From contig JASHNS010000023.1 in assembly GCA_030041515.1 (NCBI GenBank), positions 1 through 64,000 of the forward strand: 64,000 nt of DNA, given 5' to 3'. Positions 1-64,000 of the stretch are shown piece by piece (position 1 is the first letter of the stretch; each line of letters begins with the position of its first letter). The DNA is from Acidobacteriaceae bacterium (GTDB lineage: Bacteria > Acidobacteriota > Terriglobia > Terriglobales > Acidobacteriaceae). The notes under the pieces are model-generated. The model worked only from the letters and a program-made list of their open reading frames with translations, was not told the origin of the DNA and searched no databases. The position numbers were made by a program, and so were the translations under genes.

Positions 1-2
1 TG

Positions 3-1280
3 AAGGTCGCCGACGGTCCGGAGCACGTCACCGTCCAGGAAATTGACGGACTGCTGTATCTCCCCGGCCATGCCCAGGATCAATTGCGGCGTGCTCTGTG
101 CGTCCCGGCACTCAGCGAAGGCTGGAAGGGGTCGCTGAAGTCTCTGATCGCGGCCATCGAGAAGCACGCCCGAAGTGGAAATGCGGCCCTTACCCCGACT
201 TCCGCACCGCCTCCGATGTGGCGAGGCTTTCGCAGTTTGCGGGTTGCAGCGATACAGCAGGAAAGTGCAGAAGTACTGTCGTTCGTCCTCGAGTCAGCGG
301 ACCACAGCCCACTTCCGGCACCTCTTCCCGGTCAGTTTCTGGTCCTGAGGCTCGAACCTGACAATGGCTCAGATCCCCTCCTGCGCAACTACTCGATATC
401 TGGGGCGCCGGAGATCGGAAAGTATCGCATCAGCGTGAAGCGTGCCGACGGGGCTGGAAGCCGTCACCTTCATGACAGGGTTCAGGCCGGCGACCTGCTG
501 CAGGTCAGCGCTCCCAGAGGCAGTTTCACGCTCGCACCGGGTAACCGGCCGGTTGTTTTGCTCAGCGCTGGCATCGGAGCGACTCCGGTTCTCTCCATGC
601 TTCACTCCCTCGCGGATGACACGGCACACCCGATGCGGGAAGTCTGGTGGTGCTACGGAGCGCAGAGTAGGGCGGAACATCCGTTCGCAGCGGAGGTGCG
701 CTCTCTTCTCGGCATTCTTCCGCAGAGTCATTCTTTCGTGGCATACAGCAGGCCGGAAGATGGAGACCGCCCGGGTGAGGATTACGACTTCCTGGGGCAC
801 CTCAATCTGGCGTCATTGCAGCAGCGTGGTCTGCCGAAGGACGCGGACTTCTATCTTTGCGGGCCGCGTGCTTTCCTTGCCGACCTAACGGCCGGTCTAA
901 AGGCCTGGAGTGTCCCTGAGTCCTCGATCCGCTCCGAAGTATTCGGGGCGGGGTCCTCAATCACCCCGGGAATCGCAAAGCGCTCGCGAGTCGCCCCCCA
1001 CGCGCCTGCCGAAAACCCTGGCACGGGCCCGAAGGTCTCCTTTACGCGCAGCGGTCTCACCGTGCCGTGGGATTCACGGTATGAAAACCTCCTCGAGTTA
1101 GCGGAAGCCTGCGACATTCCCGTCAAATGGTCCTGCAGAATGGGTGTCTGCCACGCCTGCGAGTGCGGTCTGATCGATGGAACCATCCGCTATGAGCCCG
1201 AGCCGCTGGATCGGCCTGCTGAAGGGAATCTCTTAATTTGCTGCTCGAGGCCGGAGACTGCGATCCAGCTGGATCTCTGA
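3..1280 (+). CDS. MOSC / FAD / 2Fe-2S ferredoxin-reductase fusion protein (5' truncated)
   Basis: The reading frame is open to the left edge, and its first visible residues (EIDGLLYLPGH...LRRAL.PALS.GWKGS) match the end of a MOSC domain with its 3-alpha extension, so the true start lies outside the window; the ATG at 84 is internal. After it come a ferredoxin-reductase FAD domain (RNYSIS at about residue 127, counting from the edge), an NAD domain (LLSAGIGATPVLSML) and a C-terminal plant-type 2Fe-2S domain with CX4CX2C (CRMGVCHAC) and a last Cys near ICCSRP. Family members pass electrons from NAD(P)H through FAD to the iron-sulfur cluster; the MOSC part is thought to handle activated sulfur or N-hydroxylated compounds. 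The substrate is unknown. Confidence 0.85.
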   Translation, partial: KVADGPEHVTVQEIDGLLYLPGHAQDQLRRALCVPALSEGWKGSLKSLIAAIEKHARSGNAALTPTSAPPPMWRGFRSLRVAAIQQESAEVLSFVLESADHSPLPAPLPGQFLVLRLEPDNGSDPLLRNYSISGAPEIGKYRISVKRADGAGSRHLHDRVQAGDLLQVSAPRGSFTLAPGNRPVVLLSAGIGATPVLSMLHSLADDTAHPMREVWWCYGAQSRAEHPFAAEVRSLLGILPQSHSFVAYSRPEDGDRPGEDYDFLGHLNLASLQQRGLPKDADFYLCGPRAFLADLTAGLKAWSVPESSIRSEVFGAGSSITPGIAKRSRVAPHAPAENPGTGPKVSFTRSGLTVPWDSRYENLLELAEACDIPVKWSCRMGVCHACECGLIDGTIRYEPEPLDRPAEGNLLICCSRPETAIQLDL

Positions 1281-1357
1281 TCATTCAGCGGACCTGGTCG
1301 CCAAAGAAATTTTAGTTGCTGACGCACCTGGTTCTGGCTGGAAAGGACCCTACTGAC

Positions 1358-1825
1358 ATGACTCCGCGCCTACCACTGCCTCCCTTTACACGAGACACAG
1401 CTGTTCTGAAGGTCCGCCTGGCTGAAGACGGCTGGAATACGCGCAATCCTGAGACGGTTTCTCTGGCCTACACTGAGAACTCACGCTGGCGAAACCGTGC
1501 CGAATTCGCGACCGGAAGAGGTCAGATCATCGCGCTCCTCTCGCGAAAGTGGACAAGGGAGCTGGACTACCGTCTTGTCAAGGAGTTGTGGGCATTCCTT
1601 GGCAATCGTATTGCGGTACGATTCGTTTACGAATTCCACGACGACTCAGGAAACTGGTTCCGCGCATACGGAAATGAAAATTGGGAATTCGACGAACAGG
1701 GATTGATGCAGGTACGGCATGCGAGCATCAATGAGCTGCCCATCACGGAGGCCGACCGGAAGCTTCATTGGCCGCTGGGAAGACGGCCTGACGGCCATCC
1801 GGGATTGAGCGATTTGGGCTTTTAA
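1358..1825 (+). CDS. DUF1348 / NTF2-like (SnoaL-fold) protein
   Basis: The 155-residue product is a typical stand-alone NTF2-like alpha+beta barrel of the DUF1348 family ([20 protein letters not shown] near the N-terminus, then ...[10 protein letters not shown], the middle segment [18 protein letters not shown], and [18 protein letters not shown]-like end). I prefer the ATG at 1358 to the upstream TTG at 1316 because a GAAAGGA ribosome site lies 10 bases ahead of it and because the family starts just before the PPFT motif. It follows the redox fusion gene by 77 bases in the same direction, so co-transcription is possible. Molecular function of the family is not established. Confidence 0.8.
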
Positions 1826-1941
1826 TGGCGGTGCGCTTCAGTCAAAAACCCGGCCCTCGAAAAGTTCGCACGTCAGGGGCGGCCCTGAGCATCAGCAAAT
1901 GAGTCCGCAAATCTCCGGTTCCTTTTGAGAGGTAACTGCAA

Positions 1942-2859
1942 ATGAAGGTACTTGTAGCAGGCGCAAGCGGTGCCATCGGCGCACCCCTGATCGGCGGTTT
2001 GATCGCGGCCGGGCACCAGGCCACCGGAATGACGACGCAAGCGGCAGGAATAGCGGCCCTGCGACAGCAGGGGGCTGAAGCAGTGCTTCTGAACGTTCTC
2101 GACGCCGACTGCGTCACGCGCGAAATCGAAAGAATGCACCCCGACGCGATCATCGATGAGCTCACATCTCTGCCGCGGCAGTACACTCCTGAGGAAATGC
2201 GGCTGGCTGCTCCACGCGACCGTCAGGTTCGACTGGAGGGAGGTGGCAACTTGCTCCGCGCAGCGGTCAGAGCTGGCGTCAAGCGATACGTGGTGCAATC
2301 CACGGGCTTCTTCTACGCACCCGGCGAGGGGTTCGCGTCTGAGACAGAACTACTTGCGCACAGTGCATCGGCGGGAGTGGCCGGAGCTGTCGCCACCTAC
2401 ACGGAAATCGAACGCCGGCTTTTCGGCGAATCGAGTCTCGAAGGAGTTGCGCTGCGGTACGGGTTTTTCTATGGTCCACGCACCTACTACGACCCAGACG
2501 TCGGCAGCATCGCGCAACAGGTTCGCGCCGGCCACTACCCGGTAGTCGGCCCGGGCAGCGGAGTCTCCTCGTTCATTCATATTGAAGATGCTGCTGCCGC
2601 AACCGTTGCAGCACTGGAATGGTCGCCGGGCGTGTACAACGTTGTGGACGACAATCCAAGCCCCCTCGCTGTCTGGCTGCCTGCGTTCGCCAGATTTCTC
2701 GGGGCGCCGGATCCGCCTCGCGTATCCGCGGAAGAGACAATTCGCCAATATGGACCGGACGCGGCGTACTACGCACTTCAACTCCGCGGAGCATCGAACG
2801 CCAAGGCAAAGGGAGAGTTCGGCTTTGCGCCGCGGCCGCTCGAGTGGCTTGCTGACTAA
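1942..2859 (+). CDS. NAD(P)-dependent epimerase/dehydratase (extended SDR)
   Basis: The 305-residue protein opens with the Rossmann motif VLVAGASGAIGAPLI (GxxGxxG, residues 3-17), has a substrate-side region FIHIEDAAAATVAALEW and a YNVVDDNPSPL segment typical of atypical or extended SDR sugar-nucleotide-epimerase-like proteins. The catalytic Tyr region is not a clean YxxxK (YTEIERRLF), so it may belong to the atypical SDR group. A GAGAGG ribosome site precedes the ATG by 8 bases. It probably reduces or epimerises a small metabolite using NAD(P)H; the substrate cannot be read from the sequence. It is transcribed on its own, 116 bases after the DUF1348 gene. Confidence 0.8.
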   Translation: MKVLVAGASGAIGAPLIGGLIAAGHQATGMTTQAAGIAALRQQGAEAVLLNVLDADCVTREIERMHPDAIIDELTSLPRQYTPEEMRLAAPRDRQVRLEGGGNLLRAAVRAGVKRYVVQSTGFFYAPGEGFASETELLAHSASAGVAGAVATYTEIERRLFGESSLEGVALRYGFFYGPRTYYDPDVGSIAQQVRAGHYPVVGPGSGVSSFIHIEDAAAATVAALEWSPGVYNVVDDNPSPLAVWLPAFARFLGAPDPPRVSAEETIRQYGPDAAYYALQLRGASNAKAKGEFGFAPRPLEWLAD

Positions 2860-3239
2860 ACCTGCGAGGCAACCAGTAGAAAGCAGATCGCAGATGAAGT
2901 TCCCGGGTAGACCAACCGGGCCGCCTTAGTGCTTTTCCGCGAAACCCCTCCGAATAGCGGCTCCGCTCGGCGCAGCTCCGTGGATATAATCCAGAGCGCA
3001 AAGAATCGAAGAAAAGATTTGGCTTACGGGGGCGATGTCAAACGGCGCTTTGGCGTGCTCTTCGCTGCTCAATGAGCGAACGTTTCCCGGTCCCCGGTAA
3101 GTTTCATCACGACCCTTCAGTTCGCCGGGTGTCGCCGAATTGACTCCTGTGCCGCCAGACTCGTAACCGCTTTCGTGTTTTCTTTACTCCACTGTCAATA
3201 ATCGGAGTATGATTAGCGCACGATTTCCAGCTGGCGCGG
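2860..3239. other. Intergenic, no gene recognised
   Basis: No frame on either strand gives a recognisable product here. The overlapping minus-strand reading frame (2573-3001) is an antisense shadow of the epimerase gene. The region probably holds the leader of the decayed receiver gene and of the FixJ-type regulator. Confidence 0.4.
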
Positions 3240-3515
3240 TTTCCGTTGAACCTCTGCTGAGAATTGATCCCCAGGTCAATTCCGGCTACGCATGCCTGAT
3301 GCTCGTCCGCTGTTCATTTCGGGAGAATGGTTTGTCATCAGGATTCCTGTCGTGAGGAGTCTGGATTTTCGTTATGCGTCTCGGGCCCCATGCGGTCGCG
3401 GCTAATTGAAGAAGGAGCCGTGGGATTCCTGTTCAAACCTTTCACCGATACGGCCCTCCTCGAGGTCTTCAGTGGTGTTCTGGGGGCAAATAGAATGTCC
3501 TCTCAGCGTTTGTAA
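3240..3515 (+). pseudogene. Remnant of a stand-alone receiver-domain gene
   Basis: The last part reads as the C-terminal third of a receiver domain (VSGPMRSRLIEEGAVGFLFK then PFTDTALLEV), including the conserved Lys of the KPF motif. Upstream pieces can be recognised only by switching frames: LLRIDPQVNSGYACLML (normally followed by the phospho-acceptor Asp) in one frame and IRIPVV in another. The conserved Asp pocket and phospho-acceptor are lost, so the gene is broken by more than one frameshift or deletion. The intact equivalent is the receiver gene at 48824-49195, which also sits directly before a FixJ-type gene; the decayed copy ends 15 bases before the next start. Confidence 0.6.
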
Positions 3516-3529
3516 AGTAGGGCGATAGA

Positions 3530-4201
3530 ATGAGCGCCCGTAATGTGCAAGATCGACCCGACGTCTTGGGCGCCACGCCGATCGTCTTCGTCGTCGACGA
3601 TGATATCTCCGTGCGCGAATCGCTGGAGGTTCTTCTCGTACAGGAGGGCTTGACCGTCGAGACGTTTGTTTCAGCACAGCACTTTCTCTCTCGTCCACGT
3701 TCCTGCGAGCCGAGCTGTCTGATTCTGGATTTATCCCTTCCCGATATAAATGGCCTGGATCTGCAGAGGCGGATCGCGGTGGAACGACAGGACATGCCCA
3801 TCATTTTCATCACTGGCCATGGTGACGTCCCAAAGACCGTCCAGGCAATGAAAGCCGGCGCCGTTGAATTTCTCACAAAACCGTTGAGTGATGAGGCGCT
3901 GCTGAATGCGGTTCGTAGCGCGCTCCAACGCAGCAACGCCCTGCTCGAGCGCGAGCGACAGGTTCAGGTTCTTAAGGCTCGCTACGAGATTCTCACACCT
4001 CGCGAGCGCGAAGTGATGGCCCTTGTAGCCAGAGGCCTCCCCAATAAGCTCGTGGGCAACGAGCTTGGAATCAGCGAGATTACCGTCAAAGCCCATCGTG
4101 GGCGAGTGATGGAGAAGATGAAAGCTGAATCCCTGGCAGAACTCGTCAAGATGGCTTCCCGGCTTCGGTTGCGTGGGCCTGTGGGATCGAAAGATGTGTA
4201 G
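3530..4201 (+). CDS. FixJ-family response regulator (receiver + LuxR-type HTH)
   Basis: The 223-residue protein has a receiver domain with acidic pocket VVDDDISVRESLE (about residues 22-33), phospho-acceptor Asp in LILDLSLP, Thr/Ser in FITGHGDVP, and Lys in FLTKPLSDEALL. A linker helix leads to a GerE/LuxR HTH (LTPREREVMALVARGL...[17 protein letters not shown]). This is the architecture of FixJ, StyR and TodT, which are activated by phosphorylation from sensor kinases and bind DNA as dimers. No kinase is adjacent. It closely resembles the products at 40318 and 49192 (same [12 protein letters not shown] recognition helix), so the three may bind related sites. Confidence 0.92.
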   Translation: MSARNVQDRPDVLGATPIVFVVDDDISVRESLEVLLVQEGLTVETFVSAQHFLSRPRSCEPSCLILDLSLPDINGLDLQRRIAVERQDMPIIFITGHGDVPKTVQAMKAGAVEFLTKPLSDEALLNAVRSALQRSNALLERERQVQVLKARYEILTPREREVMALVARGLPNKLVGNELGISEITVKAHRGRVMEKMKAESLAELVKMASRLRLRGPVGSKDV

Positions 4202-4314
4202 GCGCTGCGCCTTGGACACTGGGGCTGGACGATGCACGACGGGAGTGGCCGACTGTCGCTGCAAGGGTTGTATCTTTCCAGCGATTGCCGCCAACTTCGT
4301 TGGCGACTGAATTC

Positions 4315-4980
4315 CTATCTGACCTCAAAAGCGACAGAAGAGAGCAGGGCGCTCATTCCATTCCAGGCGATCTGGACTCCGATGCAGATCAGGAGGAATG
4401 ACGCAAGCCGGAGGATGATAGCCATGCCGGTTTCGCCCAGCGCTCGCGCCAGTGCACTCGCGAAGGCGTAGCAGAGAAACACGCTGAGAGCGATTACCGC
4501 AATCGCCGTCAGCTCGGCTACAAGGATCAGCACATGGAAGCCATAACGATGGCTGGTGTTCGCGCCGAGGGTTACCGCGACCGAGATGGCTCCGGGGCCC
4601 ACGGTGAGCGGCATGGTCAGCGGATAGAAGGCGCGTCGCATCAAGTCCGGGGCCGAGGTGCATTTCTGGATGGATTTCGGTGGCGAAAGGTCTTTCTGAG
4701 CAAGCATCGACCAGCCGATCGACGTGACCAGAAGACCTCCGCCCACCTGCACGACGGGAAGCGATACTCCGAAGAACCCAAGCACGTGCGCGCCGACGAA
4801 ATAGGACAATGTCAGGAGCCAAAAACTGTTCAGGGCGACCCGAAGGGAAAGAGTGCGGCATTCCTGCGGAGAGCATTGGGGGGTGAAGGCGAGAAACATC
4901 GGGCTTCCACCCACGGGATCTACGATGGGGAAGAGCGCGGCGATAACGAGAAAGAAGACTTTTGCGGCTGTAATGATCAC
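4315..4980 (-). CDS. MarC-family integral membrane protein
   Basis: The 221-residue protein has six predicted hydrophobic segments and the family signature near the N-terminus (FFLVIAALFPIVDPVGGSPMF, roughly residues 9-29). MarC/UPF0056 proteins sit in the inner membrane; the original link to multiple antibiotic resistance in E. coli was later withdrawn, and transport function is unproven. The best start is the GTG at 4980, right before the first hydrophobic stretch. It is convergent with the FixJ-type regulator upstream in the window (gap 113 bases). A weak copy of the window's recurring regulatory element lies about 225 bases upstream at 5206-5232. Confidence 0.85.
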   Translation of the reverse strand: MIITAAKVFFLVIAALFPIVDPVGGSPMFLAFTPQCSPQECRTLSLRVALNSFWLLTLSYFVGAHVLGFFGVSLPVVQVGGGLLVTSIGWSMLAQKDLSPPKSIQKCTSAPDLMRRAFYPLTMPLTVGPGAISVAVTLGANTSHRYGFHVLILVAELTAIAVIALSVFLCYAFASALARALGETGMAIILRLASFLLICIGVQIAWNGMSALLSSVAFEVR

Positions 4981-5205
4981 TGTCCCGATCCACCGTGTGC
5001 GGCAGATGGAGACGCTTCTGGGCAGGAAATCACTCGCTGCGAACGATCGGAAGCCGCGGGCTTGCTCCAGGGTATGTCGCTTCGAGCAAGGCCGCCAGAG
5101 CCGTCATTGAAACTAATGAAGTGTGGCTGGATGGAGCCACTCCAAGCCGATCTCCTTTCCAGAAGCGTCTCACAACAGCAATTAAGCCTGAGCCGCCTTC
5201 CTGGA

Positions 5206-5232
5206 TCAATTAGACCAAGGTATGAATCTACG
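5206..5232 (-). promoter_or_regulatory. Weak copy of the recurring GTCCAATT-type element
   Basis: On the plus strand it reads CAATTAGACCAAGGTAT, which matches the CAATTGGACnATGGTAT core of the other sites with two changes; no clear GATAC palindrome flanks it. It lies 226 bases before marC, further than the stronger sites lie from their genes, so it may be fortuitous. Confidence 0.3.
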
Positions 5233-5299
5233 CCGACGTGGAGCTCTCCCCCAGGAGAGGTAAATACGCCGCCGTGCCAAGGGTTCATCTTAGGCGCGC

Positions 5300-5419
5300 T
5301 TAATGGCTGACGTGGATCAGAACTGCGGCTGCAATAACACCTGCGGCGATAAAGAGCACCAGCATGATCAATGCATAGAAGAAGTAAATGCCGGGTTCAT
5401 CATCCGGATCGGCTTTCAT
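5300..5419 (-). CDS. 39-residue single-span membrane protein
   Basis: A short minus-strand frame starts at ATG 5417-5419 and ends with TAA at 5300. It begins MKADPDDEPGIYFFYALIML and continues with a hydrophobic run VLFIAAGVIAAAVLIHVSH, giving an acidic N-terminus followed by one transmembrane helix of about 25 residues. A strong ribosome site (GAGGAGAG) sits 6 bases before the ATG, which is the main reason to call it. It lies between gnd and marC, all on the minus strand. I do not recognise the family. It could be a small regulator or subunit, but nothing here shows which. Confidence 0.6.
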   Translation of the reverse strand: MKADPDDEPGIYFFYALIMLVLFIAAGVIAAAVLIHVSH

Positions 5420-5558
5420 TTCGATCTCTCCTCGGGGGGCCTAACGAGTGCGGTGACAAAGGGAGAATCATCACGCTCCGCCGCAGGCCTGTTGCATGAA
5501 TTCGTCGGGGGGCAGCCGAAACCCACAATTCCCCCAGGGCCACCGAGACAATGCCGGA

Positions 5559-6578
5559 TTAATTGCCTGTCGGTATCTCGACATGGCCTCCGAATTGAAG
5601 TCGCATGGCGGAAAGCAGCTTATCCTGGTAGTCTGCTTCGCCGCGGGAAGTGAACCGCTGATACAGTGCTGCCGAGAGCACGGGCGCCGGCACTCCCTCG
5701 TCAATCGCCGCCTGAATCGTCCAGCGCCCTTCGCCCGAATCGGACACATGCCCGGCGAATTTCGAAAGTGCCGGATCTTCGACGAGCGCGGCAGCGGTCA
5801 GATCGAGGAGCCAGGACGCGACCACGCTTCCGCGGCGCCACACCTCGGCGATGTCGCCGAGGTTCAGCTCGTACTGGTAATGCTCGGGATCGCGTAACGG
5901 AGTTGTTTCAGCGTTGACGGCAGATTTCCGTCTGCCGACACTCGCATCCCGCAGAATGCCGAGCCCTTCTGCGTAGGCGGCCATCAGTCCATACTCAATG
6001 CCGTTGTGGACCATCTTGACGAAGTGGCCCGCCCCGTTTGTTCCACAATGCAGGTAGCCCATTTCGGCTGTGCCATGACTCTGATCGCGGCCCGGAGTCC
6101 TGGGGATGACGCCGATACCCGGCGCCAGTTGCCGGAAGATCGGGTCCAGCTGCTCGACAACCTCTGCTTCGCCACCGATCATCATGCAGTATCCCCGTTC
6201 GAGCCCCCACACTCCTCCACTGGTTCCCACGTCGACGTAATGGATGCCATTCGCCGAGAGCTCTTTCGCACGGCGAATGTCATCTACGTAATATGAGTTT
6301 CCACCGTCGATCAGTGTGTCGCCGGCTTCGAGATGCGGGATCAAATCCTGAATTGTCTGGTCCACGGCCGCCGCCGGGACCATCAGCCAGATGGCCCGCG
6401 GCGCCCTTAGTTTGGCCACCATATCGTGGAAGTCGGTGGCACCCACGGCATTTTCGCTGGTCAGCTGTTCGACCACCCGCCGCGACACGTCGAACACAAC
6501 ACATTCCTGTCCACCCTTCATCAGCCGACGAACCATGTTGGCGCCCATTCGCCCCAGCCCGATCACTCCGATTTGCAT
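5559..6578 (-). CDS. gnd: 6-phosphogluconate dehydrogenase, decarboxylating (YqeC type)
   Basis: The 339-residue product has the N-terminal NADP/NAD-binding motif [17 protein letters not shown], the substrate-binding GTSGGVWG segment (about residues 119-126) and the catalytic [16 protein letters not shown] segment with Lys and His/Asn/Glu as in the family. It is shorter than E. coli Gnd (468 residues), matching the short bacterial YqeC/GndA-type enzymes. The ATG at 6578 is preferred over 6617 because AAGGGGGT precedes it and because the protein then begins right at the Rossmann strand. It oxidises 6-phosphogluconate to ribulose 5-phosphate and CO2. It lies 58 bases after an MFS sugar-acid-type transporter, suggesting joint use on gluconate-like substrates. 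Confidence 0.92.
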
Positions 6579-6636
6579 AAGGTACCCCCTTCCTCGTTTC
6601 CAATCGGCGCTACGCAATACTTGCCGGAGACAGTTC

Positions 6637-7968
6637 TCAGTTCGGCTCGGGAATCACCTGCATCCTCCCCAGCAGGAAGACATATGCGGCAATTCCGGCA
6701 CAAAGGAAGATGGCCGCCACTGTGAATGCGGCGGGAAAATCATGCTTCCCCGCGAAGTAACCGGTCACAATCGGGGCCGCGATTGCCGCGAGCTGCGTGG
6801 CGAAATTCATGATCCCGCCAATCCTGCCCACGCTCTCCTTTGGCGCAATTAACGACGGCACCGACCACCCCACAGGTGCCATTGCGCCCAGACCTCCCAG
6901 CGAGAGACTCGTCCACAGCAATACCTGCCCCGGGGTATCGGCCACACCCGCTCCATAGATGCAAACACCGCAAAGCATCCCGAGCACCAAAACGGTCTGT
7001 CGCACTTTCCATGCCGTCCAGCCGTGGGAGACCAGCCAGTCAACCAGCAGGCCTCCGATGCAGAGGTCCGTCAGCGTCGCAACACCCCACGGCACGCTCG
7101 TGTAAAGCACCGAATGCAGCAGATCCACGTGGAGCCGTACGGTCAGATACGCCGGCAGCCAGGTAAGCAGCAGATAAAATGTCCAGTTATAAGCGGCAAA
7201 TCCGATCGTCGCTCCCATCACTTCGCGCTTCCGAAGCAGATACACCAAAGGCGCGCCCTTTGCGCGCTCTCCCGCAGCATTTTCCGGCTGCGCGTTTCCT
7301 CTGAGGATGTACTCCAGTTCCTGCGATGAGAGGGTACGGTCACGGCTCGGATTCCGATATACCCGCCAGAACGCCAGGAAGAACCCAAAGCTCAGCAGTC
7401 CGGTGAAGGCAAAAGTCGCGCGCCACCCGAAGTAGATAAGTACCAGCCCGAGCATCGGAACCCCGATGGCGGATGCAAGCTTCGCCGCGGCATCGAACAG
7501 CGAGGTCGCAAAACTCCGCTCGTTCTCCGGAAACCAATAGCCCGTCGCCTTCGAGTTCGCGGGAAACGTCGGCGCTTCACCAATTCCCAACAGCAGGCGC
7601 GCACCCAGAAACGTCGTCACGCCCGGTGCAAGAGCGGCGCAAAAGGAGGCTGCGCTCCAGATCACGGCGGAGACGCGCCCAACAACCTGCACTCCGATCC
7701 GGTCCAGAATCACGCCGACAGGAATCTGAAGTACCGCATAGGTCCACGAATATGCGCTGGCGAGAACGCCAAAGGTAATCTCGCTGATATGAAATTCCTG
7801 TACGAGAGCCCCATGCGACACGGAAATGTTAACGCGGTCGAAATAGTTGATCAGGACACCGACACCCAGCAACAGTCCAATACGCCAGCGCCGGTGAGCG
7901 CCCTCGTTTGAAACCAGGTCGCTCCTGGACGGCTCGGAATCGATCGGCCAGTCAGTATGCAGGCTCAT
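6637..7968 (-). CDS. MFS transporter, anion:cation symporter type (sugar acids)
   Basis: The 443-residue protein has twelve hydrophobic spans and the ACS-family signature in the first span ([17 protein letters not shown]), like glucarate, galactonate, hexuronate and phthalate permeases. A central cytoplasmic loop separates spans 6 and 7. ATG 7968 directly follows an alternative GTG at 7971; no clear ribosome site is visible for either. It is the first gene of a probable operon with gnd, and an outer-membrane sugar porin is transcribed divergently 335 bases away, which points to proton-coupled uptake of gluconate or a related acid. A copy of the recurring regulatory element lies about 68 bases upstream. 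Confidence 0.85.
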
Positions 7969-8035
7969 CACAAAGATCTGAACAGGAAGGGTGCGTCGCT
8001 CCCCACCTATTCAGCCACTACCACCGGGATGAATG

Positions 8036-8075
8036 CAATTGACCAATGGTATGGCAGATACTTTGGTACTGATCC
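8036..8075 (-). promoter_or_regulatory. Recurring regulatory element, copy A (MFS-gnd / porin)
   Basis: Read towards the MFS gene, it contains CAGTACCAAAGTATCTG (imperfect GATAC-N4-GTATC type) followed by GCCATACCATTGGTCAATTG, matching the common core ATACCATnGTCCAATTG with one change. It lies 68 bases before the MFS start and 228 bases before the porin start, in the only intergenic space between the two. No gene is visible in 7969-8302. Confidence 0.65.
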
Positions 8076-8302
8076 GTTCTATAGCCACGTCGGCGCCGAG
8101 CAAGCCATGGAATAAGGCGACTGTTTGCTGCGGACTCCGGAGCCCATACCATCGTCTGGTCGCATGCAAATCGATGCGCCACCGATCGCGCATGCGGAAT
8201 CTCACTAACGCTGGCTGGAATGGGAAATGCGGCCTCCTCGCGAGGCCGGGGTCCCGTGCGACGCGCGTCGCCGTGGTGATGTCCATTTGGAGGGAATAGA
8301 GT

Positions 8303-9733
8303 ATGTCTCTTCGCTGCTCTCTCGCCGTAGCGGGCCGTTCTGTACTCCCTGGGCTGCTTCTCTTTCTCCCTTTCCCTGTCCACGCCCAGCAGGGCCTGCC
8401 GAATGCGCCCGTGTCCACGGTCGCGACGCCCGCGCCGGCTCACCGGGATCGCTCCAGTGTCCCCGCAGTCCAGTCAAGCCATGCACGATCTCCCGTCAGC
8501 CAGACCCACCCAGACGAATCGGCGCCGGCTCCTGGCGATGAACAGCACTCACAACTCGACCAGAGCGGCGTCAGGATGAGCTTCTACTATGTAGCAGACG
8601 TGCTCGCCGCGCCCAAGGGTGTCGATCCCAAGCCTGAAAACTGGTGGGGACGTATCCGTGGCACGATCGATTTTGATTTCGGCAAATTCACTCCTGACAA
8701 AGGCCTGGGCGGCCATATCACCAGTCTTTGGCAGTACGGTACTAACATCGGCGCGGCAAACTACGTCGGCAGCTATGCCAATCCCTCAAGCCTTGCCAGT
8801 CAGCACGTCTTCCGGGCCGCAGAGTACTCCCTCAGCCAGTACCTCCTGCATGATCACCTCGAATTCCGCGGCGGCAAAATCGCCACGTGGGACAGCTATG
8901 GCGTACAGGAGTACGGTGAGTCGTTTATCAACGAGCCTATGGGCTATGCTTTCAACACGTTCGCGAACACATACATGACCTACGATCCGGGCGGCACACC
9001 CGCCTTCGAGATGAGAGTCCTTCCCAACCACCATTGGTACGCAAAGGCGATCGTTTTCTCGCAGGAGAAGGCTCCTTACAACATTGATGGTAATGGCTTC
9101 GGCTTTCACTTCGGACCGCCCGCCGTCGCGGCTGAAGTCGGCTACCTCCAAGATCCACCGGTGCCACCCGACTCGACCGCCGCCCTCGGTCGAGAGAATT
9201 TCATCCGCTCCTCCGAGACCGGTCCCTGGCCGGGTGTGTTCAAATTCGGCGGTAGCTACAATCCGGGCGTTTTCATCAATCCTCTCAGCGGGCGCCCCAG
9301 TCCCGGCAATTACATCCTTTGGGGACAGGCAAGCCAGGTAGTCTATCGTGAGCCTGGGCAGGGACCGGACGGTCACAGGGGACTCGGTCTCACTTCCACC
9401 GTCGACTGGTCGCCCAACGACGTCAATCCGGAAAACCAGCAAATCGATGTCGGCCTTCGCTATGTGGGCCTCCTCCGCGGCAGCCACTTTGCCAACGACA
9501 TGTTCGATGTGGGCTGGGTCCGAACCTCAAATGGTTCTGCATATCGCGCTTATCTTTTCAGTCGCGGCCAGGGAGATCACGTCTCGGAACATCTGGTTGA
9601 AGTCAACTATCTTGCTCATGTGACATCGAAGCTGTTTCTTCAACCGACGGCGGAGTACATCGTTCATCCCGCCGCGGATCCTCGCCGCGAGAACGTGTTC
9701 GTCTGTGGCTTCCGCATCATGGCAAGTTTCTGA
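8303..9733 (+). CDS. OprB-family carbohydrate-selective porin
   Basis: The 476-residue product has a signal peptide (hydrophobic LPGLLLFLPFPVHA, cleavage likely before QQG around residue 30), a Pro/Ser/Thr/Ala-rich stretch to about residue 85, then a beta-barrel body with the OprB pattern: NWWGRIRGTIDFDFG, FRGGKIATWDSYGVQEYGES near the pore region, and a barrel-end Phe (RIMASF). OprB porins let sugars and sugar acids cross the outer membrane. It is divergent from the MFS transporter and gnd, so the three would give an uptake path from outer membrane to pentose-phosphate metabolism. Confidence 0.82.
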   Translation: MSLRCSLAVAGRSVLPGLLLFLPFPVHAQQGLPNAPVSTVATPAPAHRDRSSVPAVQSSHARSPVSQTHPDESAPAPGDEQHSQLDQSGVRMSFYYVADVLAAPKGVDPKPENWWGRIRGTIDFDFGKFTPDKGLGGHITSLWQYGTNIGAANYVGSYANPSSLASQHVFRAAEYSLSQYLLHDHLEFRGGKIATWDSYGVQEYGESFINEPMGYAFNTFANTYMTYDPGGTPAFEMRVLPNHHWYAKAIVFSQEKAPYNIDGNGFGFHFGPPAVAAEVGYLQDPPVPPDSTAALGRENFIRSSETGPWPGVFKFGGSYNPGVFINPLSGRPSPGNYILWGQASQVVYREPGQGPDGHRGLGLTSTVDWSPNDVNPENQQIDVGLRYVGLLRGSHFANDMFDVGWVRTSNGSAYRAYLFSRGQGDHVSEHLVEVNYLAHVTSKLFLQPTAEYIVHPAADPRRENVFVCGFRIMASF

Positions 9734-9782
9734 CGTTCTGATCCGTGCGCGTCCAGTTCAGCGCACTGACAACAACCTTGCG

Positions 9783-9798
9783 CCCCGGAATCCCGGGG
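9783..9798. terminator. Possible bidirectional hairpin
   Basis: CCCCGG, loop AATC, CCGGGG forms a perfect six-base-pair GC stem between two convergent genes (porin ending at 9733, receiver ending at 9886). There is no U-run, so termination is only inferred from position. Confidence 0.3.
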
Positions 9799-9885
9799 AA
9801 GTCGCCGCCACTGACATCTCGGGTGCGTGCCGCGTGCCAGTGGCATTGTCCGAACGACGCGGGGGCGACGCCGATTCCGCCTGGG

Positions 9886-10266
9886 CTAAGAACAGCGAAG
9901 CCGCGAGATCTCCTGCAGCGGCAGGGCGACTCCCGTTCCCTTTCGAACGATAATGTCGACATTGTTCAGATCGGTTTCAGGAATCATGGGCGAACCGGAA
10001 TGCAGGACAATCTTCAGTCGCGGGTAACACGCCCTCAGGTAGTGCGCCAGTACCCCGCCATTCATTAAGGGCATCTGATAATCCAGCACCGCAAAATCAA
10101 GCGCGCGCAGTGGCGGTTGTGCCAACGCTGCAAGTGCCACAACCGGGCAACTGAAGGCGAAGACCGAGAACCCGAACATTCTGAAGACGAGCGTTAGAAT
10201 TTCCAGTTGCCGGACATCGTTGTCGACCAGCACCAGACGGGGAAGCATCGCAATGTCTGTATTCAT
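9886..10266 (-). CDS. Stand-alone response-regulator receiver protein
   Basis: The 126-residue protein is one receiver domain with acidic pocket residues in LVLVDNDVRQLE, phospho-acceptor Asp in AVLDYQMPLMNG, Ser in LHSGSPMI and Lys in IVRKGTG. One pocket Asp is replaced by Asn (VDND), so affinity for magnesium may be altered. There is no output domain, so it may act by protein contact or as a phosphate sink. The ATG at 10266 puts the first strand in place; the longer upstream frame has no receiver content. It is divergent from the conserved protein at 10877 and has a copy of the recurring element 143 bases upstream. Confidence 0.82.
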   Translation of the reverse strand: MNTDIAMLPRLVLVDNDVRQLEILTLVFRMFGFSVFAFSCPVVALAALAQPPLRALDFAVLDYQMPLMNGGVLAHYLRACYPRLKIVLHSGSPMIPETDLNNVDIIVRKGTGVALPLQEISRLRCS

Positions 10267-10408
10267 GACCGGCTCGCGGCCGCTCCTTCGGTGATGAGGA
10301 AAGAATAAAGATGCAAGAGGCGCCGAATCAGCCGGCACGGACGTTGCACTCCCTGGGGACCTCGGCCTCGGCCGACGAGTCCAATGAAAGCAAACACAGC
10401 AAATGAGC

Positions 10409-10436
10409 ACAATTGGACGATGGTATCGCCATACCG
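10409..10436 (-). promoter_or_regulatory. Recurring regulatory element, copy B
   Basis: On the plus strand it reads CAATTGGACGATGGTAT followed by CGCCATACC, so it has the full CAATTGGACnATGGTAT core and the inverted repeat GGTAT-CGCC-ATACC. The outer GTATC half-site found in copies C and D is missing. It is 143 bases before the stand-alone receiver gene. Confidence 0.65.
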
Positions 10437-10520
10437 CCGCACCGTGTTGCGGCGGTTCGTGATCCGCGGATGGTCATACAAACGTGTCGCCCGGTACCTT
10501 GGTTCAATAGCAACGCGCGT

Positions 10521-10544
10521 CATCGTATGGCCTAATTGTGACCA
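10521..10544 (+). promoter_or_regulatory. Recurring regulatory element, divergent copy B'
   Basis: Reads CATCGTATGGCCTAATTGTG, a diverged match to the core in the opposite orientation to copy B, 85 bases away. It is 333 bases before the gene at 10877. The remaining sequence between 10267 and 10876 shows no gene. Confidence 0.35.
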
Positions 10545-10876
10545 TCGAAGGCGTACAACTCATCTTCCTTCGTAAAAGGCTACCCGAGGAGGTTTCCCGG
10601 ATGCACGGCGATGAGGAGACGCCGAGGTCGCCTTCTTCCACAGCACAACGGTCCCTGGAGAGGTCCCACGCATACGTCTCTATTCAACACCGGAGCAGTT
10701 GAGCATACCGGTCGAGCTGTTGGCCAGATTGCGGCGATCGGCTCGGGCGTCGGGAACCAGGGCGCGGGTTGCGCTCGAGATAGATATCTCATACGCAGAT
10801 CGAGGATTGCCTTCTGCTACTCGAATTCGCGTGTCCCAATCACACCTTCGATTGCATAAGCTGGAGGAGCCGTTCG

Positions 10877-12220
10877 ATGGAATGCGGGGAAAAGGTCAAC
10901 ACACATCAGAAGGCGCTTGAGATCAACCTCGACAAGACGAGCTACGGTTCCTTCGCCGAAATTGGAGCCGGGCAGGAAGTCGCACGATGGTTCCTGGTTG
11001 TGGGAGGAGCCTCCGGAACGGTTGCGAAGTCGATCTCTGCGTATGACAAGGAGGTCAGCGACGATTTGTATGGCTCCGGCGTCCGTTACGTTTCCAGACA
11101 GCGCCTCGAATCCATGCTGGACAGCGAGTGGGCGCAGCTTATCAAGCAGCTATGCCCAAGCCGTGGATCCACCACTCGCTTTTTCTCCTTTGTCGATACG
11201 ATCTCCGCTCGAAATTTCGCAGGGACCAACGAACCCCATGGCTGGGTCGGCCTGCGTTTTCAGCTCGAGCCTGGAGGTCCGAACAGCGACATTATTCTCC
11301 ATATCAACATGCTCGATCGGTCGACCCCGCTCGAGCAGGAGGCCATCGGCATTCTGGGCGTGAACCTGATCTACGCCATCTTCTTTCAGCTCCGGATGAG
11401 AGAATCTTTCCTCGACAACGTCGCTCAGGACATCGAGGGGCGCCTTGAAATCGACAGCGTCGAGGTGCGAGGGGCGGCCTTCGAAGGCTGGGATCAGCGA
11501 ACGATGCTGGCGCAACTGGTGTGCGCAGGCCTTGCCGAAGCCGTCTTATTCCCATCGAAGGGCCTCTCTGCTCCCCCTCTGGAAGTTCTCCACAAGAAGG
11601 CGGTCGTGCTGGCGCCCGGTTCATTCAAACAGCCAGGTTCCGCTCGTGCCGCTATGCGCATGCTGGCTTCCGGGCAAGAGCAGCTTCGAGGAGAGCTCGG
11701 CGAAAAGGACCCACTGATCGGTGGCTTCTTCTGTCTTTCCGCAATGCCGCTCTGGGACGCCGACACGCCGCCGGATATAGCCGATATCCTGGAACGTATT
11801 GATGGCCTTCGCGCACACGGCGGGGACGTTCTACTGTTCCGCGAACGGGAGTTGTACAGCATGACCTCCCTCATTAACCGCTATACGAAGGAATGTATCC
11901 GCTTCGTCATCGGTCTGTCGCTTCTGGTTCGCACATGGGAATACCGCTACACGAAACTTGACGGCAGCTTCCTTGAGGCTTTGTCTCGCCTGCTCGCGCA
12001 GAACGTGCGCATCTACGCTTATCCGATGACTGCGCCGGATCTGCGGCGGGCGATCGAAAGCGTCTCCGCCAAAGGCTGGCACTGGAGCGAAGTGAATGGA
12101 TGGGTTTCTGCGCAACAGCTTCACCCTCCGTCACCCCTCAGCCATCTGTATGATTATGTTCTTGGTAGTAATTTCCTCGTGTCAATGGAAATTCCCGCCG
12201 AACCAGATGGCCACCAGTAA
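10877..12220 (+). CDS. Conserved protein of unknown function (NAEIGAGQEVARW-type family)
   Basis: The 447-residue protein matches a widespread bacterial family whose members start with HQKALEINLD..YGSFAEIGAG, then QEVARWFLVVGGASGTVAKS and SAYDKEVSD..YG...RYVSRQRL. Database names for this family are inconsistent (for example nicotinate-nucleotide adenylyltransferase or TonB receptor), and I see neither a nucleotidyltransferase HxGH motif nor a signal peptide, so I do not assign a function. No transmembrane segments are evident; the protein is probably cytosolic. GAGGAG precedes the ATG by 7 bases. It is divergent from a stand-alone receiver gene and shares its control region. Confidence 0.75.
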   Translation: MECGEKVNTHQKALEINLDKTSYGSFAEIGAGQEVARWFLVVGGASGTVAKSISAYDKEVSDDLYGSGVRYVSRQRLESMLDSEWAQLIKQLCPSRGSTTRFFSFVDTISARNFAGTNEPHGWVGLRFQLEPGGPNSDIILHINMLDRSTPLEQEAIGILGVNLIYAIFFQLRMRESFLDNVAQDIEGRLEIDSVEVRGAAFEGWDQRTMLAQLVCAGLAEAVLFPSKGLSAPPLEVLHKKAVVLAPGSFKQPGSARAAMRMLASGQEQLRGELGEKDPLIGGFFCLSAMPLWDADTPPDIADILERIDGLRAHGGDVLLFRERELYSMTSLINRYTKECIRFVIGLSLLVRTWEYRYTKLDGSFLEALSRLLAQNVRIYAYPMTAPDLRRAIESVSAKGWHWSEVNGWVSAQQLHPPSPLSHLYDYVLGSNFLVSMEIPAEPDGHQ

Positions 12221-12376
12221 TCCTGTGCGCCGGTACGCAGCTCTCGGGCAGGACGGTTGCGCGAATTCACTGCAGAGTTCACGCAGGCCCGTGGAATAGC
12301 AGACGAGCCGTGCCTCGGCACAATCTGGGTGTCGTACTCCGCGTCGCGTGGCAGTGCCTCGGATCTGTCGCGACGA

Positions 12377-13261
12377 TCAATGCGGGATCGCCGCCTCTGA
12401 GGCGGGGGCCATCGCGAACCGACGCACCAATTCGGCAATCTCATCCGGCTTCGTATCCAGCGCGAAATGGCCGGCATCGAGAAGATGCACCTCAGCGGAT
12501 AGCACGTCTTTGCGATATCGCTCCGGCTCGCCGGAATCGAAGGAGAGATCGTGCTTTCCCCAAAGAACGAGGAGCTTCGGTTGTGTCTTCTGCATCCACG
12601 CCTGCCATTTCGGATAATCGTCAACGTTAGTGCGATAGTCGTAAAAGAGGTCGCTCTGGATCTGCGCCTGGCCCGGTGCATTCAAAAACGCGTACTCATC
12701 GGTCCAGAGATCCGGATCGTAGCTGCCGACATCCGGATCATCTCCGACATGGCGGGTCCTGGTCGTGGGAAGGGATAGTAGGTTCGCGCGCAGTTCCGCT
12801 TCGTGAGCCTCGCGGCTTGCCCAGAATGCGCGCCGCGTTGCCCAGTTTGCTCCAAGCCCTTCATTATGTGCTACCGCGTCCTGAACGATAAGCGCCTGGA
12901 CCCGCTCCGGATGCGCCAGTACCATACGAAACCCCACGGGCGCGCCGTAATCCTGCATGTAAAGTGTGTAATGCGATAACCCAAGGGCCTCAGTAAATCG
13001 AGTCATCACCTCGGCAATATGGTCGAAAGTGTACTCAAATTCTTCCGGGGGTGGCCAGTCGCTGTGACCGAAGCCTGGATAATCCGGCGCCACAAGGTGG
13101 TAGCTGTGAGAGAGTCGCGTCAGAAGAGGTTGAAACATCCGCGACGATGACGGAAGGCCGTGGAGCAGAAGGAGCGTGGGAGCATCCTGTGTGCCGGCTT
13201 CTCGGTAGAAGAGAGAGAGACGATCCACCTGGATCGTGCGATAGTGGACGGGCTGGTGCAT
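12377..13261 (-). CDS. Alpha/beta hydrolase (haloalkane dehalogenase / epoxide hydrolase-like)
   Basis: The 294-residue enzyme has the oxyanion motif LLLHGLPSSSRMF, an Asp nucleophile in the elbow YMQDYGAPVGFR, a cap region, a second acid near LLVLWGKHD and a catalytic His in LLDAGHFALDT. The Asp rather than Ser at the nucleophile position places it with haloalkane dehalogenases and epoxide hydrolases. The start at 13261 follows AAGGAGAAGCA; the longer frame to 13390 overlaps non-conserved sequence. It is the last gene of a five-gene minus-strand cluster with alcohol dehydrogenase, cytochrome P460, RidA and SDR genes, which suggests detoxification of a reactive organic compound. Confidence 0.85.
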   Translation of the reverse strand: MHQPVHYRTIQVDRLSLFYREAGTQDAPTLLLLHGLPSSSRMFQPLLTRLSHSYHLVAPDYPGFGHSDWPPPEEFEYTFDHIAEVMTRFTEALGLSHYTLYMQDYGAPVGFRMVLAHPERVQALIVQDAVAHNEGLGANWATRRAFWASREAHEAELRANLLSLPTTRTRHVGDDPDVGSYDPDLWTDEYAFLNAPGQAQIQSDLFYDYRTNVDDYPKWQAWMQKTQPKLLVLWGKHDLSFDSGEPERYRKDVLSAEVHLLDAGHFALDTKPDEIAELVRRFAMAPASEAAIPH

Positions 13262-13386
13262 TGCTTCTCCTTGTCGCGAATCTCCGCCGGCAGGCCGTGT
13301 CGGAGGCGGGCCTGCGAGGTATGCACATGCGCCCGGCTCCGCCGCGCGAGTCCTGGATCGCTGCCACGCACTGCCGGCGAGCGATT

Positions 13387-14418
13387 TCACATCGTGAGGA
13401 CGACACGAAATTCAGCCTTACCACTCATCATCCGAGCGTAGGCTTCGGCAGCCTTCTCCATGGGGTAGGTTTCGATCATGGCGCGCACCCCGCTTAATTC
13501 CGCGAAGCGCAGGGTGTCTTCCGAGTCGGCGGGTGTACCCGCCGCCCACCCCTGAATGGTCTTGCTGCCCACGATCAGTTGCACCGGCGCAACCTCAATG
13601 GGATCGAAGGCGGCCCCGATCACGAGCAGTTTGCCGTTAGGACCGAGTCCGTTGATCAATCCTGACATCGCCTTCGAATTAGGCGCCGTCGCCATGATGA
13701 CCCGGGCGCCGCCAAGTTCCTGCAGTTCAGCTGCCGGGTCGGTTGCTTTGCTGTCGATGTATACTGCGGCACCAAGTTTCTTTGCCAGTGCCGCATTCTC
13801 CGGACCGCGACCGATGGCGGCAACCTGATAGCCGAACCTGTTTGCGAACTGGATTCCCAGGTGCCCCAGGCCGCCAATGCCCTGTACGGCCACAAGGTCC
13901 CCGGGCAAAGCTCCGCTGTGCCGCAGCGCGTTGTACGTGGTGATTCCCGCGCAGAGAAGAGGTGCTGCATCGGCGTCGCTGAGGCCGTCTGGAATGGGAA
14001 CCAGCGCTTCGGCGGGCGCAACCATGTATTCCTGATAGCCGCCGTCGTAACTGATACCGGCAATCTTCTCATTGCGGCAGTTGCGGAAATCTCCGCGACG
14101 GCATTCGCGGCACGTACCATCATGACCGCCGTGCCAGCCCACGCCGACCCGCTGGCCCTCGCGCCATTGCAGTACCCCACTTCCCACCTGATCCACAATC
14201 CCCGCTACTTCGTGTCCTGGAACCCGCGGATAAGCGATTCCGGGCCACGAACCATCTACTACCAGTGCGTCGCTGTGGCAGACGCCACACGCCAGAACGC
14301 GAATGCGCACTTCGCCCGCGCCCGCCGTGGGAATGGAGCGCTCAACTACCTCAAGGCCAGATCCGCCCCTGGCCACCTGTGCCGCCTTCATAGTTGTCCT
14401 TACCGTCGCTGTCGTCAT
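13387..14418 (-). CDS. Zinc-dependent alcohol dehydrogenase (MDR family)
   Basis: The 343-residue product has catalytic-zinc residues in CGVCHSDALV and GHEVAGIVDQVG, structural-zinc cysteines in CRECRRGDFRNC, the catalytic-side CAGITTYNAL motif and the NAD-binding GIGGLGHLGIQFA. This is the AdhP/AdhA-type enzyme that oxidises alcohols or reduces aldehydes with NAD(H). AGGAGGA lies just before two consecutive ATG codons (14421 and 14418); spacing favours 14418. It sits between the alpha/beta hydrolase and the cytochrome P460 gene on the same strand, 125 and 89 bases away. Confidence 0.9.
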   Translation of the reverse strand: MTTATVRTTMKAAQVARGGSGLEVVERSIPTAGAGEVRIRVLACGVCHSDALVVDGSWPGIAYPRVPGHEVAGIVDQVGSGVLQWREGQRVGVGWHGGHDGTCRECRRGDFRNCRNEKIAGISYDGGYQEYMVAPAEALVPIPDGLSDADAAPLLCAGITTYNALRHSGALPGDLVAVQGIGGLGHLGIQFANRFGYQVAAIGRGPENAALAKKLGAAVYIDSKATDPAAELQELGGARVIMATAPNSKAMSGLINGLGPNGKLLVIGAAFDPIEVAPVQLIVGSKTIQGWAAGTPADSEDTLRFAELSGVRAMIETYPMEKAAEAYARMMSGKAEFRVVLTM

Positions 14419-14507
14419 CATTCCTCCTGGGAGTATTTGCACAACTTTTCTAAATCAGCTCATGCGGAGCTTGGAAGGTCATCGTCTGACCAGGTCGATC
14501 CCCGCGC

Positions 14508-15077
14508 CTATCTCGGCGCATAATCGGTGAAAATGTAATCGCGATTCCTGACCGCCGTGTGGCACTGATAGCAGACTGTCTTCCCGAACAAAGCGTCCTT
14601 GCCGTAGGGATGAAATGTCTTAGAGGCTGGATCGTAGAGAAACTGCGCGTAGCCCCACCCGCTCGTGTTGGGGAATCTCTTCGAGTCCTTCTCGATGAAT
14701 GACACCGATTTCAGCGTGGCCGGAACCTCCACGAAGTAGGGTGACACTGGATTCTGCGCTTTGTTCCATTCGATCTTCACAATCACGGAGCCGTCGGGGA
14801 ACGGCTGGCCGTTGGCAGGAATGCCGGCCTGGTAGGCCTTGACGATCGTGCGATTTCCGAGGATCGCTTTGACCCCGGTCGCGGTGGTGCTGACCGACAC
14901 GTCCTGCCACCGAGCGTATCCACGGAATTCCGAAAAGCTGACTCCGTTGGGAGCTTTGAGCGTGTGGCGATCCTGAACGTCCTGAGATGCAAGCTTCGCA
15001 ACCCCGGCCAGCACAGAGGCCAGGATGAGGCAAGCTATGCTGATCCACATACGTTGTTGGCCGCCGACGATTCGCAT
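14508..15077 (-). CDS. Cytochrome P460-family c-type haem protein
   Basis: The 189-residue protein has an N-terminal membrane/signal segment (MWISIACLILASVLAGVAK) and a single haem-c site CYQCH near residue 168, followed by RNRDYIFTDY, as in cytochrome P460 family proteins. It should be exported and bind one haem c in the periplasm. Proven family members oxidise hydroxylamine or detoxify nitrogen oxides, but many acidobacterial members have unknown roles. A good GGGAGG ribosome site precedes ATG 15077. The gene lies in the SDR-RidA-P460-ADH-hydrolase cluster. Confidence 0.85.
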   Translation of the reverse strand: MRIVGGQQRMWISIACLILASVLAGVAKLASQDVQDRHTLKAPNGVSFSEFRGYARWQDVSVSTTATGVKAILGNRTIVKAYQAGIPANGQPFPDGSVIVKIEWNKAQNPVSPYFVEVPATLKSVSFIEKDSKRFPNTSGWGYAQFLYDPASKTFHPYGKDALFGKTVCYQCHTAVRNRDYIFTDYAPR

Positions 15078-15117
15078 ATTCGGATTCCTCCCTTTTAGTT
15101 GCCGCTCAGTTCCTGCA

Positions 15118-15618
15118 CTAAGGCCCGGCGGAATCGGCTACTTCCAGGATGACTTCCAGTTCGATCGGCATACCGAGAGGAAGGCTCATTACCCCGATCA
15201 CGAGGCGAATGGATACGCCAGCCGCGCCGAAGACGTCGCGAAACAAGTCCGAGGCGCCATCGGCCACGCCTGGATGTTCCAGGAAGTCCTCGGAGGTGGC
15301 CATGAATATGCCGAGGCGCACAACCCGCGTTACCCGATCGAGCGAACCCAGGAATGCTTTGGCTGCAGCCAGTGCACTCAGTCCCGCTGTTCGAGCCGCA
15401 TCGCGGCCGGCTTCCGCATCCAGTTCTCTGCCTATCCGGCCCAGATATTTCGGTGTGTGGCCGACAACCGGGAGCATGCCGGTCAGGAAGAGCAGACGTC
15501 CTGTCTGTAGCGCCTCGACATAATTGCCGAAAGGCGTCGGCGCGATCGGCAGTTCGACCCCCAAACTCGAAAGCCGCCGCTCTGCGCTGCTCTCCGGCAG
15601 CTTCGCTGCGCCTACCAT
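15118..15618 (-). CDS. RidA (YjgF/YER057c/UK114) family protein
   Basis: The 166-residue protein has the RidA fold signatures: ALQTGRLLFLTGMLPV in the first half, TAGLSALAAAKAFLGSLDRV in the helix, and IELEVILEVA at the C-terminal strand. The canonical C-terminal Arg that hydrolyses 2-aminoacrylate (IPxxARxxVxV type) is absent: the corresponding place reads RLVIGVMSLPLGMPIELEV, so it belongs to the YjgH-like or Rid5-7 type rather than RidA proper. Its start overlaps the end of the SDR gene by 7 bases, implying translational coupling. Confidence 0.85.
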   Translation of the reverse strand: MVGAAKLPESSAERRLSSLGVELPIAPTPFGNYVEALQTGRLLFLTGMLPVVGHTPKYLGRIGRELDAEAGRDAARTAGLSALAAAKAFLGSLDRVTRVVRLGIFMATSEDFLEHPGVADGASDLFRDVFGAAGVSIRLVIGVMSLPLGMPIELEVILEVADSAGP

Positions 15619-16334
15619 TTGCCCACGTGCGCACCGCCGTCCACGTGCAGCACCTCCCCTGTGACATGACGAGCTTCCGTCAGATACACCACTGCATCGG
15701 CAACATCTCTCGCCTCAGTGACGATTCCCATCGGCGTGAGCGTCTTGAGGCTCCCCTTGTCGTCGTTCCGATGCATCGGGGTATCGACCACGCCCGGAGC
15801 TACCGCATTGAAGCGGATGTTCTGCCTGGCATACTCACTGGCCAGGCTGATCGTGGCTGCGTTCAGGCCGCCCTTCGTGATCATCGCGATCGAGCCCGGA
15901 ACTCCTGCAATTGGGTTTTCTGCCAATGCAGCCGTTATCGTTGTCACGCTGCCCCCCGTACCCTGCGCAAGCATCTGCTTCACAGCCAGCTGGGTAATGA
16001 AGATGAAACCCTCCAGGTTTGTAGAGACGAACTCACGAAAGTCCCCGGCACTATAGGCCGTGAATGCCTTGGCTCTGAAAATGCCGGCGTTATTCACGAG
16101 GTGGTCGATCGATCCGAACCGCGAAATTGCAGCCCCAGCCAGCCTTTCCGCCGTGCTCCTCTGCCCAATATCGCCCTGGATGTATTCAAACTCTGCTGTT
16201 CCATGAAACTCGTTGCTCGCGCCACTGAGCGAGTTGCCGACCACGTTATAGCCGCGATCCAGAAAGGTTCTGACGATCGCGGCACCGATACCTTTGGAGG
16301 CTCCGGTCACGATGACTGTCCTGGAGTTTTCCAC
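15612..16334 (-). CDS. SDR-family NAD(P)-dependent oxidoreductase (3-oxoacyl-reductase-like)
   Basis: The 240-residue classical SDR has the cofactor motif VTGASKGIGAAIV (residues 9-21), NNAG (LVNNAGIF) and a substrate region that ends with LHVDGGAHVGKW. The usual catalytic Ser-Tyr-Lys is not clean: the place normally holding YxxxK reads IAMITKGGLNAATISLA, with Met-Ile-Thr-Lys, so Tyr appears to be replaced while the Lys remains. This may reduce or change activity. It is the first gene of the five-gene cluster and is divergent from the frameshifted DJ-1 gene, with two copies of the recurring element between them. Confidence 0.85.
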   Translation of the reverse strand: MENSRTVIVTGASKGIGAAIVRTFLDRGYNVVGNSLSGASNEFHGTAEFEYIQGDIGQRSTAERLAGAAISRFGSIDHLVNNAGIFRAKAFTAYSAGDFREFVSTNLEGFIFITQLAVKQMLAQGTGGSVTTITAALAENPIAGVPGSIAMITKGGLNAATISLASEYARQNIRFNAVAPGVVDTPMHRNDDKGSLKTLTPMGIVTEARDVADAVVYLTEARHVTGEVLHVDGGAHVGKW

Positions 16335-16524
16335 GAGAAAGTTCCTCCTGAAGGAAGTCTTAACGAGTCGGCCGCCTCAGAGACGACCACGGCGACCCTG
16401 GGGAGTTTATGGTTCAGTCCTTCAACTGGCGTAGGGAATGTGAGTGACGCACCCATCCGGCTACATACCGCTCCCCGTGAGAGATCCGAATGTATTGATT
16501 GAGCCAGACAAGCGACGACCGGCG

Positions 16525-16560
16525 CAATTGGACTATGGTATCGGCGATACCCTCGTATCG
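16525..16560 (-). promoter_or_regulatory. Recurring regulatory element, copy C (full form)
   Basis: On the plus strand it contains CAATTGGACTATGGTATCG, one spacer base, CGATACC, then CTCGTATCG, so there are three half-sites: GGTATCG / CGATACC and CGATAC-CCTC-GTATCG. With copy D it is the most complete example. It is 191 bases before the SDR gene. Confidence 0.7.
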
Positions 16561-16600
16561 CTCTTTGCGGCATGCAGCCGGATCAGAAATCGACTGGCGG

Positions 16601-16625
16601 CATAGTCGATACGTTCGTCCAATTG
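16601..16625 (+). promoter_or_regulatory. Recurring regulatory element, divergent copy C'
   Basis: Reads CATAGTCGATACGTTCGTCC followed by AATTG, matching the GTCCAATTG end exactly and GATAC in part. It points to the DJ-1 gene 83 bases downstream, opposite to copy C. Confidence 0.55.
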
Positions 16626-16707
16626 TTTTCCCCGTGCGATTTTGATCTCATGCCATATGCGTCCGATAGAGTGGGACTCGCTTTAGGCCTGCATAAGGAC
16701 ACAACGA

Positions 16708-17396
16708 ATGAAGATTCTGATGGTGCTCACTTCGCACGATCAACTTGGGACCACCGGGCGCAAGACCGGCTTCTGGCTTGAGGAATTTGCGGCGCCCTAT
16801 TTTGTTTTTCGCGATGCAGGCGCCGAACTGACGCTGGCGTCGCCCAAAGGCGGCCAGCCCCCATTGATCCCAGGAGCGACCTCCCCGAGAATCAAACGCC
16901 GGCTATGGCGCGATTCAGGAAGGACGCTGCGGCGCAAAAGGCGCTGGCGAATACAGCGAAGCTGGCGGATGTGAAAGCGGAAGACTACGACACCATCTTC
17001 TACCCGGGAGGCCATGGCCCGATGCGGGACCTGGCCGAGAGCCCTGCGTCGATTGCCCCCATCGAATCCTTCTATAACTCCGGCAAGCCGATCGCTCTGG
17101 TATGCCATGCTCCCGGAGTACTCCACAAAGTCAGGTACAGGGGCGAGCCGCTGGGGAAGGGCAAGCATGGGACTGGCTTCACCAACGGAGAGGAAGAACA
17201 GGTGCAACTCACGAAGATTGTGCCGTTCCTCGTGGAGGATGAGCTTCTGCGCCTTGGCGCGGTCTATGAGAAGAAGCAGAATTGGGAGCCCTTTGCCGTT
17301 GTCGATGGACGCCTCATCACCGGCCAGAATCCCGCATCGTCGACCTCGACGGGCCAGGCGCTCCTGAAGTATTTCGCCGCGGCAGCCGCAGCCTGA
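16708..17396 (+). pseudogene. DJ-1/PfpI-family (type 1 glutamine amidotransferase-like) gene with a frameshift
   Basis: The N-terminal part (MKILMVLTSHDQLGTTGRKT, ...GAELTLASPKGGQPP) runs in one frame, and the rest (DPRSDLPENQTPAMARFRK, YPGGHGPMRDLAE, LVCHAPGVLHKV with the nucleophile Cys, FLVEDEL, ITGQNPASS) in another. The switch falls at about 16866, where CCATTGATCCC looks like a family sequence CCATTGGATCCC lacking one G. Both halves match an intact family member of about 229 residues, so a single-base deletion (recent mutation or sequencing error) explains it. Intact relatives act as chaperone/deglycase-like or stress proteins. The gene sits divergent from the SDR cluster behind a recurring regulatory element. 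Confidence 0.8.
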
Positions 17397-17572
17397 AGCT
17401 GTCTGATCCTTCTCTTCTTCGTTGCCTGCCGCGCGGCCTGAGTCGCCACCACTCGCGGTCGCTTCTTTTTGCATGACTCGTGACGATATCGCTCTGACGG
17501 CGTTCATCGGAAGGCATGCAAAGCTCAGGACTGAAACCGCTGACGCATTCGGGCGTGCGCCTCACTGTGCAA

Positions 17573-17791
17573 TCATGCGGCTCGCCGCACTCGAGCTGCT
17601 GCAGTTCTCGCCTTACCCTCTCGAATCGCCAGCGGGTTTGCGCGGCCAAAACGTTCAAATACCTCATTGGCCGTATCGGCAATGCGGGCCCCGGGTCTGT
17701 GCAGTTTTCTGATCGCCTGGGTGGCAGCGCGGACCAGTAGATACCGGTTGGGTAGAGTTCTTGCTGCACCATAGACCAAGTCCGACCGCAT
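17573..17791 (-). CDS. RNA polymerase omega subunit-like protein (rpoZ paralogue)
   Basis: The 72-residue product starts MRSDLVYGAARTLPNRYLLV, followed by R.ATQAIRKLH, IADTANEVFERF and ending in RRAA; this is the pattern I know from acidobacterial omega (RpoZ) proteins. Omega binds the beta' subunit and helps assembly of RNA polymerase. GGAGGGGAG directly precedes the ATG, which sets the start (a longer frame runs to 17851). It is the last gene after a TolC-HlyD-DHA2 efflux operon and a kinase gene, not in the usual gmk-rpoZ context, so a second housekeeping rpoZ elsewhere is likely. It may be a specialised or displaced copy. Confidence 0.75.
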   Translation of the reverse strand: MRSDLVYGAARTLPNRYLLVRAATQAIRKLHRPGARIADTANEVFERFGRANPLAIREGKARTAAARVRRAA

Positions 17792-17853
17792 CTCCCCTCC
17801 GCAGGGCAATAGGCCCTCGTTTGACTCCGTGCGACTTGACGGGCGTCGCACCG

Positions 17854-18555
17854 CTATGCGCCCGACAGACCACTACCATCCGGACGACTCAGACCCATTG
17901 CGGACACACCGCCGACGACTGAGACATCTCCGCCTTTGCGTTCAAACAGTTTCAAACACTGAATCAACATGGCCGCCGTTGCCGAATCACCTGCTTCGGT
18001 ATTGAACATCGCGTGATATAAGTGGCGATCCGGCCATTTGAGGCCGAGATATTGGCGGACGAACGCAGCTCGGGCACGATCTGTCGTGTCGATCTGTTCG
18101 ATTGCCCTTTTCTCCGCTACTCCACCCGCGATCAGCCTGCTGATCTTCATATCGCGCGGCCCGTAGAGGAACACGTGGAAGACATCTGCGCGGGCGCGAA
18201 GGAAATACTGCGCGCCTCGGCCGACAATCACGCAGGGCCCACCGGAAAGAGCGGCCTTGACTGCCGTTCCCGAAGCATCCGCGATCCTGCGCGCATCCAG
18301 CATGCGCAGCCGGCTGATCGGCGGCAGCCCCCCCTCGAACGCCCCTCGAAGAAAGCTCTTCAGAAACCTGTAAGCTGCTGGATCAGACCGCCATTCCCTC
18401 CGCTCGACTGCTTGCGGAGTACTTTCGGTCAGCCGCGCGATTTCCCTGGTCAATCGCTCGTCCCACAGATCCCAGCCCAGGCTGCTGGCAACCAGACCGG
18501 CGATCTCCGATGCTCCGCAACCGAACTCTCGCTCAATCGTAATGGCTCGAATCAT
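17854..18555 (-). CDS. Cytidylate kinase-like family protein
   Basis: The 233-residue protein starts MIRAITIEREFGCGASEIAG, the characteristic opening of the cytidylate-kinase-like family (a P-loop variant with E/R/x/F/G/S/G), followed by LGWDLWDERLTREIA, CVIVGRGAQYFL and VFLYGPRDMKISRLI and a C-terminal DRARAAFVRQYLGLKWPD...YHAMFNT segment. Substrate is unknown for the family as a whole; NMP-kinase activity is inferred. The start at 18555 is preferred since GAGGGAAA precedes it. It is 11 bases after the DHA2 transporter gene and 62 bases before the omega-like gene, so it is probably in the efflux operon. Confidence 0.8.
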   Translation of the reverse strand: MIRAITIEREFGCGASEIAGLVASSLGWDLWDERLTREIARLTESTPQAVERREWRSDPAAYRFLKSFLRGAFEGGLPPISRLRMLDARRIADASGTAVKAALSGGPCVIVGRGAQYFLRARADVFHVFLYGPRDMKISRLIAGGVAEKRAIEQIDTTDRARAAFVRQYLGLKWPDRHLYHAMFNTEAGDSATAAMLIQCLKLFERKGGDVSVVGGVSAMGLSRPDGSGLSGA

Positions 18556-18566
18556 CCAGGTTTCCC

Positions 18567-20168
18567 TCAACCAACAGCGACATCGCCACCTGCTGTGGGA
18601 TCATTCTTCTTCAGGAAAAACGCAAGAACGAACATAATCGCGCATAACACGCCCAGAACCCAGAATGTGTCCATGAAGGAAAGCGTGTGTGCCTGCCGAT
18701 CCACCAGGCCGTACACTCGAGCGATGGCCTGATTGTGCGCGTCGGCTCGGTCAAGCCCCGAGTAGCGGATGCTGTTTGTCAGGCGGCGAAGCGCATCGCG
18801 GAACGCCTCGGTGTCCGCGGTAATATGACCAACCAGGATCTGCTGGTGATATTGTGAGCGCCGGGCGATCATCGTCGTCACAATGGAGGTGCCGATGCTG
18901 CTGCCAATGTTACGCATGAAGTTGACCATGCCGGAAACGCTGTTCCCCTTTTCCGCAGGGACCCCAATGTAGCCGGCGGCCGTGATGGGAACGAAGAGAA
19001 ACCCGATGCCCACAACCTGAGCGCATCGCAGCCACATGGCAAAGTCGAAGCTGATATTCAGATCGATGCGATGTGCGGAATAGAGCAGGCCAATGGCCAG
19101 GCACAGCCAGCCTGCCGCGATCAGGAACCGCGCCTGGACCTTCGCGGTGAGGCGCCCCACGACGGGCATCATTAACAGGAGGACGAATCCGCTCGCAGAC
19201 AATACCATGCCCGCAAGTCCGGCCGTGTAGCCCAACAGTGTCTGCAGGAACTCCGGGATGAGCACCAGCGTGCTGAAGAGCATGACGCCCATCATGAACA
19301 TCATTAAGTTTGCCGCCGCGAAATTGAAGCTCTTGAACATACGGACGTCGATGATAGGGTCCTTGCGGTACCACTCCCAAACAACGAGCGCTGTCAGGCA
19401 CACTGCGGCCACAATCGTGAGGGTGAGGATAAAGTGAGATCCGAACCAGTCATCCTCCTGCCCCTTGTCCAGGAGAATCTGGAGAGAGGCCACCCCCAGC
19501 GTCAGGAATGCTATGCCGATGTAGTCGACGCGAATCCCGCCCCTCTTTGCCGTACGGGCAGGCGACGGATCGTGCACCAGCGCGTAGGTCAGGTAGATGG
19601 CCAGCAGCGCAATCGGCAGTTTGATGAAGAATATCCAGCGCCAGGAGTAGTTATCGGTAATCCACCCTCCCAGCATCGGCCCGACGGTAGGGGCTAAGAC
19701 GGCCGTGATGCCGTAGAGAGCAAAGGCGAGGCCGCGCTGTTCGGGGGGAAAGGTATCGTTGAGTATTGCCTGCGCCATCGGCTGTAGTCCGCCGCCCCCG
19801 ATGCCCTGTATCGCTCGAAAGAGCAGCAGGAGCGGCAGGCTGGGCGCGAAGCCGCACAACAGCGAACTTACGGTGAACACGACGAGCGAAATCATGAAAT
19901 ATCTCTTGCGGCCGATCACTTCCGCAAGCCACCCGCTCACAGGAAGCACAATCGCATTCGCCGCCAGATACGAGGTCAGCACCCACGTGCTGTCGTCATA
20001 GCTGGCGCCAAGATTGCCGGCGATATAGGGGAGCGCGACGTTGGCGACACTGGTATCCAGCACCTCGAGGAAGGCCGCCATCGAAACCGTAACGCCGATG
20101 AGCCACGGATTCACTTTCCGACGAGACGAGGCCTGATCCGCAGGCAGGCTTGCTACAGTAGCGTTCAT
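18567..20168 (-). CDS. DHA2-family MFS efflux pump, EmrB-like
   Basis: The 533-residue protein has 14 hydrophobic spans and DHA2 motifs: FLEVLDTSVANVALPYIAG in span 1 (motif D1), GWITDNYSWRWIFFIKLPI in the span 5 region and RAIQGIGGGGLQPMAQ for motif B. It should export hydrophobic drugs or solvents with proton antiport, coupled to the adaptor and TolC genes upstream. Its ATG overlaps the stop of the adaptor gene by 4 bases. A closely similar second copy is at 52249-53838 in the same gene order, so this is a duplicated system. Confidence 0.9.
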   Translation of the reverse strand: MNATVASLPADQASSRRKVNPWLIGVTVSMAAFLEVLDTSVANVALPYIAGNLGASYDDSTWVLTSYLAANAIVLPVSGWLAEVIGRKRYFMISLVVFTVSSLLCGFAPSLPLLLLFRAIQGIGGGGLQPMAQAILNDTFPPEQRGLAFALYGITAVLAPTVGPMLGGWITDNYSWRWIFFIKLPIALLAIYLTYALVHDPSPARTAKRGGIRVDYIGIAFLTLGVASLQILLDKGQEDDWFGSHFILTLTIVAAVCLTALVVWEWYRKDPIIDVRMFKSFNFAAANLMMFMMGVMLFSTLVLIPEFLQTLLGYTAGLAGMVLSASGFVLLLMMPVVGRLTAKVQARFLIAAGWLCLAIGLLYSAHRIDLNISFDFAMWLRCAQVVGIGFLFVPITAAGYIGVPAEKGNSVSGMVNFMRNIGSSIGTSIVTTMIARRSQYHQQILVGHITADTEAFRDALRRLTNSIRYSGLDRADAHNQAIARVYGLVDRQAHTLSFMDTFWVLGVLCAIMFVLAFFLKKNDPTAGGDVAVG

Positions 20169-21427
20169 CGCAGGTAGACCCCGACCTCGACATTCATCCC
20201 GGGGCGAAGCGCGTGGTCACGATCCTCACCTGGCTCGAGAACGATCTTGACGGGGACTCGCTGGACGATCTTGACGTAGTTGCCAGTCGCGTTCTCGGGC
20301 GGCAGCAGGCTGAAAATGGGGCCCGTAGCTCCCGCGATACTGTCCACATGGCCCTGATATGTCCGCCCGTTCGAGTCGAGATGGATCGTAGCTCTCTGGC
20401 CCACGCGCATGTGTTTGAGGGCGGTCTCCTTGAAGTTTGCGGTGATCCACACCTGACTCAGGGGCACGACGGTGAGCATCTGTTCTCCGGGGCTCACATT
20501 GAGTCCAACCACCACTTTCTTCATAACCTCTCCGGATACGGGCGCAAATACCGTGGTGTAGCCGAGATTCAGCCTGGCCTGCTCGACGGCAGCCCGCCCC
20601 TGTTCCACATCCGCTATGGCCGCCAGCGCCCGCGCGCGCGTTGAAGCGACACGTTGTGGTCCGGCTTTGGCGTCCTGATACTGTGCTTCAGCTTCGCTCA
20701 GACGGCTGCGCGCCTCTCGTACGGCCTCCTCAGCTGCGGCCTCGTCTGCTCTGGCAGCAGATATGGCAGCAATATCGGTCGCTGCGGCGGCGTAGGCATG
20801 ATCGTAAATCTGCCTCGGAACTTCCTCCTTCGCCAGCAGGAGACGATAGCGCGTGACGTCGTCCTGTGCCTTCACATTCTCGGCCAGCGTTTCCAGGACG
20901 AGTGCGTGGGCCGCGGCGGCTTTCTTCTCTGCCGCCTGAATGGCGGCTTCAGCATCCGTGATTTCCGCAGAGGTGAGTTCCAGGGCGCTTGACGTGTCCA
21001 CGGACGACAGGGGTACGTCAATCTTCAGGCTCTTCGCGGTAGCCTCTGAGGCGTCAAGTGCCGCCTCTGCCTTCGCCAGCGCGACCTGATAGTCATCGGG
21101 GTCAATCTCCACCAGTGGGGTGCCCTTCTTAACCCACTGGTTGTCGGCGACATTAACCTGGTCGATGTAGCCCGAAATGCGTGCGCTGACAGGGTAGAGG
21201 TGCACATCCACCTGCGCGTCGTCGGTGGAGACAAAGCCCGAGAGATGATGCCAGAGGAGTGCGCCAGCCGCAGCAAGGGCCACGGCCAATGCCAGCAGAA
21301 TCCAGATCTTCTTACTCCGTCTGCGTGGATACGCTGACAAGGGCACTTTGTCCACCCCTGGATGTTCGACTGGCGAAGGCGGCTCCACAACCGCGCTGTG
21401 CTCTGGTTGGTGACTTTGCTCCGGCAT
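20165..21427 (-). CDS. HlyD/EmrA-family membrane-fusion adaptor
   Basis: The 420-residue adaptor has a short cytosolic N-terminus, one membrane span (ILLALAVALAAAGALLW, about residues 45-61), a lipoyl/barrel entry motif STDDAQVDVHLYPVSARISG, a long Ala/Glu-rich coiled coil (about residues 120-265) and the closing barrel VFAPVSGEVMKK...VWITANFKE. This is the EmrA type that bridges a DHA2 pump to an outer-membrane TolC channel. The start is 3 bases after the TolC gene's stop. Confidence 0.9.
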   Translation of the reverse strand: MPEQSHQPEHSAVVEPPSPVEHPGVDKVPLSAYPRRRSKKIWILLALAVALAAAGALLWHHLSGFVSTDDAQVDVHLYPVSARISGYIDQVNVADNQWVKKGTPLVEIDPDDYQVALAKAEAALDASEATAKSLKIDVPLSSVDTSSALELTSAEITDAEAAIQAAEKKAAAAHALVLETLAENVKAQDDVTRYRLLLAKEEVPRQIYDHAYAAAATDIAAISAARADEAAAEEAVREARSRLSEAEAQYQDAKAGPQRVASTRARALAAIADVEQGRAAVEQARLNLGYTTVFAPVSGEVMKKVVVGLNVSPGEQMLTVVPLSQVWITANFKETALKHMRVGQRATIHLDSNGRTYQGHVDSIAGATGPIFSLLPPENATGNYVKIVQRVPVKIVLEPGEDRDHALRPGMNVEVGVYLR

Positions 21428-21429
21428 GC

Positions 21430-22932
21430 TCAGTGTGCCCCCAAATAATTCGAATATTGCGAGGCCGCGACTCCGATCGATCTGGCGAGAGATATCTTGG
21501 CCAGGTTGTAGCTGTAGAGACTGGCAATGTAAGCATCGTTCGCGATTGCCAGCGCATCCTGCGCCTGGACTACCTCGACGTTGTCGGTAACACCAGAGCG
21601 GAATCGATCCCGGGATTGTTGCAGACTCTGAGTGGCCAGGGTGACGGCGCTTCCTTCAACAGCGACTTCCTGCGCAGCCGACGCAAGATCGAGGTAAGCA
21701 TCCCGCACCTCCTGGTCGATCCGGGCGCGCAGGTCTTCGACCCGCTCTTGTTCCTGCGTCAGAACAGCATCCGCGTGCAGGACATCGCCGTGCACCCTCC
21801 CGCCCTGAAAGACAGGGATTCGGAGGGTGACAGCGGCATCAATGGTGCCGTGCGATGAACCCGGGTTGACACCCGCAAGACCATAGTCGACGCCCGCCTC
21901 GATCGATGGATACCGCTCGGCAGACGCCGCTTGTCTTTCCAACTCGGCAGAACGGACACGACGCAACTGGCTCTGATAGTCGGGGCGGGAGTTGTAAGCG
22001 CTCTCGATCGCGTGGTCCAGACTCCCCGGCGATAGTTCGCGATACGGAACTCGCGTAGTTGTCTCGAACTGTTGCCCGAGAGGGAGTCCGATCGCCCTTG
22101 CCAGAACCAGTTTTTGCCTGGCGAGGGCATTCTTTGCGCTGATCAGCTGCTGCTCCCGCGATTGCAGCTCAACTTGCGAACGCAAAACGTCCACTGCGGA
22201 GGCAAGCCCCGACACCCTTTGATCGCTTGCCTGCTGAACGAGAGTTCTTGCCGTATCACGCTGCGATCTGGCTGACTCGACCTCTGACCCGTCGGCTATG
22301 AGCAGGAGGTAATTCGATACCACGACAAGCGCAACAAGTTCCCGGGCGTCTCTGGCGCTGAATTGCGCGGATTCCAGCTGGTTCCCCGAAGATCGCATTC
22401 GCTCGATGGACCCCCAGTCGAACACCGACTGCGTGAGATAGGCGCGTGACTCAAAGTCCCCGAAAGGCCCAATGATTGGGGGAACTCCTGGAATGGAGAG
22501 ACCGAAATCAGCCCTTAGATCGATTTGGCGAATTCCGAAGCCCGTATCTGTAACGACATTCGGAAGCAGTTCGCTCAGCGCCTGCCAACGCAGCCCGCGT
22601 GCTTCAATGACGGCATCTGTTGCCAGAACTCCCCCGAGATTGTGCCTGAGACCACGGCTGACGGCATCGTCGAGGGAAAGCTCTAGCGGTGCTGTACTGA
22701 GTTTTCCCGACGGGATGCCTCCTAAATACGGGTTCTGCGAAAGGTCGTGATCGCTGACTTGACCACTCTGGACCGCCGTTCGGGGCCCCCCTGTTATTTC
22801 GCTAAACGCGATTGGATTGTATGGAGCAGGGGTCGATGGCAGAGTGCTCTGTGCAGACACAGCACCGCCACACAACAGCAGCAGCAACACCGTCTTCGCC
22901 CGCGTCTCTGACCACATTCGAAGTGTTCTCAT
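21430..22932 (-). CDS. TolC-family outer-membrane efflux protein
   Basis: The 500-residue protein has a signal peptide (LLLLLCGGAVSAQS, cleavage near residue 27) and two OEP repeats each with long helical hairpins (for example LELQSREQQLISAKNALARQ and LATQSLQQSRDRFRSGVTDN). It forms the outer-membrane duct for the HlyD/DHA2 pump genes that follow. It heads the operon, and the full-length copy D of the recurring element lies 63 bases before its start, so this element probably controls the operon. Confidence 0.9.
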   Translation of the reverse strand: MRTLRMWSETRAKTVLLLLLCGGAVSAQSTLPSTPAPYNPIAFSEITGGPRTAVQSGQVSDHDLSQNPYLGGIPSGKLSTAPLELSLDDAVSRGLRHNLGGVLATDAVIEARGLRWQALSELLPNVVTDTGFGIRQIDLRADFGLSIPGVPPIIGPFGDFESRAYLTQSVFDWGSIERMRSSGNQLESAQFSARDARELVALVVVSNYLLLIADGSEVESARSQRDTARTLVQQASDQRVSGLASAVDVLRSQVELQSREQQLISAKNALARQKLVLARAIGLPLGQQFETTTRVPYRELSPGSLDHAIESAYNSRPDYQSQLRRVRSAELERQAASAERYPSIEAGVDYGLAGVNPGSSHGTIDAAVTLRIPVFQGGRVHGDVLHADAVLTQEQERVEDLRARIDQEVRDAYLDLASAAQEVAVEGSAVTLATQSLQQSRDRFRSGVTDNVEVVQAQDALAIANDAYIASLYSYNLAKISLARSIGVAASQYSNYLGAH

Positions 22933-22994
22933 GGCATTCCGGAGCCTGCCGTTGCCTCGTGTCGTGGATCACACCAGAAAAACGGAGTGGAAAA

Positions 22995-23029
22995 CAATTG
23001 GACATTGGTATTGCGATACCTTCGTATCG
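22995..23029 (-). promoter_or_regulatory. Recurring regulatory element, copy D (full form)
   Basis: On the plus strand: CAATTGGACATTGGTATTG, CGATACC, TTCGTATCG. It holds the GGTATTG/CGATACC pair and the perfect palindrome CGATAC-CTTC-GTATCG. It lies 63 bases upstream of the TolC start. The rest of 22933-23284 shows no gene. Confidence 0.7.
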
Positions 23030-23284
23030 GAGTCTTCGACCCGCCATGTCCCGGACATGGAGACACACGCATCTGGTGGATGAGGTAAGTGGACGAGAGT
23101 CGATGTAACCGTAGAATCGGCGCCCCGGTAAACGACTCATGAGATGATTCGTCCACACTGGTGGGCTTGCAGCACCCTCAACCGTGCGTCAGGCGCACCG
23201 GGCTTCGGCCGTTGCAAGCGTGCGAGTCACAACAACCATCCGTAGCCTCGTCACTACGGCGTATCTCAGGCAGGATAGGGAGGC

Positions 23285-23806
23285 ATGAACGTCAATACAG
23301 GTTCAGGCGAAATCCCGGGGCTCTTGCAAGTCACCTGGCCGATCATTCAGGCACCCGTGGCGGGAATCTCTACACCTTCCATCGAAATCGCCGCCGGCGG
23401 AATCATGGATGGCGCAGGTCTCGCATCCGTGCTGCGCCTGGGAGCGGTAGCTGCACAATTGGGAACAGCGTTTCTGGCGACAGATAAGTCGGCAGCCGAT
23501 GAGGGCTACCGTCGGGCTCTGTTGAGTGACGCTGCGAATCACACGATGATGACGCGCGCCATTTCCAGTCGACCGGCACGTTGTCTGGCAAACCGGTTCA
23601 CGAGCTTCGGCGCACACGTGGACTCAAGGGACATTCCGCCCTACCCGATCGCCTATGCCGCCGGCAAGGCCCTGCATGCGGCGGCGATGGCGGCGGGCGA
23701 ATCAGGATACGGGGCCCAGTGGGCCGGCCAGGGAGCTTCTCTCTTGCGCCCTATGTCGACGGAAAAACTCATGAGCACGCTGATCGGAGAACTCTCAAAG
23801 ACATGA
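23285..23806 (+). pseudogene. Nitronate monooxygenase with a large internal deletion
   Basis: The first 30 residues end in WPIIQAPVAGISTP, the usual opening of nitronate monooxygenase (2-nitropropane dioxygenase). The next residues jump to IEIAAGGIMDGAGLASVLRL and AQLGTAFLATDKSAADEGYR, which in intact proteins (about 320-360 residues) lie near residue 200 and carry the FMN-phosphate site. About 150 residues between them, including most of the FMN barrel and the catalytic His region, are missing while the frame is kept open. The product (173 residues) is therefore unlikely to be an active flavoenzyme. Intact enzymes oxidise propionate-3-nitronate or other nitroalkanes. Confidence 0.7.
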
Positions 23807-23946
23807 TCACCCTTGAGAATGACCCCCTATCGAGGCGTTCCAACTGTGTCCCGATGAACTCGCATAGCTGCGGATGGAGGTGCACTGATCCCATTCGCGC
23901 ACGCGGCGCAGGGTCGTTCGCCCAGATTCTTCAGGAACCGATGGCC

Positions 23947-23985
23947 CGATACCAAGGTGCCGGTCAATACCATTGGTCAATGGTC
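23947..23985 (+). promoter_or_regulatory. Recurring regulatory element, copy E (sigma factor)
   Basis: Reads CGATACCAAGGTGCCGG, then TCAATACCATTGGTCAATGG, matching CGATAC-N4-GT at the left and ATACCATnGTCAAT at the right. It is 65 bases before the ECF sigma start, similar to the spacing in copies A and D. Confidence 0.6.
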
Positions 23986-24049
23986 TTCACCGTGCCCTCT
24001 ATGGCCTAATCCCGAGCAGAGGCAGACTGACACTCGGGAGGACGAAGAG

Positions 24050-24676
24050 ATGATGGCCATTTCCATCCCTCGGAACGAATCAAATGCGATGCTCGGAGCG
24101 CTGTGCGATCGGCCCGATGACGTTTTCGTGACCGCGGCGATGAATGGCGACCTGCCATCCTTTGAATTCCTTGTTCGACGCTATCAGGGCGTGATCTTCG
24201 CAATCGGCCGCCGAATGACGGGCAGCTTCGCTGATGCCGAGGACATCGCCCAACAGACATTTATGAAGGCTTTTGTTCGGCTTTCCAGTTTTGAGAAGAG
24301 GTGTTCCTTCTCCACATGGCTGATCAGTATCGCGATCAACGAGGCGCGCATGTGGAGACGCAAGCGCTCACGGCTGCATGAGACGGCAGATCTTAACTGC
24401 GAGGCCGAAGGTCGCATGCCGCAGCGACTCGAAATCGCCGATCCTGGACCGAATCCGGAATCGATCTATTCCGAGAAGGAACGTGGGGCCCTTCTGGTTA
24501 GCAGGTTGCGCGAACTGAGCCCCTCAAGCAGCATCGCGTTGAAAGTCTGTGACCTCGAAGAGAAGTCGACCGCGGCGGCGGCCGTGCTGTTGGGCATTAC
24601 CGCAACCGCGCTCAAGTCGCGCAGGAGCCGCGGTCGAGCGGCGCTTCGCACTGCGCTGGCACCTTACCTATCCTGA
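24050..24676 (+). CDS. RNA polymerase sigma-70 factor, ECF subfamily
   Basis: The 208-residue protein has region 2 (FEFLVRRYQGVIFAIGRR, ADAEDIAQQTFMKAFVRLSS and FSTWLISIAINEARMWRRKR) and a region 4 HTH (LLGITATALKSRRSRGRAAL). ECF factors redirect RNA polymerase to stress or envelope promoters. I use ATG 24050 because the GAGGACGAAGAG ahead of it gives a ribosome site and the longer frame from 23957 runs through the regulatory element. A paralogue at 39481-40125 has the same FMKAFV and FSTWL-S-IA-NEA signature. No anti-sigma gene is next to it; a sigma54 activator follows after 52 bases. Confidence 0.9.
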   Translation: MMAISIPRNESNAMLGALCDRPDDVFVTAAMNGDLPSFEFLVRRYQGVIFAIGRRMTGSFADAEDIAQQTFMKAFVRLSSFEKRCSFSTWLISIAINEARMWRRKRSRLHETADLNCEAEGRMPQRLEIADPGPNPESIYSEKERGALLVSRLRELSPSSSIALKVCDLEEKSTAAAAVLLGITATALKSRRSRGRAALRTALAPYLS

Positions 24677-24728
24677 GTCCGGGGAGGCGACAACCGAAGG
24701 CCCACACATCTGGTCTGGAGAGATTCAA

Positions 24729-25883
24729 ATGAGCGCGCTCGAGGTAAACTGCATCCGCAACTTTGACCGGGAGACCTGCCGCCGTTCTGAGATGGTGGGC
24801 CAGAGTTCTGCGCTTAAAGTGGCGCTGGACCAGGCTCGGCTGGTAGCCACAACGGATTCTACTGTTCTGATCCTTGGTGAGACTGGCACAGGGAAGGAGC
24901 TAGTCGCTCGCTCCATCCACGCGATGAGTGATCGCGCAGGCCGTCCGTTTGTGAAAGTGAATTGCGCCGCAATTCCCTTTGATTTGCTGGAAAGTGAGCT
25001 GTTTGGGCACGAAAGAGGAGCGTTTACCGGCGCAAATGTCCAAAGATCCGGGCGGTTCGAAATTGCGCACGGCGGGACATTGTTTCTTGATGAAATCGGT
25101 GACTTACCCCTCGCATCGCAGCCTAAACTCCTTCGAGTCCTTCAGGAAGGAGAGTTTGAGCGTCTGGGCAGTAGTCGCACACAACATGTTGACGTACGGC
25201 TGATTGCCGCGACCCATCGCGACCTGAAAGCTATGGCGCGTAACAATGAATTCCGCAGCGATTTATACTATCGACTAAGCGTATTTCCGGTAATGATGCC
25301 ACCGCTGCGCGAGCGTCGAGGCGACATCCCTCCTCTCATCTGGCATTTCATTGAGGTTTTCTCGCGCCGGCTGGGCAAAAAGATCACCTGTGTCCCGGAA
25401 GAGACGCTGCTTTCGCTGACTGCATATGATTGGCCAGGCAACATTCGTGAGCTTCAGAATGTAATTGAACGGGCTGTCATTTTGTCGCAGGACGGTGTAT
25501 TCCCCGATCTGCGAGATCAGGTCTGCACTCTGCCAATCCCGTCAGCCACGGCGCCCCCCGCCCCCGGCCATTGCGAACGTGATCTGATCGTAAATACATT
25601 GCGGGAGAGCAACTGGGTGGTCGGAGGCGTCAGAGGAGCAGCGATGAAGCTCGGGCTTAAGCGAACAACCCTCATTGCAAAAATGAAACGCATGGGCATT
25701 GAATGTGAGCGGCAACGCGAGGAAGCTGGCCCGGTCCTCTGGATGGATGCTGCAGCGGGGGCGTCTGCAGGCGCTTCGCCGGCCACTCTGCCTGGAGCGC
25801 CTGCTCGCTCAGGAAGCAATACCGCTGTTCCCTCAACTGATACCGGACTACCGCGCCCATCTCTGTTCGTTATGCACAACTAA
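24729..25883 (+). CDS. Sigma54-dependent transcriptional activator without a sensor domain
   Basis: The 384-residue protein starts almost directly with the AAA+ module: Walker A GETGTGKE (about residue 49), GAFTGA sigma54-contact loop (about residues 99-104), Walker B TLFLDEIGD, and arginine-finger region LYYRLSVFPVMMPPLRER. A Fis-type HTH (GVRGAAMKLGLKRTTLIAKM) lies near residue 310, followed by an unusual 60-residue Ala/Pro/Gly-rich tail. No receiver, GAF or PAS domain precedes the AAA+ part, so its activity must be controlled otherwise (as with PspF). The ATG at 24729 follows GGAGAG. It is 52 bases after the ECF sigma gene. Confidence 0.9.
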   Translation: MSALEVNCIRNFDRETCRRSEMVGQSSALKVALDQARLVATTDSTVLILGETGTGKELVARSIHAMSDRAGRPFVKVNCAAIPFDLLESELFGHERGAFTGANVQRSGRFEIAHGGTLFLDEIGDLPLASQPKLLRVLQEGEFERLGSSRTQHVDVRLIAATHRDLKAMARNNEFRSDLYYRLSVFPVMMPPLRERRGDIPPLIWHFIEVFSRRLGKKITCVPEETLLSLTAYDWPGNIRELQNVIERAVILSQDGVFPDLRDQVCTLPIPSATAPPAPGHCERDLIVNTLRESNWVVGGVRGAAMKLGLKRTTLIAKMKRMGIECERQREEAGPVLWMDAAAGASAGASPATLPGAPARSGSNTAVPSTDTGLPRPSLFVMHN

Positions 25884-25951
25884 TGAATCACGCTGTCTGC
25901 GCAGGGGCCGCGACGGATTCAGCGACTGGCGCAGAGCTGCCCGTCGCGCCC

Positions 25952-26962
25952 TCACCTTCGCCGCTTGCGAAAAGCGGGCCTCTTCAAAACAAACTCCTGC
26001 AGCAAGCCGTTGGCTATACGCCCGCCCGCTCCGATCAGCGCGCTTTTTACCACGAGATAGCCTCCGCGCTCCGACGACGGATAATATGCGTCCGCAAGCG
26101 CACCGGAGGCAAGATCTCCGCCGATTCCGGAAAAATTGATCTGCCGCCGCCCATTGTCTCCGTAGGTGAGGATCGGATTCGACAATGCATAGAGGAGACG
26201 GGACATCGCTGTCCCCGTTCCGCGATAATAGAACCGCGGATCCTGATGGAGAATCGCGGGTAACAGCGCGTCCCCAACGATCACATTCCCATAGCCACCG
26301 GCAAACGTAGCCCCTAAGCGCTGGCCGTAACCTTTAATTCCGCCCCGATATCCAGGATATCCGGCGGCTTGATAAATGGTGGCGTTCAGCACGAACCCTG
26401 CGACTGTAACAGGGTCAGTGAGAGCTCTGAGTGCGAGCTGGAACTTCAGTTTTGAAGTCAACGGCGCTGGGCTGCGATCATAGACCACGTAGAAATTCGG
26501 AATGACTCCCAGAATGCGTTGGTGCTCTTCGGCTCTGACCTCGGTCGTGGCAATTTGCTCCGGAGTGAGGGCTGTGACTGAGACTTCCACCGTCGCAAGG
26601 TGCATCTCGATGCCTGCAAGCAGAAAGTATTGACCCGGAGTCAGAGCGAATGCCTTCGACGTCCAATCTGCAAACTCAGGCACTCGGATTGATACGGACC
26701 AGCCCGCCCCAGGCGGCACTTTCGTGAATTGAAAAAAGCCGTTGCCGTCGCTGGCCGATGCCAGACGATCGCCCAGATTCGAGTTATTCAGGATCACCGT
26801 CGCATCCGGAACGACCCCGCCATTGACGTCGATTACTGTACCAACGACCGTAGCTGCCTGCGGTGCCGGCGCGGAAAACTGCTGCCCAGAGGCGATGCCC
26901 TGGCCAAATAGCCCCGCCACGATCAACGAAAGGCTGAATCGATAGAAGAAGCATGAGATCAT
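25952..26962 (-). CDS. Exported carboxypeptidase-regulatory-domain protein of acidobacterial type
   Basis: The 336-residue protein has a signal peptide (FYRFSLSLIVAGLFGQGIAS, residues 6-25), a carboxypeptidase-regulatory-like beta sandwich (VVGTVIDVNGGVVPDATVIL...FTKVPPGAGWSVSI) and a C-terminal half rich in Gly/Tyr with VAGFVLNATIYQAAGYPGYR and VGDALLPAILHQDPRFYYRG, which I know as a conserved acidobacterial block, probably outer-membrane associated. Function is unknown. The start at 26962 follows GGAGGT by 10 bases; the frame to 27028 has no such site. Confidence 0.75.
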   Translation of the reverse strand: MISCFFYRFSLSLIVAGLFGQGIASGQQFSAPAPQAATVVGTVIDVNGGVVPDATVILNNSNLGDRLASASDGNGFFQFTKVPPGAGWSVSIRVPEFADWTSKAFALTPGQYFLLAGIEMHLATVEVSVTALTPEQIATTEVRAEEHQRILGVIPNFYVVYDRSPAPLTSKLKFQLALRALTDPVTVAGFVLNATIYQAAGYPGYRGGIKGYGQRLGATFAGGYGNVIVGDALLPAILHQDPRFYYRGTGTAMSRLLYALSNPILTYGDNGRRQINFSGIGGDLASGALADAYYPSSERGGYLVVKSALIGAGGRIANGLLQEFVLKRPAFRKRRR

Positions 26963-27091
26963 CGCGGTCACTACCTCCGGGAAGTTTTGAAGCCCCTGAC
27001 TTCTTCGTTGAGCAAGACCCGCGCGCAATGGGCGCCTGTTCGGTCCAGCAACATTTCAAATGCCTTATGGTTCAGTTCGTCCGATTGTTCT

Positions 27092-27341
27092 TCAGCCCCG
27101 GTTTTCCGGCGTCTCCACGGCGAGTCCGATCGAACCAACGTGGAAACCAAGCCGCGTCTCGACATCGCCAGGCGTGTGAAAACCCCTTTCGAATAGGGCA
27201 CGGAGTCTCATTAATCCTTTCGAGCTCTGGAATACTGGCAGGCCCAATAATGTTCGGTGGCGGGGGGGCGAACGTGACGCGCCAATAGGCGGCAGAGATT
27301 CGCTTCAGATGTATCTTCCCTTGCCGATAAACCCCACTCAT
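27092..27341 (-). pseudogene. Enoyl-CoA hydratase/isomerase remnant with a deleted centre
   Basis: The start reads MSGVYRQGKIHLKRISAAYW, RVTFAPPPPNIIGPASIPEL, ERI, which matches the N-terminal strand of crotonase-family proteins (usual NPP.N..GP..IPEL). After ERI the frame shifts and reads LRALFERGFHTPGDVETRLG, FHVGSIG to a stop at 27092, which looks like the C-terminal tail of the same kind of protein. The middle with the oxyanion-hole residues and catalytic Glu is gone (about 200 residues). The ECH identity of the tail is inferred from its position and pattern, not proven. A copy of the recurring element sits 83 bases upstream. Confidence 0.55.
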
Positions 27342-27423
27342 CGCTGCCTCCCACACGGCGCTGTATCGATGACGCGATCAGAAGCGCGCACACTTGCATG
27401 TTGTCCCACAAATCCGAGCTGAT

Positions 27424-27466
27424 CGATTGGACAAACGTGTCGATCGCTACCTAAGTCGCGATAGCC
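27424..27466 (-). promoter_or_regulatory. Recurring regulatory element, copy F
   Basis: On the plus strand: CGATTGGACAAACGTGTCG, ATCGCTACCTAAGTCGCG, ATAGCC. The ATTGGAC end and a TAC-CTAA-GT centre fit, but GGTAT is degenerate. It lies upstream of the hydratase remnant. The remaining sequence to 27645 shows no gene. Confidence 0.45.
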
Positions 27467-27645
27467 AGTGGCTGACGAACGCCGCCGTCGGCGCCGCCAA
27501 GAGGCCCGTCCGGGCAGACCGATTCGAACTCATGCGTCAGACGACTGGTACCGCACATCGCGTGCCGTGCCCAGGGGCGAGGTCACAGGATCGACGAGTC
27601 CCGTCGGCACTGCCGGCATTTGTCGTCTCCCGCGTGTTGCTGGAG

Positions 27646-28104
27646 CTAGCCATGCCAGTGAATCTTCTCGCTGGCGTCTTCAAGTTCGTACCCGAGCCGC
27701 TTCCACTCCTGGAAGCCTCCCGACAGAAGCCGCACACGGGCGAAGCCGACCTTTCTTAGTGCCAGCGCGGTATCAATGCTCGTACGCTGGGCAGGGCACG
27801 TGCAGTAGAGAACAAGATCGTCATCCCTGGGCAAGGCAAAGGAGGCCGCGGATAACTCTTCCTGCGTGAGTCGAATGGCGCCCGGAATCATCCTCGGGTC
27901 GGAAAGCATATCGAGCGGAGTTCGCAGATCGATGATCAGGGGGGTATGCCCGCTCCTCATCAGGTTCTGGAGTTGCTTCGGCGCAATCCGTAAGGACCAG
28001 ATTCGATGGCGGGGAATCTGGCTGCGCCTGCACATGACCTGGACAAGCAACATACCGGTCACGATGGCGGAGGCGAAGATGGACTTAACTGCGAGATGTG
28101 TCAT
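27646..28104 (-). CDS. Membrane-anchored rhodanese-like protein
   Basis: The 152-residue protein has an N-terminal hydrophobic segment (VKSIFASAIVTGMLLVQVM) and one rhodanese domain with PLIIDLRTPLDMLSDPRMIP, LVLYCTCPAQRTSI (Cys in the active loop) and LSGGFQEWKRLGYELE. The active-site loop carries two Cys (CTC). It may move sulfur at the periplasmic face or act as a redox protein. Its ATG overlaps the stop of the sigma-like gene by 4 bases, so translation is coupled. Confidence 0.85.
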   Translation of the reverse strand: MTHLAVKSIFASAIVTGMLLVQVMCRRSQIPRHRIWSLRIAPKQLQNLMRSGHTPLIIDLRTPLDMLSDPRMIPGAIRLTQEELSAASFALPRDDDLVLYCTCPAQRTSIDTALALRKVGFARVRLLSGGFQEWKRLGYELEDASEKIHWHG

Positions 28105-28715
28105 ATGAGGGACCCCGCCAAGGTGATTTTTGACGGGAGGTGCCCCGCCGGTCCGCCCTCCGGTGATGGCGCTGCTTCACCGGATCGTGGTGTGCTAAGC
28201 TGCGATTCTCTTCTCTGGGCAGGCCCGGGCAGCAGCAGGTCGACTCCCTCCAATCCCCGGATTCGCGCACGCCGAACAACCTCAGGTGTCGCCCCGAGCA
28301 GGAGACTGGCTTGTTTATCCGAAAAGCGCTCAAGCAGACAGAGAATGAACACGGCTCGCTCGAACCGGGGAAGCGAGAGCAGAGGATCAGACTTGTAGTG
28401 GCCTGTCAATGTCTCGGTCTCGCCCGTGTCGCCGCGTGGCGATTGTTGAAGGAGATCGCATGTCGCTTTCGTCGCTCGCCTGATAACCGCGTACCTCGCA
28501 TATGCAGGTGCGTATTCCACAAATACCGAATCCTTCCTTACGCAGTCATCCAGAGCTGCAACTAAGCACCTTTCGGCTGAAACCGGATCTTCCGTGAGGA
28601 GCAAAGCCAAGTGGAACATGCCTGAAACATCTGCCCGAAACAAAGCGGCAAAGATCGCCGCTGTTGCATAGCATTCTTGTCCGGCTGGAGAAGCGCGGCG
28701 GCCGGAGCGTTTCAT
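28101..28715 (-). CDS. Degenerate sigma-factor-like protein
   Basis: The 204-residue product has a region-2-like helix block (ADVSGMFHLALLLTEDPVSA, ERCLVAALDDCV) and a region-4-like HTH (RFERAVFILCLLERFSDKQA, SLLLGATPEVVRRARIRGL). It lacks the FSTWL-type segment that contacts the -10 element in ordinary ECF factors. The product at 38780 has the same two blocks. The role may be non-canonical: a sigma-like partner or DNA-binding protein. The ATG at 28715 overlaps the upstream gene's stop (ATGA), which fixes the start; the frame to 28991 is antisense to the previous gene's coding frame. Confidence 0.7.
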   Translation of the reverse strand: MKRSGRRASPAGQECYATAAIFAALFRADVSGMFHLALLLTEDPVSAERCLVAALDDCVRKDSVFVEYAPAYARYAVIRRATKATCDLLQQSPRGDTGETETLTGHYKSDPLLSLPRFERAVFILCLLERFSDKQASLLLGATPEVVRRARIRGLEGVDLLLPGPAQRRESQLSTPRSGEAAPSPEGGPAGHLPSKITLAGSLI

Positions 28716-29563
28716 GGACGGGTCTCCGCGGCACGGCTGAGGGCGGCAGAAGAGTACTCGGGCTCGACGGGGGCATTCCCTCCTGTTTCCACCCATCGAA
28801 TCTCCGAGAGAACATCCGATTCGACCCGCGACCACACGCGATCGTCGCAGTCCATAGCGTTGTGAGTCCGAAGGAAATGTCGATTGACCCAGGAGAAGGA
28901 ACGGCAGCCACGCGGTTGCTTCGTGTAATCGAATCGATAATTGCCGAGGACGTGTGTATGCCCTGGATCTGCAGGCCAAAGGCGTCGACATCCGTGTGCA
29001 AGTCCCCGCGTCTGGAAAAAGTTGACTGCGTTCGCTACATTTGCGGGAGTCACGCAGTCATGGCCCCATAGCTTATTGATGCTGTCGATCTGGACTGTGA
29101 GCAGCACGGGCACGCCCCACTTCTCGAGATGACGCGCCACTTTCACCGCTGCTGAGCCGCCCCAGCTGTGTCCCAGCAGAATCACATCCGCGTTTTGCTT
29201 CTCCGCGGCGGAGAGATGACCATTGCCTTCTGTGTCCAGCCAGCGCAGGATCTCTGCCTGAGCTTTACCCCTCTGCCAGTTGGAAAAGCTCGCGGTACGC
29301 AACCCGGGAATATTCTCCTCGGATAAGCGACGGATCATCTGAATCTCGAAGCGGTGATCGTCGTCGCCACGAACAAATCCGCCTTCGAAGGCGACGACAA
29401 TGATGATTGACTGGTGCTGACCTTCCCGTGAAGAGGCGTGCGTCCTTGTGGCTGCCGAGGACGACCGTGCCAGCATAATCAGCAGTCCAGCCGCTGCGGC
29501 GAGTGCTACGCATGCCCGCCGCGCAGAACGGTAGTCGGCAGATGGGGTGAGGGCGAACGTCAT
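28712..29563 (-). CDS. Exported alpha/beta-hydrolase-like protein
   Basis: The 283-residue protein has a signal or anchor segment (RACVALAAAAGLLIMLARSSSA, residues 16-37) and a hydrolase core with the nucleophile elbow GHSWGGSAA (Ser at about residue 132), preceded by ADVILLGHS. A catalytic Asp may be within LLTVQIDSI; the His is plausible in DPGHTHVLGNYRFDY. It looks like a secreted esterase-type protein with unknown substrate. It heads a three-gene operon with the sigma-like and rhodanese genes, each joined by an ATGA overlap. Confidence 0.7.
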   Translation of the reverse strand: MTFALTPSADYRSARRACVALAAAAGLLIMLARSSSAATRTHASSREGQHQSIIIVVAFEGGFVRGDDDHRFEIQMIRRLSEENIPGLRTASFSNWQRGKAQAEILRWLDTEGNGHLSAAEKQNADVILLGHSWGGSAAVKVARHLEKWGVPVLLTVQIDSINKLWGHDCVTPANVANAVNFFQTRGLAHGCRRLWPADPGHTHVLGNYRFDYTKQPRGCRSFSWVNRHFLRTHNAMDCDDRVWSRVESDVLSEIRWVETGGNAPVEPEYSSAALSRAAETRP

Positions 29564-30016
29564 TTATTTCCCGCCGGAACCTTGCGTGATGCACGTGGTG
29601 GGCCATCCACAAACGCGCGAATTGCGTTAACGGCAAGGGCTGAGTTCCGATCTTTCATTCGCCCGGACGCTGTTACTTCTCGAATGGCATGCCTATTGCT
29701 TGTTGTGAGTTGGAGTCTCAGGAAATGTCGAAGATCATAACAACCGACGCATGCGGTGAGTCCTGCGTGTCGCTTAGTGCCGGGTCGGTCGCGACATGAC
29801 CGACACCTTTGGGAGTAGGTGTGAACAGGCAGGGACGACATTGAGCAGGCGAGCACCCGTGGCCGAGACGCAATCCTCGTTGACGCGCCACGAGCCGATA
29901 TGCGCGCATATTCCGGTCGGCCCCGGCGGCGCTGGCGCTGGGGACATTCTCCTGACCTGCGCCGCGGACTTCGCCTGCCGGCCCGACAGTCAGATCTGGA
30001 CATCGATGGAGGCAGG
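29564..30016. other. Intergenic with a short inverted repeat
   Basis: No convincing gene. A perfect seven-base inverted repeat GTCGGTC-GCGACAT-GACCGAC lies at 29784-29804 about 210 bases before the divergent Cys-rich protein gene and 220 bases upstream of the hydrolase operon; it could be an operator. Confidence 0.4.
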
Positions 30017-30280
30017 GTGATCGAAGCCTGCGCCAACCCAGCCTGTGGCAAAGTCCTTCGATATCTGAGAGAAGGACGGGTGATCGTTTTCGATTTAAAG
30101 GAAGCTGAAAGACAGGGTAATGGCAACGGCCGGCGATTGCAGCACTACTGGCTCTGCGGCCGCTGCTCCTGTTTATACACTCTGGTGCTCAGGGGAGAGG
30201 ATGTTTGCCTCGTTGCGAGATCGACAACGGTGCTCCGCAATCTCGATATGGCGCCCACATCGGATCCTGGTGAGAAGTAG
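30017..30280 (+). CDS. Small Cys-rich (zinc-ribbon-like) protein
   Basis: The 87-residue protein has CANPACGKVLRYLREGRVIV near the N-terminus and HYWLCGRCSCLYTLVLRGED further on, giving CX4C and CXXC(XC) pairs that suggest one zinc ribbon. I know this layout from small acidobacterial proteins without known function. The GTG at 30017 is chosen because GGAGG precedes it by 4 bases and the conserved part begins right after it; the longer frame from 29900 is Arg-rich and not conserved-looking. Confidence 0.65.
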   Translation: MIEACANPACGKVLRYLREGRVIVFDLKEAERQGNGNGRRLQHYWLCGRCSCLYTLVLRGEDVCLVARSTTVLRNLDMAPTSDPGEK

Positions 30281-30640
30281 CGTCTCAGCGCCGGATCATC
30301 GCGGCCCCCCGTCCGCGCCCCTTAGTTTGAGTGGTGAATGTCATGTGTCAAACTGCGTGACACCTTCGACAGTGTAAGTTGTCGATCCTTCCCACGGAAA
30401 GCTCACTCGATTGCCGCCCGAAATGATCATCTTGCCCTTCGGCGGAGAAGAATCGAAGCGCTCACTGCGGAATTTCGCTCCGGAAGCGCAGCCGTGCCAA
30501 CGCGCCAATGCGGCTCACTGCGGAATGTAAGTGGGTCCTCCTCTTCCTGGATGGCAACTCACGTGCAGCAGCGTCGGCTATCTGCGGGCCAGCGCCGCTG
30601 CAAGTCACTTTGAGAGTTCTCGCGGGGATCAGAATCAGCC
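30281..30640. other. Leader region of the radical SAM operon
   Basis: No gene seen. A 14-base direct repeat GCTCACTGCGGAAT occurs twice about 53 bases apart (near 30458 and 30511). It may be a duplicated binding site or simple local duplication. Confidence 0.3.
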
Positions 30641-31933
30641 ATGGAGCCTCCGATGCCACAACAGGAAGTCCAGACTTCATCGTTTCGGCTGGATGTGGAG
30701 CTGCACCAGCTTTTGACGGCTCCGGCCAGCGATACTATCCGACTGCCGCCACTCGGAGTGCCGCAAAAGTTCCCTGAGCCGGTCTTTCCCCAATATCCGG
30801 AACTGCTCGGTCCGGTTGCTGATGATCCAGCCTGGAGGGCACCCGAGCGGCGCCACTGGACTCCCAACCAGGTCTACAAAACGATGCGCGGGTGGCTGTT
30901 TCCATTTATCCGGTCGCGTGTCACGCCCGGTGACTTCCATCCCCTGATCGCCTATCTCTTTACCGAATTCAAGTGCAATCTCGACTGTCATTACTGCTGG
31001 GCTTTTGACAATAAAGTCAAGGGCATGACAGAGGACACAGCAAAGCGCTCCGTGGACTGGCTGTACGGGACCGGGTGTCGCGTGCTCGCCTTCATGGGTG
31101 GTGAGCCCCTGCTGCGCCCGGACTTCATCCATCGGATCACACATTATGCGGCGAAGAAGGGCTTCTGGATCTATCTGCCGACGAACGCGCGCCTGCTGCG
31201 CACCGATGTCATCGACAAGCTGGCTGACGCCGGGCTGGCAACGTTCAACATTGCGGTCGACGCTGTCGATATCAAGCCGGGGTTGCCGAAGGCGCTGGCC
31301 CCCATCCGGAAGCAGTTCGACTATTTGATCCGCAAGCAGTACGCCTACGGGTACTCCACATTTCTGAACATCAATATCTGCCGCAACAATCTGGACGACG
31401 TCCGGCAGCTCACCGAAATCGCGCACGACCTCGGCATTGCTACGGACTATCACATCAATGAATCTCCGCTGCTCGCGCAGGATGAACATTTCAAGCATGC
31501 GGCGGAGAATGTCACTTACATCACGCCCGACGACTGGCCGGCGGTTGAGGAGACCATCCAGTGGCTGACGGAGAAACAGGACTCCGGCTACAAGATGGTC
31601 AACTCGAATACGCGGTTATGGCAGATGGTCGACTTCATGAAGGGGAATCATTTCCCCTGGAACTGCCGGGCGGGCCAGAATTCGATGATCATTCGCGTCG
31701 ACGGAACGCTGGCGCCGTGTTTCCCCATGTACACAGCGAATTACGACTGGGGCGTCGTCGGCGATCACAAGTTCGACACGAAGCAGCTCGACCACCAGAA
31801 AGAGAGTTGCCAGACACACTGTTTTTCCACGCTTAACCATATCCTCGGCTGGTGCTACAACGACCAGCGAGTGATCAAGTACTTCTTCAAACAGCTGGCG
31901 CATGGATTCCAGGGAGTACACGGCCAGATGTAA
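30641..31933 (+). CDS. Radical SAM protein with SPASM-like C-terminal Cys cluster
   Basis: The 430-residue enzyme has the radical SAM CX3CX2C motif in FKCNLDCHYCWAF (about residues 109-121), AFMGGEPLLRPD for SAM binding, and a C-terminal Cys-rich region (WNCRAGQNSMIIRVDGTLAP, CFPMYTANYDW, CQTHCFSTLNHILGWCY) as in SPASM proteins that carry extra Fe-S clusters. It uses SAM and an electron to produce a 5'-deoxyadenosyl radical. Substrate unknown. It is 55 bases before the dehydratase-like gene and thus first in a five-gene operon with low-potential electron-activating proteins. Confidence 0.88.
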   Translation: MEPPMPQQEVQTSSFRLDVELHQLLTAPASDTIRLPPLGVPQKFPEPVFPQYPELLGPVADDPAWRAPERRHWTPNQVYKTMRGWLFPFIRSRVTPGDFHPLIAYLFTEFKCNLDCHYCWAFDNKVKGMTEDTAKRSVDWLYGTGCRVLAFMGGEPLLRPDFIHRITHYAAKKGFWIYLPTNARLLRTDVIDKLADAGLATFNIAVDAVDIKPGLPKALAPIRKQFDYLIRKQYAYGYSTFLNINICRNNLDDVRQLTEIAHDLGIATDYHINESPLLAQDEHFKHAAENVTYITPDDWPAVEETIQWLTEKQDSGYKMVNSNTRLWQMVDFMKGNHFPWNCRAGQNSMIIRVDGTLAPCFPMYTANYDWGVVGDHKFDTKQLDHQKESCQTHCFSTLNHILGWCYNDQRVIKYFFKQLAHGFQGVHGQM

Positions 31934-31988
31934 AAGCCCTTCGAATTCGCCCGGCTCGGTAAGCCAATCCTACCCAGAGGAGAGACGT

Positions 31989-33776
31989 ATGCCGACAACG
32001 GTTGAGGTCGTCCAGACCGACTACGAAATGGAAATTCAGGCCCGCATCGATGCGGAGCGGGCGCGCCTTCGTGCCGAGGCCGGGCTGGCTCGGATGAGGG
32101 AGTTCAACAAGCCGGTGGAGCGCGGGTTCACGGCGGCAGAGCGGGATCGCGTCACAATCCTGTTTGGCGGTCTCACGTGGAAACACGAGGAGATGATCAA
32201 GGCGGTGTTCCACGGGAGCGGGTACCGCTGCGAGAATATCCCGACGCCGGTGGTTGCTGATTTTCAGGCGGGCAAAGAGTTCGGCAATAACGGCCAGTGC
32301 AATCCGACGTATTTCACGGTCGGCAACCTGGTTCGGCATCTCCAGAAACTGGAAGCTCAGGGCCTGACCCGCAAGGAGATCATCGACAACTACGTCTTCT
32401 TCACCGCCGGCTCCTGCGGCCCCTGCCGATTCGGCATGTATGAAGCCGAGTATCGTTACGCGTTGCAGAACGCCGGCTTCGATGGGTTCCGGGTGCTGCT
32501 CTTCCAGCAGACCGACGGCATCAAGGCGGCCAGCGGCGAGCCGGGACTGAAGTTCACGGTCGATTTCGGCATGGGCATGCTGAATGCGCTGAACCTCGGC
32601 GATGTCATGAACGAGCTGGTCTATCAGGTCCGTCCTTTCGAGGTGAACAAGGGCGAGACAGATCGCGTGATTCACGAGGCGGCGAAGACGCTCACCGACA
32701 CGCTGCGCGAACGCAAGCGGTGGCACATCGACGATGCCACCCCGAGGTGGCTGTTGCCTCTGCTATCGAAGAACGAGAAGGTAAAGGGCATCACCTGCAC
32801 CCTCGGAAAGGTCGCGCACAATCTGTACGGCAAGGAATACGTGAACGCACTGCACGCCTGCCGCGACCGTGTCGACGCGATCGAGGTCGACCGTCTGCGG
32901 GTGAAACCCGTCATCAAAATCACAGGCGAATTCTGGGCGCAGACGACGGAAGGTGACGGCAACTTCAACATGTTTGCCTTCCTCGAAAAGGAAGGAGCGC
33001 AGGTGTTGGTCGAGCCGATTGCCACATGGATCGCCTACATGATGTATGTGGCGAAAGCCGGCATTCGGGAGCGCTTCGAGGCCCAGGCGCCGCACCGCAA
33101 CCCAAAGTGGTACGAGGTCAGGAAGCAGCTCGTCAACCGCCTGGCGCTGCTCAAAAAGACGGGCGGCCTCAGCGCCGGCAGTGTCATGTGGACCTACTTC
33201 TATCACCGCACCATTCGCCACCTGGGAGATACTGCTCACCGGCTCGTACCACAGAAGGAGCTGTCACGCCTCGCCCATCCGTTTTATCACCAGCTCGCCC
33301 GCGGTGGCGAAGGCTATATGGAAGTCGGCAAGAACGTGTATTACACCGTTAACCACCTCTGCCACATGGTGCTCGCGCTGAAGCCGTTCGGCTGTATGCC
33401 GTCGACCCAGTCCGATGCGGTGCAATCGCGTGTGGTCAGCAAGTACAAGGACATGATTTTCCTGCCTATCGAGACCTCCGGTGAAGGCGAGGTCAACGCG
33501 CACAGCCGGGTACAGATGGCGCTGGCGGAAGCAAGGGCCAGGGCTCGCGCCGAATTCGACGGCGTCCTCGAGAAGACCGGCAAGTCCATGGACGATCTCC
33601 GCGACTACGTAGAACACCACCCGGAGCTGAAGCACGCGCTCTACAAGGTACCCCACCGGGACGGAATTGCCGGCACCGCGGCACAGTTTGCCTGGCATGT
33701 CAGCGACCTGATCGACCGGGATGATGTACCACGGCGGCACCCAGGGAAACCCATACCTGCGCAGCAGGCAGCGTGA
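31989..33776 (+). CDS. 2-hydroxyacyl-CoA-dehydratase-like protein (CoA-activase partner)
   Basis: The 595-residue protein has the layout of the activase-associated 2-hydroxyglutaryl-CoA-dehydratase-like family: VTILFGGLTWKHEEMIKAVF, NNGQCNPTYFTVGNLVRHL, FFTAGSCGPCRFGMYEAEY (Cys cluster) and late EGYMEVGKNVYYTVNHLCHM, KPFGCMPSTQSDAV. Cys residues in these blocks could hold a [4Fe-4S] cluster. ATG 31989 follows GGAGAG by 5 bases. In many bacteria this part is fused to the activase; here it is a separate gene next to it, split by a short membrane protein gene. The reaction is unknown. Confidence 0.8.
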   Translation: MPTTVEVVQTDYEMEIQARIDAERARLRAEAGLARMREFNKPVERGFTAAERDRVTILFGGLTWKHEEMIKAVFHGSGYRCENIPTPVVADFQAGKEFGNNGQCNPTYFTVGNLVRHLQKLEAQGLTRKEIIDNYVFFTAGSCGPCRFGMYEAEYRYALQNAGFDGFRVLLFQQTDGIKAASGEPGLKFTVDFGMGMLNALNLGDVMNELVYQVRPFEVNKGETDRVIHEAAKTLTDTLRERKRWHIDDATPRWLLPLLSKNEKVKGITCTLGKVAHNLYGKEYVNALHACRDRVDAIEVDRLRVKPVIKITGEFWAQTTEGDGNFNMFAFLEKEGAQVLVEPIATWIAYMMYVAKAGIRERFEAQAPHRNPKWYEVRKQLVNRLALLKKTGGLSAGSVMWTYFYHRTIRHLGDTAHRLVPQKELSRLAHPFYHQLARGGEGYMEVGKNVYYTVNHLCHMVLALKPFGCMPSTQSDAVQSRVVSKYKDMIFLPIETSGEGEVNAHSRVQMALAEARARARAEFDGVLEKTGKSMDDLRDYVEHHPELKHALYKVPHRDGIAGTAAQFAWHVSDLIDRDDVPRRHPGKPIPAQQAA

Positions 33777-33949
33777 TGCGTTCCGTGCGGGAACTTCTTA
33801 TAGAGATCGCCTCTAATCTGGTCATTTTCTTCTTCGCGCTCGCGCTCGTTGTCACACTCGGAGAACTCCAGAGGGAACAGGAGCGACGGGGCGAAGCGGC
33901 ATCGGGGGGCGCGGCACTTGCGCGGCGACTCACCCGATGGAAAGAGTGA
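33776..33949 (+). CDS. 57-residue membrane protein within the activase operon
   Basis: The ATG (33776-33778) overlaps the last base of the preceding stop codon (TGATG), and the TGA at 33947-33949 ends 10 bases before the activase start. The product opens MRSVRELLIEIASNLVIFFF, then ALALVVTLGE and an Arg/Glu-rich C-terminus. One transmembrane helix (residues about 12-29) with an amphipathic tail is predicted. The exact overlap and spacing make translation likely. It might anchor the cytosolic complex at the membrane; I do not recognise a family. Confidence 0.65.
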   Translation: MRSVRELLIEIASNLVIFFFALALVVTLGELQREQERRGEAASGGAALARRLTRWKE

Positions 33950-33959
33950 GAGCAAAGCG

Positions 33960-36900
33960 ATGCGGCAGCTATTTGTCGGTTTGGATGTAGGCTCCACCAC
34001 AGTCAAGGCGGTGGTCGTCGATGCGGACACGGACGCCATCCTCTGGCAGGATTACCAGCGCCACGAAACGCGCCAGCCGGAAAAGGTGCTCGAGTTCCTC
34101 GGGCGTATGGAAGCGGAGGCGGGTGTCGCGCGGGACAATACGCGCATCTTCGTCACCGGCTCGGGAGGCGGGACCATCGCGGAGATGATCGGCGCAAAGT
34201 TCGTGCAGGAAGTGCACGCTGTCGCACTGGCCGTGGAGAAGCTGCATCCTGAGGTCTATTCGGTTATCGAGCTGGGAGGACAGGATGCCAAGATCATCGT
34301 CTTTAAGGATGATGAAGAGACCGGCCGCAAGAAGAAGATCCCGTCGATGAACGACAAGTGCGCCGGCGGCACGGGCGCGGTCATCGACAAGATCAACGCC
34401 AAGCTCAAAATTCCCACCTCGGAACTCGCCAATCAGGGGTACCACGGCATCAAGCTGCACAAGGTGGCCGGCAAATGCGGCGTGTTTGCCGAGACCGACA
34501 TTAACGGCCTGCAGAAGACGGGAACGCCGCCCCACGAGCTGATGGCCTCGCTCTTTGAGGCCATCGTGCTGCAGAACCTCAGCGTGTTGACGCGCGGTAA
34601 TACCCTGCGTCCGCACGTCCTGTTGCTGGGCGGCCCGAATGGGTTCATCCGCGGCATGCGCGAGGCCTGGCAGGCCAACATCCCGCGTATGTGGAAGGAG
34701 CGCAAGGTCGAGATTCCTGAAGACGCCACGCCTGAAGATCTCATCAAAGTTCCCGATAACGCGCAATACTTCGCCGCACTCGGTTCAGTTGAATTCGGCA
34801 AGGACGAGGAGCCTGAGGTCGGCCGCTATCTCGGCACGGAGAAGCTACAGTGGTACATGGAGTACGGGCGCGCCGAAGAGAAGGCTGCATCCGGGGGCAA
34901 AGGTCTCGTTGCCAGCAGCGCCGAATTTGATGAGTTCCGCTCTGCTTACCGCCGGAAGAAGTTCATCCCCGCGGAATTCCTGCCGGGTGAAACTGTCTCC
35001 GGCTTCGTGGGTGTCGACGGAGGCTCGACATCGACCAAGGCGGTGCTTCTCAGCCAGTCCGGCGACGTACTCTGCAAGGCCTATCAGCTATCGAACGGCA
35101 ATCCGATTCAGGACACCATCGAGATGTTCGACAAGCTGCGCGAGCAGGTGGAGGGCAAAGGGGCACGTCTCGAGGTCCTTGGCGTTGGCACCACCGGCTA
35201 CGCCAAGGACATCCTCCGCGACGTGCTCAATGCGGACGTCGCCCTGGTCGAAACCGTTGCGCACACCGAGTCCGCGCTCAAGTTCTACGACGATCCCCAC
35301 GTGATCGTCGATGTGGGCGGCCAGGACATCAAGCTCATCGTGCTCAAAGACGGCCGGGTCAAGGACTTCAAACTCAACACACAGTGTTCTGCCGGCAACG
35401 GCTACTTTCTCCAGTCCACAGCAGAAGGCTTCGGCATGAAGATCGAGGATTTCGCTGACGTCGCCTTCTCGGCGAAATCCATGCCGTCCTTCGGCTACGG
35501 CTGCGCCGTCTTCATGCAGTCGGATATCGTGAACTTCCAGCGCCAAGGCTGGCGCGCCGAGGAGATCCTCGCCGGCCTCGCTGATGTCCTGCCGAAAAAC
35601 GTCTTCCTCTATGTCGCCAGTATCCCCAACCTCGCCGCCCTTGGTTCGCGATTCGTGCTGCAGGGCGGAACGCAGAACAACCTCGCCGTCGTGAAGGCTG
35701 AAGTCGATTTCATTCGCTCCAGCTTCCGCGCCAACGGCAAACGGCCGGAGATCATCGTCCACGAACACTGCGGCGAATCAGGCGCCATTGGCGCCGCTCA
35801 GGAAGCGCTGCGGTTGTGGAAGAACGGGAAGAAAACGACCTTTATCGGCATTGATGCGGTTCGCCAGATTCGCTACCGCACCACGCGCAATGAAGACACT
35901 CGCTGCTACTTTTGCAAAAACAACTGTTTGCGCACCTTCATCGACGTGGATGTTTCAGGTGGCTCCGCGCTGTCGGCCGAAGCGCCCACGCCAATAGCCG
36001 AGGACCGCGCCGCCACGCCGGAAGAGGTCGCGGCGGCGGTAACCAGTCTCCCCAGCCTGGAGCGGATCGAAGCGAATCTGCCCGCCCATGGATCTTCCTG
36101 CGGCACGGGGCACGGGCACGAGCATGCTGGAGGCAGCTGCGGCTGCGGATCCTCTTCGACGCAGTCTCTCCGGGCCAAGGTTGAGCCGCTGGTTCAGATC
36201 CTGGCTGCGCCCGGAGCGAAGAAGCCCGTCGAGGCCCCGAAGCCCACCGGTGAGTTTCAGCCGCGCAAGACGAAAGTCCCCCTGCGCGCGGGCGAGCAGC
36301 GGCTCATCATCGCCACCTGCGAAAAAGGAACGGTCGAAGATCTCAGCGACATGAAGGGCATCAAGGCCGACATAGACAAGGTCAAGGCTGCGAATCCGAA
36401 CTTCGTCGATCTCGCCGCCCGCGACGTCTTCCGTCCTCGCGAAGTCGCCACCGTCGCCGATCCTCTTCCCAGTATCAAAGGCCTCTTTGTCTCGAAAGCC
36501 GCCAAAGACCGCGCCGCGCTCATGGAACGACGCAGGGAATTTCGCATCGGCATTCCTCGTCTGCTCAATACCTACACCTATGCGCCGCTGTTCAACGGTT
36601 ACTTCGCGAGCCTCGGCATCGCGGCGGAAAATATCGTCTATTCCGACTACACGACGCCCGAGCTCTATCGCGCCGGAGCCAGCCGCGGCGCCGTCGATCC
36701 CTGCTATCCCTCCAAGATCGGCATCGCGCACGTGTATAACCTGCTCGCCGTCAAGCACAGCAAAAAGCCGCTCCATGCCATCTGGTTCCCCATGTATGAC
36801 GTGCTGCACACCCATCTCGTGAACCTGACCGGGTCGAACGCCTGCCCTACGGTGACGGCCACGCCCAATGCCGTCAAGGCGGCTTTCACCAAAGAGAGCG

Positions 36901-37706
36901 ACATCTTCGCCGAAAACGGCGTCGTCTATCTCGATCCCATTCTCAACCTGCAGGACCGGAAAATCTGCGCCGACCAGATGTACAAAGCCTGGGCCCCCTT
37001 CCTCGGTCTCTCGCTCGATGAAAATGATCGGGCCATCGAGGCTGGCTTTCGCGCCCTGGCGGAATCCGAGAACGACATCCGCCGCCAGGCCCGCGAAACC
37101 CTCGATCAGCTCGAGCGCGACGACCGCATCGGCATCGTCATGCTGGGCCGCGTCTACCACCATGATCCCGGCCTCAACCATGAAATTCTTGAGGAGTTTC
37201 AGAAGCTCGGCTACCCGGTCTTTTCGCAGAGCACGCTGCCCATAGACGACGACCTGCTCGAACGGCTCTTCGGCGAGGAGGTTCGTGCCGGCATCATCAC
37301 CCATCCCCTCGATATCAGCGACGTCTGGAAGAATCGCTATTCCACCAGCACCAACCACAAGATCTGGGCGGCCAAGTTCACTGCGCGCCACCCCAATCTC
37401 GTCGCTCTCGAGGTTTCCAGCTTCAAGTGCGGGCACGACGCGCCCATCTACGGCGTCATCGAAGGCATCATCGAGCGCTCCGGCACGCCCTATTTCTCGT
37501 TCAAGGACCTCGACGAAAACAAACCCTCGGGTTCGATTCGCATTCGCGTCGAGACGATCGACTACTTCCTGCGGCGCTATCGAGAAGACATTATCGAACG
37601 CCACCGGAAAGAACGTCTCATCGAAGCCCAGATGGCCGCCTTCGAGCGATCCCTCCGCAGGAGTGAGGAGGACGAATATGAACTCGTCGCCGCGGCAGGA
37701 GATTAG
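33960..37706 (+). CDS. Giant tandem acyl-CoA dehydratase activase (BadF/BadG/BcrA/BcrD type) with DUF2229 part
   Basis: The 1,248-residue protein has two actin/Hsp70-like ATPase activase units: one opening with LFVGLDVGSTTVKAVVVDAD (residue 4) with MNDKCAGGTGAVIDKI and VAGKCGVFAETD, the other at about residue 346 (FVGVDGGSTSTKAVLLS) with NTQCSAGNGYFLQ and FGYGCAVFMQSD. The paired Cys in each would bridge a [4Fe-4S] cluster at a subunit or domain interface. Then comes CYFCKNNC, a His/Cys-rich linker (SSCGTGHGHEHAGGSCGCGS, about residue 716) and a C-terminal DUF2229/CoA-dehydratase-like part (RIGIPRLLNTYTYAPLFNGY; DPCYPSKIG). Such activases hydrolyse ATP to push electrons to very low potential. 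The start at 33960 begins exactly at the first ATPase strand. Confidence 0.88.
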   Translation: MRQLFVGLDVGSTTVKAVVVDADTDAILWQDYQRHETRQPEKVLEFLGRMEAEAGVARDNTRIFVTGSGGGTIAEMIGAKFVQEVHAVALAVEKLHPEVYSVIELGGQDAKIIVFKDDEETGRKKKIPSMNDKCAGGTGAVIDKINAKLKIPTSELANQGYHGIKLHKVAGKCGVFAETDINGLQKTGTPPHELMASLFEAIVLQNLSVLTRGNTLRPHVLLLGGPNGFIRGMREAWQANIPRMWKERKVEIPEDATPEDLIKVPDNAQYFAALGSVEFGKDEEPEVGRYLGTEKLQWYMEYGRAEEKAASGGKGLVASSAEFDEFRSAYRRKKFIPAEFLPGETVSGFVGVDGGSTSTKAVLLSQSGDVLCKAYQLSNGNPIQDTIEMFDKLREQVEGKGARLEVLGVGTTGYAKDILRDVLNADVALVETVAHTESALKFYDDPHVIVDVGGQDIKLIVLKDGRVKDFKLNTQCSAGNGYFLQSTAEGFGMKIEDFADVAFSAKSMPSFGYGCAVFMQSDIVNFQRQGWRAEEILAGLADVLPKNVFLYVASIPNLAALGSRFVLQGGTQNNLAVVKAEVDFIRSSFRANGKRPEIIVHEHCGESGAIGAAQEALRLWKNGKKTTFIGIDAVRQIRYRTTRNEDTRCYFCKNNCLRTFIDVDVSGGSALSAEAPTPIAEDRAATPEEVAAAVTSLPSLERIEANLPAHGSSCGTGHGHEHAGGSCGCGSSSTQSLRAKVEPLVQILAAPGAKKPVEAPKPTGEFQPRKTKVPLRAGEQRLIIATCEKGTVEDLSDMKGIKADIDKVKAANPNFVDLAARDVFRPREVATVADPLPSIKGLFVSKAAKDRAALMERRREFRIGIPRLLNTYTYAPLFNGYFASLGIAAENIVYSDYTTPELYRAGASRGAVDPCYPSKIGIAHVYNLLAVKHSKKPLHAIWFPMYDVLHTHLVNLTGSNACPTVTATPNAVKAAFTKESDIFAENGVVYLDPILNLQDRKICADQMYKAWAPFLGLSLDENDRAIEAGFRALAESENDIRRQARETLDQLERDDRIGIVMLGRVYHHDPGLNHEILEEFQKLGYPVFSQSTLPIDDDLLERLFGEEVRAGIITHPLDISDVWKNRYSTSTNHKIWAAKFTARHPNLVALEVSSFKCGHDAPIYGVIEGIIERSGTPYFSFKDLDENKPSGSIRIRVETIDYFLRRYREDIIERHRKERLIEAQMAAFERSLRRSEEDEYELVAAAGD

Positions 37707-38526
37707 AAAGTATCCGTGCCCTCGTCGAGGCCGTTCCGCCGGCCGAATCCGGCATCTTTCCGTCCTCGAGATCTGCCTTAGCCTCTCGATTCTGATCGCT
37801 ACTGTCGCGGCCCCTGAAGGAGCCTCGCAGGAGCTCCAGGCGGCCTCGGCGCCAACTGGCGCCGAGATCGTCCAGCGGATGGTGGCGCGCAATCAGGAGC
37901 GTGCCGAGCATCTCGGTCCATATACGTCGCTCCGCGAGTACCACCTGAAATACGTTGGGTTTCCGCATGCCGCAGAGGCTGGCCTCGTGGTGGATGTAAG
38001 CTGCGAAAGCAATACCTCGATACAGTTTCACGTGATCTCCGAATCAGGCTCGCATTTCCTCGCCAATCATGTCCTGAAAAGGCTTCTGAAGGCGGAGCAG
38101 GACGCCGACCGCGAACGCAGTGACAACGGTCTGACGCCGGCGAATTACAACTTCACTCTGGAGGGAACCGAAACTAATAATGGCAGGAGGGTTTATGTCC
38201 TCAGGGTGGAACCCTGGCACGCGAAAGCGCTCCTCTATCGGGGTACCATCTGGGTGGACGCCCAGGATTATGCGGTCGTGAAGATCGACGCCGAGCCGGC
38301 GCGGAGCCCCTCCTTCTGGATCCGCAACACAGAAATCCATCACGCCTATGAGAAGATCGGTGCCTTTTGGTTGCCACAGCAGGATCGCAGCCAGACCATG
38401 GTCCGCCTCGGCGGTTCAGCTTACCTGACTATCAAGTATCAAGACTACCGACTGAGCTCGACGTCACTTCCGTCGCCTGCCACGATAGACCGCACAGCGA
38501 CCGCCGAATTGAGTCCGTCCCACTGA
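37678..38526 (+). CDS. LolA-like exported outer-membrane lipoprotein-sorting-type protein
   Basis: The 282-residue protein has a signal segment (LSVLEICLSLSILIATVAAP, about residues 27-46) and a LolA/LolB-type beta-sheet half-barrel (IVQRMVARNQERAEHLGPYT, LRVEPWHAKALLYRGTIWVD, AVVKIDAEPARSPSFWIRN, FWLPQQDRSQT). The ATG 37678 overlaps the activase end by 29 bases, with GGAGGA before it, so translation is coupled. It would be a periplasmic lipid/lipoprotein-binding protein; its place at the end of a cytosolic redox operon is unusual. Confidence 0.75.
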   Translation: MNSSPRQEIRKYPCPRRGRSAGRIRHLSVLEICLSLSILIATVAAPEGASQELQAASAPTGAEIVQRMVARNQERAEHLGPYTSLREYHLKYVGFPHAAEAGLVVDVSCESNTSIQFHVISESGSHFLANHVLKRLLKAEQDADRERSDNGLTPANYNFTLEGTETNNGRRVYVLRVEPWHAKALLYRGTIWVDAQDYAVVKIDAEPARSPSFWIRNTEIHHAYEKIGAFWLPQQDRSQTMVRLGGSAYLTIKYQDYRLSSTSLPSPATIDRTATAELSPSH

Positions 38527-38779
38527 TCCTCGTGACCCTGCGTCACGGTGTCACTGTCATGCTGTCAATACGGACAGGAGAACGTTAGCGACATCCAGCG
38601 CTGGCAACTCTGTTCGCCTGCATTCAGGCAGATTTCCACCATTATGAAGCTCCAGCAGGCATCTTTCCTGCTCCAGACACTTTCCACATGGCAACGCGAT
38701 TGCAAGCTTCCTCCGTGAAGGGCGCGCATCTCCGCAAATCGCGGGTTCCGTCCCGGTGAGCGGGCCCAAAGGAGGAGTA

Positions 38780-39358
38780 ATGATTGTCACGCTGTCAGCG
38801 CCGGGCGCCGCGATGAACAATTGGAATGGGACAGCGTCCTGTTCGGCGGAGAATTGGCTGGATGAAATGGCAGAGCTATATCTGCTGGCGTTCATGCTCA
38901 CGGCGAATAAAGAGGTGGCCGAACAGTGTGTGCTGGACTCGGTCGATGAATACCTGAACAGCGGAGCAGCCACCCTGAGCAATTGGGTAAGGACCGACGG
39001 CAACAACGTCGTGATCGCGAATGCCGTGCGCCTGATTAAGCCGAGGGCGAAGATCTCGTACAGCTGGACGGCCCCTTTAGGGGCGAGGGCGCTGCTTGGG
39101 CCAAGCCATCAGCCATTTGCAGTCATCACGTCGCTTGGCGCATTCGAACGCTTTGTATACGTGCTTACTGCTCTGGAAGGGCGCAGTGAAGAAGAATGCG
39201 CCGTCCTGCTCGAGTGTTCTCGGGCCGATGTTGTTGCTGCCCGCAAGTTGTCGGATCTACTGGTCGGCTTAAGCGAATCGGGGGAACCCTGGCCACACCG
39301 GCTCGATCCCCTGCTTCTTACCGACGCCGTGATCCATTCACGTTATGGAATCGCATGA
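38780..39358 (+). CDS. Degenerate sigma-factor-like protein
   Basis: The 192-residue product has MAELYLLAFMLTANKEVAEQ, CVLDSVDEYL as a region-2-like block and AFERFVYVLTALEGRSEEEC, AVLLECSRADVVAARKL as a region-4-like HTH. As in the related product at 28101, the promoter -10 binding segment (FSTWL...NEA) is missing. AAAGGAGGA lies 4 bases before the ATG at 38780, which is preferred to the upstream GTG at 38756. A true ECF sigma gene follows 122 bases downstream, so the two may work as a pair. Confidence 0.65.
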   Translation: MIVTLSAPGAAMNNWNGTASCSAENWLDEMAELYLLAFMLTANKEVAEQCVLDSVDEYLNSGAATLSNWVRTDGNNVVIANAVRLIKPRAKISYSWTAPLGARALLGPSHQPFAVITSLGAFERFVYVLTALEGRSEEECAVLLECSRADVVAARKLSDLLVGLSESGEPWPHRLDPLLLTDAVIHSRYGIA

Positions 39359-39480
39359 ACCCGAGGTTGAGGGGTTTGCAGCACAACACCGGGATTGCAT
39401 CGTCTGCCTCCGGGTGATCTTACGACAGCCCTCCTGAGGGCCAACTGCAACGAATATTCCAGCCGAGAGGAGGATGCGAG

Positions 39481-40125
39481 ATGAACCTGCATGAGCACGG
39501 TGCCAATGGAATAGGGAAGAGATCCGCGCCGTCGCGCCCCCGCGATACCGAACTGGTCGCCGAAGCCATTGCAGGCAGCCGAACTGCATTTGAATCCCTG
39601 ATGCAGCGCTATGAGCGTCTGATCTGGAAGATCGTTCTCCGCTGCTCGAGCAGCCTCGACGATACCGAGGACATCGTGCAGCAAACCTTCATGAAGGCGT
39701 TTGTAAACCTGCCGCGGTTTGAGGGGAAATCGTCGTTTTCGACATGGCTCGTTAGTATCGCAAGGAACGAAGCCCTGATGTGGAGGCGGAAGCGGAGCAG
39801 ACGGAGAGAGCAGGCGATGCCTGAGGTAGTAGACCAGGATGGGAATCTTATGCTCGTGGAATTTCCAGAGCAGGCCCCGGACCCAGAGACCCTTTGCCTG
39901 CAGAAGGAAAACACTCAACTGCTCTTGAAGTGTATGCGTCTCCTTTCCGCGCGCAATCGAGCGGCCATTCGGCTTTGCGATCTGCACGAACTGACGGGCG
40001 CCGAAGTTGCGCTGGCGCTGGGAATCGGCGCGAGCGCGCTCAAGACGCGCAAATTGAGGGGGCGTACTGAACTGCGCAGACATCTGTCACGAGTTCTCCT
40101 GCCGCGTGCGCGCGCGGCTCCCTAG
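39481..40125 (+). CDS. RNA polymerase sigma-70 factor, ECF subfamily
   Basis: The 214-residue factor has region 2 (FESLMQRYERLIWKIVLRCS; TEDIVQQTFMKAFVNLPRF; FSTWLVSIARNEALMWRRKR) and region 4 (LTGAEVALALGIGASALKTR). It resembles the sigma at 24050. GAGAGGAGG precedes the ATG. No anti-sigma gene is adjacent. It lies between the degenerate sigma-like gene and a FixJ-type regulator on the same strand, so joint control is possible. Confidence 0.9.
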   Translation: MNLHEHGANGIGKRSAPSRPRDTELVAEAIAGSRTAFESLMQRYERLIWKIVLRCSSSLDDTEDIVQQTFMKAFVNLPRFEGKSSFSTWLVSIARNEALMWRRKRSRRREQAMPEVVDQDGNLMLVEFPEQAPDPETLCLQKENTQLLLKCMRLLSARNRAAIRLCDLHELTGAEVALALGIGASALKTRKLRGRTELRRHLSRVLLPRARAAP

Positions 40126-40317
40126 CCGAATGAGTCATGCTCAACGACTGGGCCGTGGTCGGCGAAGCGCGCAGAAAACGTCGCGTCCTCCAGCCGCATC
40201 TCGACTCTCGTAAGTGGCGCTTTTCCTCTCCGTCCAATCTCCACCAGACAGCGCCGATCACTACATTCCCGCAACCTGCTCCTCTGGGCCACTCGCAAGA
40301 AGCGAACGGGGGGAAAG

Positions 40318-41103
40318 ATGGGCTCCTTTCAGACCGAATTCTCTTTTGCTGACAGCATAGATTCGACGACGATGCCTGGCCGTCGGATCGAGTCAACCGC
40401 GCCTGAGATAGCCCCCACCCTCTTCATCGTCGATGGGGACAGGACCGCATGCGAATCGTTAGCAGAGCTGCTTGTTCGCCAGGGCTGGCTTCCGGAAATC
40501 TTTGCGTCCGCCGAAGACTTCCTTGCCCATCCCGTCGGGCTCGTCCCCGGTTGCCTGATCCTCGACGTGTCTCTCCCCGGCCTCAGCGGTCTCGAACTGC
40601 AGCGGCGCGCGAACCTGAAATACTCGCACATTCCGACCATTTTTCTCAGCAGCACAGGCGATATACCCACCACCGTGGAAGCCATGAGGGCGGGTGCCGT
40701 TGAATTCCTCACAAAGCCCTCCCGGGATGAGGAACTTCTCAGTGCCATTCGACTAGCCGTTGAAAAAAGTCGCCTAGCGGTACCGAGGGAAATGCTCAGG
40801 CGAACGCTCCAGGCCCGCTATGCCTCTCTCTCTGTTCGCGAACGGCAAGTCATGATCCTGGTGTGCTCCGGACTGCTGAACAAGCAGGTTGGTACCGAGC
40901 TGGGCATTAGCGAGATAACCGTTAAAGCACATCGAGGCCAGGTAATGCGCAAAATGCGCGCAACGTCCCTTGCGGACCTGGTGACAATGGCAGGTAAGCT
41001 CGGCTCGGTCAGAAGCCGCGAAGCAATAATGCTTCGCGAGCATGTCGGGCGCGCCGCTCGACCGAGACTTGAACTCATCGAACACTTCGCACTTACGCAG
41101 TGA
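40318..41103 (+). CDS. FixJ-family response regulator
   Basis: The 261-residue protein has a 35-residue N-terminal extension, a receiver with [18 protein letters not shown] (one pocket Asp replaced by Gly, VDGD), phospho-acceptor Asp in [32 protein letters not shown] and Lys in [11 protein letters not shown], and a LuxR-type HTH ([38 protein letters not shown]). It ends 50 bases from the end of a convergent hybrid kinase, its most likely partner. The recognition helix is almost identical to those at 3530 and 49192. Confidence 0.92.
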
Positions 41104-41153
41104 CTGGCGGCCCCGAACTTCCGATGGATTAGTCGATAGCTGTATTGGAAGAA

Positions 41154-44100
41154 TTAGCTACGATCCGCGACGTTTACAGGCAGGGTGAACTGAAACGTCG
41201 CGCCGCGCCCAGAGGAACCGGCCGCCCACAAGCGCCCACCATGAGACTCAATGATCGACCGGCTGATGCGAAGCCCCAAACCAGTGCCGTGAGCCTTCGT
41301 CGTAAAGAACGGATCGAAGATTTTTTCCGCGGCTTGCGGGGGAAGTCCTACGCCCGAATCGCTGACCGAAATAAGAATCTGCTGGTTCTCTTCTCGCTGC
41401 GACTTGATGACCATCTCTCGTGTTCCCTCAACGTCCTTCATCGCCTCAATGCTGTTGATGCTCAAATTTATGAGAACCTGTTGCAATTGCAGACGATCTC
41501 CAAACGCCTGAGGCAGATCGGCCGCCAGTTCCGTACGGATCGAGACGTTGTATCGCACTGCTTCGTCGCGCAGAAGGGCAACGGTTTCCGGAATAATCTC
41601 GTTGACCTCAAGAGTCTGCTGGCTCGGGGTGCCTCTCTCAAATTGCGCGCGGATCCTGTCGATAATCTCAGCCGTACGCTGCACATCTCTTGCGATTCTG
41701 GTAACGCCCGCGCGCACCTCGTCCAGGTCGGGTTCATCGCGCCCTAGCTTTCGCAGGCAAACATTGGCGTTGGTGATAGCGCCGCTGATCGGTTGTTTGA
41801 TCTCATGAGCCAGGGAAGCTGCCAGCTCTCCCATGGTTGTCACCCGATTGATACGCGCGAGATCGCTCTGCGATTGACGCAAAGCCTCTTCGGCTCGCTT
41901 CTGGTCGTCAATGTCGGTGGTCGTACCCACGAATTTGAGGACCTTCCCTTCCGCATCGCGCAACACCACGGCTTGCTGGAGATGCCGGCGATAGGTCCCG
42001 TCGCTGGCACGGAGAGATCTGGTTTCAAATGCAAAGCTCTTCCCCGAATGCACGCCCTCCCAAAAACTCCTGGCTGCCATCTCCCGATCCTCAGGGTGCA
42101 CCGCGGTCATCCAGGCCTCGGGATGTGAACGAATGAAATCGAGTGTCTGACCGGCGAACTCAAGCCAAACTCGATTCACGAAATCCGGCGTCCCATCGGG
42201 GTTGAGCGTCCAGGCGGATACGGGGAGTTGCTGCAGCAGCTCAACCTGTAGTCGCAACTCTGCATTGGCCTGCTGTAGCTCTCCATAGAGATGGCCTGTT
42301 TCCGCCAACCGCTCTTCGCTGGAGCGCAGTTTCTCGCGTTCGAGTTCCGCCTCGCTGCGCATCCTTTCTTCACGTTCCGCAGTTTCGCGGCGAAGGTTCG
42401 ACATTTTGACATTGGCAGACACGCGCGCCAGCAACTCCCGGGCTGCAAACGGCTTGATGAGATAATCGTCCGCGTCCGCCTCGAGCCCTTCCACACGCGA
42501 CTCTTCGCCCGCCCGCGCCGAAACCAGGACCACTGGCGTGCCGGCGAGGGTTGAATCCTCGCGAATCGCCCGCAACAAGCCGAATCCATCGAGCTGCGGC
42601 ATCATCACGTCCGCCAGCACCAGAGCGGGACGCAATCGCCGTGTTGCTTGCAATGCCTGGAGGCCGTCGGCAGCCGCGTGCACCTCATATCGCTCGCTCA
42701 GCAGGCGTGCGATGTATTGGCGCATGTCCGCATTGTCATCGGCCAGGACAATCAGTTCGCGCTGCCCCGCGGGTGGGGGTTCCGGACTGGGGGCGAGTGA
42801 AGCTTTTTGGGAAATCGTTCCTACATCGGCCACCGCCCTCGCTGGATTTCCCGACCACTGTCGTGCGTCGTCGACGTAAGCCTCAGCTCGAATTGTGGTG
42901 GAAGCGAGCGTTTGTGCGGCCAGATTGTGCTCCGCCGGCAGATGCTCTGTGCCGCACGGGATGGTCACGGTGAAGGTACTGCCGGTGCCCACGGCGCTCT
43001 CCACTCGAACCGTGCCGCCGTGTAGTTTCACCAGTTCCTGTACCAGCGCCAGACCGATGCCTGTGCCTTCGTAGGTTCTGGCCTGGGTGCTCTCGATGCG
43101 GTGAAAGCGCTCGAACACGTGTTCGCGATGTTCTTCGGGTATACCGATGCCTGTGTCGCGGACCTTCAATTGCACCGCGCCGTCCGCTTGGTTGAGCGTA
43201 ACTGCAACCTCGCCATCGAACGTGAACTTGTAAGCGTTGGAGAGCAGATTCAAGACGATCTTCTCCCACATGTCGCGATCCACATAAACCGGCTCAGTGT
43301 CTGGCTGGCATTCCACCGTGAAGCGCAGTCCGGCGTACTCCATCGCCGAGTCGAAGGCACTGGCGATTTCTGCTGTGTAAGTGGCCAGGTCAGTCGGCTG
43401 ATACGACGCTTGCATGCGTCCGGCTTCAATCCGCGAGAAGTCCAGAAGTGTGTTCACGAGCTTGAGCAACCTGAGGCCGTTCCGATGCACCGTGACCAGC
43501 AACTCCTGCCGCTCGGGAGTGAGTCGCTCGCTCGCTTCCTTCTGTATCTCTTCCAGCGGACCGAGCATCAGCGTCAAAGGAGTTCGGAATTCGTGGCTAA
43601 CGTTGCTGAAGAACGCGGTCTTGGCACGGTCAAGCTCAGCCAGAGCCTCAGCCCTCTGGCGTTCCTGCTCATAGGCGCGGGCGCTGGTCAAACCGATCGT
43701 GATCTGTTCAGTAATCCTATAGACGAACTGGCGGTACGCGTCGTCAAAGGCTCGGCCGGGATGGATTCCCGCGACAAGGAAACCCAGCGGCTCGCTGTGG
43801 TCTCCCAGCCGGATCGGCAGTACGCATGCTTGCTTAGGATGGTCTGGCCAATTGGGCACCGGCACGCCCGCAGCCCGATCCCCCAGTTCAACCAGAACTC
43901 CATCCTTCGCCAGTACAGGGTCGAGCCGCCAAAGGTTTTCGGTGCGGCAGTCGATGGCCGGCGGACGCAGCGCTTCGTCGGTTTCGACGCTCGCGTCTGC
44001 CAGGTACGCTTGATGTTCTGAAGGCCGATATTCATAAAGAAATGCAAAGGGAAGGCTCAGGCAATTTTTGCCGAAGGTCTCAGCGCAGACGCGCCACACT

Positions 44101-44660
44101 TGATCTTCGTTTCGCGCTCCGCCCATCCGCAAAGCTAAGTCGCTTAGCAAATCCCTGCGTCGATCTTCGAGCACCCGTTCCGTCGTTTCCAGAAGTGTGG
44201 CTAGCACCCCGCCCACTTTGCCGTTGTCATCCGGAATCGGGCCGATCGAAAATGCGAAGTAGACCTCTTCGAGGTAATTGTTGCGATTGAGAGGGGTCAA
44301 TTGGTCGGCCTGGGCACTGAATGGCTGACCCTGCGCCACGACCGTGTCGAACAGCTGCTTGGTGAATTCCCATAATTCAGAGACCACTACGCGTGAGCTT
44401 CGGCCGAGCGCCCAGGGGTGCTTCGCGCCCAAAGACGGCAGATAGGCATCGTTGTACAAATTGATGTAGTCTGGCCCCCAGCAGATGTTCATCGGATAGG
44501 CAGAGCCCAGCACGATTCGCACGCAGGTTCGCAGAGCTTGCGGCCATTGCTCCACCGGGCCAAGCGGCGTAGCCGACCAGTCGAGCGCGCGCATACGCGT
44601 GGCCATCTCGCCGTCGCCGGCGAACACTGATTCGGTCAGTTGCCTGTCGCTGGGGTTCAT
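41154..44660 (-). CDS. Hybrid sensor histidine kinase with two kinase cores
   Basis: The 1,168-residue protein has: an N-terminal PAS-like sensor (LDWSATPLGPVEQWPQALRT), a GAF-like domain (about 185-350), a first kinase core with VSHEFRTPLTLMLGPL (His about 373) and ATPase domain (LNLLSNAYKFTF; GIGIPEEHREHVFERF), a receiver (VLADDNADMRQYI, Asp in LVLADVMMPQLDG), a PAS domain (LNPDGTPDFVNRVWLEFAGQ), and a second kinase core (ASLAHEIKQPISGAITNANV; ISVSDSGVGLPP; GTGLGLRISRSI). The second core has a FixL/DctB-type HEIKQP H-box. No transmembrane spans, so it is cytosolic. Two kinases linked by a receiver suggest an internal relay that ends on the FixJ-type regulator encoded next door. Confidence 0.9.
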   Translation of the reverse strand: MNPSDRQLTESVFAGDGEMATRMRALDWSATPLGPVEQWPQALRTCVRIVLGSAYPMNICWGPDYINLYNDAYLPSLGAKHPWALGRSSRVVVSELWEFTKQLFDTVVAQGQPFSAQADQLTPLNRNNYLEEVYFAFSIGPIPDDNGKVGGVLATLLETTERVLEDRRRDLLSDLALRMGGARNEDQVWRVCAETFGKNCLSLPFAFLYEYRPSEHQAYLADASVETDEALRPPAIDCRTENLWRLDPVLAKDGVLVELGDRAAGVPVPNWPDHPKQACVLPIRLGDHSEPLGFLVAGIHPGRAFDDAYRQFVYRITEQITIGLTSARAYEQERQRAEALAELDRAKTAFFSNVSHEFRTPLTLMLGPLEEIQKEASERLTPERQELLVTVHRNGLRLLKLVNTLLDFSRIEAGRMQASYQPTDLATYTAEIASAFDSAMEYAGLRFTVECQPDTEPVYVDRDMWEKIVLNLLSNAYKFTFDGEVAVTLNQADGAVQLKVRDTGIGIPEEHREHVFERFHRIESTQARTYEGTGIGLALVQELVKLHGGTVRVESAVGTGSTFTVTIPCGTEHLPAEHNLAAQTLASTTIRAEAYVDDARQWSGNPARAVADVGTISQKASLAPSPEPPPAGQRELIVLADDNADMRQYIARLLSERYEVHAAADGLQALQATRRLRPALVLADVMMPQLDGFGLLRAIREDSTLAGTPVVLVSARAGEESRVEGLEADADDYLIKPFAARELLARVSANVKMSNLRRETAEREERMRSEAELEREKLRSSEERLAETGHLYGELQQANAELRLQVELLQQLPVSAWTLNPDGTPDFVNRVWLEFAGQTLDFIRSHPEAWMTAVHPEDREMAARSFWEGVHSGKSFAFETRSLRASDGTYRRHLQQAVVLRDAEGKVLKFVGTTTDIDDQKRAEEALRQSQSDLARINRVTTMGELAASLAHEIKQPISGAITNANVCLRKLGRDEPDLDEVRAGVTRIARDVQRTAEIIDRIRAQFERGTPSQQTLEVNEIIPETVALLRDEAVRYNVSIRTELAADLPQAFGDRLQLQQVLINLSINSIEAMKDVEGTREMVIKSQREENQQILISVSDSGVGLPPQAAEKIFDPFFTTKAHGTGLGLRISRSIIESHGGRLWAAGSSGRGATFQFTLPVNVADRS

Positions 44661-44943
44661 CCAAAATCCCTCGCCCCGGCAACGCGGAAAAGGCCTGCGT
44701 TCCGTGGGTTGATGAGTCCAGGGAGCCACCCGGCAAGCCGGATCAGGCCGGCGTTGGAATGCGATCCATGAAAGAACGTGGCACCAACGGGTCAGGACGA
44801 TGGCTCTGAGAAGTTCAGGGGAAACCTATGGGCCCAGTCGCCTCGAACATGCTGCTGGAGAGCGATGCCGAATTATACCGTGCGCTGAAACTGAAGGGTC
44901 AGCGGCGAACAGGCGTCCGGTTTGGCCGGTTTTCGGCATCCGG

Positions 44944-47900
44944 TCAGAAAGTAAATCGGCCAGTCAGCTGAATTTGGCGCGCGGTGCCGGCGGTGGTCAG
45001 AATTTGGCCTGCGTTATCGGCGAGATCACCCGCCGCATCCTTGAAGACCGCATCCCCGTTCCCTCCGAGGGAAAGCGCACTTTGTGTGTTACTCGGAACT
45101 CCAAAATTCGGACGGTTGAACAGGTTATAGGCTTCCACTCCAACCGTAAGCTTCCGTTCCTGATTGAATACAAAGTCTTTGTGCAGCGCTGGGTCGACCT
45201 CCGCGAACCCCGGCCCGCGCAGCATATTGCGCCCCGCATTGCCAAACTGGCCTGCAGGCGGAACAGCAAAAGCGCCTGGATTAAACCAGCAGGCCACCGT
45301 ACCCACCCTGGCCCCATTCGGGCAAATGCCTGCATAGGGGTTGCCGACAAGGTTAGGGCGTTCCGCAATGAGGAGCGACTGTACGTCGGCATTGTCAAAG
45401 GAGAGCATCGGGGTGAATGGAGGGCCGCTATCAACGCTGGCAATGATCGCGATCTGCCAGCCACCCAGGAGGGGTCCCGATCCAGGCAGCTGGTAAGCGG
45501 CATTAGCGGCAAAAGTGTGGCGAATGTCGAAGTCTGACCGGCCCCGGCTCCCTTTGCGATCGAAAAGGTTCTGGGATTCGGGAGGACCGTTCACAGAATC
45601 CACGAAAAAATCCACAGACGCATCATCCACGGAATGGGCGAATGTATACGACGCCTGCCAGAAAAGGTTTTGCGTATAGCGATTTGAAACGGAGACCTGA
45701 CCGGAGTTATAGAACGATTGCGCGTCTGTCAAAATCGTTGTCACAGGTGATGGCAGGTTTGGATTGTAGCGGTGGCCTAACGCCGGCTCAAAGGGGTTCT
45801 GCTCGCCCTGACGGGTGAGGTGGTTGCCGCGCGTCCCAAAGTATCCCGCGGTGAGGATCATGCCGCGCGCGAGTTCGCGTTCCACGTTGAGGTTGTATTG
45901 CATCACGTAGGGGAACTTCGGATAGTAAGTCATTGCGAAAGGATCAAGCGGCTGGGTCACTGCTGCGTTCTGCGGATTAAGGAACTGAGGGAAGACGAAC
46001 TCCTCCAGATCGAAGAACGGCGGCAGTAATCGGTCGAGACCATACGCCATTGCCGGGATCTGATCGCGATAGATGCCGAATCCGCTTCGCATCACAGTTT
46101 TGTCATTGCCCAGAACATTCCATGCAAAGCCTGCCTGAGGTGACAGAAGATCCAGCGGTGTCCCGGCAAATAGCTTGCCGACGGTTGGCGCGGAATCCAT
46201 CGCGGGGTTTGGCAAAGCGGAGAGCCGGCCGTGTACTTCGGTCGGATTGGAGTAGAAATCGTAGCGCAATCCAATATTTGCAGTGAAGCGGCTGTTGACT
46301 CGCACGAAGTCCTGGGCAAAACCTGACGCGACAATTTCCCGGTATCCGCGATCCGAATCGGCGTTCGATGGATTGACGCCAATGTACGCAAGCGGCGCCC
46401 CCTCAAGGAAAAACTCGAGGGCAGGATTGTCGCTGATTGCGGGCAGACCGAAGGCGGTCAGATCTTCGAATTCGTAAAGTCCGTTCACTCCGAAATCCAG
46501 CGTTGAGTTCAGATCGAGCCTTCGGAACTCGGCGCCGAGTTTCAAGTTGTGGCGGCCAATGATACGCGACAGTTGGTCCTGAACCTGATAAACGGTCGAA
46601 TAATCGCCCAGAGGAAATGCGGGGCTATTGCCCAGCAAACTGATGCCGGTGATGTCGATCATTCCGAACGCCCGATCAGGCAGCAACGAAATCGACAGGC
46701 CCGGATGCGTGTTATCGCTCGCAGAAGATGCAGTGGTCCGGTTGACACCGAAGCGCAACTCATTGAGCCATTCGGGGCCGAGTGCCGCACGGTCCTGAAC
46801 CGTCCCATACTGATTGCGCGCCAGATGTAGAGTCGGAAATCCCGGCAGGTAGGTGCCCGGCGGTGTTCCGACGTACGGCACCACGGAAGAACCGTCATCG
46901 ACGGTGTAGCGCACGAAGACCGAATGCGTATTGGAAAAGTTGTGGTCGATGCGGATCATACCGTGGTCCTCGCGGGTAGCGCCCTTGTCAGCCGTGATCA
47001 GCTCGCCAGTTCCATCTCCATTGTCCTCTCCATTCGAAGGAGGCATCAGATTGAGAAACTGTTGTACCTCGGGATTGATCGGAATGGCGGCGCATCCGCT
47101 TGAATACCCGCTGGTGCAGGCCGCCGATTTATTCGCAGAGGGCAAGAAACCTTCATGAGCGAGCGCATCAGGCGCCGTAGCAATTGCCGTGGATGCCTGG
47201 ACTTCGCGAAACCCCTCATAGTTGACGAAGAAGAAGGTGCGATTTCGCGACAACGGCCCTCCCATTCCAGCACCGAACTGATTGCGGACGAACGGGGGGA
47301 TCGGGTTGGCGCCCAAGTCAAAATAGTTCTTCGCGTCGAGCGACGCATCCCGATGCAATTCCCACATCGACCCGTGAAATTGGTTAGTGCCCGACTTGGT
47401 GATCATGTCGATCACGGCGCCACCATGGCCGCCGTACTCTGCGTTGAAGGTCTGCGTCAGAACGCGGACCTCCGACAACTCGTTCAGGCCGAGAAAAAAT
47501 CCTGAAGCGCCCGCCGGCGAAAAGCCCCAGACCGGATCGGTCGCATCCATACCATCGATCAATACGTTCGTCATACTGGGACGGATACCATTAATCGCCA
47601 CTTGCGCTGTCTTACCACTCGAAAGCAAAGAGGGCGCGCTGCTGGGATCAGGAGCGACTCCAGGCTCCAGCGCTACCGCACTGAACAGATCCTGATTATT
47701 GAGAGGCAGATTCGCCAGGCTCTGCTCTGCCACGAGTCCGCTGACAGTTGAGGTCGTACTGTCGATGCCGCTGGCGTTCGCGTTGACCGTTACCTGCTGC
47801 CGCAGGTCGCCCACGGTCAGTGAGAAGTCGATGACCGACTCAGAACCCGAAACGAGCGCAACACCTTCGCGAACCTGTGCCTGGAATCCCTGCTCTTCGG

Positions 47901-48213
47901 CGCGAATGGTGTAGGTTCCCGGCGGCAGGCCGGAGAAGTGATATATGCCTGCCGTGTCAGTCGCGGTGTTCCGCTCCAATCCGGTTCCCTGGTTGACGAT
48001 GACAACTCTGGCTCGAAGAATAACGGCGCCGTTCTTATCCGTAATTGTGCCCGAGACGGCAGCAAGCTGCGATTGCGACCATGCACACGTTGGGAGCAGG
48101 GCAAGCCACAGGATGAAGAGCAAGCGCGTTGCCGAAGCGAAGAAGCGCACAAAGTCGCAGACAGACGCACAGCGTCGCCCTGGCGAGAGAGATTGGTCAG
48201 GTGCTCTCCTCAT
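44944..48213 (-). CDS. TonB-dependent-receptor-like outer-membrane protein (acidobacterial Oar-type)
   Basis: The roughly 1,089-residue protein has an N-terminal signal segment (LLFILWLALLPTCAWSQS), a carboxypeptidase-regulatory domain (AAVSGTITDKNGAVILRARV, FSGLPPGTYTIRAEEQGF), a plug-like domain (NGIRPSMTNVLIDGMDATDP) and a long barrel ending in GRFTF. The ATG 48213 puts the signal peptide near the start; the frame continues to 48372 without a credible site. This is the Oar/CarboxypepD_reg-TBDT type abundant in Acidobacteriota for polysaccharide or large-substrate uptake. A 17-base operator-like sequence lies 190 bases upstream and has a twin before the divergent receiver gene. Confidence 0.88.
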   Translation of the reverse strand: MRRAPDQSLSPGRRCASVCDFVRFFASATRLLFILWLALLPTCAWSQSQLAAVSGTITDKNGAVILRARVVIVNQGTGLERNTATDTAGIYHFSGLPPGTYTIRAEEQGFQAQVREGVALVSGSESVIDFSLTVGDLRQQVTVNANASGIDSTTSTVSGLVAEQSLANLPLNNQDLFSAVALEPGVAPDPSSAPSLLSSGKTAQVAINGIRPSMTNVLIDGMDATDPVWGFSPAGASGFFLGLNELSEVRVLTQTFNAEYGGHGGAVIDMITKSGTNQFHGSMWELHRDASLDAKNYFDLGANPIPPFVRNQFGAGMGGPLSRNRTFFFVNYEGFREVQASTAIATAPDALAHEGFLPSANKSAACTSGYSSGCAAIPINPEVQQFLNLMPPSNGEDNGDGTGELITADKGATREDHGMIRIDHNFSNTHSVFVRYTVDDGSSVVPYVGTPPGTYLPGFPTLHLARNQYGTVQDRAALGPEWLNELRFGVNRTTASSASDNTHPGLSISLLPDRAFGMIDITGISLLGNSPAFPLGDYSTVYQVQDQLSRIIGRHNLKLGAEFRRLDLNSTLDFGVNGLYEFEDLTAFGLPAISDNPALEFFLEGAPLAYIGVNPSNADSDRGYREIVASGFAQDFVRVNSRFTANIGLRYDFYSNPTEVHGRLSALPNPAMDSAPTVGKLFAGTPLDLLSPQAGFAWNVLGNDKTVMRSGFGIYRDQIPAMAYGLDRLLPPFFDLEEFVFPQFLNPQNAAVTQPLDPFAMTYYPKFPYVMQYNLNVERELARGMILTAGYFGTRGNHLTRQGEQNPFEPALGHRYNPNLPSPVTTILTDAQSFYNSGQVSVSNRYTQNLFWQASYTFAHSVDDASVDFFVDSVNGPPESQNLFDRKGSRGRSDFDIRHTFAANAAYQLPGSGPLLGGWQIAIIASVDSGPPFTPMLSFDNADVQSLLIAERPNLVGNPYAGICPNGARVGTVACWFNPGAFAVPPAGQFGNAGRNMLRGPGFAEVDPALHKDFVFNQERKLTVGVEAYNLFNRPNFGVPSNTQSALSLGGNGDAVFKDAAGDLADNAGQILTTAGTARQIQLTGRFTF

Positions 48214-48401
48214 GTCCAGACAGACTCTCTTGCAATCGTTCCCGCGGGTTTGGCCCAAAATCGCGCTTTTGTTTGCTAGACAATCCAGGCTAAGGGGAAG
48301 AGAAAACGTTCGTTCCGCATTCTTTGTGGCGCGGGCATTCCCAAGCAGTGCTTCCTGCGCTGCTTCAAACAAGATATTGTTGAGCAGCCCAGGGCACTAT
48401 T

Positions 48402-48419
48402 GTACTTTAGTATCGGTAC
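48402..48419 (-). promoter_or_regulatory. AATAC/GTATT-type operator candidate before the TonB receptor
   Basis: On the minus strand: GTACCGATACTAAAGTAC. It shares 16 of the first 17 positions with the plus-strand site at 48590. The core RATAC-TAAA-GTA is the N4-spaced palindrome type also seen in the recurring element. It lies 190 bases before the receptor start. Confidence 0.6.
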
Positions 48420-48589
48420 GGCCGGATCAGACTTGCAGGGGCGGGGCTCAGCTTGCCATTCAACCGTAGAAAGCGACAATGACGGGCTGGCCCCAGCTGA
48501 CGAGGGTCACGGGGTCACATTCGCCTCGCGATTCCGTGCCGCACGTGGATTAGGTCAGGGGAAACCTCTGGGGAGCTGAGGCACCAAAG

Positions 48590-48610
48590 GTACCAATACT
48601 AAAGTATTAG
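48590..48610 (+). promoter_or_regulatory. AATAC/GTATT-type operator candidate before the receiver pair
   Basis: Plus strand: GTACCAATACTAAAGTATT followed by AG, with the perfect arms AATAC-TAAA-GTATT. It lies 214 bases before the receiver gene. No gene is visible between 48214 and 48823. Confidence 0.6.
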
Positions 48611-48823
48611 TGGGAATCGCACGGCGCATCTGTCGTGATATTGTTGCGTCAACTGATCGCCTCGAAGAGACTCTATCAGCAGCGTTGTTGATGTGCTGCC
48701 CGGACAAAAAGGGATTACGCGAGATCGGAGCGCATCGACTTCCTCAGACAACGCTAATCTCTCGGAGATGTCTTTTTGCGTTGGCTGTGAATTTCGCTCT
48801 AGCGGAGGCGCGAGCGTTTCTTG

Positions 48824-49195
48824 ATGAAAAAACAATTGCTAATTTCAGTAGTCGACGACGACGAGTCAGTTCGCGAATCGGTGCCGGAACTATTGAAGGA
48901 ACTGGGATTCAATGCCCGTACGTTTTCCTCGGGAATGGAGTTCCTGGCCTCCGATGCTCTTTTGCAGTCGAGCTGCCTGATCCTCGACGTCGCAATGCCG
49001 GCGATGCCGGGGCCCGAACTCTTCCGCGAACTTCGCCGTCGCAACCTGAGTATTCCGGTTGTCTTCGTTACCGCTCGCAAGGACGAAGCCGTGCGAACGC
49101 GATTGCTCAATGACGGAGCAGTCGAATGTTTATTCAAGCCCTTCAACGATACAGACTTGTTGCGGGCGTTGGATAAGGCCGTTGGCGACAAATGA
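48824..49195 (+). CDS. Stand-alone receiver-domain protein
   Basis: The 123-residue receiver has SVVDDDESVRESVPELL, phospho-acceptor Asp in CLILDVAMPAMPG, Thr in VFVTARKDEAV and Lys in CLFKPFNDTDLL. GGAGG lies some way upstream (about 13 bases before the ATG). The stop overlaps the next gene's first possible ATG (ATGA), so the two regulators are translationally coupled. An equivalent gene at 3240-3515 is decayed, with the same neighbour order. Confidence 0.88.
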   Translation: MKKQLLISVVDDDESVRESVPELLKELGFNARTFSSGMEFLASDALLQSSCLILDVAMPAMPGPELFRELRRRNLSIPVVFVTARKDEAVRTRLLNDGAVECLFKPFNDTDLLRALDKAVGDK

Positions 49196-49902
49196 TTGTC
49201 CGACACTCATGGCAGGTGGCTACAATGAACCAGACAAGCTTGTTCTGCGATGATGAGAGAACTCTACTCGTGCCAAACACCTCACCGACAGTATTTGTTG
49301 TGGATGACGATATCTCGGTCCGAGAGTCGCTGGAATTTCTGATTCGCGATGCAGGATGGCAAGTAGAAGCGTTCACGTCGGCTGAAGAATTCGTCAGCCG
49401 CCCACGTGACTTCAACCCAAGCTGCTTGGTCCTCGATATTTCGATGCCTGGGTTGAATGGACTCGAACTGCAGAAGCGAATCGCTGTGGAACGACCCGAC
49501 ATGCCCATTATCTTCCTCACCGGTAAGGCCGACATACCGATGACCGTACAGGCGATGAAGGCTGGCGCGGTAGAGTTCTTGACGAAACCCTTCAGCGACG
49601 GCACGCTTCTCTCCGCTGTCGGCAAAGCGCTCGCGCGGAGCACGGCTCTGACCGCCCGTGATGCTGAACGTCGCGCACTCAGGGCGCGGTATGGCCGCTT
49701 GAGTTCCCGTGAAAAAGAGGTGATGGCTTTGGTGGTCGTCGGAAAGGCCAATAAGGAGGTCGCTTCCGAGTTGGGCATAAGCGAGATCACCGTAAAAGCG
49801 CATCGAGGAAACATGATGCGAAAGATGGAGGCCGAGTCTTTGGCGGAATTGGTGAACCAAGCCGCACGACTGCGTCTACCGAGACGCGATCGGGAAACCT
49901 AG
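49192..49902 (+). CDS. FixJ-family response regulator
   Basis: The 236-residue regulator has receiver motifs VFVVDDDISVRESLEFLI, LVLDISMPGLNGLELQ, FLTGKADIPMTVQAMKAGAV and FLTKPFSDGTLL, then a LuxR-type HTH ([38 protein letters not shown]). An internal ATG at 49225 is an alternative start if the ATGA overlap with the preceding gene is not used. It is close to the FixJ-type product at 3530 (VDDDISVRESLE, ELQ.RIAVER.DMPIIF). No kinase gene adjoins it. Confidence 0.92.
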   Translation: MIVRHSWQVATMNQTSLFCDDERTLLVPNTSPTVFVVDDDISVRESLEFLIRDAGWQVEAFTSAEEFVSRPRDFNPSCLVLDISMPGLNGLELQKRIAVERPDMPIIFLTGKADIPMTVQAMKAGAVEFLTKPFSDGTLLSAVGKALARSTALTARDAERRALRARYGRLSSREKEVMALVVVGKANKEVASELGISEITVKAHRGNMMRKMEAESLAELVNQAARLRLPRRDRET

Positions 49903-49955
49903 AACATGGTCGCATCGCAAGGTCCCGCCCGGGGGCCCTTGGTACCGAAATCCTT

Positions 49956-50189
49956 TTAGCTGTCCTGAGTATCACGAGACACTGGAATCAGATGGACAAC
50001 CTGTTGAAACCTCACAGCCAGAACCGCTTTTTCCGCATCTCGCCGGCTTTGGAGTTGGCCTGTTGTCCCAATGATCTGCTTCTTATAGATTCGTCTTCCC
50101 GTGGTGTAGTCGTACCATCGGAAGACCCAGACGCCTGCACAGCTCTTCCTTTTCACTCTGAAGAGACTCCCCTGCTGAAATCTGCTCAT
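49956..50189 (-). pseudogene. Integrase N-terminal fragment (tyrosine recombinase)
   Basis: The 77-residue frame starts MSRFQQGSLFRVKRKSCAGV and continues WVFRWYDYTTGRRIYKKQII, GT..QLQSRRDAEKAV. This is the beginning of the Arm-DNA-binding domain of acidobacterial phage-type integrases (normally about 400 residues). It then stops, and the SAM-like and catalytic R-H-R-Y parts are absent nearby. It looks like what is left of an old mobile element. Confidence 0.7.
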
Positions 50190-50479
50190 GCCTTCTCCTT
50201 CCCTTCTTAATTGGTTGGCCTCCCCGGTTGGGAAGATACACTGCAGGATTGCTTGCCCCTCTTTTCGTCAGCGGGAGAGCCCGGTCGCTCCCGGCGCAGG
50301 CATCAGAGCCTCGACACTTGCGCCAATATGCATTGGCGCGATTTCCGTTGCACGGCCCACGATCGTGCCGACGTGGAAGCCCGCATGATTCCCGTACCGC
50401 GGCGGACGTACCTCTTGGAATACTGATGGCAATGGGACAGGCAGCGGACGAGTTCGTCCTACCTGTCGGATCGCTGAGC

Positions 50480-50700
50480 ATCGGAAGGTGAAATTCAGAG
50501 AGCGCACATCCCCTCGCCCACCGCGGGCGTTCAGGTCAAGATGCATCTGGATGTCCGAGACCACAGGGATCCTGTCGAACTGTTTGGCATACATGAATAC
50601 GCCAAGGTCATAGGGCGCGAGAAAACGGAGCGGTGGGCCATCGCCCGAAAGACGTTGCGGGATGCCTTGGACTCTGGATGATCTAAATGGGAGGCAACGC
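50480..50700 (-). pseudogene. Possible AbiEi-type antitoxin C-terminal remnant
   Basis: One minus-strand frame reads RLSGDGPPLRFLAPYDLGVF, MYAKQFDRIPVVSDIQMHLD, LNARGGRG; the LAPYDLGVF...VPVVSDIQ..LDL pattern recalls C-terminal domains of AbiEi-like (type IV toxin-antitoxin) proteins. The upstream part and the partner toxin are missing, and the frame carries on into unrelated sequence. Identification is from memory of the pattern and weak. Other sequence from 50190 to 50480 shows no gene. Confidence 0.35.
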
Positions 50701-51930
50701 CGCGCTGCTGACGCCGATTTGCTGTTTGGCGACGCTGTAACTGATCCAGAGAGTATTGCCGCTCTGCCAGAGGCCGGGATACTGGGCGCCGCCGCGCTGC
50801 CCGTTGGGAATGGCTGGTCTTCCGGAGAGACCCTGGCGAACAGCATAGACGTGTTCGATGGCTCCGGACGATCCGTTGAAGAGGGCAAGGTAGAGCGGGT
50901 CGCGCGGGACTCCGCCGGGGGTGCTGCGCGGGTTCCCGACCAGAGCGATGCGGCCGTCCGTGAGGCGGATCATGGCGGTTGAGGAAGGCGCGTTGGGTAT
51001 ATCCGTGCGGATCAGCGGAGACCAGGAGCTTCCTCCGTCGAAGGATTGCGAGGCATAGAGCCAGAAGACGTCGAAGCCGGAGGTGCAGCGCCAGAGACGG
51101 TAGAGGCGCATCCGGTTCGAGGAGAGATAGACGGTGGAAGGCTCGACGAAGTCGCCGGCTCCGTGCGGAGTATTGTTCTCGGTGGTGAAACCGGTCCAGG
51201 GCGAGTGACGATAACCGACCTGCGAGCCGCCCCAGACGCCGAGGTTATTGGCGTCGGTGAAGAGAGCGGGACCGAGCGTGGAATTGTATGGGTAAGTGGG
51301 ACGGCCGGGCAGCGGTTGATAGCCGGAGGCGGGGCTGACAAGAAAAGGCGCGCCGAGGGAGCCGTTGGGCCTGCAGCGGAGAGCGATCAGGGCGAGGCCG
51401 GTCTGGGTGTCGCCGGGGCCGGCTTTGGCATCGATGGCGGCGACAAGGTAGAGGTCGCGTTTGTAGCGAACGAAGGCGCGCGGGTAGGAGATGCGCATGC
51501 CGGGGAAGGTGTCGGTGGTGAAGGGGCTCTGCGGCGCCACCGCGACGATGGGTCCGGTGCTGGTGCGCCAGCCGTCGGCGCTGCTCGTGACTTCCGTGAT
51601 TTCTCCGCTCTGATCTTCTCCGGTGAGGTTGCCGCTGTATGCGACCCAGACGCGACCGCTGCCGTCGACGGCGACGCGGGTGTGGTGGTGGTAGCGCAGG
51701 CTGCGAAGATCGGCGAGCGAAGGCGACCGGCCGTCGGGAGCATCGACGGTGAAATTCCTGAGTGCGGGCGCGAATGGATAGGGACCGGTGAGCGGCGTGG
51801 AGCCCCAGTTGAGAGCCAAAGTGGATGCGGTCGAGGGGGCGTGGGCGGGCTGCACGCGGGCAGTGGCGCAGGCGACGCACAGGAGAAGCAGGGGGAGCAG
51901 CGAGGACGGCAGTGAAATCCGTTGTCCCAT
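50683..51930 (-). CDS. Exported BNR/Asp-box (sialidase-fold-like) protein
   Basis: The 415-residue protein has a signal peptide (LLPLLLLCVACATARVQPAH, with a Cys that could be lipidated, though the lipobox is imperfect) and beta-propeller type repeats: VAVDGSGRVWVAYSGNLTG, FVEPSTVYLSSNRMRLYRLW, an Asp-box SQSFDGGSSWSPLIRTD and LWISYSVAKQQ. It looks like a six-bladed propeller of the exo-sialidase fold; the catalytic Arg triad is not obvious, so enzyme activity is uncertain. ATG 51930 puts the signal at the N-terminus; the frame to 52155 is an unrelated in-frame lead. Confidence 0.65.
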   Translation of the reverse strand: MGQRISLPSSLLPLLLLCVACATARVQPAHAPSTASTLALNWGSTPLTGPYPFAPALRNFTVDAPDGRSPSLADLRSLRYHHHTRVAVDGSGRVWVAYSGNLTGEDQSGEITEVTSSADGWRTSTGPIVAVAPQSPFTTDTFPGMRISYPRAFVRYKRDLYLVAAIDAKAGPGDTQTGLALIALRCRPNGSLGAPFLVSPASGYQPLPGRPTYPYNSTLGPALFTDANNLGVWGGSQVGYRHSPWTGFTTENNTPHGAGDFVEPSTVYLSSNRMRLYRLWRCTSGFDVFWLYASQSFDGGSSWSPLIRTDIPNAPSSTAMIRLTDGRIALVGNPRSTPGGVPRDPLYLALFNGSSGAIEHVYAVRQGLSGRPAIPNGQRGGAQYPGLWQSGNTLWISYSVAKQQIGVSSAALPPI

Positions 51931-52248
51931 GAAGAAGAGGTTTATCACGGTGGGGGAGCGTTTGACGCGTCGGCTGGGCTTGATGGTGGGACTGTGCGAG
52001 TGTACACATCCTTCCCGACCCGGAGCGTCTGACACTGCCAGCCTCTCGAGGATGAGCTGAAGACGCCAATCCCGCGCCAGCTTAGCCTGGTTCGCCCGGA
52101 TCGCCTTTTTGAGATCGCTGAGCGCGGCGGGTACCAGCTGAACCTCGAAGGTCACCAGGCCATGCAGTGCGCGATCGATATGCGCGCGCCAATGACGGAA
52201 CGAAAGTGGCAGGAGAGTAATACTGAGTCCTGCCTTTTTCGGCGACGG
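51931..52248. other. Gap after the second efflux operon with an unidentified in-frame segment
   Basis: Just after the DHA2 gene stop (52249), the same minus frame stays open and codes about 60 residues with a protein-like pattern (HWRAHIDRALHGLV, QLVPAALSDLKKAI, WRLQLILERLAV). No good start codon or ribosome site is seen, and I do not know a family. It may be the rest of a decayed gene. Confidence 0.3.
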
Positions 52249-53838
52249 TCAATGCATGGGGCCGGTCTCCCCTCCGGAAGTGTTTTTCTGGAGCAGAAAG
52301 GACAGCAAGAACATCAGCAGGCACATGACAGTGAACAGCCAGTAGACATCAATATAAGAGAGAGTCTGAGCCTGAGCTCCCAGCATGGCGTACATTCTGT
52401 CGAGCGCCTGCCGATGAGCAAAATGCGCGTTTAATCCGGCGTGAGTAAGTCTGGCCGCCAACGCTCGAACCTCGGCATCGAAGCGCTCCGATCTGGTATA
52501 CACGGCAAGCACGGATTGATGGTACTGGCTTCGGCGCTCAACGATCGTCGTCACAGCTGAAGTTCCTACGCTCATGCCTATGTTGCGGGTGAAGTTCATG
52601 AGGCCGGCGGCTGCATTCGTTCTTTCCCTTGGAATGCCGACATACGCGCTGGCCGTAATCGGCACCATCAGGAATGCAACCGGCAGGTACTGGAAGATAC
52701 GCAGCCATGCGGCCGCCTGAAAGCTGATCTGCGTATCCATTTGCCTGCAGGAGATAAACATACCGAGCGCCATCGTGATCCATCCAAAGGCGATCAAATG
52801 GCGCGCCTGGAAGCGCGACGTCAGCCGGCCAACAACGGGGATGAGGAACAAGAGGAGAACAGCTGAGCCTGACAGAACCAGGCCTGCGATTTCGGCCGTA
52901 TAACCCATGATCGTCTGCAGAAACAGAGGAATCAGCACGGTGCCACCGAGGATCGCAATCCCGAGCGCAAAAAACATTAGATTGCAGCTCGCAAAATTGA
53001 AAATCCTGAACAGGCGAACATCGACCAGCGGCTCCCTGTGAAACCATTCCCAGATCACCAACGCGATCAGGCTTACAGCGGCGGTGACGATCAGGGCCGC
53101 GATGAAGTGAGAGCCGAACCAATCGTCTTCCTGCCCTTTGTCGAGCGTGATTTGCAGCGCACTCACACCGAGGACGAGCAGAGCGAATCCGATATAGTCG
53201 AACCTTGCCAGGCTGGCTTTGACCCTGGAGAGATACGGGGGATCTTCGAGCAGTTGATACACCAGCAGGGTGGCCAGAATGCCCACGGGAATGTTGATGT
53301 AGAAGATCCATCGCCAGGAGTAGCTGTCGGTAATCCACCCACCCAGCGTGGGACCAATGGCGGGTGCGCAGACCATGGTGATTCCGTAAAGGGCGAAGGC
53401 CATCCCACGTTTTGCCGGAGGAAATGTATCGGCGAGAATGGCCTGAACCATGGGCTGCAATCCGCCCCCGAAGGCGCCCTGCATGACCCGAAACAAGAGC
53501 AGCATTCCCAGGCTGGGCGCAATGCCGCAAAGGAAGGAGCTGAGAGTGAAGAAAATGATGCAGATCATGAAGAAGCGTTTGCGCCCCAGCAGGCCGACCA
53601 GGAAGCCGCTCATAGGAAGCACGATGGCATTCGCAACGAGATAGGTGGTGAGAACCCAGGTGCTCTCGTCATTGCTGGCGCCCAGATTGCCTGCAATGTA
53701 CGGCAGCGCCACATTGGCGATGCTGGTATCGAGCACTTCCATGAAGGCGGCCAGCGAAACCACGATCCCGATGGTCCAGGGATTGACTTTTGGCGTCCAG
53801 GCCGCCTCATCGGCCATGACGGAAGTTGCGGCGCTCAT
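52249..53838 (-). CDS. DHA2-family MFS efflux pump, EmrB-like (second copy)
   Basis: The 529-residue, 14-span pump has FMEVLDTSIANVALPYIAGN in span 1, RVMQGAFGGGLQPMVQAI for motif B and GWITDSYSWRWIFYINIPVG. It is a close paralogue of the protein at 18567 (for example LPYIAGNLGAS.D.STWVLT.YL.ANAIVLP in both). Its ATG overlaps the adaptor stop by 4 bases. It should act with the adaptor and TolC genes upstream. Confidence 0.9.
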   Translation of the reverse strand: MSAATSVMADEAAWTPKVNPWTIGIVVSLAAFMEVLDTSIANVALPYIAGNLGASNDESTWVLTTYLVANAIVLPMSGFLVGLLGRKRFFMICIIFFTLSSFLCGIAPSLGMLLLFRVMQGAFGGGLQPMVQAILADTFPPAKRGMAFALYGITMVCAPAIGPTLGGWITDSYSWRWIFYINIPVGILATLLVYQLLEDPPYLSRVKASLARFDYIGFALLVLGVSALQITLDKGQEDDWFGSHFIAALIVTAAVSLIALVIWEWFHREPLVDVRLFRIFNFASCNLMFFALGIAILGGTVLIPLFLQTIMGYTAEIAGLVLSGSAVLLLFLIPVVGRLTSRFQARHLIAFGWITMALGMFISCRQMDTQISFQAAAWLRIFQYLPVAFLMVPITASAYVGIPRERTNAAAGLMNFTRNIGMSVGTSAVTTIVERRSQYHQSVLAVYTRSERFDAEVRALAARLTHAGLNAHFAHRQALDRMYAMLGAQAQTLSYIDVYWLFTVMCLLMFLLSFLLQKNTSGGETGPMH

Positions 53839-55130
53839 CGAACCGTCACCTCGGGCTCAACGGACAAACCCGGTTTCAGGAATCCCTGCGCGTTGAAGTC
53901 GCCACTGCTCGGGCGGTCGAAATCAATGCGCACCGGGACGCGCTGCACCACCTTCACGTAATTCCCAGTTGCATTCTCAGGAGGCAGCAGGCTGAAAACG
54001 GAGCCGGTTCCGCCGCCCAGGTTGGTCACATGTCCTTGCCACGATCGACCATAGGCGTCCACCTTAATTTCGACCGGATCGCCGGGGTGCATGTGCGCGA
54101 GCTGGGTTTCCTTGAAGTTAGCTGTCACCCAGACGTCGTCTAGGGGGACCACGTCGATCAGCTCCTGCCCCACACTCACGTTTTCTCCGACTTCGACGCT
54201 GCGTCTGCCGATAACTCCAGTTACCGGAGAGCGAATGATCGTGTAACTCAGGTTGAGTTCAGCCTGATCCAGTTCGGCCTTCCGCAGTTCCACCTGCGCG
54301 GTTGCCGCGTCGTATTTCTCATGCACCAGAGACACCTGGTCGGGAGCGGTCCGGGCGTTCTCGAGATTGGCCTGCGCCTGTAGGAGCTTCGCGCGTGCCT
54401 GCTGAAGCGTTTGTTGGTCCGCCTGAACAACGGCTCCGGAGCCGGTGACGGCAGCTCGATTGGCTTCTGCCGCCGCCAGGGCCTGGTCGTACTGCTGCCG
54501 CGAAACATCCTGCTTTGCGACCAGCTGGGTGTAACGAACCAGGTCCGCATCGGTCTTTTGCGCGTTCGCTTTGGCGGCGATCAGCTCCGCTTTGGCTGAT
54601 TGCAACTCCTGTGCCGCGGCACCCACACCGGCTTGTCCGTTACGCACCCCCGCCTTCGCCGAATCGAGATCGCTCCACGCCGTAGCCGAGGCGATTGGCA
54701 CGTCCCATCGCGAGCCAGCAGCCATTGCTTCTGCATCTGCCAGATTTGCCTTTGCCTGCTCGGCAGCGACGTTGTAGTCGCTGGGATCGATGACGACCAG
54801 CACCTCGCCGGCATGCACCATCTGGCCCTCGATCACATTGACCTGCTCGACGTGTCCGGTGATCCGCGCGCTGAGCGCCATGATGTGCCCGTCCACCTGC
54901 GCGTCGTCGGTATCCTCATGGAGCCACGCGTTGTGCAGGAACCAGCCACCTGCGATCGCGACGATCAGGGCAGCGCCAGCGGCCGCAAACAGCTTCGTAC
55001 GGGGTTTTTCCCCGTGGGGCCGCCGGTCGTCTGTCGGCTGAATTGGCTGCGCTGCGGCAGGAGCCGTCATCTCCTCCGATTCAAGCACCGCCCCGTGCGT
55101 GTTCTGCGACGAATTATTGTTATTGGACAT
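53835..55130 (-). CDS. HlyD/EmrA-family membrane-fusion adaptor (second copy)
   Basis: The 431-residue adaptor has a membrane span (LFAAAGAALIVAIAGGWFL, about residues 48-66), the entry barrel EDTDDAQVDGHIMALSARIT, an Ala/Gln-rich coiled coil (about residues 130-290) and IIRSPVTGVIGRRSVEVGEN with VWVTANFKETQL. It pairs with the DHA2 pump. Its ATG overlaps the TolC stop (55130). Confidence 0.9.
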   Translation of the reverse strand: MSNNNNSSQNTHGAVLESEEMTAPAAAQPIQPTDDRRPHGEKPRTKLFAAAGAALIVAIAGGWFLHNAWLHEDTDDAQVDGHIMALSARITGHVEQVNVIEGQMVHAGEVLVVIDPSDYNVAAEQAKANLADAEAMAAGSRWDVPIASATAWSDLDSAKAGVRNGQAGVGAAAQELQSAKAELIAAKANAQKTDADLVRYTQLVAKQDVSRQQYDQALAAAEANRAAVTGSGAVVQADQQTLQQARAKLLQAQANLENARTAPDQVSLVHEKYDAATAQVELRKAELDQAELNLSYTIIRSPVTGVIGRRSVEVGENVSVGQELIDVVPLDDVWVTANFKETQLAHMHPGDPVEIKVDAYGRSWQGHVTNLGGGTGSVFSLLPPENATGNYVKVVQRVPVRIDFDRPSSGDFNAQGFLKPGLSVEPEVTVR

Positions 55131-56581
55131 TAGTTTCCTCCGAGATACTGCTGGTAATCGGTGCGCGCGACACCCATCGCGCGCGCCAGCGAGAGCTTTG
55201 CGAAATTGAAGGTGTAGAGGCTGGTGATGTATTGGTCGTTGGCGCTGGCCAACGCCTGTTCGGCCTGCACCACTTCCACGCTGTCGGTCACGCCGGAGGC
55301 GAAGCGATCCTTCGACCGCGCCAGGTTGTCGTTTGCAAGAGCGACATTCTGCTTCGCAACTGTGACCTGTTCCCGCGCCGCGGCGACGTTGAGCAACGCT
55401 GTTCGCACGTCGTAATCGATCTGGCCGCGAAGATTCTCCGCCTCCGCCCGGCGCTGTTCCAGGGCGGCCGCTGCCTGAGTGGTCTCGCCTCTGACCTGCC
55501 CACCATTGAAGATGGGGATCTCAATTCCCGCCTGGAGACTGAAGACGCCATGCGAGCGGCCGAAGGTATCTCCAAGGTCCCCGTAGCTGCCATTGACAGC
55601 AGCTGTCGGCCACCGCTCGGCTTTTGCCGCGGACAGCGCCAGTTCAGCGGACTTCTCTGCACTGAGAGCGGCGCGAAGATCGCTGCGCGAGCGGTTCGCC
55701 GTGTCCAGTGCGTCGTCAAGGCTGACCGATTCGAGATTGGGATAGGGGAGTTTGTCGGAAAGATCGAACCGCTGTCCCAGAGGCAGGCCGATGGCTCTTG
55801 CGAGGGTGAGCTTCGCGATCGCGAAGTTGTTTTGGGCAACGCTGAGGTTGTATTCCTCCGTGTGCAGCTGGACGTCAGTACGCGTCGCATCGATGCGCGG
55901 CGCGGTACCGGCCTCGAGTTCGTTCTCCGCCTGTTCATACAGCGCCTTAGCATTGCGGACCTGGGCTTCCTGCGCCTCGATCCGGGACCCATCAGCGACT
56001 GCCTCCAGATAAGCATTGCCTGCCGCCAGGGTAATGACGTCGAGCGTGTCCCGGTAATTGAGCTCGGCCGCCTGCTGGGCGCTGTGAGCCGAACGGAGGC
56101 GCTGGATAGAGGAGAAGCTGAACAGGCTTTGGCTGGCGCCGACAGCGGCAGAACTGTAGCTGTATGGACCAATGACTTTCGGAACTCCGGGCACCTTCAG
56201 GCCGAGGCTGGCGAGATCCGTCTGCTGCACATCTTCTGAAAGGCCCGCATTCACGTGAGGCAACAGGGCGCTGAGAGCCAGCAACCGTTCGCCGCGTACC
56301 GTGCGGACGTCCTGGTTCGTCTCAACTGCGCCGAGGTTATATTGCAGGGCGAGATGAATGGCGTCCTGCAAAGTCAAGGGCAGAACCTGAGCTGTGGCGG
56401 GGCCGCTCGGCACACTTCCGCCGAGAATCCCGGCCTGCGCTGCAGGCGCATTCGGAAGACCGACCGTTACACTTGTTGCAGTGGCGCCGTCCTGGGCGAC
56501 TCCGGGCATTGCGCAGGAGACAAGCACCGCGATCGCGGCGGCTGCGATGCGAACCCAACCCCTGGTGGAATCCTCTTTCAT
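55130..56581 (-). CDS. TolC-family outer-membrane efflux protein (second copy)
   Basis: The 483-residue protein has a signal peptide (IAAAAIAVLVSCAMPGVAQ, residues 12-30) and two OEP halves (for example LEAVADGSRIEAQEAQVRNA and LARSKDRFASGVTDSVEVVQ). It ends in ARTDYQQYLGGN, like the first copy (QYSNYLGAH). Its ATG overlaps the stop of the STAS gene by 4 bases, unlike copy one, which begins its operon. Confidence 0.9.
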   Translation of the reverse strand: MKEDSTRGWVRIAAAAIAVLVSCAMPGVAQDGATATSVTVGLPNAPAAQAGILGGSVPSGPATAQVLPLTLQDAIHLALQYNLGAVETNQDVRTVRGERLLALSALLPHVNAGLSEDVQQTDLASLGLKVPGVPKVIGPYSYSSAAVGASQSLFSFSSIQRLRSAHSAQQAAELNYRDTLDVITLAAGNAYLEAVADGSRIEAQEAQVRNAKALYEQAENELEAGTAPRIDATRTDVQLHTEEYNLSVAQNNFAIAKLTLARAIGLPLGQRFDLSDKLPYPNLESVSLDDALDTANRSRSDLRAALSAEKSAELALSAAKAERWPTAAVNGSYGDLGDTFGRSHGVFSLQAGIEIPIFNGGQVRGETTQAAAALEQRRAEAENLRGQIDYDVRTALLNVAAAREQVTVAKQNVALANDNLARSKDRFASGVTDSVEVVQAEQALASANDQYITSLYTFNFAKLSLARAMGVARTDYQQYLGGN

Positions 56582-56880
56582 TTGTCAGTCTCCTTTGGCT
56601 TTGCGCCTGCAATGCGGGCGAGCCGCTTAACGAGTTGCTTGGTGAACAGGCCGCAGGACCGGAAACTGGCCCCTTGCCGTATGAGTTCCAGGAGCGCGGC
56701 TTCCCCATCCCCGCCGATCGCGGTGACGTTCCTCATGTCGATCACAAGGTCACGGTTGGCGCGGCCGACGACGGCTCTCTGGCCCGCGATCCGCAGCTCC
56801 TCCGTCCAGGGACCGAGAAGCTTGCCCTCGAGAACCAGCCGCCGCTGTGTCCTGGTGTCGATGACGGAGATTTTCAGCAC
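56578..56880 (-). CDS. STAS-domain protein heading the efflux operon
   Basis: The 100-residue protein starts with GTG (56880) and reads LKISVIDTRTQRRLVLEGKL, LVIDMRNVTAIGGDGEAALL and ELIRQGASFRSCG. This matches STAS proteins (anti-sigma antagonist / stressosome type), but the phosphorylated Ser/Thr of SpoIIAA (DxSGVxFxDSSGL) is replaced by TAIGGDG, so phospho-control is unlikely to be standard. AGGA lies 5-8 bases before the GTG. The ATGA overlap with tolC implies joint expression. It could sense or regulate the pump system. Confidence 0.75.
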   Translation of the reverse strand: MLKISVIDTRTQRRLVLEGKLLGPWTEELRIAGQRAVVGRANRDLVIDMRNVTAIGGDGEAALLELIRQGASFRSCGLFTKQLVKRLARIAGAKPKETDK

Positions 56881-57051
56881 TGTTCCTGCCCTCGCGCTGG
56901 AGAGGAAGGCAAGGCTCGTGCCACGGGGCAGAGATGGCTAAGCCCTGAATTTTCAACAAGGGGAGAAGGAGAAGTGGAATTTGTCGGAGTTGAATCTGTT
57001 GAAAGTGTCGGACGAGTCAGTGGTCCGGCCGGTGAGAGGAATCGCCGCAGT

Positions 57052-58650
<1,599 letters not shown>

Positions 58651-59092
58651 GTCTCTTTTCGACGAACTTCGAACGGCGCCGGCGTTGTCCTGTCAAAACC
58701 CGACGCGCCCTCTGGGAGGCTAACGTCGAAGAAATGTCGTGTCTCCAAGAGTCTACGACAGGCCTGTTGCCTGTCAGCGCCCGGCGCCATACATGCGTGC
58801 CCCCTGCTCGACGTGTCGACTCCGCGGAATTCGATGGCATCAGTCCGGCATCGCGGGCAACGTCCGTCCCGTCGCTATGTAACACGCCAAAGCCGCGCCT
58901 GGCGCCTCGGGATCGAACTCATACTCTGGTCCCGCTCGATGCGACGCCAACACAAACGCGGCATCACAGCAGATGTAGCGGGAGCGCCTGGATGTCAATA
59001 GACGACCTCGGACAAGGGGTGTCCAGGGTAACGCGCAAAATCAACGATTTACGGGAGAGCTGGACAGCCTTGGATGATCTCGGATGTAAGGA
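58651..59092. other. Intergenic between sigma54 activator and tRNA-Phe
   Basis: No convincing coding frame on either strand. It lies at the 3' side of the tRNA, a frequent place for integration, but I see no duplicated tRNA end. Confidence 0.35.
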
Positions 59093-59167
59093 TGGTGGCC
59101 AGGGACGGGATCGAACCGCCGACGCCGGCCTTTTCAGGGCCGCGCTCTACCACTGAGCTACCTGGCC
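59093..59167 (-). tRNA. tRNA-Phe (GAA)
   Basis: The minus strand folds as a cloverleaf of 75 bases: acceptor GGCCAGG/CCTGGCC, D stem GCTC/GAGC, anticodon stem CGGCC/GGCCG around CTGAAAA (anticodon GAA), T stem GGCGG/CCGTC with TTCGATC, and an encoded CCA end. Confidence 0.97.
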
Positions 59168-59330
59168 GCCGGGGGAATTCCAGCGCTGTCGGGGATGTCT
59201 GAGACCGCGGAAGGAATGTCGCCGTTCGCGTTCAGCAACCTGAGCCAGTATACCAAAGCGTTCCCCGTGGCCCTTTCTATTCATCATCTTCACCATCGAC
59301 CCGCGCTACACTTGTCCAACGGATTTCCCT

Positions 59331-60893
59331 ATGGCTCTGGACTCGAGGTTCGTGGCTCGCATTCGTGTCTCCCACCTTGTTTCTTTTCTGATTGCTCTCG
59401 CTCTCGCCGCGGCGGCTTCCGCGCAATCGGAGTCGCCCGAGGCGCGGGCCGCTCACGCTTTCATGCAGGCCCGTCAGGAGGGACCGCCCGCGCTCTACGC
59501 CTTCTTCTATGGCATGCCCAAAGGCGCCGATCTGCACGTGCACCTGACCGGCGCGGTCTACGCTGAAACCTGGATCAAGGAAGCAGCTGAAGACAAGGAC
59601 TGCGTCAGTGCGGCGCGTCTTCGTTTCGACTCCGCCCATCACGCGCCGGACTGTCCCGCCGGCGAAACGCCCGCCACCGGTGTTCTTTCGGATCAGCATC
59701 TCTACGACGCGCTTGTTGACGCCTTTTCCATGCGCGCCTTCGTTCCCTCCGCCGGCGACTCCGGCCACGACCATTTCTTCGACGCCTTCGGCCGCTTCGG
59801 CGATGACGACCGCTTTGACGGCTATTGGATCGATGAGGTGGCCGCGCGCGCCGCGGTGCAGAACGAGCAGTACCTGGAACTGATGGACACGCCCGATTAC
59901 GGGGGCGTCAAAGCCGCAGTTGACCAGCTGGGCTGGATTCCCGATCTCGCTCAGTTCCGCCAAAAGCTCCTCGCCGATTCCCGCTTCCGCGCGAATGTCG
60001 CGAGCAGTCGCCAGGCCTTCGACGCCGCGCTTGCCCGCCGCGACCGCATCGAGCACTGCGGCCGGCCGGAGGCCGCGGCCGCCTGCCGGGTCACCGTCCG
60101 CTTCCTCTATCAGGTGCTGCGCGGCTTTCCGCCGCAGCAGGTCTTTGCGCAGACCCTTCTGGGATTTGAAATCGCTTCGCAGGACCCAAACGTCGTTGGC
60201 CTGAACTACGTTATGCCGGAGGACGGCTACATCGCCCTGCGCGATTACAGCCTGCAGATGCATATGCTCGATTACCTGCACAGCATTTACCCGGAGGTGC
60301 ACATCACCCTGCATGCCGGCGAGCTCGCGCCTGGCCTGGTGCCGCCCCAGGACCTCACGTTTCATATTCGCGAGGCCGTTGAGGTGGGCCACGCCGAGCG
60401 CATCGGCCACGGCGTTGACGTCATGTACGAGAACCACCCGTGGCAGCTGATGAAGGAGATGGCCGATCGGCACACCATGGTCGAGATTAACCTCACCAGC
60501 AATGCCGTCATCCTCAACGTCCAGGGCAAGGATCATCCCTTCATGCTTTACCGGAAGATGGGCGTTCCGGTCGCCCTCTCCACCGACGACGAAGGCGTCT
60601 CCCGCATCGACCTCACGCATGAATATGTGCGGGCGGCAGATACATATCCGCTGAGTTACAGGGATTTCAAGCTCATGGCGCGCACATCCATCGAGCACGC
60701 CTTCCTCCCCGGAGCCAGCCTCTGGCAGCGCTTCACCCCCGAGCGCCTGGATACGCCCGTCGCCGCCTGCCGCGGACAGCTGGGCAAAGCGGAGCCTGCC
60801 GGCGCCTGCGCCAATCTAATCCGCTCCAGCCAGAAGGCGCAGCAGGAGTGGGAACTCGAGCGTCGTTTCCACGTCTTCGAGGCTTCCTTCTGA
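59331..60893 (+). CDS. Secreted adenosine deaminase-family protein (ADGF-like)
   Basis: The 520-residue protein has a signal peptide (VSFLIALALAAAASAQS) and metal-site motifs of adenosine deaminases: LHVHLTGA (HxH, about residue 68), ITLHAGELA (His, Glu), AERIGHGVDV (His) and VALSTDDEGVS (Asp-Asp). The long insert between HVHLTG and the barrel resembles the growth-factor-type ADGF/CECR1 enzymes. It likely deaminates extracellular adenosine or a similar nucleoside. No clear ribosome site. The end overlaps the glycosyltransferase frame. Confidence 0.85.
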   Translation: MALDSRFVARIRVSHLVSFLIALALAAAASAQSESPEARAAHAFMQARQEGPPALYAFFYGMPKGADLHVHLTGAVYAETWIKEAAEDKDCVSAARLRFDSAHHAPDCPAGETPATGVLSDQHLYDALVDAFSMRAFVPSAGDSGHDHFFDAFGRFGDDDRFDGYWIDEVAARAAVQNEQYLELMDTPDYGGVKAAVDQLGWIPDLAQFRQKLLADSRFRANVASSRQAFDAALARRDRIEHCGRPEAAAACRVTVRFLYQVLRGFPPQQVFAQTLLGFEIASQDPNVVGLNYVMPEDGYIALRDYSLQMHMLDYLHSIYPEVHITLHAGELAPGLVPPQDLTFHIREAVEVGHAERIGHGVDVMYENHPWQLMKEMADRHTMVEINLTSNAVILNVQGKDHPFMLYRKMGVPVALSTDDEGVSRIDLTHEYVRAADTYPLSYRDFKLMARTSIEHAFLPGASLWQRFTPERLDTPVAACRGQLGKAEPAGACANLIRSSQKAQQEWELERRFHVFEASF

Positions 60894-62164
60894 GAATCGT
60901 CTTCTCCACTTACGGCACCTTCGGCGACGTTAATCCCCTCGTCGCGCTCTGCCTTGAGCTCAAACGCCGCGGCCATCGCCCGGTGCTCGCGATCCCCGAG
61001 ATGTTTGGCCCCAAAGTCGAGCCGCTCGGTATCGGCTTCGCGCCCGTCCGCCCGGAGCAGGACCCCAACGACACACGTCTCATCGCGATGATTTACGACA
61101 TCAGGCATGGCACGGAAACCGGCCTCCGCGAGTTTCTTTTTCCCTCGCTCCGAGAAAGCTACGACGATCTCCTCGCTGCCGCGCAGGCAGAGGGCGGCGC
61201 CGACCTCCTTGTCACCGGCGAACTGGCGTACGCTGGTCCGCTCGTTGCGGAAAAAACCGGTATTCCCTGGGCCTCGTACGTTCTCGCCCCGTTCTCCTAT
61301 TTTTCGGGCTACGATCCCCCCGTGCTCCCTCCTTATCCCACTCTCGCCCGCGTCCAGGAAGCCTTCCCCCCCCTCGGCCACGCTGTCGCCCGCTTCGCTC
61401 GCCTTGTCACCCGCCATTGGCCGGAACCTGTCTACGCGCTTCGCCGCGAACTTGGCCTTCCCCGCGGCAAGGATCCCATCTTCGACGCCAAACACTCCGA
61501 GCGCCTCGCCCTTGCGCTCTTTTCTTCCGTTATGGGTACACCTCAGCCTGACTGGCCGCCTACAGCGAAGATCACTGGCTTCGCATTCTACGACGGCTCC
61601 GGCGATGAGAGTGATCTTCCTCCTCATCTGGCCGCATTTCTTCAGGATGGGCCGCCGCCGCTGGTCTTCACCCTCGGCTCTGCCGCTGTGATGAACGCCG
61701 GCGACTTCTACGAGCAGAGCGCCCAGGCTGCGGAAACTCTGGGTCAACGCGCCGTGCTGCTCATTGGAGCCGACGATCGCAACCTCCCGAAGCGCCGCCT
61801 GCCCGACACGATCTGTGTCGCCCGCTATGCTCCTTACTCGAAAATCTTTGCTCGCGCTTCCGTGCTCATTCATCAGGGAGGCATTGGCACCACAGCGCAG
61901 GCTCTGCGCGCCGGGCGCCCCATGCTCGTCATGCCCTACAGTCACGACCAACCTGATAACGCGCGTCGCGTGCGCCGCCTCGGCGTGGCTGAAGTTCTGG
62001 GACGTACGCACTACCGCGCCAGACCCGCCGCCCGCATCATCGAGAAGCTGCTCTCCGACAGTGCGTACCAGCTGCGCGCCGCCTCTGCTGCCGCAAAGAT
62101 CGCCGGGGAAAATGGCACCGTCGCCGCCTGTGATGCGCTGGAATCCGCCGCCCGCGCCTGCTGA
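60848..62164 (+). CDS. UDP-glycosyltransferase-like protein (GT1/MGT type)
   Basis: The 438-residue protein has an N-terminal FSTYGTFGDVNPLVALCLEL and the C-terminal sugar-donor motif LIHQGGIGTTAQALRAGRPM, LVMPYSHDQPDNARRVRRLG. These are typical of macrolide/sterol-type GT1 enzymes that glycosylate lipids or natural products. The start is uncertain: GTG 60848 gives a 46-base overlap with the deaminase gene and a 16-residue lead before the usual RIVFSTYG opening; CTG at 60889 would be tighter but is a rare start. The two genes are probably co-transcribed. Confidence 0.85.
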   Translation: MGTRASFPRLRGFLLRIVFSTYGTFGDVNPLVALCLELKRRGHRPVLAIPEMFGPKVEPLGIGFAPVRPEQDPNDTRLIAMIYDIRHGTETGLREFLFPSLRESYDDLLAAAQAEGGADLLVTGELAYAGPLVAEKTGIPWASYVLAPFSYFSGYDPPVLPPYPTLARVQEAFPPLGHAVARFARLVTRHWPEPVYALRRELGLPRGKDPIFDAKHSERLALALFSSVMGTPQPDWPPTAKITGFAFYDGSGDESDLPPHLAAFLQDGPPPLVFTLGSAAVMNAGDFYEQSAQAAETLGQRAVLLIGADDRNLPKRRLPDTICVARYAPYSKIFARASVLIHQGGIGTTAQALRAGRPMLVMPYSHDQPDNARRVRRLGVAEVLGRTHYRARPAARIIEKLLSDSAYQLRAASAAAKIAGENGTVAACDALESAARAC

Positions 62165-62171
62165 CGTCGCT

Positions 62172-64000
62172 CTATTGCCCCGCCCACGCCGAAGCCGTCA
62201 CCTGTCTCCCGTCCAGATAGAACGTCGACAGACCTTCCATGTCCGTTCGGTACGTACGAACATGCGCGCTTTGCAATTCCTGCAGGACCTCGCGTCGCGG
62301 GTGACCGTAGAAATTGCGATGTCCCACCGAAATCGCCGCCCATTGCGGCGAAACGGCAGCCAGAAAGTCCGGAGTCGTGGAAGTTCGGCTGCCGTGATGC
62401 CCCACCTTTAGAAAATCGGCATGCAATCGGCCTCGTGCCAGCATACGTTCTTCGCTCGGCTCTTCCGCGTCGCCCTCCAGCAGCGCTGTCGTTCCGCCGA
62501 AGCGCATTTGCAACACCAGGGAGTCGTTATTCCCTGGTATCGCCGCCGGCTGATAGTCCGGCTCCGGCGCCAGGACCCGCACCCGCACATCGTCAAACAT
62601 GAAAACGTCGCCCGCCGTATGGCGTACGACCCGGGTATGCACCGCCGCTGCCTCCGCGAGCACGGCGTCGTACAGAGCGGAATGCGGGTTGATGCCGATC
62701 CACAGCTCCCGCGGCCGGAAATTCCTGATCACCGCGATCATCCCTCCAATGTGGTCTGCGTGTGCGTGCGTAATGGCTACAGCATCCAGCCGCCGGATGC
62801 CCCGCGACCAAAGCACCGGCGATACCACTTCTTCGCCCACGTCGAAATTCGATGCACGCGCCTGCGGAGATCCCGGCGCAACGCCAGTCAGGCCACCTGC
62901 ACCCACAATCCCGCCGGCATCGATCAGCAGCGTGCGTCCGTTCGGCGTGATCACCAGCAGCGAATCGCCCTGGCCCACGTCGATCGTCGAAATCTCGAGC
63001 GCCGCCGCGCGATGTTCAACCGGCCGCGGCAACAGTACGACGCCCACCGCCAACAGCAGCGTAATGGCCGCAGCTGGAATTGCGAATCGCTTCATTCGAA
63101 TCAGTGCCAGCGCAGCCGTCGTCAGCAACAGAACCGCCACAATCTCCAGATGCGTGGGCGCAGGTATCCGCCAGTCTCCCAGCCGCACCGCGCCGAACAG
63201 CCGCACCAGGGCGCTCACTCCGTGCAGCAGCAGCGCCACGGTCATCGCCGGAACCGCGGCGAGCTTCGGCACGGCCAGGACGAGAAGTAGAAGCACGAAC
63301 GCCAGAGGCAGCAAAACGCCAAGCAGCGGCACGATCAGAATATTCACTGGCAGCGCCACCGCTGTGACGCGATGGAAGTAGACGGCCATGGGCAGCGCCA
63401 TCAGCAACTCGATCGCGAGCGACGTGGTGATCAGCTCCAGAATGAGCAGCGCTATCCGCACGCTGCGCGGAAATGCCCGGGACGCGGCCCAGCTTCCGGC
63501 AAACGGCTGCAGGTGCCCTGCAACGGTGCGCAGCATCACCCGGAACTGCGCCATATTCGGAGGCAGCGACGGATCCAACGGGAGCAGCCACAGATCGCGA
63601 GTTGCTTTCAGATGCGGCCCAAAAGTGCGCGACGCCACGGGGACCGCAATCCCCGCTACTGCCAGCACAGAAAGCAGAGTCATCTGCAGCCCCGCATCGG
63701 CCAGCGCCGCCGGATCCGCAGCCAGCAGCACCAGCGCGGCAAATCCGACCGCGTTCAGTGGGCGCCGTTCACGCCACAACAGGCGTCCCGCCAGATAGAG
63801 CGTCACCATCCAGAATGCGCGCTGCACCGGCTGCCCAAAGCCCGTAAAGAGCGCATAACCAAGCGCCAGCCCCGCGGTCACCAGCATCGCCCATCCTCGA
63901 GGCAGCCGCAGCCGCCGCGCCACCCAGAAGACGACCCCGGCGAAGATCGCCAAATGCATCCCTGAAACCACCAGCAGGTGAAACGAGCCGGTGCGCTCGA
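62172..64000 (-). CDS. comEC: ComEC/Rec2 DNA-uptake channel protein (5' truncated)
   Basis: The frame stays open to the right edge. The visible part starts FHLLVVSGMHLAIFAG, the first conserved motif of the ComEC competence domain, followed by many hydrophobic spans (ILIVPLLGVLLPLAFVLLLL) and a C-terminal metallo-beta-lactamase domain: ISTIDVGQGDSLLVITPNGR, AITHAHADHIGGMIAVI, FLKVGHHGS. The channel brings single-stranded DNA across the inner membrane in natural transformation. The N-terminal OB-like part and start lie outside the window. The gene is convergent with the glycosyltransferase gene, 8 bases apart. Confidence 0.93.
   Translation of the reverse strand, partial: ERTGSFHLLVVSGMHLAIFAGVVFWVARRLRLPRGWAMLVTAGLALGYALFTGFGQPVQRAFWMVTLYLAGRLLWRERRPLNAVGFAALVLLAADPAALADAGLQMTLLSVLAVAGIAVPVASRTFGPHLKATRDLWLLPLDPSLPPNMAQFRVMLRTVAGHLQPFAGSWAASRAFPRSVRIALLILELITTSLAIELLMALPMAVYFHRVTAVALPVNILIVPLLGVLLPLAFVLLLLVLAVPKLAAVPAMTVALLLHGVSALVRLFGAVRLGDWRIPAPTHLEIVAVLLLTTAALALIRMKRFAIPAAAITLLLAVGVVLLPRPVEHRAAALEISTIDVGQGDSLLVITPNGRTLLIDAGGIVGAGGLTGVAPGSPQARASNFDVGEEVVSPVLWSRGIRRLDAVAITHAHADHIGGMIAVIRNFRPRELWIGINPHSALYDAVLAEAAAVHTRVVRHTAGDVFMFDDVRVRVLAPEPDYQPAAIPGNNDSLVLQMRFGGTTALLEGDAEEPSEERMLARGRLHADFLKVGHHGSRTSTTPDFLAAVSPQWAAISVGHRNFYGHPRREVLQELQSAHVRTYRTDMEGLSTFYLDGRQVTASAWAGQ

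Follow-up and report, generated by a model that had tools for sequence, protein, structure and literature searches.

A three-gene operon core, coding for a radical SAM protein (rSAM), an HgdD-like reductase component and a tandem activase, lies in the 64,000-nucleotide stretch of an Acidobacteriaceae genome analysed here (the window). We propose, with a probability of roughly 0.55, that it encodes a split, ATP-driven and oxygen-sensitive ester-to-ether reductase for membrane glycerolipids, which would resemble PlsA and Ger and form a subfamily of its own.

The preliminary description had assigned five genes to the operon (Table 1), and the ORF positions confirm that all five follow one another on the plus strand, spaced by at most 55 bases or overlapping. 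An independent codon-model gene call reproduced all five and placed the rSAM start later, at 30653. Position 31989, preceded by an AGGAG-type ribosome site, is the best start of the HgdD-like gene and 37678 that of the LolA-like gene; relative to these starts, the Pfam inputs were one residue short for gene 2 and ten residues long for gene 5. Pfam assigned Radical_SAM to gene 1 and two BcrAD_BadFG domains (242.6 bits) plus DUF2229 to gene 4. No Pfam family was found for genes 2 and 3, and gene 5 matched LolA_like/DUF5686 below threshold.

Table 1. Features of the locus and putative regulatory elements in the window
Feature	Position	Strand	Basis or remark
Sigma-54 activator, AAA+ with weak Fis-type HTH	24729..25883	+	no GAF domain found
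Sigma-54-type promoter candidate TGGCAACTCACGTGC	30552..30566	+	about 90 bases before rSAM start
Radical SAM protein (rSAM), twitch/SPASM-like, 430 aa	30641..31933	+	ORF, Pfam, fold and sequence comparison
HgdD-like reductase component, 595 aa	31989..33776	+	ORF, alignment, fold comparison
57-aa single-pass membrane protein	33776..33949	+	ORF
Tandem ASKHA activase (2x BcrAD_BadFG), CxxCxxxC linker, DUF2229, 1248 aa	33960..37706	+
LolA-like/DUF5686-like protein, N-terminal hydrophobic segment, 282 aa	37678..38526	+	accessory
GAF and sigma-54 activator	57052..58650	-

Comparison of loci did not bear out a conserved order of all five genes; what is kept is a core of three, in variable order. Among the loci searched with tblastn, the 57-residue protein has no relative, and LolA relatives occur close to the operon only in the window and in three other loci (L048, L117 and L208). 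These two genes are local extras, and the five-gene unit was rejected because they do not accompany the core. The earlier suggestion of a lipid-linked substrate survives in part: a lipid is still the best guess, but the two genes taken as a clue to it are not conserved parts. The rSAM, HgdD-like and activase genes stay together more than expected by chance, in all nine intact Edaphobacter operons, and in a tenth Edaphobacter genome (G312, locus L215) all three are broken. The activase gene adjoins the HgdD-like gene in 20 of 20 loci. In a scan of 80 loci, an activase was found in the HgdD flank in 71; six of the remaining nine end less than 500 bases from HgdD, and three (L142, L158 and L183) have room beyond it, yet gave no activase match. 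Since many loci come from MAGs or short contigs, an absent neighbour may simply be absent sequence. In several phyla, a 94-residue protein without a Pfam family is encoded downstream of the activase; neither the window nor any of 14 loci of the Edaphobacter group contains a match to it.

The HgdD-like protein has no sequence match in the PDB up to an E value of 1. With its structural model, Foldseek returned members of the 2-hydroxyacyl-CoA dehydratase/benzoyl-CoA reductase/double-cubane family in all top nine rows, the best with an E value of only 6e-4 and a TM of 0.32 of the query. The eight best rows of VIA-align belong to the same family (Z 8.3-10.2 over 261-281 residues) and are followed by an unrelated protein (Z 7.6, only 109 residues). 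Gene 2 had thus been correctly described as a split 2-hydroxyacyl-CoA-dehydratase-like gene. Its product combines an HgdB/D-type reductase fold with cysteine ligands, and C104, C146 and C469 are invariant in 23 aligned sequences. It is nevertheless only 7-12% identical to that family, from which DUF2229 and the tandem layout further set the locus apart. The activase domains match structures 1hux, 4eht and 9gai, and both are of ASKHA type with a pair of cysteines each (C134/C173 and C476/C515), the putative cluster ligands by analogy with HgdC. The HgdD-like protein and the tandem activase with DUF2229 look like two halves of one candidate ATP-driven low-potential reductase, and the two activases, DUF2229 and the HgdD-like fold support what the preliminary description had supposed in this respect.

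The same description recognized no known pathway in the operon. The closest published relatives, judging from the available parts of the reports, are PlsA/PlsR and Ger, which convert glycerol-bound acyl esters to (vinyl) ethers. PlsA/PlsR of Clostridium perfringens, present as a single gene in Enterococcus, Lactococcus and Listeria, have the tandem activase, the CxxCxxxC linker and the DUF2229-type and HgdD-type regions in common with our locus, where in contrast the reductase is a separate upstream gene and, in many Acidobacteriota, has rSAM as companion. Ger (Thermotoga maritima Tmari_0479, Desulfatibacillum alkenivorans), compared by its description in the available text, likewise has two activation domains ('BB'); the part of PMC13274423 at hand states that it is not yet distinguishable from PlsA by sequence.

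One MAFFT alignment, in which the window proteins were joined in PlsA order, compared the pair with seven fused PlsA-type proteins (the Listeria orthologue included, a short Fusobacterium frame that ends early left out) and not with the C. perfringens genes. All 14 columns occupied by cysteine in seven of seven fused proteins are also cysteine in the window pair, which lacks cysteine at two more columns kept by six and five of the seven. Identity to the Listeria orthologue, which is not a validated enzyme, amounts to 33% in the activase region (658 residues, E 4e-95), 26% in DUF2229 and 22% in the reductase (E 1.7e-20). Measured against the homology cut-off of PMC13274423 (E <= 1e-30 and identity > 30%, as given in the available text), the activase part lies above the identity limit and the HgdD half below it. 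In a midpoint-rooted tree of the activase region (28 rows), the split subfamily forms its own clade (100/99) on a long branch, beside the PlsA-type clade (96/95) of Listeria, Acetoanaerobium, Collinsella, Fusobacterium and Haliovirga proteins; the tree is to be read with its long branches (L115, L112 and L043b) and uneven letter composition in mind. We rejected the names PlsA and Ger for the pair, as it falls outside their clade.

An activase match was found in 12 of 62 Edaphobacter genomes, nine of them intact. Edaphobacter aggregans DSM 19364 carries the rSAM-HgdD-activase set with 83-85% identity, and a search of its 8.2 Mb genome yielded no PF09989 (DUF2229) locus besides this operon; the window's genome likewise has a single one. 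brGDGT production is known from only a few soil bacteria in culture, E. aggregans among them; Solibacter usitatus is another producer. In culture, E. aggregans makes brGDGT and an iso-diabolic-acid glycerol ether, with more brGDGT at low oxygen. As this is one species, and the operon occurs in 12 of 62 genomes (nine intact), a producer would carry it by chance alone with a probability of about 0.15-0.19. None of the Edaphobacter strains of PMC11354219, among them E. aggregans, showed iso-diabolic glycerol ethers under the conditions of that study. Activases of this kind had been expected mainly in strict anaerobes, whereas the subfamily is widespread among Acidobacteriota, Edaphobacter among them, and aerobic growth has been described for Edaphobacter paludis. 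Outside Acidobacteriota, the subfamily is found in many lineages and phyla, which, like its separate clade and the low identity of the HgdD half, speaks against the proposal.

We infer that the tandem activase would spend ATP to drive single electrons via its Fe-S sites into the [4Fe-4S] reductase of HgdD type, which would reduce an acyl ester; subsequent loss of water would yield the (vinyl) ether. HAD/BCR enzymes are described as highly oxygen-sensitive in the accessible part of PMC12838417, which fits the rise of brGDGT under oxygen limitation. The same ATP-driven redox machine might instead act on a non-lipid substrate (a CoA thioester, a cofactor or a hard-to-reduce metabolite), its presence in E. 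aggregans being a coincidence. Although HAD/BCR relatives with solved structures are CoA-ester enzymes or double-cubane proteins, and both the separate clade spread over many phyla and the limited occurrence in Edaphobacter would agree with this, we consider it rather unlikely: the functions reported for tandem activase-DUF2229-reductase relatives, as far as the sources at hand go, are those of PlsA and Ger, all 14 PlsA-type cysteines are retained, and in a brGDGT producer no second DUF2229 locus was detected beside the operon.

The designation of gene 1 as radical SAM-SPASM holds for the radical SAM part and only loosely for SPASM, the Pfam score of which (18.2 bits) is under the 21.5-bit cut-off. 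Four invariant cysteines besides CxxxCxxC in the family alignment would be enough for one auxiliary cluster, and the twitch-like reading is our own. If the operon encodes an ester-to-ether reductase, rSAM may serve the same trait in Acidobacteriota, either by acting on the lipid or in an auxiliary role. All ten rSAM-bearing genomes among the 62 of Edaphobacter have an activase match too. In the family of genome G351 (Bryobacteraceae, 237 genomes searched), HgdD is present in 35 of 38 rSAM-positive genomes versus 96 of 237 overall, and rSAM and the reductase co-occur even when non-adjacent; the Fisher tests ignore relatedness, so that their p-values overstate the significance. Such linkage could also be expected if rSAM were the centre of the system, altering the reductase or the lipid tail (cross-link, ring or methyl) with the reductase as its partner or electron source. 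This is improbable in view of the 37 scan loci without an Acidobacteriota label, none with rSAM in the flank though many carry the HgdD-activase pair, and of the 22 rSAM-positive genomes in a 247-genome sample of the phylum, 13 of which have no split activase at E < 1e-150. Evidently, neither strictly needs the other.

Archaeal tetraether synthase (Tes) shares the radical SAM fold and is the best sequence match of rSAM among solved structures (E 2e-6), but the similarity is partial, spanning residues 103-225 only (30 bits, under a third of the protein), and in the fold ranking BlsE, SuiB and PqqE precede Tes, which has rank 35. A separate Tes homologue, encoded on contig C15 of the same genome, matches 7tol over residues 93-588 (E 5e-62, 213 bits); the available part of PMC8941075 reports one in E. 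aggregans as well. With Table 1 of PMC11354219 listing iso-diabolic acid for each of its six Edaphobacter strains, but rSAM so narrowly distributed in the genus, we rejected as extremely improbable that rSAM is an Mss/Tes-like tail-to-tail coupling enzyme and the operon a complete one for membrane-spanning ether lipids; rSAM is probably not the chain-coupling enzyme.

Upstream of rSAM, TGGCAACTCACGTGC is the best sigma-54-type site within 400 bases; of 300 random sequences generated with a first-order model, 7 matched its consensus-weight score (p 0.023). Higher-scoring sites stand at the same position (-79 to -99) in seven Edaphobacter loci, and sigma-54-type promoters are present in 8 of 13 close loci. 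A search of this region for FNR-like and other simple boxes gave a single match, one sigma-54 box. The inverted repeat TGCCAANNNNTTGGCA matches 15 times in the window with at most three mismatches, never upstream of rSAM, and the chance mean is higher (25.5). Because most Edaphobacter loci combine the operon with a sigma-54 promoter and their own GAF-domain activator, the operon would probably be induced through these two by a cue such as oxygen shortage. As for the window, the activator without GAF domain is possibly a remnant or variant of the operon-bordering Edaphobacter activator, and the GAF-domain activator is a candidate to serve the TGGCAACTCACGTGC promoter in trans. The E. aggregans locus is without the sigma-54 site, the palindrome and the neighbouring activator seen in other Edaphobacter loci, so this pattern of regulation is not seen in the producer itself.

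More tentatively, the split reductase and rSAM may make the brGDGT ether bonds in subdivision 1 Acidobacteria, rSAM performing an undescribed step, with a sigma-54/GAF switch in many Edaphobacter. As far as we searched the literature, no brGDGT ether-forming enzyme was found for this subdivision, and the acidobacterial pathway is called still unclear in the accessible text of PMC11868695. brGDGTs widely serve the reconstruction of past temperature and pH. If the proposal is true, the operon would be the missing ether step behind these soil palaeothermometer lipids, its oxygen-sensitive chemistry would account for the higher brGDGT content of E. aggregans when oxygen is scarce, and low-potential activase chemistry would extend to bacteria growing in air. 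The operon is a small and concrete candidate, directly testable in a culturable soil genus that offers its natural presence, absence and decay.

Preliminary description of this stretch had reported five genes, and repeated gene modelling of the open reading frames confirmed their positions, their common plus strand and the tiny gaps or overlaps between them. Pfam assigned Radical_SAM to the first gene and two BcrAD_BadFG domains plus DUF2229 (PF09989) to the fourth. LolA_like/DUF5686 appeared only sub-threshold in the fifth gene, and genes two and three matched no Pfam family. Among the NCBIfam matches listed for the first gene (25 of the 62 matched), none of the 25 families exceeded its own cut-off.

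Operon genes and sigma-54 activator genes in the window
Feature	Positions	Strand
Radical SAM (rSAM)	30641-31933	+
HgdD-like reductase (gene two)	31989-33776	+
57-aa protein	33776-33949	+
Tandem activase + DUF2229	33960-37706	+
LolA-like protein	37678-38526	+
Sigma-54 activator, GAF-less	24729-25883	+
GAF sigma-54 activator	57052-58650	-

Searching solved structures by sequence with gene two gave no match. When a model was built from a 23-sequence alignment (pLDDT 85.4), the top nine Foldseek rows all fell into the 2-hydroxyisocaproyl-CoA dehydratase/benzoyl-CoA reductase/double-cubane family, at modest scores (best E 6e-4, TM 0.32 of query). The eight best VIA-align rows belonged to the same family, with Z 8.3-10.2 over 261-281 residues, the ninth being an unrelated protein (Z 7.6, 109 residues). 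C104, C146 and C469 are invariant across the 23 aligned sequences. The operon very probably encodes a BCR/HAD-type reductase that is driven by ATP, whatever its substrate.

Reductase and activase genes are physically linked. In all 20 loci picked from 61 relatives by HgdD match, the activase gene adjoins HgdD, and a scan of genome contigs placed it in the HgdD flank in 71 of the best 80 of at least 583 confirmed relatives. Six of the nine scan loci lacking it end within 500 bases of HgdD; L142, L158 and L183 have room beyond HgdD, yet no activase match. HgdD usually comes first (the order is reversed in L181, L190 and L193), the two genes stand about 1 kb apart in some loci, and L108 encodes the DUF2229-like part separately. 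L108, L109 and L050 represent a further offshoot, whose HgdD protein carries the motif GACGPCRFGQYHxSYTMAL. Alongside the split operon in L043, at 11234-15609, the same genome has another tandem-activase pair (1025 + 441 aa), oriented divergently and very unlike the first.

Two small proteins recur near these loci. In many loci of several phyla, a 94-aa protein without Pfam family (cluster c4; L133-L136, L146, L159, L162, L163, L167, L175, L179, L042, L043, L045, L098-L100, L106) follows the split activase; in loci other than those of the Edaphobacter group it possibly serves as a third component. A ferredoxin-like protein (c8, weak Fer4_7) is found near the operon in L042, L043, L045, L099 and L100 and might supply the activase with electrons.

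We compared the reductase-activase pair with plasmalogen synthase (PlsA/PlsR) and glycerol ester reductase (Ger; function as given in passages of PMC13274423 and PMC8788747), both of which turn glycerol-bound acyl esters into (vinyl) ethers. A protein search of a plasmid collection yielded ten records with named relatives, and five pieces were fetched; some of the ten are chromosome-like sequences of 2.1-2.9 Mb filed as plasmids (NZ_CP030101.1, NZ_CP154629.1, NZ_CP084075.1). According to a passage of one review (PMC9702350), Listeria is one of the facultative anaerobes that have plsA/plsR orthologues and contain plasmalogens. Identity to the Listeria protein was 33% for the window activase (658 aa, E 4e-95), 26% for its DUF2229 part and 22% for HgdD (E 1.7e-20). 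Fused relatives of 1335-1476 aa are present in the same phylum (L112-L115). Since L112-L114 match the Listeria protein at 37-41% identity over nearly full length, these proteins, and not the window pair, are the PlsA type of Acidobacteriota.

An IQ-TREE phylogeny built on 38 activase regions places the split subfamily in a single clade (28 rows, support 100/99) and the PlsA-type proteins in a separate one (8 rows, 96/95), the two being sisters under the midpoint root as drawn. Fourteen columns hold cysteine in all seven fused PlsA-type proteins, and the window pair has cysteine in every one of them, 11 in the activase protein and three in the reductase; unlike most fused proteins, it lacks cysteine at two columns kept in 6/7 and 5/7. 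From the separate clade and the 14 retained cysteines we conclude that the pair is probably the same machine as the PlsA type, in a separate subfamily.

The rSAM gene adjoins the pair in 12 of the 20 loci, with the order HgdD-rSAM-activase in four (L033, L037, L048, L049) and HgdD-activase-rSAM in eight. Of the best 80 scan loci, 43 are acidobacterial by name, and the other 37 include Marinimicrobia, Ignavibacteria, Planctomycetes, Poribacteria and Polyangia; rSAM flanks 13, all of them among the 43, and none of the 37. It is on the opposite strand in L149 and in pieces in L165. Among 237 genomes of the Bryobacteraceae (G351 family), 38 contain rSAM (E up to 1e-60), 96 HgdD (E up to 1e-40) and 35 both, and a 247-genome phylum sample gave 22 with rSAM, 23 with split activase (E < 1e-150) and nine with both. 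Given this partial co-occurrence, rSAM is a frequent, non-obligate partner of the pair, with a life of its own in some genomes. A shorter relative of 356 aa (L088, L093) is 44-47% identical to the window rSAM, and six genomes of one genus with this type lacked any activase match up to E 1e-30.

The rSAM protein has the motif CxxxCxxC and four other cysteines invariant in 22 sequences. Its model (pLDDT 78.5) is nearest to BlsE, SuiB and PqqE, Tes ranking only 35th. The window's genome gave 22 radical SAM matches, 21 above cut-off. One of the 22, a 696-aa protein on contig C15, is a Tes homologue (E 5e-62 to 7tol), which scores 325 bits against NCBIfam Tes, under the 450 cut-off. The hopanoid radical SAM genes HpnH and HpnJ lie above cut-off on contigs C105 and C59 (L224, L220).

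The region upstream of rSAM was compared across 13 close loci, namely the window, Edaphobacter aggregans, eight more Edaphobacter loci and three from MAGs (L116-L118). Eight of them carry a sigma-54-type site located at -79 to -99 (window, L207, L209-L213, L076; p <=0.023 against first-order random sequences), and L116 has a weaker one at the same position (p 0.107); L145 (E. aggregans), L117, L118 and L208 have none there. The palindrome TGCCA-N6-TGGCA occurs at -209 to -228 in eight of the 13 (L116, L207, L209-L213, L076). In all eight, and in the decayed L215, a divergent activator gene lies directly upstream, and in seven of the eight a second palindrome lies past its far end. These activators are related over most of their length to the L076 protein, which has GAF, sigma-54 interaction and Fis-type HTH domains in Pfam; the L211 copy is spread over two reading frames. 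As L076 and L210 are near-identical relatives, the eight do not count as fully independent loci. In the window the promoter is present, with neither palindrome nor adjacent activator; the E. aggregans operon has none of the three.

E. aggregans DSM 19364 contains the operon with the same gene order as the window and 83-85% identity to it (contig scan), and in its genome, as in the window's, this is the single PF09989 locus found. An activase match occurs in 12 of 62 Edaphobacter genomes and the intact operon in nine, with identical rSAM-HgdD-activase order in 9/9. In G312 all three genes are fragmented, G200 has a partial activase only, and the copy in G322, on a short contig, is more distant (68%); rSAM is confined to the nine intact genomes and G312 (10/62). 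HgdD was found in none of 11 other genomes searched in the window's own genus. The operon looks like an accessory trait, gained and lost as a block.

Among titles, abstracts and passages searched, we found no published description of the operon, or of Ger in Edaphobacter. Only one listed paper, PMC13274423, names both Edaphobacter and glycerol ester reductase, its one Edaphobacter passage concerning lipids. Overlap with earlier published tables is possible, because PMC10087280 refers to S. usitatus PlsAR homologues in its supplement.

Passages of three papers (PMC13274423, PMC8941075, PMC10087280) report iso-diabolic glycerol ether and brGDGT in E. aggregans, the brGDGT being more abundant when oxygen is low. 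Against this, a passage of PMC11354219 gives iso-diabolic acid in 6/6 Table 1 strains, with no glycerol ethers found under that study's conditions. Given that 12 of 62 congeners carry the operon (nine intact), a chance coincidence with a producer has a probability of about 0.15-0.19. Likeness to PlsA/Ger and this one producer species suggest, with a probability slightly above even (about 0.55), that the operon encodes an ether-lipid reductase. The split reductase would then act on a glycerolipid ester and yield an ether, and the operon would work at low oxygen.
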